This document shows positions 1 to 42,474 of a stretch of 42,474 nt of DNA, piece after piece. Under the pieces are notes generated by a model. It did no database searches, was not told where the DNA came from, and saw only the letters and a program-made list of their open reading frames with translations. This stretch comes from Candidatus Zixiibacteriota bacterium (lineage in GTDB: Bacteria > Zixibacteria > MSB-5A5 > GN15 > JAAZOE01): assembly GCA_030668485.1 (NCBI GenBank), contig DAOUTW010000038.1, positions 1 to 42,474 on the forward strand. The letters run 5' to 3'. Position numbers and translations under genes: made by a program. How positions within the stretch are numbered: the stretch's first letter is position 1; each line of letters opens with the position of its first letter.

Positions 1-1342
1 CGTACACGGTCAGGGCATTGACAGAGTTATAATTCATCCCCGATCCCAGCGCTGACCAGGCCGTACCGTCCCAGGAGGCGATGTAGTTGGCGCTTGTCCC
101 GCCCGCCGTGGTGAAATAGCCCCCCGCGATCAACTTCCCATCGTACACGGTCAGAGCACGGACCCAGTAGATCATCCCCGATCCCAGCGGTGACCAGGAT
201 GAACCATCCCAGGAGGAGATGTAGTTGGCGTTTGTCCCGCCCGCTGTGGTGAAATGGCCCCCCGCGATCAGCTTCCCATCGTACACGGTCAGGGCAGAGA
301 CAGAGGGATATGTCACTCCTTCCATCCCCGATCCCAACGCTGACCAGTGTGAACCATCCCAGGAGGCGATGTAGTTGGCGTTTCTCCAGCCCGCCGTGGT
401 GAAATAGCCCCCCGCGATCAGCTTCCCATCGTACACGGTCAGGGCATAGACAGAGGGATATGTCACTCCATCCATCCCCGATCCCAGCGGTGACCAGGCC
501 GTACCGTCCCAGGAGGCTATACAGTTGGCGCTTGTCCCGCCCGCCGTGGTGAAATAGCCCCCCGCGATCAGCTTCCCATCGTACACGGTCAGGGCATTGA
601 CATCGCTATTCATTCCCGATCCCAGCGCTGACCAGGCCGTACCATCCCAGGAGGCTATACGGCTGGCGCTTGTCCCGCCCGCCGTGGTGAAAAGGCCCCC
701 CGCGATCAGCTTCCCATCGTACACGGTCAGAGCATAGACATAATTATACATCCCCGACCCCAGCGCTGACCAAGCCGTACCGTCCCAGGAGGCGATACGG
801 CTGGCGCTTGTCCCGCCGGCCGTGGTAAACATGCCCCCCGCTATCAGTTTCCCGTCGTACACCGTCAGGGCATAGACATCGGGAGAATATCCCCCCATCC
901 CTGACCCCAGGGGCGACCAACTGCTGCCATCCCAGGAGGCGATGCGGTAGGCGATCGTATCACCGGCCGCTTGGAACTCTCCGCCGACAACGAGGTTTCC
1001 TTCGTAGACAGTTGCTGCATAAACAGTGCCGCTCACGCCCGCAATCGATGGCGAGATGCTGTTGTCCCAGTAGATATCATCAGGGTCATCCATGCTTGAT
1101 TTGGCTTGTTGGGTGTACATAATCGGATCACCGGTCACCGGATCGAGCTGAATATCAAATCCCTCCAAATCAAGCGTTCCCTCGTAACCTGAGGAACGAA
1201 TCTTTTCCAAATCGATCCGATTGTCCGATGTTATGAAATCACCCGCACTTTTCCCTTTTACGTCATTCTGTGATTCGCCAAATGCCGCTGTGCCTAAAAA
1301 TAGTAGCAACGCTATCAAACAATTGATTAACAAGTTTCTCAT
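1..1342 (-). CDS. Exported tandem-repeat (propeller-like) protein, 5' part, cut by window edge
   Basis: The minus frame is open from an ATG at 1342 to the window edge with no stop, so at least 447 residues are visible and the C-terminus is missing. The N-terminus is a signal peptide (MRNLLINCLIALLLFLG then TAAFGES). After about 110 non-repetitive residues come tandem units of 46-50 residues built around the phrases IASWDG, W(S/A)xLGSGM, ALTVYDGKLIAGG and FTTAGGT. The DNA phrase cgtacacggtcag recurs at 1, 142, 280, 430, 580 and 719, with a variant at 856, giving periods of 137-150 bases. Kelch-like or WD-like propellers have similar blade lengths, so a beta-propeller is the likely fold, but I cannot name a family. 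Export is clear; ligand or enzyme activity is unknown. The repeats are close to identical at DNA level, which suggests recent expansion or homogenisation. Confidence 0.85.
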   Translation of the reverse strand, partial: MRNLLINCLIALLLFLGTAAFGESQNDVKGKSAGDFITSDNRIDLEKIRSSGYEGTLDLEGFDIQLDPVTGDPIMYTQQAKSSMDDPDDIYWDNSISPSIAGVSGTVYAATVYEGNLVVGGEFQAAGDTIAYRIASWDGSSWSPLGSGMGGYSPDVYALTVYDGKLIAGGMFTTAGGTSASRIASWDGTAWSALGSGMYNYVYALTVYDGKLIAGGLFTTAGGTSASRIASWDGTAWSALGSGMNSDVNALTVYDGKLIAGGYFTTAGGTSANCIASWDGTAWSPLGSGMDGVTYPSVYALTVYDGKLIAGGYFTTAGWRNANYIASWDGSHWSALGSGMEGVTYPSVSALTVYDGKLIAGGHFTTAGGTNANYISSWDGSSWSPLGSGMIYWVRALTVYDGKLIAGGYFTTAGGTSANYIASWDGTAWSALGSGMNYNSVNALTVY

Positions 1343-1461
1343 AACTCCCCCGCAAGTAATTACTAGTATTCGATATTTAGATTAGACCATTCGCCTTACT
1401 GTTTCGCATGATCCTGCCGCCGCTTGCGGTGGTGTGATCGTGCGATGACACAATCATTTAC

Positions 1462-1502
1462 TGCAGGGTCACAATCCGCTAAAGACGGATCAGGACCCTG
1501 CA
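1462..1502. repeat. REP-like palindrome, family A copy 1
   Basis: The outer arms TGCAGGGTC (1462-1470) and GACCCTGCA (1494-1502) are perfectly complementary. The inner arms ATCCG (1474-1478) and CGGAT (1486-1490) also pair. The same architecture, with outer RGGTC-type arms and an inner ATCCGC/GCGGAT stem, recurs at 28200-28232 and 42272-42314. No T-run follows, so it is not an ordinary terminator. It lies in the 295-base spacer between the divergent propeller-like gene and alr, where I see nothing else convincing. Confidence 0.6.
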
Positions 1503-1637
1503 GAACAGTGAAAATAAAATTGACCCGATGTAGGTTTAAGTTAAGACACAAATTTATATTGTCAATGTTTTTCGATGTTTCCGCCTCTGCCCGAATTCGA
1601 TTGCACCACCACATAAAAAGTTTGTAAATTACACCCG

Positions 1638-2783
1638 ATGGATAAGAAGACTCTAAGCTGGATTGAGATCGATCGTAAGGCGATCGAAAACAATATCGCC
1701 AACCTGACCAAATTGGCCGGGCCGAAAGTCGCCATAGCAGCGGCAGCCAAAGCCAACGGTTACGGCCACGGCCTGCCGGAAATGGTGACTATCCTGCACC
1801 GTACCGAAGTGCCATACCTGGCCTTGCATAGCACCTCCGAGGCCGAAACCGCTCGCGCCGCCGGATGGGAACGCCGCATCATGCTCGTCGGCGGAGTCGC
1901 TCCCGATGATCTCGATGCATTGGTACGGCTCGATATTGAAGCGACTGTTTTCGAACCATCCATCATAGAAAAGCTGGGGCGTTTGAGCAAAAAGTCAAAA
2001 CTGACTGTCCCGATACATCTCAAACTCGAAACCGGTACCCATCGCCAGGGCCTGACGGCAAAGGAACTGGCAAAGGTAGCAGCACTGCTAAAGAAGTATC
2101 CGGAGATATCCGTCGCCGGAGTGTCGACTCATTTTGCCAATATCGAGGATACCACCGATCACAGTTATGCCCGAAACCAGCTCAAGGAATTCAAACGACT
2201 GGTATCAGAACTTAAAAAAGCGGGCATCAAGCCGCGCATGCGACACACTGCCTGTTCGGCAGCATTGCTACTTTTTAAAAATACATACTTCGATCTCGTT
2301 CGCCCCGGAATTTCTTTGTATGGTTACTGGCCGTCGAAAGAAACCTATGTTTCCTACCGCCTCGGCGGAGGGGAGAATTCGATTCTCAAACCGGCTTTGT
2401 CATTCCGATCGCGAATCACCCAGATCAAAACCGTCGAGGCCGACAGTTTCATCGGTTACGGCTGCACCTACCGCACCAGTTCACGTTCACGGATTGCTAT
2501 CCTTCCGGTCGGTTATTCCGACGGCATCGACCGCCGATTATCGAACCTGGGGTATGTGCTGATCAAAGGCCGCCGCGCCCCGATCCGCGGGCGGGTGTGT
2601 ATGAACCTGATCATGATCGACATCACCGACATCCCCGGTGTGAAATTATACGACCCCGCTACCATCATCGGGTGTGACGGCTCCGAAACCCTCTCCGCCG
2701 ACACTCATGCCGGATGGTCCCAGACCATCAGCTATGAAATCCTCGCTCGCCTCTCTCCATTATTGCCCCGATATGTCGTCTGA
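1638..2783 (+). CDS. alr: Alanine racemase (PLP-dependent)
   Basis: The product (381 residues, normal length for the family) interconverts L- and D-alanine, supplying D-Ala for peptidoglycan in the cytoplasm. The PLP-lysine motif AAAKANGYGHG places the Schiff-base Lys at residue 38. The second catalytic base, Tyr, is at about residue 274 in the motif IGYGCTY, as in Bacillus-type Alr. ETGTHRQG corresponds to the usual DTGMxRxG element, and RPGISLYGY, PVGYSDGIDRR and GRVCMNLIMID are further family blocks. The TIM-barrel part is N-terminal and the beta domain C-terminal. The ATG at 1638 leaves a correctly sized N-terminus, although the Shine-Dalgarno is weak (cacccg just upstream). It appears monocistronic: 328 bases separate it from rex, which has its own promoter. 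Confidence 0.95.
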   Translation: MDKKTLSWIEIDRKAIENNIANLTKLAGPKVAIAAAAKANGYGHGLPEMVTILHRTEVPYLALHSTSEAETARAAGWERRIMLVGGVAPDDLDALVRLDIEATVFEPSIIEKLGRLSKKSKLTVPIHLKLETGTHRQGLTAKELAKVAALLKKYPEISVAGVSTHFANIEDTTDHSYARNQLKEFKRLVSELKKAGIKPRMRHTACSAALLLFKNTYFDLVRPGISLYGYWPSKETYVSYRLGGGENSILKPALSFRSRITQIKTVEADSFIGYGCTYRTSSRSRIAILPVGYSDGIDRRLSNLGYVLIKGRRAPIRGRVCMNLIMIDITDIPGVKLYDPATIIGCDGSETLSADTHAGWSQTISYEILARLSPLLPRYVV

Positions 2784-3028
2784 TTAGATACCTCCCTCAC
2801 TGGTCATGACAATCAATATCGGTTCTCCTAAAATTTCCCTGATTTCAAACCCGCCTGCAAACACCGACCGAAGACGAAAAACACCACTTTTAGAATTGCG
2901 ATTATTTTGTGATAAAAATAACAATTTCAACCCCCCTATAGGACATAAGCGGATAACATAAATCCTGTTTTATGTTATTGTATGATATAGTTTTAGATAA
3001 AAATAAAGCGAGCTTTCCAAAAAACCTC

Positions 3029-3057
3029 TTGACTGTGGTTGCATATTTCTTTTATTT
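3029..3057 (+). promoter_or_regulatory. Probable rex promoter
   Basis: TTGACT at 3029-3034 (5 of 6 to the -35 consensus) is followed after 16-17 bases by the weak -10 hexamer tttatt or ttattt at 3051-3057. The Rex operator begins immediately downstream, where a repressor would block initiation. The -10 is poor by eye, so the exact start of transcription is uncertain. Confidence 0.5.
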
Positions 3058-3058
3058 A

Positions 3059-3076
3059 TTGTGAAACAATTCACAT
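3059..3076. promoter_or_regulatory. Rex operator (autoregulatory site)
   Basis: The sequence TTGTGAAACAATTCACAT matches the published Rex-box consensus TTGTGAA-N4-TTCACAA at 13 of 14 fixed positions. It sits just after the predicted -10 and 36 bases before the preferred rex start, the expected position for NAD(H)-responsive autorepression. A further half-site, TTGTGAA, is present at 3101-3107. Because the operator overlaps the GTG at 3061, the longest open frame is very unlikely to be the real one. Confidence 0.85.
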
Positions 3077-3111
3077 ATACAACGGTTTTAATATCTGGGA
3101 TTGTGAAAAAT

Positions 3112-3765
3112 ATGGTTAACCGGGATACAGGCAAAAAGAAAATTTCGGAATCGACGATCAGGCGTCTGTCATTGTACTATCGCGCCCTGTCGCTTTTGGA
3201 GAAGGAGAATTACGAAACTATCTCCTCTCGGGAACTGGCCAAGCGCGAAAAACTGACGCCGGCGCAGGTGCGCAAGGACCTGTCGTTTTTCGGTTCCTTC
3301 GGTACCCGGGGATTGGGTTACCCGGTGTCCGAACTCAAAGATCGGATTGCCAAAATCCTCGGCATCAACCGCATCTGGAACGTCGCCATGATCGGAGTCG
3401 GTAATATCGGATCGGCGCTTGTCTCCTACAAGGAATTCCAGAAGCAGGGTTTTGCCATCAAACTTATTTTCGATAATGATCAGCGCAAGATCGGTTCCAA
3501 CCACAAAGGTCTGATCGTATCCGATATCAAGGAGATGCCGCATTTGTTGCTGGAGCATAATATTGAGATGGTTGTGTTGGCGGTACCGGCGATTGTGGCT
3601 CAGTATATCGTCGATGAAGTCGTACAGGCCGGTATCAAGGCGATCTTGAATTTCGCGCCGATCAACCTCAAGGTTCCCGATGATGTCTTTGTCCGCAACG
3701 AGAACATGTCGATGGAGTTGGAGTACCTCTCCTTCGCCATCTCGAATAACTATACCCCGAATTAA
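3112..3765 (+). CDS. rex: Redox-sensing transcriptional repressor Rex
   Basis: Rex senses the NADH/NAD+ ratio and represses fermentative and respiratory genes. The N-terminal winged helix includes ISESTIRRLSLYYRALSLL and ELTPAQVRKDLSFFGSFG-like blocks (here KLTPAQVRKDLSFFGSFG) for DNA recognition. A Rossmann NAD(H) domain follows with the glycine motif IGVGNIGSAL. The C-terminal block with LNFAPINLKVP and LEYLSFAI is characteristic of the family. An open frame exists from a GTG at 3061, but that codon is inside the Rex operator. The ATG at 3112, with GGGA upstream at 3097-3100, gives 217 residues, the usual Rex length. No structural gene is co-transcribed, because a terminator lies at 3790-3817. 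Confidence 0.95.
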   Translation: MVNRDTGKKKISESTIRRLSLYYRALSLLEKENYETISSRELAKREKLTPAQVRKDLSFFGSFGTRGLGYPVSELKDRIAKILGINRIWNVAMIGVGNIGSALVSYKEFQKQGFAIKLIFDNDQRKIGSNHKGLIVSDIKEMPHLLLEHNIEMVVLAVPAIVAQYIVDEVVQAGIKAILNFAPINLKVPDDVFVRNENMSMELEYLSFAISNNYTPN

Positions 3766-3789
3766 AGACTTTCGATATAAAATCAATCT

Positions 3790-3817
3790 GGCGGAAGTCA
3801 TCAACTCCCGCCTTTTT
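3790..3817 (+). terminator. Rho-independent terminator of rex
   Basis: GGCGG-A-AGT pairs with ACT-C-CCGCC around the loop CATCA, with a single A/C mismatch, and is followed by T5 (3813-3817). It begins 24 bases after the rex stop codon. Confidence 0.8.
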
Positions 3818-4166
3818 ATTGAGCCCTATACCATCCACCTTCCCCCCGCAATTCCAAAAAAACAAATCACTTATACTTGCGCCTCCCACACCAGGCGACA
3901 ATAAAATTAGTCGAGAATATTATTGTATACGAGGCGAAAATGTGCTAGATTACAATAGCTGTATGGAAAGACATCCCAGGCATCGTCAACCGAGACAGTA
4001 TTAACAAGTTAATATTGCGTCTACCTGTATATGTTGTATTGCGGGTGTGCTGTAAACTGAGTAGAGATATTCTTGCGATTCTACTCAATTACTGCAAATC
4101 TTGAAAAAGGAGGCGACAGGCTCCCGATATGCTAAGAATAGCTGTTTGCGGAACCTTATCTAGATT
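3818..4166. other. Intergenic stretch, no gene seen
   Basis: About 350 bases of AT-rich sequence lie between the rex terminator and the three-gene set at 4167. A short frame here has no Shine-Dalgarno and no recognisable protein character. The promoter for the downstream set is probably within it, but I cannot pick one hexamer pair with confidence. Confidence 0.5.
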
Positions 4167-4820
4167 ATGAATGAAAAGCCTACCTTCTATAAGAGTATAA
4201 TCCGGCGGATTGAGAATAATAAATTTGCGGCGGTTTTACTCATCATAGGAATCATCGTTCTCACACTTGGTCATTTTCTCGATGTAATCGATAAGGGTGA
4301 GCAATTAATCGACAAGTGGTTCCCCATTCAGAAAATTGAAGAGAATATTGCAGATCCTAACATCCCAATTGATTCTTCTACCCCAGTAAAGACTTATATA
4401 TGCACGCTGCAGACAACCCATGAAATGAGGGGTGGAGGCGTATTTGTAGATGGGGATAGCTATACATCCATACCCGGATATTCAAAAAAAATACCAATAT
4501 CTTTGGAGGAGGGTGAACATGTAATCGTCATGAGGAAAGGTGATGATTCCTGCTATGCAAGAGTAAACATACAAGCAGAGACGTTACTGAGCCCTTGCCC
4601 CCCCAATATTTATACGTGTACATTGGTGACAATCCCCGAGGTGAGAGGCGGCGCTGTTTTTGTCGATGGGGATAGCATTACATCAATATCCTGGGGATCG
4701 CTTTTGGTACACATAGATGTGGAAGAGGGAGATCATGTAATCGTCATGAGAAATGGTGATGTTTCCTGCCATAAACCAGTAAACATACAAGCAGATACGA
4801 GGCTGAACCCTTGCTATTAG
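4167..4820 (+). CDS. Single-pass membrane protein with two tandem surface-type repeats
   Basis: The product has 217 residues. One hydrophobic segment at about residues 18-37 (AAVLLIIGIIVLTLGHFL) suggests a signal anchor with the rest outside the cytoplasm. Two homologous repeats of about 70 residues follow, each with a Y(I/T)CTL start, RGG(G/A)VFVDGDS, EEG(E/D)HVIVM and DxSC..VNIQA(E/D)T, and each with a conserved cysteine pair. The VFVDG..EEGxHVIV pattern resembles PEGA-type beta domains found in surface proteins, but this is a resemblance and not an assignment. The stop codon lies next to the start of the following gene, so the two are almost certainly co-transcribed. No strong Shine-Dalgarno precedes the ATG. 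Base composition is more AT-rich than the flanking housekeeping genes. Confidence 0.7.
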   Translation: MNEKPTFYKSIIRRIENNKFAAVLLIIGIIVLTLGHFLDVIDKGEQLIDKWFPIQKIEENIADPNIPIDSSTPVKTYICTLQTTHEMRGGGVFVDGDSYTSIPGYSKKIPISLEEGEHVIVMRKGDDSCYARVNIQAETLLSPCPPNIYTCTLVTIPEVRGGAVFVDGDSITSISWGSLLVHIDVEEGDHVIVMRNGDVSCHKPVNIQADTRLNPCY

Positions 4821-4831
4821 GAGATGGTCTG

Positions 4832-6532
4832 GTGATTAATTTTTGCAGGATCAATCACGCAATTGTCATAATGATCGCAGTGACAATACTGATAGCAATC
4901 CCCGCCTCGGTTTCAGCGAATTCGGCAGATTCTTTGAGTTTGTACGTGTGGAATTTTCGCAATGATTCTGGATTGGCATGCACACGTATGTTTGAGACTG
5001 CAATGTGGGCTAGGAAATGCTGCACATTTTTAAATCGAAGCGAGATTGGATTTTTATTAGAACGAATAAAGGACGAGAGAGAACTAACAGGAGAGGTAAA
5101 GGAGTCATTACGGTTGAAGGGAGCTGATGGAGTTATTTGGGGAACAGAAGTTTTTAATGATGTATATGGTCAGGCCACAATTAGTATTAAAGCAGTTCTG
5201 TTTAGCGATGTTAAAATATCGGACCAAGATACCATTGTCGAACGTGAAGAACTTCTTCGCCCAGAAAGTCGTAAAAGAATAATGGAGGAGCTTGCAGAAG
5301 AAGTTTCCAAAGATATCAAAGCATACATCATAGCAAAATACGGAGAAGAGACAGACGATACAGACACTCAGGACGCAAACAACCTGCATGGAATTGACCC
5401 CGTTGACATGCCAGATCAGCCAACCCAAGACACTTTTGACACAGATGATGGTGATATTGAGTCTCCAGAGGATGATACACTGCACTCATCGTATGAAAAT
5501 TCGAATAAAAAACAGTCGACTGAGCCAAAGATTGCTGAAAGCCCTGCAGACGATTTGTGTCTGTTTGTTTGGGATTTTCAAAATGATCCTAAACCTGATT
5601 TAATCTGCACTGAAGCATTCGAGGCTGCAATTTTTAGACAGAAATGCTGCAAATGGAAAGATAATAGAGAGTTCGGTTTTCTAATCCAAATGGCAGAAGC
5701 GGAGGGACTAACTGGTCCTGTAATAAAAAAATTCGAGCGTATTGGAGCACATGGATTTATTAAGGGAGGACTCGATTTTATAAACGACTCTACTAGAATA
5801 AGAATAACAGTTAATGCTAGATTATTCAGCAACGAGACAATATCGACTCAACAAATCACTATTTTGCGTAGTGAACTTGATTACCCAGAGTACCTCGACA
5901 AAAGTATGATAGAACTGGCTCAGAGAGTTGCTAATGACCTCATAGAATTTCTTAAACCATCCCCCCCCGATACTCTACCTCCGGATACTTTACCTCCCGA
6001 TACTTTACCTCCCGATACTTTACCTCCCGATACAATTCCTCCCGCCCCCCCTACGCCTGATTCCACGAGAATGTTTTATTTCGAGCTGATTCTTGCCAGG
6101 GGTTGGATAGAAGGCGGGGTTATTGAACCGAAATGGGCCTTTGGAGGAGGAGTCGGTTTGCGAGAGTTAAGACAAAATCTCCCATGGATTCAACCATTTG
6201 TCGGAATCGAAGCGGCAGATTATTCTAACGGATCGCTATATTCACTATATATAGAAAACAGATTCACAACAAAGCAAATGGATCGTTTTCGGGCTATAAT
6301 CAAATTCGGATATACTTGGGCAACAATTGATGATCTTAAGATCAACAAGAGATTAGGTGGAGCATCTCTAGGGCTTGGCATCGGACTGAAGGTTCCTTAT
6401 ATAAATATCTTTCCGGTATTCCTTGATCTGATGTATCTAAGGCAAAAAACAGGCTGTATTAAACGAGATGGGACCACCGGCGATGATCTTAGCTTTGGCC
6501 AGTATGTTTTGAGGTTATCTGCCCGTTTCTAA
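4832..6532 (+). CDS. Exported protein with duplicated Cys-rich domain, Pro/Asp/Thr linker and C-terminal beta-barrel-like domain
   Basis: I start the gene at the GTG at 4832 because taggaga (4818-4824) is a well-placed Shine-Dalgarno; the longer frame begins at a TTG (4811) without one. This gives 566 residues. A signal peptide ending near PASVSA is followed by two homologous domains of about 130 residues. Each opens with (Y/F)VW(N/D)F(R/Q)ND and has a C..xFExA motif, a KCC pair, (E/F)xGFL, LTG.V and a GA(D/H)G element. Six Pro-Pro-Asp-Thr repeats make a linker at about residues 383-410. The last ~150 residues have alternating polar/aromatic strands and end in LSARF, a terminal aromatic typical of outer-membrane barrels. 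The repeated domain vaguely recalls periplasmic lipoprotein/TolB-N-like modules, but I do not recognise it. It lies between the 4167 and 6552 genes in one probable operon. Confidence 0.7.
   Translation: MINFCRINHAIVIMIAVTILIAIPASVSANSADSLSLYVWNFRNDSGLACTRMFETAMWARKCCTFLNRSEIGFLLERIKDERELTGEVKESLRLKGADGVIWGTEVFNDVYGQATISIKAVLFSDVKISDQDTIVEREELLRPESRKRIMEELAEEVSKDIKAYIIAKYGEETDDTDTQDANNLHGIDPVDMPDQPTQDTFDTDDGDIESPEDDTLHSSYENSNKKQSTEPKIAESPADDLCLFVWDFQNDPKPDLICTEAFEAAIFRQKCCKWKDNREFGFLIQMAEAEGLTGPVIKKFERIGAHGFIKGGLDFINDSTRIRITVNARLFSNETISTQQITILRSELDYPEYLDKSMIELAQRVANDLIEFLKPSPPDTLPPDTLPPDTLPPDTLPPDTIPPAPPTPDSTRMFYFELILARGWIEGGVIEPKWAFGGGVGLRELRQNLPWIQPFVGIEAADYSNGSLYSLYIENRFTTKQMDRFRAIIKFGYTWATIDDLKINKRLGGASLGLGIGLKVPYINIFPVFLDLMYLRQKTGCIKRDGTTGDDLSFGQYVLRLSARF
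5963..6046 (+). repeat. In-frame Pro-Pro-Asp-Thr coding repeat
   Basis: Six near-identical 15-base units (variants of cctcccgatacttta) encode the repeating peptide PPDTL and end in PPDTIPP. They link the duplicated domains to the C-terminal barrel-like domain of the 4832 gene. Such a tract is probably an extended, flexible spacer and is prone to slippage-driven copy changes. Confidence 0.75.
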
Positions 6533-6551
6533 TCATCTAAGGGGATTAGGT

Positions 6552-7739
6552 ATGAACATAAATAATGAACATAGATTATTACTTCTCAGCAATCGTGGAT
6601 TAATTATTGTGGCGATATTCATTATCCTGAGTATACTCCTGGGCGGTTGCGAATTGCTTGACGATAAAAAAACTCCCTATGATTCCATCCTCGGTCAGTC
6701 GAATTCCAAATTGAAATGTGAAAACGCTGAACATCATCCATATCCGCCATATATTGCCGATTTCCAGCCTCGACCAACCGGATCTGGAGAGGTTACATAC
6801 TATGGCCACCTGAATGACTCCTATGCCGGCAGCCCGGAGTTGATCTGGATTATTGAGGTCGATAGTGGGAGGCTCGGACTTACGTTAACCCACGACCCAG
6901 CCGACGATCTCGATCTATTCTTGCTCGGTTCATGCGATCCTGCAGATGTCCTGCGTTATACCAATAGGCGTGATACTGCAAGTGAGCACTTCTGGTATTT
7001 GGAAAACGATGGCGGAGTCTATTATGTAGTTGCCGATGGAATGAATGGAAATTTTAATGGAGCCGGGGCGACATTATCAATTGATTTAATTGTCGACACT
7101 CCCGCAGTTGAAATTACCGTTCTTGACCAAGATAACATGCCGGCCAATAGTGTTGAAGTTAGCCGATATGATTCGGCTTGGGAATGGCAGGAGGATAAAG
7201 ATGTCGATAGTAGTGGAAAAGTGGTCTGGACTGGTCTGTCGCCCGGCACGGAGAGTTTTTTTAACGCCTATCATCATCCAAGCGTAGCACCTGATAGCAT
7301 GGAACAATGGGGCAGTTCAGATGATGTTATTTTCCCATATAGCGATACTCTGAAGATTATAATTAATCGTGAATGTCCATTTGTAGATAGCGTTCATGTA
7401 CTGGACATGAGTCTGACACCCAGCGATGAGTTTTATATAGGAGATACAGTAGTTGTGCGTTTATTCGTAACCAACCGGACATACAGGGACCGTGATGCAT
7501 ATGTACAATGCAGGATTGACAGGGACACCATATATCCATGGGATTTTGATTCGACAAGTGATCATAATACAATAAGTAATGTTGATGGCGGGTATTTCGA
7601 TTATATATATACTTCAGTAGATACAGGGCTTTATTACATACAACCCTGGCGAACTGTATCAGAAATAGACTCCATCTATCAACTTACCGACATGCAGCCC
7701 TTTTTGACTGAGATTAATTTCAATGTCACTCAAAAATAG
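6552..7739 (+). CDS. Lipoprotein with PPC-like domain and carbohydrate-binding/Ig-like C-terminus
   Basis: The product has 395 residues. A long hydrophobic N-terminus ends in the lipobox LLGGC (Cys at about residue 34), so the protein is probably lipid-anchored. Residues about 80-180 contain EVDSGRLGLTLTH, DDLDLFLLGSC and GGVYYVVADG, the pattern of bacterial pre-peptidase C-terminal (PPC) domains. A short beta domain (VEITVLDQDNMPANSVEV, GKVVWTGLSPG) and a further beta-rich domain (DEFYIGDTVVVRLFVTN) follow. No catalytic motif is visible. AAGGGG upstream of the ATG is a usable Shine-Dalgarno, and only 19 bases separate it from the previous stop. It is the last gene of the set, ending just before a strong terminator. 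It may act together with its neighbours at the outer membrane; that is inference from context only. Confidence 0.75.
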   Translation: MNINNEHRLLLLSNRGLIIVAIFIILSILLGGCELLDDKKTPYDSILGQSNSKLKCENAEHHPYPPYIADFQPRPTGSGEVTYYGHLNDSYAGSPELIWIIEVDSGRLGLTLTHDPADDLDLFLLGSCDPADVLRYTNRRDTASEHFWYLENDGGVYYVVADGMNGNFNGAGATLSIDLIVDTPAVEITVLDQDNMPANSVEVSRYDSAWEWQEDKDVDSSGKVVWTGLSPGTESFFNAYHHPSVAPDSMEQWGSSDDVIFPYSDTLKIIINRECPFVDSVHVLDMSLTPSDEFYIGDTVVVRLFVTNRTYRDRDAYVQCRIDRDTIYPWDFDSTSDHNTISNVDGGYFDYIYTSVDTGLYYIQPWRTVSEIDSIYQLTDMQPFLTEINFNVTQK

Positions 7740-7747
7740 CCGGGTGG

Positions 7748-7773
7748 CCTGCGTCTTTAGACGCAGGATTTTT
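7748..7773 (+). terminator. Rho-independent terminator of the 4167-7739 gene set
   Basis: CCTGCGTC (7748-7755) pairs perfectly with GACGCAGG (7760-7767) around the loop TTTA, and a T-rich tract follows (7769-7773). It starts 8 bases after the lipoprotein stop codon. Confidence 0.9.
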
Positions 7774-7796
7774 ATGTAATGCACTATAGCTCGTTC

Positions 7797-7817
7797 CCGG
7801 CCGATGTCCATATCGGC
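7797..7817. repeat. Short palindrome shared with 10871-10891
   Basis: This 21-base palindrome, with arms GCCGAT/ATCGGC around a six-base loop, differs by one base from 10871-10891. Here it lies between convergent genes without a T-run; the other copy forms a terminator stem. The match suggests a mobile or copied hairpin module. Confidence 0.5.
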
Positions 7818-7867
7818 TAATATACGTCCGGTGATATGGTAACAGAGTAAATTACGAACCAACCCGA

Positions 7868-8638
7868 TCAATCCCCCGGATAAGGGCATAAAATGTCATC
7901 GGGACTATCGCCTACTATCCTCATCATCCAGAGGAACAGGGCATCAGCTTCCGGAGAATAGTTTTTCTGAGCGATATTTCCATGCTGATACAGCAATACC
8001 GGCTGATAAAGTTCGGTAACATCATTGTAAACAAAAGCCACATAGTAGGTGAGACCCATGTCGTAGCACCTCACCAGAGGCGGCGCCAACTCACCTGCCT
8101 CCGCATGGGGAATCATCACATTGTGATGGGCCAGTTCCTCGGGCGAAACAATGGCTGTCGCGTATGCATTCTGGCTGTACCGCTCCATCAACTCCGCCTC
8201 GGTTAATTCCGTGTGCCAGGGATCGGCATAGGGTATCGGCGCGGTATAAATATACCTTATAACGAGCCCCTCGTTATTGATGTAATACCCATGATAAATG
8301 TCGAACCAGGCATAATTCGAAAAGGACATTTCGAACAGGATCGGCTGTTCGACCGGAGGGCACATGGAGCAGGGTTCGGGGCCCCCGAGGAAAACCCGGT
8401 TAATTATACTGACGGCATCGCCGACATTGACAGTCCCATCACAGTTCGCATCTCCGGCCTCGGCCGGACTGCACGCCGGTCCCCCGTTAAATACAAATTG
8501 GATCACATGCACGGCATCACCGACATTGATTACCCCGTCGCCATTATGATCTCCGCAGATATAAGCCTGAACCGATAGTGGCATGACTATCATGGCGGCC
8601 AATAATCCTGCCGCAATTATCTTAGGGTGAGTATTCAT
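7868..8638 (-). CDS. Exported protein with N-terminal dockerin-like double repeat
   Basis: The product has 256 residues. A signal peptide (about residues 1-25, ending SVQA) is followed directly by two dockerin-like calcium-binding repeats: GDHNGDGVINVGDAVHVIQF and GDANCDGTVNVGDAVSIINR. The Asp/Asn-Gly-Asp pattern followed by a hydrophobic helix is diagnostic of dockerin type I-like EF-hand pairs. The remaining ~160 residues have no motif I recognise and carry many aromatic residues (for example FEMSFSNYAWFDIYHGYYIN). Dockerins are usually C-terminal; here the pair is N-terminal and no cohesin is in the window. GGGAGGT eight bases upstream of the ATG fixes the start. It is convergent with the preceding lipoprotein gene. 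Confidence 0.8.
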   Translation of the reverse strand: MNTHPKIIAAGLLAAMIVMPLSVQAYICGDHNGDGVINVGDAVHVIQFVFNGGPACSPAEAGDANCDGTVNVGDAVSIINRVFLGGPEPCSMCPPVEQPILFEMSFSNYAWFDIYHGYYINNEGLVIRYIYTAPIPYADPWHTELTEAELMERYSQNAYATAIVSPEELAHHNVMIPHAEAGELAPPLVRCYDMGLTYYVAFVYNDVTELYQPVLLYQHGNIAQKNYSPEADALFLWMMRIVGDSPDDILCPYPGD

Positions 8639-8815
8639 TTTCCACCTCCCGGAAATAGAAATGTATTATTGAGAAAATCAATGAAGTCCTATGAAAATAA
8701 TACGCCCAAAACCGGTTTTTGTCAATGAATATAAGTAGTTGCCATTTCATGATCGATCGTTTAGATTCTGAGACAAATAAGCAAATTATAAATAACTACC
8801 CGAAGAAGGATTGGC

Positions 8816-10861
8816 ATGTCCGACAAAACGTCCGGGGTCAAACATCATCTGATTTTGCTTGCCCTGTATTACATCACGCTGGCTACCATTTTTTTGGCAA
8901 GTTTTTTCCCCGACCTGCGCCTGTGGGGAATCAACTGGTGGGCATATCAACCCCTCATAGCCAAACTTGGTTACCTGCTCGTGGCCCTTGCCGCCGGACC
9001 GATTCTTTTGCGGCGGTTCAAAAAAGAGAAAACCTCGGTCCGCTCACAATGGGGACACAGTTTCAAATCGGGCGTCTATGCCTCACGTACAATCCTCCTG
9101 CTGATCGCCTACAGCCTGTCGTTTGTAATCTTCATGGGTACAACCCATTTCCTGGGCGACGGGTATCAACTCCTGTCTCGACTGGCCGACAATGCGGCCA
9201 CGCTGAAAATTTGGGACAAAGGCGCGGCCATACTCTATAGTACCGTCTATACCCTATTGGGCGAAGGCGGCGAAGCGGGAGCGCTGACGGCGTATAGAAT
9301 CGTCTCTGTCGTTTCAGGCATGGTGATGCTGGCGGCAATTATCATCCTGTCGCGACCCCTATTCAAATACAATTTATCTCGTTTTCTGTTCGCCTTCGGT
9401 CTGGCGACAGGCGGCTACATGCTCATGTTTTTCGGCTATGTCGAAAATTATCCATTGTTAATTGTCAGTCTGATGATTTATGGTCTGCTTGGGATGCTGG
9501 TGGTGCGGGGAATTGTGTCTCGGTGGTGGCTCTTGCCGCCATTTGCCGTTGCCGTCAGCCTGCATATTTTCGGCATTACGCTGCTGCCCAGTCTGGTCTA
9601 TATTTTCGCCCGCCATACCGGATGGGGCCGGCGACTCGAAAATCTGTCGGGGAAAACGGCGGTGCTGGCAGCGGTGCCGCTTGTTGTTATCGGCGGTGTG
9701 ATTTATTATTTTGTGTACACCCATAGTTATTTTTTCACTTTTGCGCTGATGCCGCTTTTCCCCGATCGTTTTACGGTCGACAACGACTGGCTTTTCTCGT
9801 TCAAGCATATTGTCGATACCGTCAATCTTCTCATCATGATGGTTCCCGGCCTCGCCGTTACTGCCGCCGTATGGTGGCTGTCGTCGCGTGATAGTACGGC
9901 GGAAAGACGGTCCGAATATATTTTTCTTTGGATACTTTTTTTGTCGACGCTACTGGTCATATACATCTTTAACCCCGGCATAGGCATGCCGCGCAACTGG
10001 GATTTATTCGCGATCTCCGGCGTACCGCTGGCCATTCTCTGCTTCTATTATCTGCTGAACCGACCTCAGCCGATATCATTGTTTGCGACTGCGCTGGTAA
10101 TCATGCTCGGTCTGATGGTGCTGTTCCCGCGAGTGATGGCACAGGTATCGTCGGCGACCGCCATAGCTCATTTTGAAAATTATATGGACATGGACCCGGT
10201 GCGCAGTCGCAACGCTCGCCGTTTGCTGATCGATTATTATCGGACCTCCGGTCAGACATCGCTGGCCGAGCGCGAGCAAGCCAAAGCCTGGGAAGATTAT
10301 CCCGAAAGCCGCCTCAACCGGCAGGGGAAAGATCTGATGTACAACGGCAACTATGCCGAAGCGTGTTCGTATTTTCAGGAGGCAATGGAGATTAACCCGA
10401 TTTATCATGACGCTTATGCCAATCTCGGCGGCTGCCTGCTGGCGCTGGGGAAGCACGATAGCGCCCTGGTTCTGTGCCGGATCGCCGACGGACTCAATCC
10501 CTATAACGCCGCAACGCTGAATAATATTGGGACTGCCTGCCTGCGAATTGATAATTATGAAGAAGCTCGCAGCTATTTTCGCAAAGCCCTGAATGTCGAC
10601 AGTCTCAAAACCAATTCTCTGATCGGTCTGGCCACAGCCGAGTTGAAGCTGGGCGATTTCGATCAGTCGCTCGATTGCCTCGCCCGCCTGTTTGCCGACC
10701 GCCAATTGCCTTTCGATGTTTTCCGTCAGGCCGGAGATGCCTTTGTGGAGGCAGAAGCCTTTGAACAGGCCCGCCAGGCGTATCGTTTTGCGTTGTCGCG
10801 AGGATTGGATTCGACCTATATAAGACAGCAGATGACAAAATATCCTCAACTCGCTCAGTAA
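8816..10861 (+). CDS. Polytopic membrane protein with C-terminal TPR domain (GT-C-like)
   Basis: The product has 681 residues. The first ~470 contain roughly a dozen hydrophobic segments. After the first segments, a loop contains THFLGDGYQLLSR, whose GDG could correspond to the acidic loop residue of GT-C fold glycosyltransferases, and GMPRNWDLFAISG lies in a late loop. Residues about 500-670 carry four or so TPR motifs (for example GNYAEACSYFQEAMEINPIYHDAY and NYEEARSYFRKALNVD-type blocks). The architecture resembles protein O-mannosyltransferase/TPR proteins of the TMTC kind, but sequence identity by eye is insufficient to assert activity. GAAGGA sits five bases before the ATG. It seems to be transcribed alone, because a terminator begins 11 bases after the stop. 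Confidence 0.75.
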   Translation: MSDKTSGVKHHLILLALYYITLATIFLASFFPDLRLWGINWWAYQPLIAKLGYLLVALAAGPILLRRFKKEKTSVRSQWGHSFKSGVYASRTILLLIAYSLSFVIFMGTTHFLGDGYQLLSRLADNAATLKIWDKGAAILYSTVYTLLGEGGEAGALTAYRIVSVVSGMVMLAAIIILSRPLFKYNLSRFLFAFGLATGGYMLMFFGYVENYPLLIVSLMIYGLLGMLVVRGIVSRWWLLPPFAVAVSLHIFGITLLPSLVYIFARHTGWGRRLENLSGKTAVLAAVPLVVIGGVIYYFVYTHSYFFTFALMPLFPDRFTVDNDWLFSFKHIVDTVNLLIMMVPGLAVTAAVWWLSSRDSTAERRSEYIFLWILFLSTLLVIYIFNPGIGMPRNWDLFAISGVPLAILCFYYLLNRPQPISLFATALVIMLGLMVLFPRVMAQVSSATAIAHFENYMDMDPVRSRNARRLLIDYYRTSGQTSLAEREQAKAWEDYPESRLNRQGKDLMYNGNYAEACSYFQEAMEINPIYHDAYANLGGCLLALGKHDSALVLCRIADGLNPYNAATLNNIGTACLRIDNYEEARSYFRKALNVDSLKTNSLIGLATAELKLGDFDQSLDCLARLFADRQLPFDVFRQAGDAFVEAEAFEQARQAYRFALSRGLDSTYIRQQMTKYPQLAQ

Positions 10862-10872
10862 TGGTCGATCTC

Positions 10873-10899
10873 CGGCCGATCTCCATATCGGCCGTTTTT
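10873..10899 (+). terminator. Rho-independent terminator
   Basis: CGGCCGAT (10873-10880) pairs with ATCGGCCG (10887-10894) around CTCCAT and is followed by T5 (10895-10899). It ends the 8816 transcript. Its stem is the 21-base element also seen at 7797-7817. Confidence 0.85.
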
Positions 10900-11002
10900 A
10901 TTGGGCAAATTCTTCTTCAAACCCACCTTTTCCTTTTATAAGCTTGCCTACCGACGTATTTCAGATATATTCTACACCTGTAAAGAATAAGGAGAATACG
11001 GT

Positions 11003-11860
11003 TTGCCGCTGGGCGCACATGTTTCCATAGCAGGAGGAGTGTTTAACGCTCCCCATAACGGTAAAGAAGCCACCTGTGAGGTGATCCAGATCTTTACCAA
11101 ATCGGCCAATCAATGGAAATCCAAACGGTTGTCCGACAAGGAAGCGCGGATGCTGGACGAGGCTCAGGAGGAGACCGGCGTCGAAGTGGTCTGCGCCCAC
11201 GACAGCTACCTGATCAACCTTGCCTCCCCCGATGACGCCCTCTTCATGAAATCCTACAATGCCTTCTTGGAAGAGATGCAACGCTGTGATTTCCTTAACA
11301 TCCCCAACCTGGTGATGCATCCGGGCTCCCATGTCGGCTCCGGCGAAGAGGCCGGATTGAAAAAAATGGGTGAGGCATTCAACCGATTGTTCGACGCCGA
11401 CCCTGATGGCAAAGTAACTATCTGCCTCGAAACCACCGCCGGACAGGGCACCAACCTGGGATATACCTTCGATCAACTCGCCGAGATAATCGACATGGTC
11501 GAAAACAAAGACCGCCTCGGTATCTGCCTCGACACCTGCCATATCTTCGCCGCCGGATATCCGATCTCCACCGAGAAAGACTGCAAAGCAACCATCAAGT
11601 CATTCGACGACATCCTCGGCCTCAATAGGCTCAAGATCATGCATTTCAACGATTCCAAAAAAGATTTCGGCAGCCGCGTCGACCGCCACGAACATATCGG
11701 CCAGGGTTTCATCGGAGAGCAGGCTTTTACCTACTTTCTCAATGACAGCCGACTGGCCAAAGTACCGAAAATTCTGGAAACGCCAAAAACGTCGGCGGCT
11801 GAGGATATCGCCAATCTCACACTGCTTCGCTCGCTTATCAGAAAGAAGGACATAAAATGA
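11003..11860 (+). CDS. nfo: Endonuclease IV (AP endonuclease)
   Basis: The product has 285 residues, the usual length for the family. It cleaves 5' to abasic sites in DNA during base excision repair using a trinuclear zinc centre in a TIM barrel. Expected ligand motifs appear in order: GAHVSIAGG at the N-terminus, CAHDSYLINLA, VMHPGSH, CLETTAGQGTNLG, ICLDTCHIFAAGY, MHFNDSK, GSRVDRHEHIGQG and LETPKTS. All of the H/E/D ligands I would expect are present. Translation starts at a TTG (11003) with AAGGAGAA six bases upstream; an in-frame ATG start would remove the first catalytic barrel strand. The stop overlaps the next gene's start (ATGA), implying translational coupling with the YchF-like NTPase. 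Confidence 0.95.
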   Translation: MPLGAHVSIAGGVFNAPHNGKEATCEVIQIFTKSANQWKSKRLSDKEARMLDEAQEETGVEVVCAHDSYLINLASPDDALFMKSYNAFLEEMQRCDFLNIPNLVMHPGSHVGSGEEAGLKKMGEAFNRLFDADPDGKVTICLETTAGQGTNLGYTFDQLAEIIDMVENKDRLGICLDTCHIFAAGYPISTEKDCKATIKSFDDILGLNRLKIMHFNDSKKDFGSRVDRHEHIGQGFIGEQAFTYFLNDSRLAKVPKILETPKTSAAEDIANLTLLRSLIRKKDIK

Positions 11861-12915
11861 AAATCGGAATTATCGGCCTGCCCCAATCGGGCAAGACCAC
11901 CATCTTCAATGCCGCCGCCGGAAAATCGGAAGCGGTCGGCGATTATTCCAAAGCCTCCCATCGAGCCATCATCAAGGTCCCCGATCACCGCCTCGAACGC
12001 CTCTCGGAACTGGTGCAGCCGAAAAAAACCACTCACGCCGAAATCGATTACTTCGACATCTGCGCCTTCACCGGCAAGGGAAAAGCTGCCGATGCCAATA
12101 CTCTTCAGGTTCCCGACGATCTGCATTATGCCGACGCCCTGATGGTGGTTATAAAGTGTTTCACTTCCGACTGCACCCCGGAACGCAATTTCAATCTCTT
12201 CATCGAAGAGTTAATCCTGTCCGACCAGATTATTATCGAGCGCAATATCGAAAAACGCGAGCGTACTGCCCAATTGACAGGAGACAAAGAAGCCGCGAGT
12301 GAAGCCGTTTTGCTGAGGAAATGCCTCACTAGTCTGGAAAACGGGACGCCGCTGTCGCTGGCCGGTATTGAAGACAGTGAGACTAAAATCATAAAGAAAT
12401 ATGCCTTCCTCTCTCTCAAACCGCTGCTGGTCGTTCTCAACATTTCCGAAGACGACCTTGGTCAGGGAGATAAATGGCTGGAACGGATGGGCGGGTCGGC
12501 CGTGACCGGGATCAGAGAATTCGTCGCCATTTGCGGCAAAATGGAAATGGAACTGGCGGCACTCGACGCCGATGATCGTGCTGCATTCTTGAATGACCTC
12601 GGTATCGAACACCCGGCGATGGAGCTGCTGATCCAGAAATCATACGGCCTGCTTGGCCTGATATCATTCTTCACTGTCGGCGATCCCGAAGCCCGCGCCT
12701 GGACTATCAAGACAGGCACCAAAGCGCCCAAGGCCGCCGGTGAAGTGCATACCGACATCGAGCGAGGATTCATCCGGGCCGAGGTAATCACCTATGACGA
12801 TTTTGTCGAGCACGGTTCGACCCACGCCTGCAAAGAGGCGGGCAAATATCATGTCGAGGGAAAAGAATACATCGTCAAAGACGGTGACGTCATCCTCTTC
12901 AGGTTTAATATCTAA
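11857..12915 (+). CDS. YchF/OLA1-family NTPase (divergent)
   Basis: The product has 352 residues (YchF is about 363). G1 is GLPQSGKTTIFNA (residues 7-19), against GLPNVGKSTLFNA in classical YchF. The NxxE element that replaces NKxD in this family is visible as LNISEDD near residue 190. The C-terminal ~85 residues (ISFFTVGDPEARAWTI, GTKAPKAAGEVHTDIERGFI, ADV-like EVITYDDF, VKDGDVILFRF) are the TGS-like domain of YchF. Family members bind ribosomes and hydrolyse ATP or GTP. The G1 substitutions and the weak middle region suggest a paralogue and not the canonical housekeeping copy. The start codon overlaps the nfo stop by four bases, so the two genes form a repair/stress-type pair of unknown logic. 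Confidence 0.85.
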   Translation: MKIGIIGLPQSGKTTIFNAAAGKSEAVGDYSKASHRAIIKVPDHRLERLSELVQPKKTTHAEIDYFDICAFTGKGKAADANTLQVPDDLHYADALMVVIKCFTSDCTPERNFNLFIEELILSDQIIIERNIEKRERTAQLTGDKEAASEAVLLRKCLTSLENGTPLSLAGIEDSETKIIKKYAFLSLKPLLVVLNISEDDLGQGDKWLERMGGSAVTGIREFVAICGKMEMELAALDADDRAAFLNDLGIEHPAMELLIQKSYGLLGLISFFTVGDPEARAWTIKTGTKAPKAAGEVHTDIERGFIRAEVITYDDFVEHGSTHACKEAGKYHVEGKEYIVKDGDVILFRFNI

Positions 12916-12960
12916 AAAGTGACTGAACACAATCTCAAATCTTTCGTCTTAAAGATAACA

Positions 12961-12988
12961 TTGACAATTTTCCAATTTCTATTATGTT
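12961..12988 (+). promoter_or_regulatory. Possible promoter of the 13051 gene
   Basis: TTGACA (12961-12966) is a perfect -35. After 16 bases comes TATGTT (12983-12988), a 4 of 6 match to the -10. It is correctly placed 60-90 bases upstream of the start codon. The weak -10 limits confidence. Confidence 0.45.
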
Positions 12989-13050
12989 GCATTAGATAAC
13001 GAAACTGTCAGCACCCCTCAATTGACATATCCTAATGGGAGGGATATAAA

Positions 13051-16000
13051 ATGAAAAGGCAATTGTGGATTGCGGCCATGGCATTGCTATCTTTCACTTT
13101 GGGACCGACAACAGCCATTGGACGCGCAAATTTCGATGTCTCGAGTCAAAGCGCGGCGAAAGCGTCCGGGGATCATGATCCGATCAAACAACCTGACGGT
13201 CCGGCATATTTTAACCCACCCAAATCCTGCCATCTGCTTCAGACCGGTATGGTCAGCGCCTACTACAACAATATGGGGCAGATTGGTACCGGCTATTTCG
13301 ATTTCACCTGTTGCGATGATCTATCTGAATGCCCATCCTTCGAGTCGCCCCCGTCCAGCGGGCTTGAGTATCTATTCTCGGGAGCTGTCTGGTTCGGCGG
13401 TGTTAGTGGCACCGATACCCTGGTTTCGGTCGGGGCTGACGGCTGGTATAATTACAATGAGTTATTGCCTGCCCACCCGGCATTATCCTTTGATTATATA
13501 AGTGACGGCGCCTTCTGGACCACTTTTGTAGACACCTTCGACGCCAATGATTACTGGGATCTTGGCGAGCATCAACCGATTGGGCTTCGCGGGGTATTAA
13601 AGGCATACTACTGGACCGACGAACCGGCCAACGGTCTAATCATCTACGATCTCATCCTCACCAACATTAGTGAAGTTCCGATATCGGAAGGATACGTCGG
13701 AATCTTCATTGATGGCGATGCCTATCATAGGTCAATCAATGATGGATTTGTGGATGATATTGTCGGCTCGTTCCCGAATGAACGTATTGCCTATAGCATT
13801 GATAATGACGGCGACCCGACAGATTCTCTTCATTTTGGAGATAACAGCCCCACCCGAGCATTGGGCTGCAAAATCCTGAGCAGTTCTTTTAATGCCCCTG
13901 ATACCAGCTTCAATTGGTGGATCAGCTACGGTAATCCCATATTCGATTTTGGCCCCCGGCAGGTTGACGAATTCGGTAATCCCAATTGTCTCCTCGGCGG
14001 CGATACCATTCGGTCCGGGACACCGACCAATGATCACGAGAAATATTGTCTTCTGAGTAACGGTGAATGGGATTATGATTTGATACGCATGGCCGATTCA
14101 CTTACCGGATGGGAACCGGCACGTCTCGAAGTCCTCAACGAATATATGAGTGGCGGTGATGTAAGATTCCTGATGTCCCTGGGCCCGGTCGATCTTTTGC
14201 CCGATTCCAGCATCCGGATGATTTTCACAACTTTTACCGGCTGGCAGGTTCATCTCAGGCCGGACAATCTGCAAAACCTTCCTCATGACCCGGATCAGTA
14301 TCAGGCCAATCTCTTTTTCAACTCGATCCTCGCCAATGGAGAATTGGCCGATATCCTTGCCGATTCCCTGTTAAATCCTTCATATCCCCCAACTGGCATG
14401 TTTGTCCAATGCAATAATACTGATTCGGTCGTGGTCGAATGGGATCCCTGGGTTTATGATGATATTGAAGGTAGTAACCTCTATCTTTATCAAATTCCCT
14501 TCGACTCTATCCCCTATTCCTGCATAGCACCTCCCTGGCTGCACCTGGAACTGGATTCCTTCACCCAGGTATCATCGGTCGGGAGGACCTATCGTCATTG
14601 TCTCGATTCACTCACCCCGCATCGTTTTTACGCTGCCAGTGTGGCTCATCGCATGGCCGCCGATGAGGGTTCCAAATGTCCGCCAATCATATTCCAGGTG
14701 GGACAAAAAATGCCGGCGCCTGAACCCATTATTCCATATGTGTTTCATCTGGACGGGGAACCGATTACTCTATCATGGTCCGGTCCTGACGGATTCGATA
14801 TCGATCACTACAATATCTATAAATTTGATAGTCTTTCCGAAGCCGGGCAGCGATATTACCCCTTCTACGATATTGGTGAAGCTTCAGATACAATACCCCC
14901 GCGGGAAACGTCTTTCGTGAATGACCAATGGTACTATTATTATGCCATGGAACCGTATGCCCAAATCGATCATCCGGAGCGAGCATTCTCCGAGATCACC
15001 AACGATTCAAGCGTTTATGTCATAACCGCGGTAGATGTCAACGGTTTGGAATCGGAGTTTTCATCTGAAGTAATTGCCTATCAAACAGTACCCAAAACAA
15101 GGGATATTCTCGTAATCAACGGTTCCAATCCACGAGCATGTTTTACCTATTCCGATACCGTTAAGAACTTTTATAACGATGTCCTTGAGGGGTATGATTA
15201 CGGTATCTTTTGCCTCAGGGATTCCGGCTATATTGGACCCGCAGAACCACGGCAACTCTGGTTGGATGATCTGCTACCATATAAGATCGTTATCTTTGAA
15301 GATCCCATTAGGAGCAATCTTCTATCCGATGACCCAATAAATGTATTGCCGGATCTTCTATCGAAATATCTGTCCTCGGGAGGGACACTGGTTTATTGTG
15401 GTTATCTCCCTCATTTCACCAATAATGAGGCTGATTCACCTCCTGCATGGCGTATCTTTAACAGCCTTACTTTAGGGAATTATTTCGGTATCGATTCCGT
15501 TTTCAATATCGGCCGCTTTTATTATTTATGGGATGAGAATTCTCTGGCCCCTCCCGATACTCTTATCGGCCTTTGTGAGGTCATCGGTGAAGCCGACTCA
15601 ATTCCAAATATCCAATTTGATACAAACCGCTATACCTTATGGGGGGATCCAGCCATACTTTGGGATTCGACCGTGGCACCGTGTCCGGCCGCCTTCAAGC
15701 CAGATGAGCACGGCAGTGTGACCCACAGACTAATTTCGAAATATCCGTCGACTTCTTTAGCGCACAATGAACCTGTCGGCATTAAAACCGAAACGGATTT
15801 ATGGACGACATATCTCTACGGTTTCCATTTCTGGTATATGCGTCTCGATGATTCCCGTGCCTTAATCGATTTTATGATGGACAGGATTCCCACCGACACC
15901 GACGATGACCCCAATATTGTGCCATCACAATTCAGCCTGGCTCAGAATTATCCCAACCCGTTCAATCCGAATACGACCATCGCCTTCACTCTCCCCCGCC

Positions 16001-16203
16001 GATCAGAGGTTAGCGTCGATATTTACAATATTCTGGGACAAAAAGTAAATGCCCTGCTGAACCAGCCGATGGATGCCGGCGTCCACAAAATTAACTGGGA
16101 TGGAAAAGATGGCAGCGGCAAAACTGTCGCCTCCGGAATCTACTTCTACCGCATCTGGACCGATGATTATACCGAGGCCAAAAAAATGATTCTGTTGAAG
16201 TGA
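13051..16203 (+). CDS. Large exported protein with type IX-like C-terminal sorting domain
   Basis: The product has 1050 residues, with a signal peptide (MKRQLWIAAMALLSFTLGP). The C-terminal ~85 residues contain FSLAQNYPNPFNPNTTIAF, SVDIYNILGQKV, GVHKINWDGKDGSG, VASGIYFYRIW and terminal KKMILLK. This is a clear Por-secretion/T9SS type A sorting domain with FlgD-Ig-like character. The middle holds fibronectin-like beta segments (IDHYNIYKFDSL, DVNGLESEFSSEV) and, around residues 690-900, a Rossmann-like block (RDILVINGSNPRACFTYSD, LPDLLSKYLSSGGTLVYCGY) resembling the ThuA/gingipain-like fold often seen in such proteins. No protease dyad is evident, so I do not assign activity. Atgggaggg provides a strong Shine-Dalgarno 8 bases before the ATG. 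It is likely displayed on or released from the cell surface. Confidence 0.85.
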   Translation: MKRQLWIAAMALLSFTLGPTTAIGRANFDVSSQSAAKASGDHDPIKQPDGPAYFNPPKSCHLLQTGMVSAYYNNMGQIGTGYFDFTCCDDLSECPSFESPPSSGLEYLFSGAVWFGGVSGTDTLVSVGADGWYNYNELLPAHPALSFDYISDGAFWTTFVDTFDANDYWDLGEHQPIGLRGVLKAYYWTDEPANGLIIYDLILTNISEVPISEGYVGIFIDGDAYHRSINDGFVDDIVGSFPNERIAYSIDNDGDPTDSLHFGDNSPTRALGCKILSSSFNAPDTSFNWWISYGNPIFDFGPRQVDEFGNPNCLLGGDTIRSGTPTNDHEKYCLLSNGEWDYDLIRMADSLTGWEPARLEVLNEYMSGGDVRFLMSLGPVDLLPDSSIRMIFTTFTGWQVHLRPDNLQNLPHDPDQYQANLFFNSILANGELADILADSLLNPSYPPTGMFVQCNNTDSVVVEWDPWVYDDIEGSNLYLYQIPFDSIPYSCIAPPWLHLELDSFTQVSSVGRTYRHCLDSLTPHRFYAASVAHRMAADEGSKCPPIIFQVGQKMPAPEPIIPYVFHLDGEPITLSWSGPDGFDIDHYNIYKFDSLSEAGQRYYPFYDIGEASDTIPPRETSFVNDQWYYYYAMEPYAQIDHPERAFSEITNDSSVYVITAVDVNGLESEFSSEVIAYQTVPKTRDILVINGSNPRACFTYSDTVKNFYNDVLEGYDYGIFCLRDSGYIGPAEPRQLWLDDLLPYKIVIFEDPIRSNLLSDDPINVLPDLLSKYLSSGGTLVYCGYLPHFTNNEADSPPAWRIFNSLTLGNYFGIDSVFNIGRFYYLWDENSLAPPDTLIGLCEVIGEADSIPNIQFDTNRYTLWGDPAILWDSTVAPCPAAFKPDEHGSVTHRLISKYPSTSLAHNEPVGIKTETDLWTTYLYGFHFWYMRLDDSRALIDFMMDRIPTDTDDDPNIVPSQFSLAQNYPNPFNPNTTIAFTLPRRSEVSVDIYNILGQKVNALLNQPMDAGVHKINWDGKDGSGKTVASGIYFYRIWTDDYTEAKKMILLK

Positions 16204-16307
16204 GGGAGTTTAATCGATCACAATGGGGCGACGATCGAATTTATCTGCGATTTTCACGGAAGTCTTATAGTAAAGATCAACCGCCGCCCATTGCTCTAAA
16301 CAGGGTC

Positions 16308-16661
16308 TTACTGGCGGGAATTTGGATTATCTTTTCTGTTGTTCCGGGTGTTTCCCTTCCGCCTGTTTTTTGGCTCTTCTCGGGGAAATTCTTCTTCCTT
16401 TAGTCCCAGGTTTTTGGCCTGTACAACGACATCCCGAAGCGGTTCGTTGGGGCGCAGCGGAAACTCGCACAGTCGTTGTATCGCCATGACTCTCCTCCGC
16501 TGGAGATCCCGGTTTTCCTGGGCCAGAATATCAGATTCAAGCATCGCCAGTCCGTCTTCGGAGTCGGGAAGAAATATATACCATAATTCCTTCGGGATCC
16601 CATTGAGCATCTTCTTCACGCTGCGGTATGAATCCGGTATCCTGTGAGTCTCTTTTTTCAT
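16308..16661 (-). CDS. Small uncharacterised protein, paralogue of the 40161 gene
   Basis: The product has 117 residues and a basic tail rich in Asn/Arg. It aligns without gaps over about 75 residues with the protein at 40161-40481. Shared blocks are Y..V(K/R).ML..IP..LWYIFLPD, GL..LES, (R/Q)..VMAIQ..C.FPLRPN.PL and K.L.LK. I do not recognise the family. With no signal peptide or membrane segment it is probably cytosolic, and the conserved Trp-Tyr-Ile-Phe-Leu-Pro-Asp core and the Cys before FPLRPN look like structural or binding elements. The Shine-Dalgarno is weak (ggtggt upstream of the ATG at 16661). Conservation between two distant loci on opposite strands is the main argument that it is a real gene. 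Confidence 0.75.
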   Translation of the reverse strand: MKKETHRIPDSYRSVKKMLNGIPKELWYIFLPDSEDGLAMLESDILAQENRDLQRRRVMAIQRLCEFPLRPNEPLRDVVVQAKNLGLKEEEFPREEPKNRRKGNTRNNRKDNPNSRQ

Positions 16662-16960
16662 ACTCGGCTACCACCAATCTACGTCTGTTACAGTTAGCAT
16701 ATCCAGGGCAATCCCTGTGTCTGCTCACCTTTGCTGTCCATCAATGGTTAAAACAATAGCCCTCCCAAAAATGTTCCTTCACTTGAACGGTTCCGATGCA
16801 ATTAGTGAAAATATTCGATATTGCCGCCGCACAACGCCAATATGTTCTATTAATCAATGGGGATTAAGGGGTTATATAATCCAATATTTTGAATATCTTT
16901 TTCGAACAGTGTTATTTATGGATATATTTCGCAAAATTTTCGAATTTAATTATACCAAAG

Positions 16961-18472
16961 CTACTGTGGGTCATCTTTCTCATACTCCAATTCAGCTTCT
17001 TCGGCGAGCCTGACCAGAGCCCAATAAGGCGGTGTATACCCCTTGACCGACCGAAATTCCTTAGCCAGAATTTCAAGGCGAGATTTTATCGCCTCATGTT
17101 TCAGCGAAAACTTATCGATCCTCAAAGCTGCCGTCGCGTCCATCCCTTCCGGAATCGGCCCGATAGCGCCAAACGAATTTCTAACTAAACTGTACCCTTT
17201 GACACATCGTGCCATTGGCAGAGTATACCAGTTGTAATCCAGAGTCTTGGTCGTATCTCCTCCCTCCAGCAATGCATCAAGAACGGCGTTATCGAGATGA
17301 TCTTTGAATAAAAGGGCCGGATCTCGCCATTCGGCCACCACCCGGAGTTGCGGATCGTATTCCAGATCGGACGGCTCCTGAGTTTCGAAATTCCGCACCC
17401 CCAGCGCTGCCAGCCAGAGCCTGAGCCGCAACGATGATATCCGGGAGATACCCATCCATAGCTGAACTCCCGCCTTCCGATAGGGCGATGAGGCTACCTC
17501 GGAACAGAATAATTTGCTGTCATCGGTAAAATCCATTTCGAAATCATATGGGATAGGTTCTGCCTGCACTTCGGTCAACATCGCCGAGGCGACCTTATGC
17601 GGCAACATCGGATCATCGACCAATTGAGGCAGGTCCGAACGAAGACGCAAAACCAATACCCGAAGTTTGGTATCGTCGATATACTTCTCGGCAGTCGAAG
17701 GCCCCACCCCGCTCTCGATATGCGACTCCAATATCGTGACTTCACCCGAATTTTCATCCACATGCGCCAGAGCTACATGAGAGAAATTCCCCGGATAATC
17801 GTTGCCGCGTGCGATCAGGGCCGAGGTCGGCGCCCCCCCTCGCGACAACAGAATATCCCCACTGTGAATCGCAATTCCCATAATACTCGCCCGCGGAGTT
17901 TCCGATGTTTCATCCCGGCCCTCAACAAGCGCCGGAATACTTCCTTGCGGCGCCTGTAGCATAATCTCCTCAACCGCAGCCCGCCCGCCATAGAGCAACC
18001 GGTACAATCTGTGGCGCGCATTGATATCGCCCATATCCCATGCTTGCGATTGATCCTTAATTCCAATCCTGGTAAGGCGGTACAAATCTATATATTCAGG
18101 CAATCGATCGGGACGGGCAGCAGTTCGAGCCGCCAGACTGAACATGGCGGTTTCAAAATGGTCGAAAATCTCTGCGTCGGGAGAAAGTTGCTGACCGTCA
18201 ATCTTGTCGAGAATACCATGCACCTCTGCAATGCCGGAATCTATGTGACCCGCCAACGAATCACAGTCAGCCCTTCGCGCCTTCTGAAACACCGCCTCCA
18301 GTGAGGTCCACATTTCGTCCTGGTCCCAGACAAAAGGATGCGCCTTATTGTCGGTCGGTACTTCGAAATCCTTATCCGGAATCAGCAGTATCGAGTATAA
18401 CACCGCCAGAATTATGATCGTTCCGGCCAAAACTTTCGACCATCCCGTCGATTTTGCCTTTTGCCTTCTCAT
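16961..18472 (-). CDS. YiiX/YebB-like permuted papain-fold protein, membrane-anchored
   Basis: One hydrophobic segment near the N-terminus (VLAGTIIILAVLYSILLIP) makes a signal anchor. The middle has the permuted NlpC/P60 signature: HSGDILLSRGGAPTSALIAR, then NFSHVALAHVD with the candidate catalytic His (about residue 230 from the chosen start), ESHIESGV, and KLFCSEVA with the candidate catalytic Cys about 90 residues later. YiiX-type enzymes are thought to hydrolyse amide or ester bonds of lipids or peptides. The N-terminal ~170 residues are helical and the C-terminus is unassigned. The frame is open to an ATG at 18529; I prefer ATG 18472 (504 residues) because it leaves a normal short cytoplasmic tail, though neither has a strong Shine-Dalgarno. 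It is divergent from the PepF-like gene. Confidence 0.8.
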   Translation of the reverse strand: MRRQKAKSTGWSKVLAGTIIILAVLYSILLIPDKDFEVPTDNKAHPFVWDQDEMWTSLEAVFQKARRADCDSLAGHIDSGIAEVHGILDKIDGQQLSPDAEIFDHFETAMFSLAARTAARPDRLPEYIDLYRLTRIGIKDQSQAWDMGDINARHRLYRLLYGGRAAVEEIMLQAPQGSIPALVEGRDETSETPRASIMGIAIHSGDILLSRGGAPTSALIARGNDYPGNFSHVALAHVDENSGEVTILESHIESGVGPSTAEKYIDDTKLRVLVLRLRSDLPQLVDDPMLPHKVASAMLTEVQAEPIPYDFEMDFTDDSKLFCSEVASSPYRKAGVQLWMGISRISSLRLRLWLAALGVRNFETQEPSDLEYDPQLRVVAEWRDPALLFKDHLDNAVLDALLEGGDTTKTLDYNWYTLPMARCVKGYSLVRNSFGAIGPIPEGMDATAALRIDKFSLKHEAIKSRLEILAKEFRSVKGYTPPYWALVRLAEEAELEYEKDDPQ

Positions 18473-18832
18473 ACCATAAACGCCCTTTATAATAAATTTC
18501 AATAAACCCTTTCGACCGCCATTCAACAAATAAAAGATCGGATTCCGTGAATCACTCTATATCGTCGATGTCGCCACCGTCACTTCTGAAAACGCCTCAT
18601 CCGGTTCAAAACAGTCGATACATATCTTTTCCGCCATAAAGCTGCTGACCCAGACTCCGGACAGAAAATGTAATTAACTGCGGCCTAATAACTTAGTAAG
18701 CGAAACTAAATTCATCAATTTTCGTTTTTTTTCGCCCCTTTCTCAAACTTTTTCCTTATTTTGACGTCTAAATACCTTGGTGAACTATAGGTCGAATTAC
18801 TTATTGGACTACGTGAAGCAGCAGGAGAAAAT
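18473..18832. other. Divergent intergenic region
   Basis: This is the spacer between the YiiX-like and PepF-like genes. TTGACG at 18761-18766 with TATAGG at 18786-18791 (19-base gap) is a weak candidate promoter toward the peptidase gene. A T-rich run precedes it. I see no small gene or RNA. Confidence 0.4.
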
Positions 18833-20725
18833 ATGACACGATTTCGTTCTTTAACAGCTCTGTTTGTTTTTGCCCTAATCATGGCCTCCCTACCGGCCAT
18901 GGCATCAGATGTTCCCGACAATACCGGAGCCATTCCCCAACGCGATGATATCGACGACACATATAAATGGAAAGTCGAAGATATTTATCCCAATATCGAT
19001 GCCTGGGAAGCCGATTTCAAATTACTCGAATCGCGCTACCCCGATATGGGAAACTACAAGGGGCATCTGGGTGATTCCCCGGAAATGCTAATAAACTGTC
19101 TCGAACTAAGAGAAAAACTTTATACCATCACCAGCAACCTGTATGTTTATGCTTATCTGAAATTGGATGAGGATAATCGCAAAAGTGAATACCAGGAACT
19201 GGGCGGCCGCATCTCGGCTCTCGATGCCAAGGTCGAGGAAGCCATAGCCTTTTTGGAGCCGGAAATTCTGACTCTTGATGCCGCCAAATTGGAATCGTTC
19301 CTGAAGCAGAATACCGATCTGGCCGAGTACCGTTTCTATCTTGAAGACCAACTGCGGCGTAAAGAACATATTCTCTCGCCCGAACAAGAAGAACTCATGG
19401 CAATGGCCGGTCCGCTTCTCGGCGCGCCGATGAAAATATTCAACATGATCGACAATGCCGACCACAAAGTCGGCACCGTTCTCGACGCCGATGGCAACCC
19501 GGTCGACCTGACCTGGGGCCGCTACTCGCTCATCATGAAAGGCTCCGATCGCGAACTTCGTCGTATCGCCAATGACACCGTTCAAACCGGATGGAAAAAA
19601 TATATCAACACTCTCGCTGCCAACCTGGGATCTTCGATACAAAAAGACCTCTTCGTAACCAAGGCGCGCAAATACAACAGCACGCTGGAAAGATCGCTGG
19701 ATCAAAATAAGATTCCCGCGTCGGTCTTTCATAATCTTATAGAAGCTGTCAACGACAACCTGCCGATGTATCACAAATGGATGAAGCTGCGCAAGAAAAT
19801 CCTGGGCTATGATACTCTTTACACCTACGATTTATCCGTGCCCCTGGTGCCCGAATATCAGAAAGAATACTCATATACCGAGGGCAAGGAGATCCTCCTC
19901 AATGGCCTCAAACCGCTGGGTGAAAATTACCTCAAGGATCTCGAACACGGCCTCAACTCCGGCTGGGTTGATGTTTTTGAGAACGAAGGGAAAGGCTCCG
20001 GAGCTTACAGTTGGGGGACCTATACCTCGCACCCTTATGTTCTCATGAACTTCGACGGCACCATCGGCAACGTCTTCACTCTGGCCCATGAATTGGGCCA
20101 TGCCCTCAACAGCCACTATTCCGACCGCAATGAGCCTTACATTTATCACGGCCACTCTATTTTCACGGCCGAGGTTGCCTCGACTTGCAATGAGGCGATC
20201 CTGATGAAATACCTGCTCGCCAATGCCGAGAGTAAAGAGGAAAAGATCATGCTCCTCAATCATTACATCAACCAGATCGACGGGACCTTCATCACCCAGA
20301 CGATGTTCTCGGAATACGAGTTGATGCTTCATGAGCATGTTCAAAACGGCGGCGCTCTTTCGGTGGATTTCATCCGCAAGACCTACCGCGAACTGCTGCA
20401 GAAATACTGGGGCCCCGATATCGTCATCGGCCCGGACAATGATATGGGCGCGATGAAGCTCTATCATTATTACCGGACCTATTACGTCTACACCTACGCC
20501 ACCAGCTACACCGCTGCCCAGATGCTCTCACAGAAAATCCTCGAAGGCGACCAGAAGGCTCTTGATGCCTATATGAAATTCCTCGCCACCGGATCATCCA
20601 AATACCCGGTGGATATCCTCATGGACGCCGGCGTCGACATGAACAGCCCCGAACCGGTTGAGCGAACGCTCAAACTGTTTGGCGAACTGGTCGACGAAAT
20701 GGAACGGCTTCTGGAAGAGAACTAA
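18833..20725 (+). CDS. pepF: Exported oligoendopeptidase F-like zinc peptidase (M3)
   Basis: The product has 630 residues. The zinc motif HELGHALNSHYS places HExxH at residues 419-423, and the third ligand Glu is at about 447 in FTAEVASTCNEAIL, as in M3B peptidases. Other PepF blocks include the helical N-terminal half with YAYLKLDEDN, the YSWGTYTSHPYVLMNF segment before the active site, and YTYATSYTAAQML near the end. PepF cleaves oligopeptides of roughly 7-17 residues and is normally cytoplasmic. This copy begins with a signal peptide (MTRFRSLTALFVFALIMASLPAMA), so it probably works in the periplasm or outside, perhaps in peptide scavenging. GCAGGAG lies seven bases before the ATG. It stands alone and is followed by a hairpin. 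Confidence 0.92.
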   Translation: MTRFRSLTALFVFALIMASLPAMASDVPDNTGAIPQRDDIDDTYKWKVEDIYPNIDAWEADFKLLESRYPDMGNYKGHLGDSPEMLINCLELREKLYTITSNLYVYAYLKLDEDNRKSEYQELGGRISALDAKVEEAIAFLEPEILTLDAAKLESFLKQNTDLAEYRFYLEDQLRRKEHILSPEQEELMAMAGPLLGAPMKIFNMIDNADHKVGTVLDADGNPVDLTWGRYSLIMKGSDRELRRIANDTVQTGWKKYINTLAANLGSSIQKDLFVTKARKYNSTLERSLDQNKIPASVFHNLIEAVNDNLPMYHKWMKLRKKILGYDTLYTYDLSVPLVPEYQKEYSYTEGKEILLNGLKPLGENYLKDLEHGLNSGWVDVFENEGKGSGAYSWGTYTSHPYVLMNFDGTIGNVFTLAHELGHALNSHYSDRNEPYIYHGHSIFTAEVASTCNEAILMKYLLANAESKEEKIMLLNHYINQIDGTFITQTMFSEYELMLHEHVQNGGALSVDFIRKTYRELLQKYWGPDIVIGPDNDMGAMKLYHYYRTYYVYTYATSYTAAQMLSQKILEGDQKALDAYMKFLATGSSKYPVDILMDAGVDMNSPEPVERTLKLFGELVDEMERLLEEN

Positions 20726-20751
20726 TAGCTGCCAAGAATGACATAGATTGC

Positions 20752-20777
20752 ACCGTGCCTCTTAAATGAGGCACGGT
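20752..20777 (+). terminator. Hairpin downstream of pepF
   Basis: ACCGTGCCTC (20752-20761) pairs perfectly with GAGGCACGGT (20768-20777) around TTAAAT. The stem is strong but there is no U-run after it, so it may be a terminator needing Rho, an mRNA 3'-end stabiliser, or a processing site. Confidence 0.55.
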
Positions 20778-20878
20778 TGCGGTTTGGGTGTACCACTTCA
20801 CCGCCTCACAGAAGTACACAACCGAGGTTTTAAACGATGTAACATTGCCTCATAGATTTTGCAACTGGACTTTAAGCA

Positions 20879-20926
20879 TCCGGGGTGTTTCACCTGGGTT
20901 ATTGCTTCCTGCCATAACACCCCGGA
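20879..20926. repeat. 11-bp inverted repeat
   Basis: The arms TCCGGGGTGTT (20879-20889) and AACACCCCGGA (20916-20926) are perfect complements with a 26-base loop. No T-run follows, and no partner gene is evident. Confidence 0.6.
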
Positions 20927-20985
20927 TTTGCTATTTCCTGACCAGACACTTGGATAGGAGACCATGCGTAAGGCGTTTCGGGTTC

Positions 20986-21037
20986 GACATCCTTGATAGA
21001 CATCTTGGATAGACATCTTGATTCGACACCATTGACC
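20986..21037. repeat. 13-base tandem repeat, four units
   Basis: The units are gacatccttgata, gacatcttggata, gacatcttgattc and gacaccattgacc. More degenerate copies may extend from 20945 (gacacttggata) to about 21076. Their 13-base period is not a multiple of three, and the region is not a plausible gene. Confidence 0.6.
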
Positions 21038-21091
21038 GTAAGACCCCGAATGAGACAACCTTGACCTGACATCCGAGGCATGTTACATTTT

Positions 21092-21132
21092 GTGCGTGGC
21101 GGACTATAATGGTTCGCCGCGCACTTTTTTTT
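21092..21132 (+). terminator. Strong Rho-independent terminator with no obvious upstream gene
   Basis: A 12-bp stem joins 21092-21103 and 21113-21124 (two G-T pairs). It has a nine-base loop and is followed by T8 (21125-21132). The nearest upstream gene on this strand, pepF, ended 366 bases earlier, so the structure may end a small RNA or readthrough transcript. Confidence 0.8.
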
Positions 21133-21227
21133 ACTGGTAATTGTTGTGGGCGGCAGACGTCCCCGTCTGCCCCAGCATTTGCAATAGTCGCCAATTCCGG
21201 TCATCTTGAATTGACTTTACTTGGTAC

Positions 21228-21283
21228 CCCAGCTTTTTCATTATTCAATCCCCCATGCCTGAAAGTTCCATCTTCGAATTTGA
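21228..21283. repeat. Copy 1 of duplicated 5' region
   Basis: This stretch matches 21616-21670, which covers the Shine-Dalgarno and first codons of the small membrane protein gene, with 35 of 41 bases identical over the core (21243-21283). On the minus strand it retains GGGGGA and an ATGAAAAAG start, but the frame diverges and closes after 36 codons, so it looks like the relic of a tandem paralogue. Confidence 0.55.
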
Positions 21284-21340
21284 GCAAGCGGGATTGGCCG
21301 CTTCAGGACCTGAACTTAATAACCAGGGGCGAGTTGCCAA

Positions 21341-21631
21341 TCATGGGAACTGAAATATGTCCCAAAACATCCTCAGTAGAGCAATATTCACGATCGCCAG
21401 AAGTGGCATAATCACACGTATCCAAGATTGGACTTTTAGGACAGGAACAATTAATGATACCAGCAATGCAATCCAAAGGGCAGGATAAATGTATTGCATA
21501 TTCAGATCGCCCCAGCAAAATGCCAAGTAATCATTAAGGAAATCGCTCCGAGGCAAGGTAATAAATAACACCATATAAAAAAGCAGAACTATATTTCCTA
21601 CAAATGGAACATACACCAGTCTTTTCATCAT
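21341..21631 (-). CDS. Small membrane protein, three predicted transmembrane segments
   Basis: The product has 96 residues and is almost entirely hydrophobic: FVGNIVLLFYMVLFITLP, then IYPALWIALLVSLIVPVL and VIMPLLAIVNIALLRMFW, with short polar connectors. GGGGGAATGA precedes ATGATGAAAAG, so initiation at either ATG is plausible. I do not recognise a family. A duplicate of its 5' region lies downstream at 21228-21283, as expected for a once-tandem gene pair. The membrane topology and the duplicated upstream region make a real gene more likely than chance. Confidence 0.6.
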   Translation of the reverse strand: MMKRLVYVPFVGNIVLLFYMVLFITLPRSDFLNDYLAFCWGDLNMQYIYPALWIALLVSLIVPVLKVQSWIRVIMPLLAIVNIALLRMFWDIFQFP

Positions 21632-22240
21632 TCATTCCCCCATGCTTGATAATTCCATCTTCGAAATTGGGAGTTTGTCAATAAATCAGGCCGCTTTGGC
21701 TGGTCCGGGCGGCGATAAATATATTGGTACCCCACCTATCAGGTGGGATTTTGGAACCATCCGGCTATGCATCCTTTTCAAGCACCTCATCCGATTTATC
21801 ATTCAATGCCTATCAAGTTACTTGAATAATATAAGCCTGTTTAAGATAAGAACAATGGTATTTTCCATCAATTTCAGCAGTAATTCGCTGTAGATTCCGC
21901 TCCCTCCCCAATAGTAAAACCTTAAAGAAACGAAAGGAGACTTTGTACATGCATGCCTTAGATAAAAAAGAAGCCAATCGTCCAAACGCCAAAAAACATC
22001 CGAGCCGAGGAATGGCGAGCGGAGAACTGTAAAAATGAGCAAACAAAGCCAATTCATCGTTGTGCGGCAACAACATCGCTTTTTTTCCAAAGCCATTCTA
22101 AGCCATTTTAAGCCATTTTTCGTGCATAAAAACGGCTTTTGGGTTGCATTTGGGGGCCATTTACGCGCCTGTCTGCACCGGTCGGAACAGCCAAAAAGTG
22201 GCTTTTGCCACCGCGACAGCCCAAAACCGGCCCCTGCCGG
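21632..22240. other. Gene-poor stretch between small membrane protein and priA
   Basis: This contains the upstream part of the duplicated 5' region (to about 21670), a terminator-like hairpin at 21731-21752, three tandem copies of a 10-base unit (aagccattct, aagccatttt, aagccatttt; 22090-22119), and a hairpin at the priA 3' end. Short open frames on both strands have no Shine-Dalgarno and no family character. Confidence 0.5.
21731..21752 (+). terminator. Terminator-like hairpin
   Basis: CCCACCT (21731-21737) pairs with AGGTGGG (21741-21747) around ATC and is followed by atttt. A related ccacctg/caggtgg type of palindrome also occurs inside priA, so this may be a repeat element instead of a true terminator. 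Confidence 0.45.
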
Positions 22241-22242
22241 TT
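22225..22242 (-). terminator. Hairpin at the priA 3' end
   Basis: On the minus strand AACCGGC pairs with GCCGGTT (arms 22236-22242 and 22225-22231) around AGGG, followed by TT. The structure includes part of the priA stop codon. The T-tract is short, so termination efficiency is uncertain. Confidence 0.5.
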
Positions 22243-24805
22243 ACATCATATTTATCGGATCAACATCGATGATCACTCGGATCTTCGATGACAACCCGAA
22301 GTTCGCCTTCTCCGACTCCCATTGGCGCAACCGCGCTACGATTTTTTTGACTGATGTAGTTTTGATGATTAACCGACGACGGAAATTACCGCGAAGTTTG
22401 TACATCGGCGCCGGAGCCGGACCCAAAAGATGAAAAGTAACTGGGGTCACTTTTGGAGGTTGAATCTCATCGGCGCTTTGCGGGCGACCATCAATCCCAC
22501 CTCTGAAGTGGTGGGGCACTCTGGAAATATTATTTTCACCGCCCGACAGGTGGGGTGGTCTGGTTTTTTGTGTGATGCCAGCGAGGTACTCTTCCAACTT
22601 GATGCGAAACTGAAGCGATTGCTTTTCCAGCAGCTTTTCATCTTCGCCGGTGATGGTGATATTGATCAGCCGCGAAAAGGGAGGATAAAACAGCTCACGC
22701 CGTTCCTCAATCGTCGCCTCGACAAATGGCGCATAAGCGCCCTCACGAAGATAGCGGATCACCGGATGATGCGAATAATATGTCTGGATCAACACCAGGC
22801 CGTCCTTATCGCCTCGCCCCGCTCGCCCTGCTACCTGCAGAAGGCGCGAATAAGTTTTTTCCGCGGCGCGAAAATCGGGCATATCGAGACCGATATCGGC
22901 CGACAGGACGCCGACCAGTGTCACATGTGGAAAATCAAGCCCTTTGGTGACCATCTGCGTCCCGACCAGCAGATTGTATTTCTCCTCGGCGAAATCGCCG
23001 AAAATCAGCCGCCCCGATTTGCTGGAGGTTTTATCCGAATCGATCCGGACCGCCCTGACCTCCGCATTATCCCTCTTGTGCGCAAAAATCCGGGCCAGAC
23101 TTTCCTCAACCCGTTGTGTCCCCGCTCCAATATAAACAAAATCGGGCGAGTTGCAGGCGGGACATTTGTCGGGCGCCGGTTCGAACCGGTCGCAGAAATG
23201 ACATTTCAACAACCGCCCGCTCTTATGATAGGTCAGGGTAACGCCGCAATCGGGACAAGACGGCACCTCGCCGCAGTCGCGGCATTTCATCCGGGGCGAA
23301 AATCCGCGCCGGTTGATATAATAAATAACCTGTCCCCCGTCGGCGATCCGTTTTTCGGTTTCGCGCTTGAGGCGATACGACAGAAAAGAGCAGTCCCCCG
23401 ATATCTTTTCCGATTTCATGTCGAGCGTTTCGATGACCGGCATCCGATACCCCGATCGCGGGCGCTGATCGAGAATTAACTGATGATACCGTCCGGTGTC
23501 GGCATTATGATAAGATTCGACCGAGGGTGAGGCCGATCCCAGGATAATCGGGCAGGAGACCATCCGTGCCAGCATCACCGCGGCATCGCGGCCATGGTAG
23601 CGCGGCGCCGGGTCATCCTGCTTGTATGACGGGTCATGCTCCTCATCGACGACAATCAGACGAAGGTTATTCAACGGCGCGAATATAGCAGAGCGCGGCC
23701 CGATCACCACCCGGATATCACCCGATGCAATCTTCTCACGGATTGCGAGCCGTTCATTGGGCGACAACCCGGAATGCATAACGGCGACCTTGTCGCCGAA
23801 GAAAGCGGCAAAGGATGAGAGCAGCAAACCTGACAGGGCTATCTCCGGCACCATCACCAGCACCGATCCTCCCTGCTCGGCCGCCTTGCGCGCGGCATGG
23901 CAGTACACCATCGTCTTGCCCGATCCGGTGATGCCGAACATTAGAAACGGGGTGAAACTATTTTTCTCAATGGCCGGTTCTATTTCATCCAGTGCGACTC
24001 GCTGACCATCCAGCAACTCCAAATCAGGCAACTCATGTCTGATCGGGTAGGTGGTCAAATCCGAGACACCGCTTTCATCGAAAATCTTTTCCAGAATCCC
24101 GTTTTTCAAAAACTTGTTTACCCGGTAGTCGGAAAGTCCCATCTGTTCCAAAAGCTCGGTGCGGGTATATATGATATCCGGTTTCAGTTGATCCGAGAGA
24201 TCTCTCTCTTTGGAATCAGCTTGTTGCTGTGAATTCGGTTGTTCGCTCTTCCGAAACCCGAGCACTTTTTTGCGTACCGTCCCGACATGATAACGAGTAG
24301 TAACAATCCCTTTTTCGATCCAATCCTGCATTATCAGGAGAAGTTCTTTGTCCCCGGATACGATACCCTCCCGGATCGATCCATAGCGTATAAGTTTTTT
24401 GGCCGCATCAGCTACCGGTCCGTCGCTACTCGCCTCCTCCTCGAGGTATTCGCGGTTGGCTGCCACCAATTCCAGTTTCGGTTTACCACGTCCCGTTCCG
24501 GGCAATGCAGCCCCAAGAGCCTCACCGATCCCGGCATAATAATATTCGGATATCCAGAGACAGAAATCGAAAAGGTATTCAGGGAAGGGAGAAAAAGTAT
24601 CTATCCGCTCCCGAATAAAACGCAATTTGTACTCCACCGGTTCGGTTTGAAATCCGACAAAAAAACCAACTTTGAGAGTTTTGCCGAACGGGACCAGAAA
24701 GCGGCAGCCTTTTTGAAGATTATGGGCGTCGGCCGATTTTATGCGATAGGTGAAAAGATTATGATAGGGGCCAACTACGGCCAGATTGATCATCGGATCG
24801 GGCAT
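22241..24805 (-). CDS. priA: Primosomal replication restart helicase PriA
   Basis: The product has 854 residues and reloads the replicative helicase at stalled forks as a 3'-5' DNA helicase. The N-terminal DNA-binding domain (residues 1-105, with FTYRI and CRFLVPFGKT) is followed by Walker A FGITGSGKT at about 290, DEEHD as Walker B with YKQDDPAPRYHGRD after it, and a zinc-binding insert at about 505-555 with CRDCG, CPDCG, CHFCD and CPACN pairs. Motifs GTQMVTKGLDFPHV, SADIGLDMPDFRA and QVAGRAGRG follow. Between about residues 747 and 789 is a Pro/Gly/His-rich insertion (KTRPPHLSGG...HHFRGG...) that does not look like PriA and whose DNA carries palindromes. The normal C-terminus (LLGPAPAPMYKLRGNFRRRLI) resumes in frame after it. 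The ATG at 24805 directly follows the terminator of the TPR gene, so priA needs its own promoter. Confidence 0.95.
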   Translation of the reverse strand: MPDPMINLAVVGPYHNLFTYRIKSADAHNLQKGCRFLVPFGKTLKVGFFVGFQTEPVEYKLRFIRERIDTFSPFPEYLFDFCLWISEYYYAGIGEALGAALPGTGRGKPKLELVAANREYLEEEASSDGPVADAAKKLIRYGSIREGIVSGDKELLLIMQDWIEKGIVTTRYHVGTVRKKVLGFRKSEQPNSQQQADSKERDLSDQLKPDIIYTRTELLEQMGLSDYRVNKFLKNGILEKIFDESGVSDLTTYPIRHELPDLELLDGQRVALDEIEPAIEKNSFTPFLMFGITGSGKTMVYCHAARKAAEQGGSVLVMVPEIALSGLLLSSFAAFFGDKVAVMHSGLSPNERLAIREKIASGDIRVVIGPRSAIFAPLNNLRLIVVDEEHDPSYKQDDPAPRYHGRDAAVMLARMVSCPIILGSASPSVESYHNADTGRYHQLILDQRPRSGYRMPVIETLDMKSEKISGDCSFLSYRLKRETEKRIADGGQVIYYINRRGFSPRMKCRDCGEVPSCPDCGVTLTYHKSGRLLKCHFCDRFEPAPDKCPACNSPDFVYIGAGTQRVEESLARIFAHKRDNAEVRAVRIDSDKTSSKSGRLIFGDFAEEKYNLLVGTQMVTKGLDFPHVTLVGVLSADIGLDMPDFRAAEKTYSRLLQVAGRAGRGDKDGLVLIQTYYSHHPVIRYLREGAYAPFVEATIEERRELFYPPFSRLINITITGEDEKLLEKQSLQFRIKLEEYLAGITQKTRPPHLSGGENNISRVPHHFRGGIDGRPQSADEIQPPKVTPVTFHLLGPAPAPMYKLRGNFRRRLIIKTTSVKKIVARLRQWESEKANFGLSSKIRVIIDVDPINMM
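22439..22567. repeat. Palindrome-rich in-frame insertion within priA
   Basis: These 129 bases (43 codons, frame preserved) contain the hairpin CCCACC/GGTGGG (22496-22501 with 22510-22515) and a second ccgcccgacaggtggggtgg palindromic element. They encode the low-complexity segment near residues 747-789 that interrupts the C-terminal domain of PriA. Its boundaries are my estimate from where family-like sequence stops and resumes. Confidence 0.55.
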
Positions 24806-24816
24806 AATTTAAAAAA

Positions 24817-24838
24817 GGGCAGCCTTCACAGGCTGCCC
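24817..24838 (-). terminator. Rho-independent terminator of the TPR gene
   Basis: GGGCAGCC pairs perfectly with GGCTGCCC around a six-base loop (24817-24838). Read on the minus strand it is followed by T6. It separates the TPR gene from priA. Confidence 0.9.
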
Positions 24839-24863
24839 ATCAAAATAGATTTATTGATTCATC

Positions 24864-26246
24864 TTAGAGTTTTTTCAACTCTTCAGCCTTCGCCTTGGCC
24901 TCTGCAGATTTCTCGGGCATTCCGTTGTACTGGTACAATTCCGAGAGCCGTTCCCAGACATCGACATTTCCGGGATCGTTATCGACCAACATTTCGTAAG
25001 GCCTGATTGCCGCTTTGGTATCTTCCAGTTTAATATAGGCGCGGCCCAGATAATCGAGAACATCATTATCAGTGGCGTCGAGGGCGATGAAATTTTCAAA
25101 GGCATCAGCCGCTTTCCGATCCTGCTGGCTCAGGAGATAGATAATACCGACCCGCTTGAGGGCATCGGTATCTTCGGGGTTGATTCGGATGATTTCCTCA
25201 AAATTCTTTTCCGAATTCTGACGGCACTCATTGATACTTGCATCCAGGGTGGTGCGTTTGGCATCGGCATCAGGAGTGGAATCGGTAACCGCCGCCAACT
25301 CGGAGGCGGCATCCTGCATTTTCATAAACCAGTATTGGCCGGCATTGAACAGAAATTGAGTATTCTCCGGCTGCAATTCGAGCACCCTCGATGTATACTC
25401 ATACCATTTCTCATGATCGTCGACGTTGCTGTATGCCACCGATAGGTTGATCAGGGCATTCAAATCTTCCGGCTCATCTTCCAGATATTTTTTGAACCAT
25501 TTAATCGCATTGGGCCAATCCGGAATATAGATATAGGCGTAAGCCATTTTGCTGATCAGGGTCGGAGATTCGCCCTGCGCTTCAATCGCCTTGGTATACA
25601 GCTCGATGGCATCCTTATGATGATTCTCGCGCTCAAGCAAAACGGCCATACCGTCATAGTTCCTGGGATCTTCCGGTTTAACCATCAGGGCGATTTCAAA
25701 ATTCTCCTTGGAGATATTATAAGCCAGATTTTTCAGACTATCCAGAATGTGGGCGGAATCCTCATTCGGCGCGGCACTAAGCCAAACCGAAATGGTGTCA
25801 TACAAACTTAGGTTTTCGACAGCATCGTTGTATGCATCTTCCCAATTTTTCTGCCGCAGCTTCCCCATCGCCTTGATGTAATTGTCTTTCTTAAAACAAT
25901 GTTTCCGGTATTTTTCATCGATAGACTCATCATCACAGAAAGTCTTGACAGAATCGAAATATGCAACCATCGTATCGATGGCATTGATTTCGGCGTAAAA
26001 AGTGCCGAGCATATAATACAATCCAGGGCGATGACCGAATCTGTCTGCAGCCTCGCGGACAAGATCAATGCAATGATAGAGATCACTTCGCAGCCGACTT
26101 TTCTTATATACGTGCTGATAATGGATTTTGGCCGACTGGACGTAGTTCGACTCAGACCAAATAGCCCGATTTTCCTGCGCCATCAGCGTCGGAGAGAAGA
26201 AAGCCAGAGCAATCGCGGATACTATAATTATTTTCAATTTATTCAC
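24864..26246 (-). CDS. Exported TPR-repeat protein
   Basis: The product has 460 residues. A signal peptide (MNKLKIIIVSAIALAFFSPTLMA) precedes an almost wholly helical protein. TPR units are easy to see from about residue 200: NYDGMAVLLERENHHKDAIELYTKAIEA, then the blocks at PTLISKMAYAYIYIPDWPNAIKWFKKYL, LNALINLSVAYSNVDDHEKWYEYTSRVL, TDALKRVGIIYLLSQQDRKAADAFENFI and the following DVLDYLGRAYIKLED (shown as separate short units; none is complete here). The start is GTG at 26246 with GGGAGGA five bases upstream. The role is probably scaffold or complex assembly in the periplasm; nothing identifies a partner. It ends at its own terminator and runs in the same direction as the DUF4139 gene upstream, 90 bases away. 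Confidence 0.8.
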   Translation of the reverse strand: MNKLKIIIVSAIALAFFSPTLMAQENRAIWSESNYVQSAKIHYQHVYKKSRLRSDLYHCIDLVREAADRFGHRPGLYYMLGTFYAEINAIDTMVAYFDSVKTFCDDESIDEKYRKHCFKKDNYIKAMGKLRQKNWEDAYNDAVENLSLYDTISVWLSAAPNEDSAHILDSLKNLAYNISKENFEIALMVKPEDPRNYDGMAVLLERENHHKDAIELYTKAIEAQGESPTLISKMAYAYIYIPDWPNAIKWFKKYLEDEPEDLNALINLSVAYSNVDDHEKWYEYTSRVLELQPENTQFLFNAGQYWFMKMQDAASELAAVTDSTPDADAKRTTLDASINECRQNSEKNFEEIIRINPEDTDALKRVGIIYLLSQQDRKAADAFENFIALDATDNDVLDYLGRAYIKLEDTKAAIRPYEMLVDNDPGNVDVWERLSELYQYNGMPEKSAEAKAKAEELKKL

Positions 26247-26336
26247 ATTTTCCTCCCGATCCGTTAAAAAAGTCGGTTCAATGTATATTATCGGCGATCA
26301 AAAGTCAACCGCTTCTTTGACCGGTTCCCCGATCGA

Positions 26337-27701
26337 TTACTGCCGGGTGATACGGACCGTAAAATCAATGACAGCCTTGTCTTCCGCTGAAATATCAAGA
26401 GTCCATTCCACCTCAGAGGCGGACTTTTTAACATAATCGACGCTGGTTTTTAGGATATCCCAAAAGCCGGATAAACCCTTGGAAACAACGACCCGGACAG
26501 CCTCTTCCTTTCTGTTTCTGACTTCGATACTATAGTCGACTTCATATATTTTGTCGGTTATGCGCCGGCGATTCACTTCCGTCGTCTCCCCGACGACGTC
26601 AAAAGCCTTCCCGATGGTCAGCTTCACTTCTTCATTGCGAGGAATATGTTTGATTCGATCCTCACCCAGAAGAATTAGCGACTGATCGGTATCGGCCTTG
26701 AAAATCCGGACTCTGCCGGCCGGCAATGGCATCCCCAAGCCGACCTCTTCGGAATTTTTCATTTTGATAAACACATTGACGTCCCGTAATCCCGGCTCGC
26801 CCCGGTAGCGTAACTCTTTTTCTATGGCCGCGGTGGCCGGTTCAAACATGGAAATTTGCTTGATTTCATTGTTGGCCAGGGTCGCCGGGCGGGGCAGTGT
26901 ATAGAGGTGATATTCGAAAAACGGCTTTTCCTCAAAACCGACCGAGGCTTTTGCCATTGGCATCGCCGTTTCCATCAGGTAATCATATCTCCCTCGCTGC
27001 TCCGGCGCGGCGCGATGAATATCTCCGGCGACGACTTTTAATATTGCATCTTTATAAGTCTTGCCGCTACGGTTATCGATTGAGACCCAGCCGGTGAGAT
27101 CGAGTGTTTTTTCGTCATCGCTTAGTACCCCGACATACTCGGCATGCCAGTTGATCCCGGTGGTCTGATAACCAACTATCGCCTCGGCGGTTCCGGAAAA
27201 ATTGGAGTTATAGAGCCAGAACAGGGTCGGCCGGGTAATTAAACCATCGGGAAGCTCCGGGAAGGTCACATCACGTACTGTTCTCTGAACCACGGAACGG
27301 ATTTTGCCATCGGCCTGCTTGATAATCAGGTACCCGCTGGAATAAGAGAGGAGTATCCCTGAAAACAGTTCGCCCTTTTCGGTGATGATCTCAATAGTAT
27401 TATCGATATACTTGCCGTAAATTTTGTCGGGGCTGACCAGATCATAGGCATAATTCTGCTCAAGGATTTCAACTGCCTGGGTTTGATCGGCCATTTCAAA
27501 GGTTACCGAGGTGGCATCGATGCGAGCGGCGACATCGGTAAACCCGATCCGGCCGGTTCCCTCCTGGAAGGTCAGACTGCGGATTTCCCGAACCACGCCC
27601 AGATCGGAATTATATACCGTCAATGCGATTTTGTCAGCCGCGGCCAGAGGCACGGCGACGAGCATCGAGAGTATTACTATGATTGCCTTTTGCCTGAACA
27701 T
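26337..27701 (-). CDS. DUF4139-family exported protein
   Basis: The chosen start is the ATG at 27701, because the longer frame's codons 3-5 are themselves the Shine-Dalgarno (GGAGGAAAA). This gives 454 residues with a signal peptide (MFRQKAIIVILSMLVAVPLAAA). The DUF4139 signature is plain: VYNSDLGVVRE near the N-terminus, then WHAEYVGVLSDDEKTLDLTG, WVSIDNRSGKTYKDAILKVV, AGDIHRA, and a C-terminal half with RVRIFKADTD, IKHIPRNEEVKLTIGKAFD and VVGETTEV. Proteins of this family are widespread and poorly characterised; some were described as mucoidy inhibitor A-like. No catalytic residues are known. The protein is probably periplasmic. Downstream lies the TPR gene, with which it may be co-transcribed. 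Confidence 0.88.
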   Translation of the reverse strand: MFRQKAIIVILSMLVAVPLAAADKIALTVYNSDLGVVREIRSLTFQEGTGRIGFTDVAARIDATSVTFEMADQTQAVEILEQNYAYDLVSPDKIYGKYIDNTIEIITEKGELFSGILLSYSSGYLIIKQADGKIRSVVQRTVRDVTFPELPDGLITRPTLFWLYNSNFSGTAEAIVGYQTTGINWHAEYVGVLSDDEKTLDLTGWVSIDNRSGKTYKDAILKVVAGDIHRAAPEQRGRYDYLMETAMPMAKASVGFEEKPFFEYHLYTLPRPATLANNEIKQISMFEPATAAIEKELRYRGEPGLRDVNVFIKMKNSEEVGLGMPLPAGRVRIFKADTDQSLILLGEDRIKHIPRNEEVKLTIGKAFDVVGETTEVNRRRITDKIYEVDYSIEVRNRKEEAVRVVVSKGLSGFWDILKTSVDYVKKSASEVEWTLDISAEDKAVIDFTVRITRQ

Positions 27702-27793
27702 AATTTTTTCCTCCATCATTTATACAGCCATAGTATAGAGACGTCCCGGTCTTTTCAACAAAATATTGTCATCACCGGAAAACTGTACTATTT

Positions 27794-27928
27794 ATGGAGG
27801 ATACCATCAAAACCTCAAAATCTTCCCTTAGGTTGCCTTTCACCCTGCTTTTGGGCCTCTCCTTTATCCCGTATAGTTATGACGCACAAGGGGATCGAAA
27901 CATCAAAAAAATTAAATCAGACCCCTAG
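27794..27928 (+). pseudogene. Possible remnant of an exported-protein gene
   Basis: A 44-codon frame encodes a signal-peptide-like N-terminus (KTSKSSLRLPFTLLLGLSF, then IPYSYDAQGDRN) that runs into a Lys-rich tail and stops. GGAGGA lies inside the frame just before ACC-ATC, as though the original start was the ATC codon (ATG to ATC) or has been lost. The frame stops at a stretch (aattaaatcagacccc) that I associate with repeat-element edges in other genomes. Evidence is thin. Confidence 0.3.
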
Positions 27929-28049
27929 AAAAGGCCTTTCCGCTAATTCCGCAATAGAATATGGAAATAAAGAGACGATGTATTTCTTGCGTTTGAAAAA
28001 GAAGTCATTATGATCTGTCGGTTTAACGACAATCAGCTTACTCGAACTC

Positions 28050-28133
28050 ATAACCCGAAGGTCCAGCCAGAGGGCTGGTTGCGGTTCCCTTCGAAGACTC
28101 AGGACTAAGCAAATCCTGCCCCCGCTACCAAAT
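28050..28133 (+). pseudogene. tRNA-Met-like fragment, interrupted
   Basis: CTCATAACCCGAAGGTC (28050-28066) reproduces the anticodon loop (CAT), 3' anticodon stem and variable region typical of bacterial tRNA-Met. AAATCCTGCCCCCGCTACCA (28114-28133) reproduces the end of a T arm, the acceptor 3' strand and CCA of such a tRNA. The 47 bases between them are foreign to a tRNA and contain CCAGCC/GGCTGG. No 5' acceptor strand complementary to CCCCGCT is present upstream. The terminator-like CGGGC/GCCCG-T5 hairpin directly after is where a tRNA terminator would be. This is a decayed or recombined gene, not a working tRNA. Confidence 0.4.
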
Positions 28134-28137
28134 TTCG

Positions 28138-28154
28138 GGCAGAAGCCCGTTTTT
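28138..28154 (+). terminator. Small terminator after the tRNA-like fragment
   Basis: CGGGC (28137-28141) pairs with GCCCG (28145-28149) around agaa and is followed by a T5 run. The position is as expected for a tRNA gene terminator. Confidence 0.5.
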
Positions 28155-28180
28155 GGCTGTCGCGTGGACGGCCTTTTTTT
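28155..28180 (+). terminator. Rho-independent terminator
   Basis: GGCTGTC (28155-28161) pairs with GACGGCC (28167-28173, one G-T pair) around GCGTG and is followed by T7 (28174-28180). No complete upstream gene exists on this strand, so it presumably belonged to the relic region. Confidence 0.6.
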
Positions 28181-28199
28181 ATAGGAAGAATTTCACGTC

Positions 28200-28232
28200 G
28201 GGGTCTCAATCCGCCAAGGCGGATGGGGCCCC
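28200..28232. repeat. REP-like palindrome, family A copy 2
   Basis: The inner stem ATCCGCC (28209-28215) / GGCGGAT (28218-28224) and the outer stem GGGGTC/GGCCCC enclose a two-base loop. The layout is the same as at 1462-1502 and 42272-42314. It begins 8 bases after the stop of the S74 surface protein gene. Confidence 0.6.
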
Positions 28233-28240
28233 GCTACAAC

Positions 28241-30979
28241 CTAATTTTGATTAGCTATTAGATCCTCGACAAGTTTTTTAAGTTCCATTATTTCAGATTC
28301 AAGTGTCTCATTCTTATCAATAAGTGCCTTAATAGCTGCCAAAGCTATTCCATCCGGATCGACAGTTGTGATAGTTGTATTGTTGTTTCCTACTCCAAAC
28401 AAGCGATGGAAATCTTGCGCCATCGGTCCGATATGTTGGATTGATTCATCCTGAGTTTTATAGTTCCAGCGGGAAACTTTCAATTCCGATAATTTTTCCA
28501 AAATCTCATTACCATCTACCGGCTGGATATTTTCCTTAAGAGTGCTATCACTAACAGATACCCATGATCCTCCGCCAGGATCCAGAGTAACTCCAGATGT
28601 CATACCCTTATCGCTATAAAACCTCACACCACCTGTGGCTCGGACAACAAACTGATTATTCGCGCTTGAACTTACAACCTCTAATTCTCCAGCAGGATTA
28701 TCAGACCATACAAATGAGCCATTATGAAGCGCTTTGGCGTTATGACCTGCGGCAAATGTATAAGCTTCCTCGGCAACGTTGCTCGCGCCGCCACAAACAG
28801 TTGCACAAATACCGTTGGCAGTATTGCCTGAACCTCCGCAAACAATGGCATCAGTAAGGCTGGCAGTATTACCTCCTCCACCGCATACCGTGGATCCCGA
28901 ACCATTGGCAGTATTATTTACACCGCCACCTATCGTGGAATACTGTATTGATGCATCGTTTTGCTGGCCACCACCAATAGAGGCATATTCACCGCCAGCC
29001 AAGTTTGACCACCCACCTCCGATGAAGGCTCCGGCGCCATTTACGACATTGTGGGTACCTCCGCTGATCGTGGCATAATTTGCAACAACAAGGTTATCCA
29101 ATCCACCACCGACTGTAGCATAGGTGGAATCGGCAACGTTATCAAAGCCACCACTTACCGTTGCATACTCATCCAACGCCCGGTTTGTTAAACCGCCACC
29201 AACTGTGGAGCCATAACCATTGGCATCATTGTTATAACCGCCACCAATAGTCGCATAGCTGCCGTCACTAATGGAGTTACTACCTCCTCCGCTGATTGTG
29301 CCAGAATTTCCAACTACTACGTTATCCATTCCCCCGCCAATTGTTGAAGATTGACCACCGGCATTATTGAAATTACCTCCACTGACTGTGGCGTAAGTAT
29401 TGCTGGCCATGTTGTTCCATCCACCGGCGACTGTAGCATTGTCGCCACTGGCAGTATCTATTAAACCTCCCCCCACTGTAGCATAGAGGCCACTGGCTTC
29501 ATTGAGACTGCCACCACCAATAGTGGCGCCCACGCCATTGGCGTTGTTGTTTGAGCCACCACCTACGGCTGCACTGTCTACAGCATAGTTACCATAACCA
29601 CCACCAATTGTGGGAAGGTTGCCGGAAGCGTGGTTATTGGAACCTCCACTGATAGTGGCTCTTGCACCGTTAGCAAGGTTGGTTCTGCCGCCGCCGACTG
29701 TGGCCAGGTTACCACTTGCAGTGTTGTTATAACCGCCGCTGACTGTAGCACTGTCACTGGCAGAGTTGTTAGCGCCGCCGGCAATTGTAGACAAATCGCC
29801 ACTGGCGATATTTTGGTAGCCGCCGCTGATTGTAATATATTTGTAATCGAAGCCGAACTCACCGGTAGTGCTGTTTACACCAAGATTTATATGGGTGGTG
29901 TCATTATTGATGCCATAAACTGTATTACTGAGCCGAGCTATTCCATACACTCCTGTAGTGAAGAGCACACCGCCGGATTCTGTCCAGTTACCACCACCAC
30001 CTGTCTCAAGTGTTGACCAGCTCACCTGACCGGATCCATTAGTGGTCATAACTTGACCGGAAGTTCCATCAGCAGTTGGGAACTCAAAACCATCTGCCTC
30101 GTTTCCAATCCGTACGTGTGGCATATCGACCATGAAAGTTGAGTCCTGGGTGAGTTTACTCCCGATACCAAAAAGTACCGAATAATCACCACTGGCGCTA
30201 ATTGTATCAGCATAACCAGCCGTATATGAATAGTCACCACTTGCAACACTCTGATAGCCGCCACTTACTGTGGCACTATTACCACTGGCAATGTTATAAA
30301 AACCACCGCCGACTGTGGAGTATGTACTACTGGCTGTATTGGTTGTACCACCGCCGACTGTAGCACCAGAATGGCTTGAGGTGTTCTGAGCACCCCCGCC
30401 AACTGTGGATTGGAAAGGACCACTGGCAGTGTTTAACCAGCCACCACTGATAGTGGCATTATCGCCACTGGCAATGTTAGACTTACCGAACACAAAAGAA
30501 TTTGTACCGGTATTAGTGTTACTTGGTCCAAATGTAGCCTTACCTGACAAGACCATATCTCCGACAACATCACCACCGGAAGCGCCATCAATGGTGCTTA
30601 CTCGTTGGGCGTATGGTACGCTGACCATCGCGGTCCGCGGAGACAACTCCGGGGCGCCTGCCACTTCAAGGCTTAAATAGCGGGTGGTCCCGTTAAAAAC
30701 TGTGTCGACAATAGGATTTATAGTACCAAGCAAAACTGCAAACAAGCCGTTGCTCGTTATAATTGACTGAGTTTCAGTCCATTTGGAGTTGCCGCCGGTG
30801 GCAGCATCGTAAATGGTAAAGACTACTTCATATGAGTCATCAGGAACAGGGTTGCCACCATCATCGGTTAGTCGCCCTTGATAATTGAAACTTTTTGGTA
30901 CTTCTGCATTAACTGCAATCGAAAGGACAAGCAATGCCACAACTAAAAATAATATTTGAGAATTAATTTGCCTGACCAT
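28241..30979 (-). CDS. YadA-head-like repeat surface protein with C-terminal S74 intramolecular chaperone
   Basis: The product has 912 residues. A signal peptide (VRQINSQILFLVVALLVLSIAVNA) is followed by a ~110-residue domain (PKSFNYQGRLTDDGGNPVPD, ending near SVPYAQRV). Next come two blocks of head repeats of 14-16 residues with the theme A(T/S)(V/I)(S/G)GGxxNxASG, as in Hep_Hag/YadA left-handed beta-rolls. A ~100-residue non-repeat segment separates the blocks. The C-terminus is an S74 peptidase/chaperone: SDSTLKENIQPV contains the Ser-Lys dyad spacing (S-D-x-x-x-K), followed by YKTQDES, HIGPMAQDFHRLF and a final coiled coil (NETLESEIMELKKLVEDL). S74 domains trimerise a fibre and then self-cleave. 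No YadA membrane anchor is seen. CGGAGGATGGT precedes the ATG. Confidence 0.88.
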   Translation of the reverse strand: MVRQINSQILFLVVALLVLSIAVNAEVPKSFNYQGRLTDDGGNPVPDDSYEVVFTIYDAATGGNSKWTETQSIITSNGLFAVLLGTINPIVDTVFNGTTRYLSLEVAGAPELSPRTAMVSVPYAQRVSTIDGASGGDVVGDMVLSGKATFGPSNTNTGTNSFVFGKSNIASGDNATISGGWLNTASGPFQSTVGGGAQNTSSHSGATVGGGTTNTASSTYSTVGGGFYNIASGNSATVSGGYQSVASGDYSYTAGYADTISASGDYSVLFGIGSKLTQDSTFMVDMPHVRIGNEADGFEFPTADGTSGQVMTTNGSGQVSWSTLETGGGGNWTESGGVLFTTGVYGIARLSNTVYGINNDTTHINLGVNSTTGEFGFDYKYITISGGYQNIASGDLSTIAGGANNSASDSATVSGGYNNTASGNLATVGGGRTNLANGARATISGGSNNHASGNLPTIGGGYGNYAVDSAAVGGGSNNNANGVGATIGGGSLNEASGLYATVGGGLIDTASGDNATVAGGWNNMASNTYATVSGGNFNNAGGQSSTIGGGMDNVVVGNSGTISGGGSNSISDGSYATIGGGYNNDANGYGSTVGGGLTNRALDEYATVSGGFDNVADSTYATVGGGLDNLVVANYATISGGTHNVVNGAGAFIGGGWSNLAGGEYASIGGGQQNDASIQYSTIGGGVNNTANGSGSTVCGGGGNTASLTDAIVCGGSGNTANGICATVCGGASNVAEEAYTFAAGHNAKALHNGSFVWSDNPAGELEVVSSSANNQFVVRATGGVRFYSDKGMTSGVTLDPGGGSWVSVSDSTLKENIQPVDGNEILEKLSELKVSRWNYKTQDESIQHIGPMAQDFHRLFGVGNNNTTITTVDPDGIALAAIKALIDKNETLESEIMELKKLVEDLIANQN
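28740..30480. repeat. Tandem coding repeats of the head domain
   Basis: The DNA is an irregular tandem array of 42-48-base units, read on the minus strand as (G/A)GGxxNxAS codons with many accaccactgactgtggc-type phrases. It mimics a CRISPR at a glance, but units are variable throughout, lie in one open frame and have no constant repeat/unique spacer alternation. Unit number is likely to change by slippage or recombination. Confidence 0.75.
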
Positions 30980-31285
30980 ACCATCCTCCGTTTTTATTTA
31001 GATTTCTCATCATTTGACCTGCCAATAATTACAATATCGTCAAAATCACTGATTTAACAAGGGTTTTCAGGTTGTCTTGAGGTAACCTCAGAGTATTCGA
31101 TGAGTGATAAGGGAAAAAGCAAGTATAGAAGATATTTTGTTATATGGTGAACAGCATACACTATTATGACAGGCGCTTCTTTCCAACATATTTCTAACAT
31201 AATTAGCCAAAACCGGCAGAACCCGGGTTTATGTTGATCCTGAAATGTTGCAGTGATTAGTGTCTGGTGCTTTCTGTTGTTCGGA
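30980..31285. other. Intergenic region upstream of the S74 surface gene
   Basis: About 300 bases hold the ribosome-binding site and presumably the promoter of the surface protein gene, plus a perfect 13-base palindrome TGAGGTAACCTCA at 31078-31090. That palindrome could be a regulator site, but it is isolated. I see no gene. Confidence 0.4.
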
Positions 31286-32464
31286 CTATCGAACAGGCTC
31301 AAAATTCCAATTGCATTTTAAAAGTACGGGATAATATATAGTGGTATCCTCAAAAATTATCCGGAACGGTGCGTTGGTATTGTAGCTCAATACCAAATCG
31401 GCACCGATAATTTCGGGATGAGCCTTGGCCGCATATATCATCACTTCCGCTATACTCTTCTCCAAAGGTTGATATAATAATTGTGAATCCGTCCACGGGC
31501 CGGTCAGTCCCGGGGAGGTACGGATCATGATATCGGCGGCGCCGAAACCGACTGCCTGAATAGAAAGATATTGGTCGGTCAGTTCGTCATACACGACGGA
31601 AAACTCCGAAGCACCACCAGTAAAAAGTATCGACGGTGTTTTCAGTTCTGAATGATGCACCCAGGTCTTGTCGATCCCCATCCACCATTCAAAACCATCA
31701 GGCTGTCTTGGTTTGATCTGCCACCGCTCAAAGGCATCAGGTTGCCCGGACAACAAACTGTCGATATGCCAACGCGCAAGAAAGATGGCATCATTATCAG
31801 CTTCCAGGAAATTAAGGTTGAAAAGATACAAATACGGCGGCTCGACCAGAGTTGCCGCCCCAAGCCATATACCGGTTGGACAATCCGGCAATGTCAATGG
31901 TGACACCAACCAGTCGTCGGGGTTACGGTCAATATTACTGAGAAGATATGCGGCGTGACCACAATGCACAAAACCCAACCCGCTATCGCTGGGACAAATA
32001 CGCATTAAGAAGACAATTAAGAAATCGCCAACCCGAACCCCATTGCAGGGCCAGAACGAACTCGAATCCTCGGATGGAAAATAAGCTTCGGGAGTCTCAT
32101 TACCGCCCCCCCAATAAACTTCGAATTCCGCATCCGATGGATCATACCCGGACTGAATCCCAAGGCAATTGCGAATCATGGTGACACAACCCGGTTTCCT
32201 GTGGTAGGGCGGCTTTATACCGATATAGCTATCGGCAAACAACCACAGTATGCGACCGTCGCCAAGATCGACCGTAGAGGCGCAATCGCCTCCCCGCCAA
32301 TATGAATCAGTATAAAACATTTTCTGGCCCTCAGGCCATGGACGGCAGTCAAATGGCTGAGACAATTGGATGACCTCTTCGGTTTGGCCGGGAGCCGGTA
32401 GTACCACTGTAAGAGATAATAATCCGGTAATGGCAATTAATCGCCAAATATTAAACGTTTTCAT
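31286..32464 (-). CDS. DUF4185/five-bladed-propeller-like exported protein
   Basis: Starting at the ATG at 32464 places a signal peptide (MKTFNIWRLIAITGLLSLTVVLP) at the N-terminus and gives 392 residues; the longer frame adds 28 residues that look random. GDCASTVDLGDGRILWLFADS matches the first blade of DUF4185/glycosidase-like proteins. Later blocks (VGDFLIVFLMRICPSD, LYLFNLNFLEADNDAIFLARW, GASEFSVVYDELTDQYLSIQAV, SPGLTGPWTDSQLLYQPL, AKAHPEI) fit the repeating pattern of a five-bladed propeller that reads carbohydrate-linked polymers. Whether it is a hydrolase or a binding protein cannot be told from the sequence. Confidence 0.75.
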   Translation of the reverse strand: MKTFNIWRLIAITGLLSLTVVLPAPGQTEEVIQLSQPFDCRPWPEGQKMFYTDSYWRGGDCASTVDLGDGRILWLFADSYIGIKPPYHRKPGCVTMIRNCLGIQSGYDPSDAEFEVYWGGGNETPEAYFPSEDSSSFWPCNGVRVGDFLIVFLMRICPSDSGLGFVHCGHAAYLLSNIDRNPDDWLVSPLTLPDCPTGIWLGAATLVEPPYLYLFNLNFLEADNDAIFLARWHIDSLLSGQPDAFERWQIKPRQPDGFEWWMGIDKTWVHHSELKTPSILFTGGASEFSVVYDELTDQYLSIQAVGFGAADIMIRTSPGLTGPWTDSQLLYQPLEKSIAEVMIYAAKAHPEIIGADLVLSYNTNAPFRIIFEDTTIYYPVLLKCNWNFEPVR

Positions 32465-32642
32465 TGTTCGGATTCCATCGTTTTGACCTCGATTCAATGA
32501 ATATAAAGAACTGGAATGCTGCCGGCAATGGGCAAACCGGTCAATCAATTTCTGATACCATATAATCGACCGGATTTTACTCCTCTGATCGTATTCTTAA
32601 ATCCCCGCAAGCTCTTGAAATGGCAATATATGTAAAATTTTC

Positions 32643-32671
32643 TTGACACAATGTAAACTATTCTTTACATT
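32643..32671 (+). promoter_or_regulatory. Promoter with embedded operator for the HTH gene
   Basis: TTGACA (32643-32648) and TACATT (32666-32671), 17 bases apart, make a good promoter. The spacer is filled by the inverted repeat ATGTAAACTATTCTTTACAT (32651-32670; arms ATGTAAA/TTTACAT). Binding there would block RNA polymerase, as expected for autoregulation by the HTH protein encoded 40 bases downstream. Confidence 0.75.
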
Positions 32672-32710
32672 TGTCGTATATTAAATATATATGAGGATCA
32701 GTTACCGGAG

Positions 32711-32920
32711 ATGAAAACAAATCTAAGAAAGCTACGATTTGAACGTGGGGAACTCAGCCAACAGCAGGTAGCCGATATGGTTTCCGTTTCCCGGCAGACA
32801 ATCGTAGCAATCGAGCGAGGGGATTACAGCCCTTCGGTGAAACTGGCTTTGCTTCTGGCCGCAAAATTGGAAACAACCGTCGAAGAGCTCTTTGAGTTGG
32901 AGGAGAAGGATCGTGTTTAA
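32711..32920 (+). CDS. XRE/Cro-type HTH transcriptional regulator
   Basis: The product is a single 69-residue HTH_3 domain with nothing else: LRKLRFERGELSQQQVADMV then VSRQTIVAIERGDYSPSVKLALLLAAKLE. The recognition helix is SRQTIVAIERG. Small regulators like this are often encoded together with a DUF2178-like membrane protein; here the next gene is a membrane protein whose GTG start lies inside this gene's last codons (overlap of 8 bases). The upstream palindrome at 32651-32670 is a likely binding site. The Shine-Dalgarno ccggag is unusually close (2 bases) to the ATG. Confidence 0.9.
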   Translation: MKTNLRKLRFERGELSQQQVADMVSVSRQTIVAIERGDYSPSVKLALLLAAKLETTVEELFELEEKDRV

Positions 32921-34202
32921 ACGAGACAGAATTTTCTACTTCGCCTGTGGGCTTTGCAGTGTCGGGGTTGCACTGGCGGTTATGGGCTACGAATTTGCAT
33001 TGCTATTATTCGTTGCTGCCTATTTGCTCCGTCCTGCACTTCATGAGTTTGGGATTGCCAGGCAATACGCCGATGAACGTCAACTTACTATTCATTCCCG
33101 GTCTGGCAATATCGGATTCATCGTCATAATACTTGCGGCTGCGGGTTTCGCTCTCTGGAAAGCCTCGCGCGGGGAATCGTCCGGCGGGCTGCCAGAGCTG
33201 ATCTTCATCGGCCTCGCTGCCAAGGCAATCACGGGGCTAATAATGGTTGGCGAGTATCGCAAGGCCGGCGTTGTGATAATTAGTGCCGTAGGGGTGTTCC
33301 TCGCGCTGTTCATCATCGCTGAAGGTGGGTTCTCTGTCGCCTCGATATTCGGTATCGTTGTGGGGGGAATCATTGTTGGACTGGGTCAACTCGCACGGAA
33401 ATTCCCAAAGGCAATGGCTTTCCTCCTGGCCGCAGTAGCAACCGGGGCAATCTTCGCTTTCGATCTCTATGATTTTCGGGAAGTAGGTACGGGTTTATGG
33501 TTGCTCTTCATAACGCCAGTAGTAACTGCATCAACCTGCTTGTTTCTGGGAAGAGGCGATCGGGAGGAGGAAGTGTCTCCCAGACTCAGAGCTGGAGTCT
33601 TTGGGACTCTGGGAATAGGCGCGGCAGTGGTCTTTACATTGGCCATGATTTTTGGTGGTCGCAATGAACCAATTACGAGTCGGATGGCAGCTGCACCGGA
33701 TGGGGAAGTGGTAGAATTTCAAGACATTTCCTGTGTAGGCTCGGTCGAATACTACCAGAACGGGAAACTGACGTCATGCACGCTAGGACGCGAAGACACA
33801 CTATCCGGACAGCCGCTTCCAGCCGGTACGGTCGTTCATTTAACCTCCGATGGTTACCTCGACTGGTGCTTTCTCAAGCAGAACACCGAAATCCAGGGAC
33901 ATCTTTGCCGGGGCGAAAAGGACGGATTCATGACTGGTTTTCATCCTAATGGTCAACTGAAGACAGCCTGGCTGGCACAAGATGAAATCATACAGGGGAT
34001 TCCTTGCGCCAAGTTCCAGTTTCTAACTGCTTTGTTGAATTGGGTAGCGGGTTATAAGGACGGCAGTACTGTGTTTTATGAAAACGGACTATTGAGATAC
34101 TGTGAACTCTCGGAAAACTTCACCATTGAAGGGCAGAGATTCAAAAGAGGGGATGCAGTAAGATTCGATAAAGAAGGCAAACTACTAGTGAAGAAGGATT
34201 AA
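32913..34202 (+). CDS. Polytopic membrane protein fused to MORN-like C-terminus
   Basis: GTG at 32913 is preferred over a TTG at 32892 because AGGAGAAGG lies 5 bases before it. This gives 429 residues and an 8-base overlap with the HTH gene, implying translational coupling. Residues about 6-250 contain some nine hydrophobic segments (for example IFYFACGLCSVGVALAVMGY, IGFIVIILAAAGFALW, GLWLLFITPVVTASTCLFLG), with a charged loop EFGIARQYADERQLTIHSRS similar to DUF2178-type proteins. The C-terminal ~170 residues are beta repeats of the MORN/YwqK kind (GSVEYYQNGKLTSCTL, GFMTGFHPNGQLKTAWL, GSTVFYENGLLRYCEL, GDAVRFDKEGKLL). No enzymatic motif is seen. The pairing suggests regulation by the HTH protein, and the MORN-like part may face either side. 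Confidence 0.75.
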   Translation: MFKRDRIFYFACGLCSVGVALAVMGYEFALLLFVAAYLLRPALHEFGIARQYADERQLTIHSRSGNIGFIVIILAAAGFALWKASRGESSGGLPELIFIGLAAKAITGLIMVGEYRKAGVVIISAVGVFLALFIIAEGGFSVASIFGIVVGGIIVGLGQLARKFPKAMAFLLAAVATGAIFAFDLYDFREVGTGLWLLFITPVVTASTCLFLGRGDREEEVSPRLRAGVFGTLGIGAAVVFTLAMIFGGRNEPITSRMAAAPDGEVVEFQDISCVGSVEYYQNGKLTSCTLGREDTLSGQPLPAGTVVHLTSDGYLDWCFLKQNTEIQGHLCRGEKDGFMTGFHPNGQLKTAWLAQDEIIQGIPCAKFQFLTALLNWVAGYKDGSTVFYENGLLRYCELSENFTIEGQRFKRGDAVRFDKEGKLLVKKD

Positions 34203-34374
34203 TTTCCCGATGGTCGGTGCTGATGATCTTAGCCGTAAGCGTGATATAGAGGAGGCGGTTTTTTAACAGACTATTTTAATCGATACTGCAAGTCGATTGT
34301 GGAGAAATAACTAACAACTGATACCGGCGACAATCACAATCAAATTGCCAAATGTTTCACGAAGGAGGTACAAG

Positions 34375-35505
34375 ATGAGACACTCATTCCTGTACATGGG
34401 TGGACTGCGCTCTGCAAAGCGGTTTTCATTGAGTGCAGTGTTATGTGTAGCGGTTATGATCGGGATTCTGTCCTGCGGCGGAATCAATGCCAAAGATATA
34501 TCTCAAACAGCTTTCGATCTGCGATTAAGCGGAAAGGTCGATGAAGCCAAAACACTTCTTGATAATCACCTTGCCGATAATCCTGACGATGCCGCAGCCT
34601 ATTATGAACTTGCCCGACTCCACCTATACACTGTCACCGGCGGCCCCGGCGGAAAAATGGGGTTGCAGGAATCGATCAGTAAATCACTTGAGGCGATAGA
34701 AACCGCTCAGAGAATTGATCCGGACAACGTAATTTACTGCTTCTTTGCCGCCCGTGTTATCTTTATGAATTCATACATGGCGATGCAATCGGGCGATGAG
34801 GATATCAAAGGGCAGGTCAAGAAAATCTGCGATGCTTTTGATGCGGTACTGGAATTGAAACCTGATTATGGCGAAGCGCTGCTCCACCTGGTAGAGATTT
34901 ACGGTGGCCTTCCCGAAGATATGGGAGCCGATAAGGCGAAGGCCGAACAATATGCGAAAAAACTCGAAGAGCATGACGCCATTCTCGGCGCCAAAGCTCG
35001 CGCCATACTTATGCCGGAAGATGCTGACCTGATAGATTTCTGGAAGAAGATTGTAGAAAAACATCAGGGTAATGCCGCCGCTCTGGAAGCGCTGGGCAAA
35101 GTATACCTGCGCGAAGGCAAGACTGAAGAAGGAATAAAGTACATGGAACAGGCCTTTGAGGCTGACCCCTCACAGACGCTTTTACTGCTTGACATGGCCC
35201 GGTATTATATGATGTCAGCCCGCCGGGACGTCTCGTTGAAGGAAACCATGCTTTCCCTGACCGAGAAGGCGATCAATCGTTATCTCGCAACCGACCCAAT
35301 TGCCCCCATCGAAGCCTACTCAATCGGACTTCTGGCCAAGATAAAGTATTGGACCGACAGCAAAGAAGACGGCAAGAAGCTGGAGGCTGAAGCCGAAAAG
35401 ATTGATATGTATTTTTCGAGGGCTTCGGCCATACCGGGTTCGGCATTGTTTGTAGCGCCGGGAGAGGAATCACATCACCATACCTATATGTTCCAACCGT
35501 TTTAG
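34375..35505 (+). CDS. TPR-containing lipoprotein
   Basis: The start at 34375 has GAAGGAGGT five bases upstream; the open frame extends ten codons further without one. This gives 376 residues. The N-terminus has a lipobox (GILSC with a following Gly). TPR units include SGKVDEAKTLLDNHLADNPD, DAAAYYELARLHLYTV, AIETAQRIDPDNVIYCFFAA, AAALEALGKVYLREGKTEEG and IKYMEQAFEADPSQTL-type blocks. It is probably attached to the outer membrane facing the periplasm. The C-terminal end EESHHHTYMFQPF has three consecutive His near the end, possibly a metal-binding tail. A REP-like hairpin lies 39 bases after the stop, and the next gene is convergent. Confidence 0.82.
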   Translation: MRHSFLYMGGLRSAKRFSLSAVLCVAVMIGILSCGGINAKDISQTAFDLRLSGKVDEAKTLLDNHLADNPDDAAAYYELARLHLYTVTGGPGGKMGLQESISKSLEAIETAQRIDPDNVIYCFFAARVIFMNSYMAMQSGDEDIKGQVKKICDAFDAVLELKPDYGEALLHLVEIYGGLPEDMGADKAKAEQYAKKLEEHDAILGAKARAILMPEDADLIDFWKKIVEKHQGNAAALEALGKVYLREGKTEEGIKYMEQAFEADPSQTLLLLDMARYYMMSARRDVSLKETMLSLTEKAINRYLATDPIAPIEAYSIGLLAKIKYWTDSKEDGKKLEAEAEKIDMYFSRASAIPGSALFVAPGEESHHHTYMFQPF

Positions 35506-35543
35506 AGCGCTTGATAAACCCGGATGATAACATTTATATTGTT

Positions 35544-35570
35544 GCGCGGCAGATATCAAATCTGCCGCGC
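35544..35570. repeat. REP-like hairpin, family B copy 1
   Basis: GCGCGGCAGAT (35544-35554) pairs perfectly with ATCTGCCGCGC (35560-35570) around ATCAA, then GAT follows. Related elements lie at 39910-39944 and 40537-40567 (shared gatcgtgcggc or gccgcgcgat). No T-run is present. It lies between convergent genes. Confidence 0.55.
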
Positions 35571-35618
35571 GATGGAGGGAAGGGCAAGGCAGAATCAGCT
35601 ATCCTGCCTCAATCTTAG

Positions 35619-36482
35619 CTAAGGTTTTGACTTCACTCTTTGATGCACCTCACTAATGAGTTCTCTCAGTAATGCCTCATCACCGCTTTCAACCATCGCT
35701 TTGATCTCTTGAAGCCGATCCATCATCTCATCGACGACCGTCGAAATATTTCCCTGATTGGTAAGAAACATATCAAGAGTCAGGTCAGGTGATGATGCTG
35801 CCACCCGGGTTGCGCTGTGGAAACTCCCCGCCGCCATTTCTCGAAGTTTTTCATCAGACTTTTCCCAGTTCGATGCCGTACCCATCAGAGCCAGCGACAG
35901 CACATACGGCAAATGACTGGTCAGGGCGATCAGACGATCATGCTCTTCAGCCGCCATTAAAAGCGGTTTGGCCTCCAGAGCGTTCAATAGCTCCATTATT
36001 GTCTTTTGCCAATCGCGGTCGCTGCCTGCCATCGGCGTCAGTATAAATTTGCGTCCGCGAAAAAGCCCCGGTTGGGCGGAGGCAAGACCGATATTCTCCG
36101 TACCGGCCATCGGATGCCCGCCAAAATAATTGACCGGTCGCCCACATTGCCGAACTGTCCGCAGAATCTCGGTTTTGGTCCCCGCCATATCCAGAATGGC
36201 CGCCGAACTATCAATGGCCGCACATACTTCGGGTATCATCTTAACTATCTCCCGGATTGGCGCGGCCAGAATCACCAGGTTGGAGTATTTTACCGCCTCA
36301 TCCAAAGAATCAACCACCTCATGCACCACTTTGCGTTCGACAGCCTTTTTGGCCACGGCAGGATTCTTGTCGAATCCTGAAACCCAGGCCGCCAATTTCT
36401 TATCGACCAGGTCGATTCCGATCGACCCTCCGATCTGGCCGAGTCCGACAATCAGGATTTTGAGATCTTCCAGTTTCCTCAT
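35619..36482 (-). CDS. tyrA: Prephenate dehydrogenase
   Basis: The product has 287 residues and oxidatively decarboxylates prephenate to 4-hydroxyphenylpyruvate for Tyr synthesis, in the cytoplasm. The N-terminal Rossmann motif is [29 protein letters not shown] carries the catalytic His region, and [13 protein letters not shown] holds the conserved His/Pro segment. It is the stand-alone dehydrogenase form without fused chorismate mutase or ACT domain, which fits a separate chorismate mutase gene in the operon. The start codon overlaps the aroF stop by 4 bases. It is the last gene of aroH-aroF-tyrA, and its expression is set by the Tyr attenuator at 37908-38142. Confidence 0.92.
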
Positions 36483-37492
36483 AGTTCTTTTCCCACAGCT
36501 TGGGCGATTTTGCTCAGATCACCCATCAAGCCCTCGAACTCCTCCGGTCGCAAACTTTGCAGACCATCCGACAGGGCTTCTTCGGGTTTGGGATGAACCT
36601 CTATAATCAGACCGTCGGCTCCGGCAGCCAATGCGCATGCGGACATCGGAGCTACCAATTCCCTCTGCCCGGTAGCGTGGCTGGGATCGACAATCACCGG
36701 CAAATGGCTGAGATTCTTCAGCAACGGGACCGCCGAAATATCAAGAGTATTGCGGGTATAGGTTTCAAAGCTGCGTATCCCCCGTTCGCAGAGGATAACA
36801 TTCGGATTGCCGTTGGCCAGAATATATTCCGCCGACATTAATAGTTCCTCGATGGTCGACATCATCCCTCGTTTGAGCAGCACCGGTCGTATCGACTTGC
36901 CGACCGCCTCCAGTAGAGAGTAGTTCTGCATATTTCGGGCTCCGACCTGGAGAATATCGGCGTAGGAGGTTACCAGTTCGACATCACGTGGCGAGACCAC
37001 CTCGGTTACAACACCGAGGCCGAAAGCATCCCCCGCTTCGCGCAGAATTTCCAGACCCTTTTCCTTGAGACCCTGAAAACTGTATGGCGAGGTACGCGGT
37101 TTGAAGGCTCCGCCGCGGAGGATTTTCGCTCCCGATTTAGCCACCGCCTCGGCGGCGGCCATAGTCTGCTCATGACTTTCGACAGCACACGGTCCGGCCA
37201 TGATGACTATTTCGCGTCCGCCGATTTTAACTCCATTAACGTCGATAACCGTTCTTTCCTTTTTGAATTCCTGGCTGGCCAGCTTGAACGGTTTCAGAAT
37301 CGGAACGACATTTTCCACTCCCGGCATGACCATGAATACCTGAGGATCGACTTTTTTGCCATTTCCGACAACGCCGACAATCGTCCGTCTCTCTCCTCGG
37401 GACAGATGCGGCGCAAAACCGAGTTCTTCCACTTTTCCGACAATACCTTCAATCTGCGCCTCGACAGCGTCCGATTTCATGATGATAATCAT
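36479..37492 (-). CDS. aroF: 3-deoxy-7-phosphoheptulonate synthase (DAHP synthase, type I beta)
   Basis: The product has 337 residues and condenses phosphoenolpyruvate with erythrose 4-phosphate, the first step of the shikimate pathway. Residues 1-70 form the ferredoxin-like N-terminal domain of the B. subtilis/Thermotoga type, often involved in feedback inhibition. Core motifs follow: [75 protein letters not shown] and [15 protein letters not shown]. It overlaps chorismate mutase by 4 bases upstream and tyrA by 4 downstream, consistent with translational coupling. Co-regulating this entry enzyme with the Tyr branch suits a Tyr-sensing leader. The symbol follows common usage; aroG or aroA would also be found for this enzyme class. 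Confidence 0.95.
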
Positions 37493-37869
37493 TGGTCTGT
37501 ACCTCCGTTCAAATCGGGTCTCAATTTCCTGGTTTCCCCCAAATATCGATGATTTATCTCGGTCTGGGATTTAACGGTATTGACATGCAGCAAAACCCTG
37601 ATCACCCGTGTCATCCCACCGGGGACATCCATCTCCCGAGCGCATAACAGCGGTACCGAAGTCCAGCCCAGGTCGCGGGCGGCATAAGCCGGGTAATCGG
37701 CGTCGAGATCGACGGTAGCGGTGAAGAAAATACTGGCGATATCATCGACCACGATTTCGTTGGCGTCGATAATTTCCTTGAGGAGTATTCGGGTCGCCTT
37801 GAAAATCGAGTCATTGGTATTATCATCGACCCGAATAGCGCCCCTGATTCCACGTGTTTTGCTGGTCAT
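37489..37869 (-). CDS. aroH: Chorismate mutase, AroH type
   Basis: The product has 126 residues, normal for the trimeric B. subtilis AroH class. It converts chorismate to prephenate. Active-site positions of AroH are matched: Arg in TRGIRGAI (Arg7 equivalent), [18 protein letters not shown] (Cys75, Glu78 and Arg90 equivalents) and Tyr in [21 protein letters not shown] five bases before the ATG gives a strong ribosome site. It is the first gene of the operon; the attenuator terminator ends about 38 bases upstream, so reading through that hairpin decides whether the operon is expressed. Confidence 0.93.
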
Positions 37870-37907
37870 GTTCTCACCTCGGCATCAAAAATTCCGGTTT
37901 ATGGCAC

Positions 37908-37942
37908 AAAAAAAGCCCGCCATCGTCTGCCGATGGCGGGCT
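37908..37942 (-). terminator. Attenuator terminator of the aroH-aroF-tyrA operon
   Basis: AGCCCGCCATCG (37931-37942 read on minus) pairs perfectly over 12 bp with CGATGGCGGGCT (37914-37925) around a 5-base loop, and is followed by T7 on the minus strand. It lies inside the operon leader, after the Tyr-rich leader peptide and before aroH. Its 5' arm is also complementary (11 perfect pairs plus one G-U) to the antiterminator segment at 37990-38001. Confidence 0.92.
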
Positions 37943-37964
37943 TATAAAAATTTTTCCAATTCGA

Positions 37965-38087
37965 CTATCTCATTGAGGAAAACTCCGCAAGCCCACCATC
38001 GTTTTGGCGGTTATAATAATAGTAATATCGGTAATAACGGGAACCGTAACCGGGTTGGAAACCTATGTGGTGGGCATACATATTCAT
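37965..38087 (-). CDS. Tyrosine-rich leader peptide of the aro/tyr operon
   Basis: The 40-codon frame is too small for general ORF calling. It starts at an ATG preceded by TGAGGA (spacing 8). It contains nine Tyr codons: positions 4, 14, 18, 19 and 21-25, so seven of eight codons at 18-25 are Tyr. Two Phe codons lie at 10 and 36. The stop codon TAG is at 37965-37967. A ribosome stalled on the Tyr run would leave segment 2 (codons 29-33) free to form the antiterminator; a ribosome that reaches the stop covers it. The peptide itself is presumably not functional. The pattern is that of pheA or trp leaders, with Tyr as the sensed amino acid. Confidence 0.9.
   Translation of the reverse strand: MNMYAHHIGFQPGYGSRYYRYYYYYNRQNDGGLAEFSSMR
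37990..38075 (-). promoter_or_regulatory. Antiterminator and protector segments of the Tyr attenuator
   Basis: Segment 1 is GCCCACCA at codons 5-7 of the leader (38068-38075). It can pair over 8 bp with segment 2, CGATGGTGGGCT (37990-38001). Segment 2 can instead pair over 12 positions (one G-U) with segment 3, the 5' arm of the terminator (37931-37942). Segment 3 otherwise pairs with segment 4 (37914-37925) to terminate. The 1:2, 2:3 and 3:4 alternatives are the standard amino-acid attenuation logic. Confidence 0.88.
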
Positions 38088-38114
38088 GCTTATCGAATCC
38101 TCAATGATAAAAAT

Positions 38115-38142
38115 AGTATACCATAAAAGTCCATTTTGTCAA
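38115..38142 (-). promoter_or_regulatory. Promoter of the attenuated aroH-aroF-tyrA operon
   Basis: On the minus strand TTGACA (38137-38142) is perfect and is followed after 16 bases by TATACT (38115-38120, 5 of 6). TGG immediately before the -10 adds an extended -10. It is 46 bases past the stop of the DUF362 gene, so the operon is transcribed independently. Confidence 0.88.
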
Positions 38143-38187
38143 GCCCTAATACTGTATTTAATGGACTTGAATGCAAGAAAATCTCGT

Positions 38188-39261
38188 TTATCCCATCTCG
38201 ATCTTCACCAAATCGATCATTTCCGGATTGCTATTGCCCAGCCCCAGATTATCCGACAACCCCAGGTGGGTGGCGCGAGGTTCAACCGGTTGCATATCTT
38301 CGGCAATCCGTTTCTCATCCAGAAGTTTCATCAGGACCCAGTCAACGGCAACCGGATCGGTACCGATCACAATCCCGCCATATGGCCAGAAATAATCACG
38401 GCGCCAACGTGGTCCCCCATTATAGGCACCAAGCAGTATATCCGCGATAATCAGCTTCTGTTTTTTGCGAATTACGGGAATGTTATTTATTTCCGGGATA
38501 CCGGGGTTGGTGCAGCCGTTATCATGAAACTCGCTCGGATTATCTATCGATCCGTAGTGGTTTTTCATGCAACCGGTAACACCTGATGAGGAATGATCCT
38601 TCAGAACCGGGACATTTATCAAGGAGTCACAGACTTCAGTTAGCAGACGGCTGACATGAGTGCTTTTCTCTCCTACCGGTGTCAATTCCGAACTGTAGCC
38701 TATTCCGCCCGGTTCCCGCCGTGCTTTTTTGGTCCCCATCAAGCGGACGCCCTTGAGGCCGTCCGGTTGATCATAGCGGGCATTGTAAACTTCCGCCTCG
38801 CTTCGATCCCAGATCACGAAATTTTCGTTTTTGATACCTGCTTTGTTGCAGCCCGATATTATTGCCAGTGCCAAGGAAGGATAATGAGAAATCCAGTCGG
38901 TCTTTGTAAAATCCTTCAACATGTTGGCATTAACTTTCAGACCAATGATCTCTTCAGGTGTAAATATTTCCTGCCAGGCATCGATTATCGTACTTTTATC
39001 GGTAAATGTCGTGATTGCTCGGTCGACCATCTCCTGCAAAAGTGGTAGATGAATCTTGCCTGTTCCGTCAATCACTTTCGGATTACGGATTAGCACTACT
39101 TTGCTCTTCGATTTAATAACCGGTGTCCCCGCAAAGGCATCAAAGGTTGAGACCATTGATCCGGTGAGAGAAATGCCCACAGCGCCCATGGCTGATTTTT
39201 TTAAAAATTCTCGCCGCGAAAGCGGTCTTGACAACTCCGGTTTTTGCTGTTTGGCATTCAT
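38188..39261 (-). CDS. DUF362-family protein with Tat signal
   Basis: The product has 357 residues. The twin-arginine motif SRREFLKKSA with a following hydrophobic stretch (GAVGISLTGSMVSTF) marks a Tat signal, so the protein is exported folded. The body matches DUF362 (an [FeS]-protein related family): VVLIRNPKVIDGTGKIH, IGLKVNANML, LINVPVLKDHSSSGVTGCMKNHYG, and IVIGTDPVAVDWV are typical blocks. There is no visible 4Fe-4S CxxCxxC cluster in this copy, unlike fused DUF362-ferredoxin proteins. AAGGA lies about 7 bases upstream of the ATG. Function is unknown. It is located between the Tyr operon and the Trp leader but is not part of either transcript. Confidence 0.85.
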   Translation of the reverse strand: MNAKQQKPELSRPLSRREFLKKSAMGAVGISLTGSMVSTFDAFAGTPVIKSKSKVVLIRNPKVIDGTGKIHLPLLQEMVDRAITTFTDKSTIIDAWQEIFTPEEIIGLKVNANMLKDFTKTDWISHYPSLALAIISGCNKAGIKNENFVIWDRSEAEVYNARYDQPDGLKGVRLMGTKKARREPGGIGYSSELTPVGEKSTHVSRLLTEVCDSLINVPVLKDHSSSGVTGCMKNHYGSIDNPSEFHDNGCTNPGIPEINNIPVIRKKQKLIIADILLGAYNGGPRWRRDYFWPYGGIVIGTDPVAVDWVLMKLLDEKRIAEDMQPVEPRATHLGLSDNLGLGNSNPEMIDLVKIEMG

Positions 39262-39410
39262 AGATATGTCCTTTTATCGATTGATAATTTTATAAGGATT
39301 TTTGTCAAAGAGGCAAGTTGTGTAGTCGTGCTCTTATTTATAATAGTCGATCACCGTGTCAGTTCCAACCACAAAAAGCGGTTATATCGTACCTTAACCC
39401 TATTTTCCGC

Positions 39411-39438
39411 TTGCATCATTTCAATTATGTATTATAAT
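39411..39438 (+). promoter_or_regulatory. Promoter of the Trp-leader transcript
   Basis: TTGCAT (39411-39416, 4 of 6) and TATAAT (39433-39438, perfect) are separated by 16 bases. The Shine-Dalgarno AGGAG follows at 39450-39454, so the 5' leader would be very short. Confidence 0.8.
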
Positions 39439-39461
39439 GAATATAGATTAGGAGACTATTT

Positions 39462-39560
39462 ATGTCGTTGTTCGCCCCCATAACTCTTGCCATATCAATT
39501 CTCTTTTGGTGGTGGTATACCTGTCAGTGGCGGTGGGCGAATATCCCTCTTTCGTTATAA
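39462..39560 (+). CDS. Tryptophan-rich leader peptide
   Basis: The 32-codon frame begins at an ATG with AGGAG seven bases upstream and ends in TAA at 39558-39560. It contains five Trp codons: three consecutive (codons 16-18, 39507-39515), then 23 and 25 (LFWWWYTCQWRW). This density of a rare amino acid in a tiny, ribosome-site-equipped frame followed by a terminator is diagnostic of trp-type attenuation leaders. A ribosome stalled at codons 16-18 leaves segment 2 free. The gene it precedes (39638) is not a recognised trp gene. Confidence 0.88.
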   Translation: MSLFAPITLAISILFWWWYTCQWRWANIPLSL

Positions 39561-39593
39561 CTCCTGTTAAAACAAGAAGATAATTCACCCGCC
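39471..39593 (+). promoter_or_regulatory. Alternative pairing segments of the Trp attenuator
   Basis: Segment 1, TTCGCCC (39471-39477), pairs over 7 bp with GGGCGAA within segment 2. Segment 2, GGTGGGCGAAT (39532-39542), pairs with segment 3, ATTCACCCGCC (39583-39593), over 11 positions with one mismatch and one G-U. Segment 3 contains the 5' arm of the terminator. The Trp codons lie between segments 1 and 2. Confidence 0.82.
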
Positions 39594-39609
39594 CCAGGCG
39601 GGTTTTTTT
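39587..39609 (+). terminator. Attenuator terminator following the Trp leader
   Basis: ACCCGCC (39587-39593) pairs with GGCGGGT (39597-39603) around CCA and is followed by a T-run to 39609. It lies 27 bases after the leader stop codon and 28 bases before the 39638 start. Confidence 0.9.
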
Positions 39610-39637
39610 ATGCCTGTAATTACAGATGGAGAAGGTT

Positions 39638-39895
39638 ATGAACAAGAAAAGCGTTCCTTCCGACAGAAAAAACTCTAACAAAGGCGCTATGCCGACGCCG
39701 GAATTGTTGCAGACCGTCGAGATGACAATCCGGAAGGCGATCAAGGAAAAGAAAGAGGGCGATGTGAAGGTGATTGTCTTCATTCTCAACGAACACGGTT
39801 TGCTGGATATGCAGGCGTATCAGACAAACCATCAGGGAAACATTGAAAAGGAGTCCAACCAGGGACAAAATTATTCCTTTGGAGTTGCCTGTTAA
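39638..39895 (+). CDS. Small uncharacterised protein under Trp-type attenuation
   Basis: ATG 39638 is preferred because GGAGAAGG lies immediately upstream and includes an earlier in-frame ATG (39626). This gives 85 residues: a basic, Ser/Asn-rich N-terminus (NKKSVPSDRKNSNKGAMPTP), one amphipathic helix and strand (LLQTVEMTIRKAIKEKKEGD, VKVIVFILNEHG) and a polar tail ending in GVAC. It contains no tryptophan, so it could still be made when Trp is limiting. I do not recognise the family, and it has no signal peptide. It is the first gene after the Trp attenuator and would be induced when Trp-tRNA is scarce. Another small gene lies 265 bases downstream. Confidence 0.65.
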   Translation: MNKKSVPSDRKNSNKGAMPTPELLQTVEMTIRKAIKEKKEGDVKVIVFILNEHGLLDMQAYQTNHQGNIEKESNQGQNYSFGVAC

Positions 39896-39909
39896 TCTGG
39901 GGAGTGCAT

Positions 39910-39944
39910 GATCGTGCGGCGGCACTGCAAGTCCGCCGCGCGAT
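39910..39944. repeat. REP-like hairpin, family B copy 2
   Basis: GCGGCGG (39916-39922) pairs with CCGCCGC (39933-39939), flanked by gatcgt on the left and gcgat on the right. The flanks match the element at 40537-40567 on the left and the one at 35544-35573 on the right. Confidence 0.5.
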
Positions 39945-40160
39945 ACATTATCCGGAGATACCAGGTGGTGATGTGATGGATGAGATAAGTTATGTGCAAA
40001 ATATTACAACATCATGCAGATGATGCGAACCGGTGCATTATGCGGAACAGAAACGATAGAACTATTGTTATAGTGTATAGAAAGACAATAGATCTATACG
40101 CACGTGCCATACAGCATCGATGCATGACCCCTCACTGAACACGTTTGGAGGTGATTATGC

Positions 40161-40481
40161 ATGCAGTACAACGTAGACAAAGCTCTTAAGTCGTACCACA
40201 ACGTCAGAACCATGCTAAAAAAGATCCCGAGGCAACTGTGGTATATTTTTCTCCCCGATACGATCGGCGGTCTGCATGCTCTTGAGAGCAGTGTTATGGC
40301 CTTGCGCCCTCGTGAAGTCGATCGTCAGAAGGTAATGGCCATTCAGCTCACATGTAATTTTCCCCTGCGGCCCAATGCACCTTTGCATGAGATAGCGGCC
40401 AGACTTAAGATTCTGAAACTTAAGAAGAGCGGGTTCGGGAATAGTAAAGAGGACGGCTCCGACGTTGCCGATTCACAATGA
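40161..40481 (+). CDS. Small uncharacterised protein, paralogue of the 16308 gene
   Basis: The product has 106 residues. ATG 40161 has GGAGGT eight bases upstream; the nearby ATG at 40157 is out of frame. It shares with 16308-16661 the blocks ML..IP..LWYIFLPD, GL.(M/A)LES, R..VMAIQ..C.FPLRPN.PL and KxLxLK, while N- and C-termini diverge. No transmembrane segment or known enzymatic motif is present. It lies 265 bases after the 39638 gene with no terminator I can see between them, so it may be in the Trp-attenuated transcript, but the spacing also allows a separate promoter. I do not know its function. Confidence 0.75.
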   Translation: MQYNVDKALKSYHNVRTMLKKIPRQLWYIFLPDTIGGLHALESSVMALRPREVDRQKVMAIQLTCNFPLRPNAPLHEIAARLKILKLKKSGFGNSKEDGSDVADSQ

Positions 40482-40536
40482 GTGACATCCCGGTGGTCGA
40501 GTCATGAGCTGTCTTGACAAATGAATCTAAACTATT

Positions 40537-40567
40537 GATCGTGCGGCAATCGTAATTTGCCGTTGCA
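40537..40567. repeat. REP-like hairpin, family B copy 3
   Basis: gatcgtgcggcaa (from 40537) forms a hairpin through CGGCAA (40544-40549) and TTGCCG (40557-40562). It shares the gatcgtgcggc start with 39910-39944, in the same orientation. Confidence 0.5.
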
Positions 40568-40603
40568 ATAAAGTCTATAGCTGTTATACCTCTTGGTCGC
40601 GCG

Positions 40604-40633
40604 GGGTTTTGGTCCCGGCAGGTGACAAAACCC
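40604..40633. repeat. Inverted repeat near the 3' end of the plus-strand unit
   Basis: GGGTTTTG (40604-40611) and CAAAACCC (40626-40633) are perfect complements around a 14-base loop. It is immediately upstream of the terminator at 40648-40679. It could be an mRNA 3' structure or a repeat. Confidence 0.45.
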
Positions 40634-40647
40634 GGCGCATTGATACA

Positions 40648-40679
40648 AAAAGCGGCCGATGCCCTTTTCGGCCGCTTTT
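40648..40679. terminator. Bidirectional terminator
   Basis: AAAAGCGGCCGA pairs with TCGGCCGCTTTT (arms 40648-40659 and 40668-40679) around an 8-base loop. A T-tract is available on both strands, so it can end both the plus-strand transcript and the convergent lipoprotein gene at 40776. Confidence 0.88.
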
Positions 40680-40775
40680 ATTTATCACTCACAATCGAAT
40701 ATGATGCGTTACTACCAATAGGTCAGGTTTATCCTGCAGGCGGGCCGAACCCGACCTACCCTTCTGTCAATTCGT

Positions 40776-42074
40776 CTAATCCCGTGTCATGAAGAAAGTA
40801 TAACCGGCACCATCCAAATAATGACCGGTCAAACTGCGAGCGGTCATATTGACGGTCACTTTGTAAACCTGACCCGCATCAAGATACGCGCTAGGATCAA
40901 ATTCCAAGTATTCACCGCCCTCATAGTAATCACGCCAGTAAAAAGAGCCATCCACAGAGACATCATCCCAGGTCGTCATACTGAAAGCGCTCTCGACACT
41001 GGCATGATTCATATCGGTATTGAAATATACTCTGATATCGCTATCGATATAAACGTTCCGGTTCCCGGATTCAGGATATATCGATGTGATCATCACCGGG
41101 TAAACCCCCAGGGTGAGAATCGTATCAGTTCCGAATCCGACATTGTCAATCAGGCCAACCGAGCCATCAATGGTGATCGTAATGACTTGTTCAGGAAGTA
41201 GCTCATTCGCTCCAGTCGGGAAAAAGTAAAGATATCTCCCATGTCCATAGTAATAATCGGATGAAGGATACCAAAATCCCGCAATCGGCGGATCGATACT
41301 CACCGCGGTGTTTAGTGAATCGGGATCGACATCGGCGTTTATCTGAAGCCGGCAATTGAACATTGAACCGGGAGTGGCAATGCTATCCCAATCGTAGCCC
41401 TCATAAAAACCACAACTCATTACCTTCAATGCTTCCGTCTGAAAAATAATCGTTTCGATTTCCCCGGTCGTGCTCCCATCCAAAGCCTCCAGATCGGCAT
41501 CGATCGTCATCGTATAGGTCACCGAGGGTATCAGATCCGTTACCTCCACCCGCAACTGGTAATCACTGTAGTAGGCACCATACACACTTATCTCCGCTGG
41601 CGGATCAATGGTAATATGTGACCCCACCTCACCTAAATACATTGGCATGCTGTAATAGTAGATAAGTACCGCGGCTCCCGCCGGAGGTATGTTATCAAGG
41701 CCGTTCGGATACTCGCGGCGGACTATCATTAAAGAAACTGCGATTTCACCGAGTGAGGTGCCTGCGGCCGGCTGAACTTCCACCTCTGAGATAATCCTCT
41801 CACTCCCTCCGGGAACGGCGATACGGACCTCATATAATCCCGGCACCATATCGGCAAGCATAAAGTAGCCGCCGTCGTCGGTAACTGTCGACTTGACCTC
41901 ACTGGCTTGCCAGGCCGCCACCTCGACTCCCGGCTGAGCCGGCATTACCCGTCCGAAAATCGATCCGTTCGACTCAATGGCGTAATTATTGGTGATGTTT
42001 TCATCACCGCCGCATCCGCCAGAGATGACGGCGATCATCAGCATTACAACGGATAAAATACTTATGCGACGCAT
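40776..42074 (-). CDS. Lipoprotein with carboxypeptidase-regulatory-like and Ig-like (Big_5) domains
   Basis: The product has 432 residues. The N-terminus ends in a lipobox (VISGGCGG). Residues about 35-95 form a carboxypeptidase-regulatory-like beta sandwich (GSIFGRVMPAQPGVEV, TDDGGYFMLADMVPGLYEVRI). Two or three Big_5-type domains follow; the last is clear: SIYPESGNRNVYIDSDIRVYF, then NTDMNHASVESAFSM and LDAGQVYKVTV. Such proteins are typically cell-surface adhesive or spacer lipoproteins; no enzyme motif is seen. GAGGAGGG lies five bases before the ATG. It terminates at 40648-40679, shared with the convergent unit. Confidence 0.82.
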   Translation of the reverse strand: MRRISILSVVMLMIAVISGGCGGDENITNNYAIESNGSIFGRVMPAQPGVEVAAWQASEVKSTVTDDGGYFMLADMVPGLYEVRIAVPGGSERIISEVEVQPAAGTSLGEIAVSLMIVRREYPNGLDNIPPAGAAVLIYYYSMPMYLGEVGSHITIDPPAEISVYGAYYSDYQLRVEVTDLIPSVTYTMTIDADLEALDGSTTGEIETIIFQTEALKVMSCGFYEGYDWDSIATPGSMFNCRLQINADVDPDSLNTAVSIDPPIAGFWYPSSDYYYGHGRYLYFFPTGANELLPEQVITITIDGSVGLIDNVGFGTDTILTLGVYPVMITSIYPESGNRNVYIDSDIRVYFNTDMNHASVESAFSMTTWDDVSVDGSFYWRDYYEGGEYLEFDPSAYLDAGQVYKVTVNMTARSLTGHYLDGAGYTFFMTRD

Positions 42075-42474
42075 AATACCCTCCTCAGATTTTATCAGCA
42101 GATTATCGAGTTCACGCTCATTTGATTCGTGTGAGTCGAAATATATGAAGCCGGGAACCTATTGGCAATAGGCGGAAAGTACTTTTTGGGTATTAATTAT
42201 GCTAGTAGAAGATCGCTATTCACATCGACTTCTTAATTGAGTGCAGAAGCCCCCAGGCCCTGTCTGTTGCGTCAGGTCTTGATCCGCTCATGTCCGCCGC
42301 GGCGGATGACCTGATGCCATTGCATGTTCCACAGTCGAGTAGATACCGTCTTTCAAGTCAAGTGTTGATATTTGGGGTTGAAGGTGGTTTTGTGTATAAG
42401 CATGCTTCTGCTGATAAGTAGTAGTTTTTTCATACATGCCACCAAGGCGACCTTTTTTAGTTTTTGATTTTCAA
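42075..42474. other. Intergenic region at window end
   Basis: This holds the Shine-Dalgarno and presumably the promoter of the lipoprotein gene, and the third family A palindrome (42272-42314). A T-run lies near 42425. No gene is visible before the window ends. Confidence 0.4.
42272..42314. repeat. REP-like palindrome, family A copy 3
   Basis: The outer arms TCAGGTC (42272-42278) and GACCTGA (42308-42314) and the inner arms ATCCGC (42282-42287) and GCGGAT (42302-42307) pair perfectly. The architecture is the same as at 1462-1502 and 28200-28232. Confidence 0.6.

Follow-up and report, generated by a model that had tools for sequence, protein, structure and literature searches.

A probable tryptophan attenuator of stand-alone trpB2 left ahead of a decaying gene remnant in a Candidatus Zixiibacteriota genome

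Within the 42,474-nt stretch of Candidatus Zixiibacteriota DNA analyzed here (contig DAOUTW010000038.1, referred to as the window), we find what is very probably a canonical ribosome-mediated Trp attenuator of a stand-alone trpB2 gene, left before a decaying remnant of that gene. The original prediction placed this attenuator ahead of an unrecognized 85-residue protein that corresponded to no familiar trp gene, yet profile matches, protein alignments and DNA collinearity all identify the protein as the two termini of trpB2, a TrpB-like PLP enzyme gene, joined together. An apparent new Trp-starvation gene is thereby resolved into a gene remnant. The features of the locus are given below, with reference to an intact counterpart in G003, the FCB group bacterium isolate Gpa_11 MAG (JAAEQF010000468.1), which belongs to the same family as the host.

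39411-39438 (+): putative promoter, TTGCAT (39411-39416), 16-nt spacer, TATAAT (39433-39438); the stretch CGCTTGCATCATTTC is the same in G003
39450-39454 (+): leader ribosome-binding site AGGAG, assigned from the sequence; TTAGGAGAC is conserved in G003
39462-39560 (+): predicted 32-codon leader peptide MSLFAPITLAISILFWWWYTCQWRWANIPLSL with five Trp codons; ATG at 39462, stop codon at 39558-39560
39528-39597 (+): predicted antiterminator, strand 2 (about 39528-39545) paired with strand 3 (about 39582-39597) in a ViennaRNA fold
39587-39609 (+): predicted intrinsic terminator, ACCCGCC-CCA-GGCGGGT followed by a T-run; stem 39587-39603; z -4.2 for 39546-39612
39638-39666 (+): remaining beginning of trpB2, ATGAACAAGAAAAGCGTTCCTTCCGACAG where G003 has ATGCAGAAGAAAATCGTTCTTGCCGACAG, in the same blastn block as the leader
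39667-39697 (+): in-frame deletion junction, with about 1,080 nt of trpB2 absent relative to G003 (blastn query 367 to 399, subject 429 to 1541)
39677-39895 (+): remnant of the trpB2 3' end including the stop codon, residues 14-85, 51-53% identical to the G003 TrpB2 C-terminus

The attenuator parts first proposed for this locus, namely a promoter with a perfect TATAAT, a ribosome site, a leader with WWW plus two further Trp codons and a terminator with a T-run, are all present. The promoter was unlisted in a consensus promoter scan of the window, and its support comes from the perfect TATAAT and from CGCTTGCATCATTTC, which is found unaltered upstream of the G003 trpB2 leader. The leader Trp codons lie at 39507, 39510, 39513, 39528 and 39534, and ViennaRNA folds are consistent with two exclusive outcomes. 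RNA from 39528 to 39612, which would be free when a ribosome stalls on WWW, is predicted to form the antiterminator (-26.0 kcal/mol), while RNA from 39572 to 39612, free with a ribosome at the stop codon, is predicted to form the terminator (-13.0 kcal/mol), as is likewise the case for a ribosome stalled at the fifth Trp codon. Folding of 39500-39612 as a whole gave a z of -2.7 against shuffles. Of the three alternative pairings envisaged by the original prediction, the antiterminator and terminator are borne out by these folds, but no separate classical 1:2 protector helix was clearly seen in folds of the leader region.

With plentiful Trp-tRNA, a ribosome would pass WWW and reach the stop codon, covering strand 2, and the 39587-39603 hairpin would end transcription; when Trp-tRNA is short, the ribosome would stall on WWW, strands 2 and 3 would pair, and transcription would enter the gene. 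The locus thus combines a Trp-codon leader after a promoter and Shine-Dalgarno sequence, a terminator before the gene, and a computed antiterminator exclusive of that terminator. Such an arrangement is rare by chance: the window holds a single short WWW ORF, which has a terminator, whereas 100 first-order Markov simulations gave 0.06 WWW ORFs per window and none with a terminator. The Rfam Trp_leader model (RF00513) scored the region at 23.1 bits (E 0.075), below its gathering cut-off of 41 bits. We infer that the attenuator may still be Trp-responsive.

Downstream, the ORF at 39638-39895 (+) does encode 85 residues without Trp, as first described, with an alternative in-frame ATG at 39626. 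The opening ~10 codons correspond to the beginning of trpB2, and residues 14-85 match only the C-terminal end of ~450-aa proteins, in nine relatives, with E values from 4.9e-18 to 8.8e-7. BLASTP aligned 72 residues with G003 TrpB2 at 53% identity, and the two proteins share the terminal SFGVAC. Against NCBIfam NF009057 the protein aligns to positions 375-435 of 441 (E 1.8e-10), and TIGR01415 gave a C-terminal match as well. Scored as a whole TrpB2, the protein reaches 40.0 bits against the NF009057 cut-off of 366, with only the C-terminal part covered, while the G003 protein reaches 718 bits there and 654 bits against TIGR01415 (cut-off 519). Pfam returned no match for the 85-aa protein, and had that blank been taken alone the protein would have stayed "unknown". 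It was also the one point in favor of the reading in which a Trp attenuator has taken control of an unrelated gene, a new member of the Trp-starvation response; with NCBIfam, blastp and DNA collinearity all placing trpB2 ends in their native position, we assign that reading next to no probability.

The alignments to G003 show how the short ORF is composed. There, promoter, Shine-Dalgarno sequence, WWWxTCxWRW leader, terminator and an intact trpB2 of 446 aa follow one another in the same order as in the window. One blastn block runs from the promoter to trpB2 codon ~10 (68% over 282 nt, E 1e-16), and a second, collinear block covers the trpB2 3' end (69%, E 7e-13); the intervening stretch measures ~32 nt here, as opposed to 1,112 nt in G003. 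By this comparison, trpB2 in the window lacks ~1,080 nt, from codon ~10 to codon ~370, in frame. The region of the PLP lysine (HKPNT) falls within the deleted part and is absent from the remnant, where the SGHG motif reads NEHG; as judged from its sequence, the 85-codon frame cannot encode an active TrpB2. The orthologous comparison consists of this one intact locus and one remnant. A DNA pattern scan of named genomes returned 17 stretches, only one of which is the G003 locus (L041), the other 16 lying in unrelated groups.

Because an orthologous leader stands ahead of intact trpB2 in G003 and leaders have the same role in other families (below), the attenuator reads as native to trpB2, not as the orphan leader captured after rearrangement that had been suggested. 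The G003 leader, MSSIAHNSIFTVSNQWWWCTCHWRWVITPSCP, shares WWWxTCxWRW with that of the window; conservation outside this motif is weak, and 12 of the 32 residues are identical overall. The shortened trpB2 form was found in none of the 59 relatives searched, and the leaders of relatives precede trp-type genes, with the 85-aa protein absent as such; this is essentially the pattern that the original prediction had named as contradicting it.

The remnant has also changed faster than TrpB1 at the protein level. Between the remnant and G003 (71 codons), pS is 0.67 and pN 0.27 (dN 0.33, dS 1.68), compared with pS 0.67 and pN 0.12 (dN 0.13, dS 1.69) for the C-terminal 72 codons of TrpB1 in the same pair of genomes, so that, with dS the same, the remnant has ~2.5 times the dN of TrpB1. 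Of 42 sites that nearer outgroups conserve, 25 differ in the remnant and 12 in G003. These values indicate, though not beyond doubt, that the remnant is under relaxed constraint, since the 85 codons remain an open frame served by a plausible ribosome site, TrpB2 may generally outpace TrpB1, and 71 codons were tested. Differences from G003 at codon positions 1, 2 and 3 number 22, 17 and 36, the third position varying most, and together with the open frame this excess is compatible both with recent decay and with weak selection on a small ORF. An assembly error in a genome with an intact trpB2 is a conceivable source of the short ORF, given an in-frame deletion in a draft of 139 contigs, but it would not yield the faster amino-acid change and lost motif of the retained 3' part, and we regard it as extremely improbable.

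That a new role in Trp shortage, for the 85-aa remnant or for the leader as terminated RNA or as peptide, has kept the attenuator in place after loss of its gene is quite unlikely. One form of this idea, a repurposed ORF yielding a short Trp-starvation-induced protein from the TrpB2 C-terminal segment that acts, for example, on TrpB1 or TrpA, could draw on the open 85 codons with their ribosome site and intact attenuator, and on the persisting 53% identity to the TrpB2 C-terminus, last six residues included. The elevated dN relative to TrpB1, the loss of the catalytic SGHG motif and the restriction of the shortened form to this genome among the relatives searched make it very unlikely. In another form, the attenuator outlives its gene through a terminated leader RNA or leader peptide acting in trans, as rnTrpL and peTrpL do in Sinorhizobium meliloti (PMC7298713); promoter, leader and terminator do look intact despite the broken gene, but no target is in evidence here, the leader is weakly conserved against G003 outside its Trp motif, and the leader may simply have had too little time since the deletion to decay. 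Such a role is highly improbable. We favor a native trpB2 attenuator before a remnant that is presumably functionless. A further candidate target of read-through, the downstream 106-aa ORF at 40161-40481 (+), has no Pfam match and belongs to an uncharacterized family that occurs in 19 of the 79 genomes in the order but of which no member was detected in G003, a distribution that does not tie it to the Trp leader. A paralogue from the same ~106-aa family lies at 16380-16637 (-).

The host's trp operon is complete on contig C126 (trpE, G, D, C, F, B, A, followed by DAHP synthase; names other than trpE and trpB were assigned from translations) and TrpB1 is intact (TIGR00263). As the original prediction had thought worth looking for, the operon carries its own leader, the WWWW peptide MNFSVSHNNIPGSARNWWWWSIPDTGSG with a terminator (L019). 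Searches of the host assembly, a draft, found five PALP-family proteins, none of them TrpB2, and no intact TrpB2; among the seven genomes of the host's family examined, G003 alone has an intact trpB2. The DAHP synthase gene directly after trpA (L019, 3731-2718, -) is a second copy, paralogous to that at 37492-36479 of the window.

Beyond the host's family, WWW leaders with terminators precede trpB2 at four loci from three other families of the same phylum (L055, L056, L057 and L061, in families f17, f15, f17 and f5). Trp leaders with terminators also stand ahead of trpE in G003, G001 (a tandem pair), G002, G004 and G124. Most trpE loci of family f4 showed no Trp leader, and in family f3, where trpB2 sits close behind another gene, no leader was found directly upstream. 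Leader-peptide attenuation is thus probably used for both trpE and stand-alone trpB2 in this FCB-group phylum, and the fact that several families have a Trp attenuator ahead of trpB2 points to a part in Trp supply there for this gene, whose physiological role is debated (PMC1854888). The literature searched held no account of trpB2 being preceded by a Trp attenuator in this phylum; the sole match for trpB2 with a leader or attenuator was one before an operon named trpB2A in Corynebacterium diphtheriae (PMC1262725). The tandem leaders upstream of G001 trpE, MNQISKYSTSYGFYFGRYWWWHYTTGR and MKQLTDKNNISNEVINQDTFCFGYSYSYYWWWYTTLPDSGSE (L131, 1025 and 1201, +), have one terminator each.

A separate observation in the window may merit more attention than the trpB2 remnant. 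At 38087-37900 (-), a Tyr-rich leader peptide, MNMYAHHIGFQPGYGSRYYRYYYYYNRQNDGGLAEFSSMR, is followed by a GCCCGCCATC...GATGGCGGGC-T7 terminator and directly precedes aroH (chorismate mutase), DAHP synthase (aroF) and tyrA at 37869-35619 (-); it looks like a Tyr-codon attenuator. Tyr-rich leaders with terminators also precede aroH homologues at L113 (GYYYRYYYAF), L117 (VLYYYSYRR) and L119 (SYYYYCIY), and a similar peptide, FYYRYYFGF, occurs at L114. The nearest precedent found is the Phe-Tyr-Phe leader AroR of Corynebacterium glutamicum (PMC11802643).

Finally, the Trp locus can be set against known systems. With the classical, Yanofsky-type trpL attenuator (RF00513; mechanism described in PMC7298713 and PMC11802643) it shares a tandem-Trp leader ORF, the antiterminator/terminator alternative and a T-run, but it precedes trpB2 instead of trpE and its gene is truncated. 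The trpE leaders of the host, G003, G001, G002 and G004 resemble it in their WWW or WWWW leaders and terminators, but control the trp operon and differ in leader sequence. The G003 locus, with orthologous promoter, leader, terminator and trpB2 start, differs in that trpB2 there is full length. A non-operon TrpB2 coexisting with an operon trpB1, TrpB2_o, is a known arrangement (PMC1854888); the window copy, as a remnant without catalytic parts, departs from it, whereas G003 trpB2 resembles TrpB2_o in arrangement, lying outside the trp operon and alongside trpB1.
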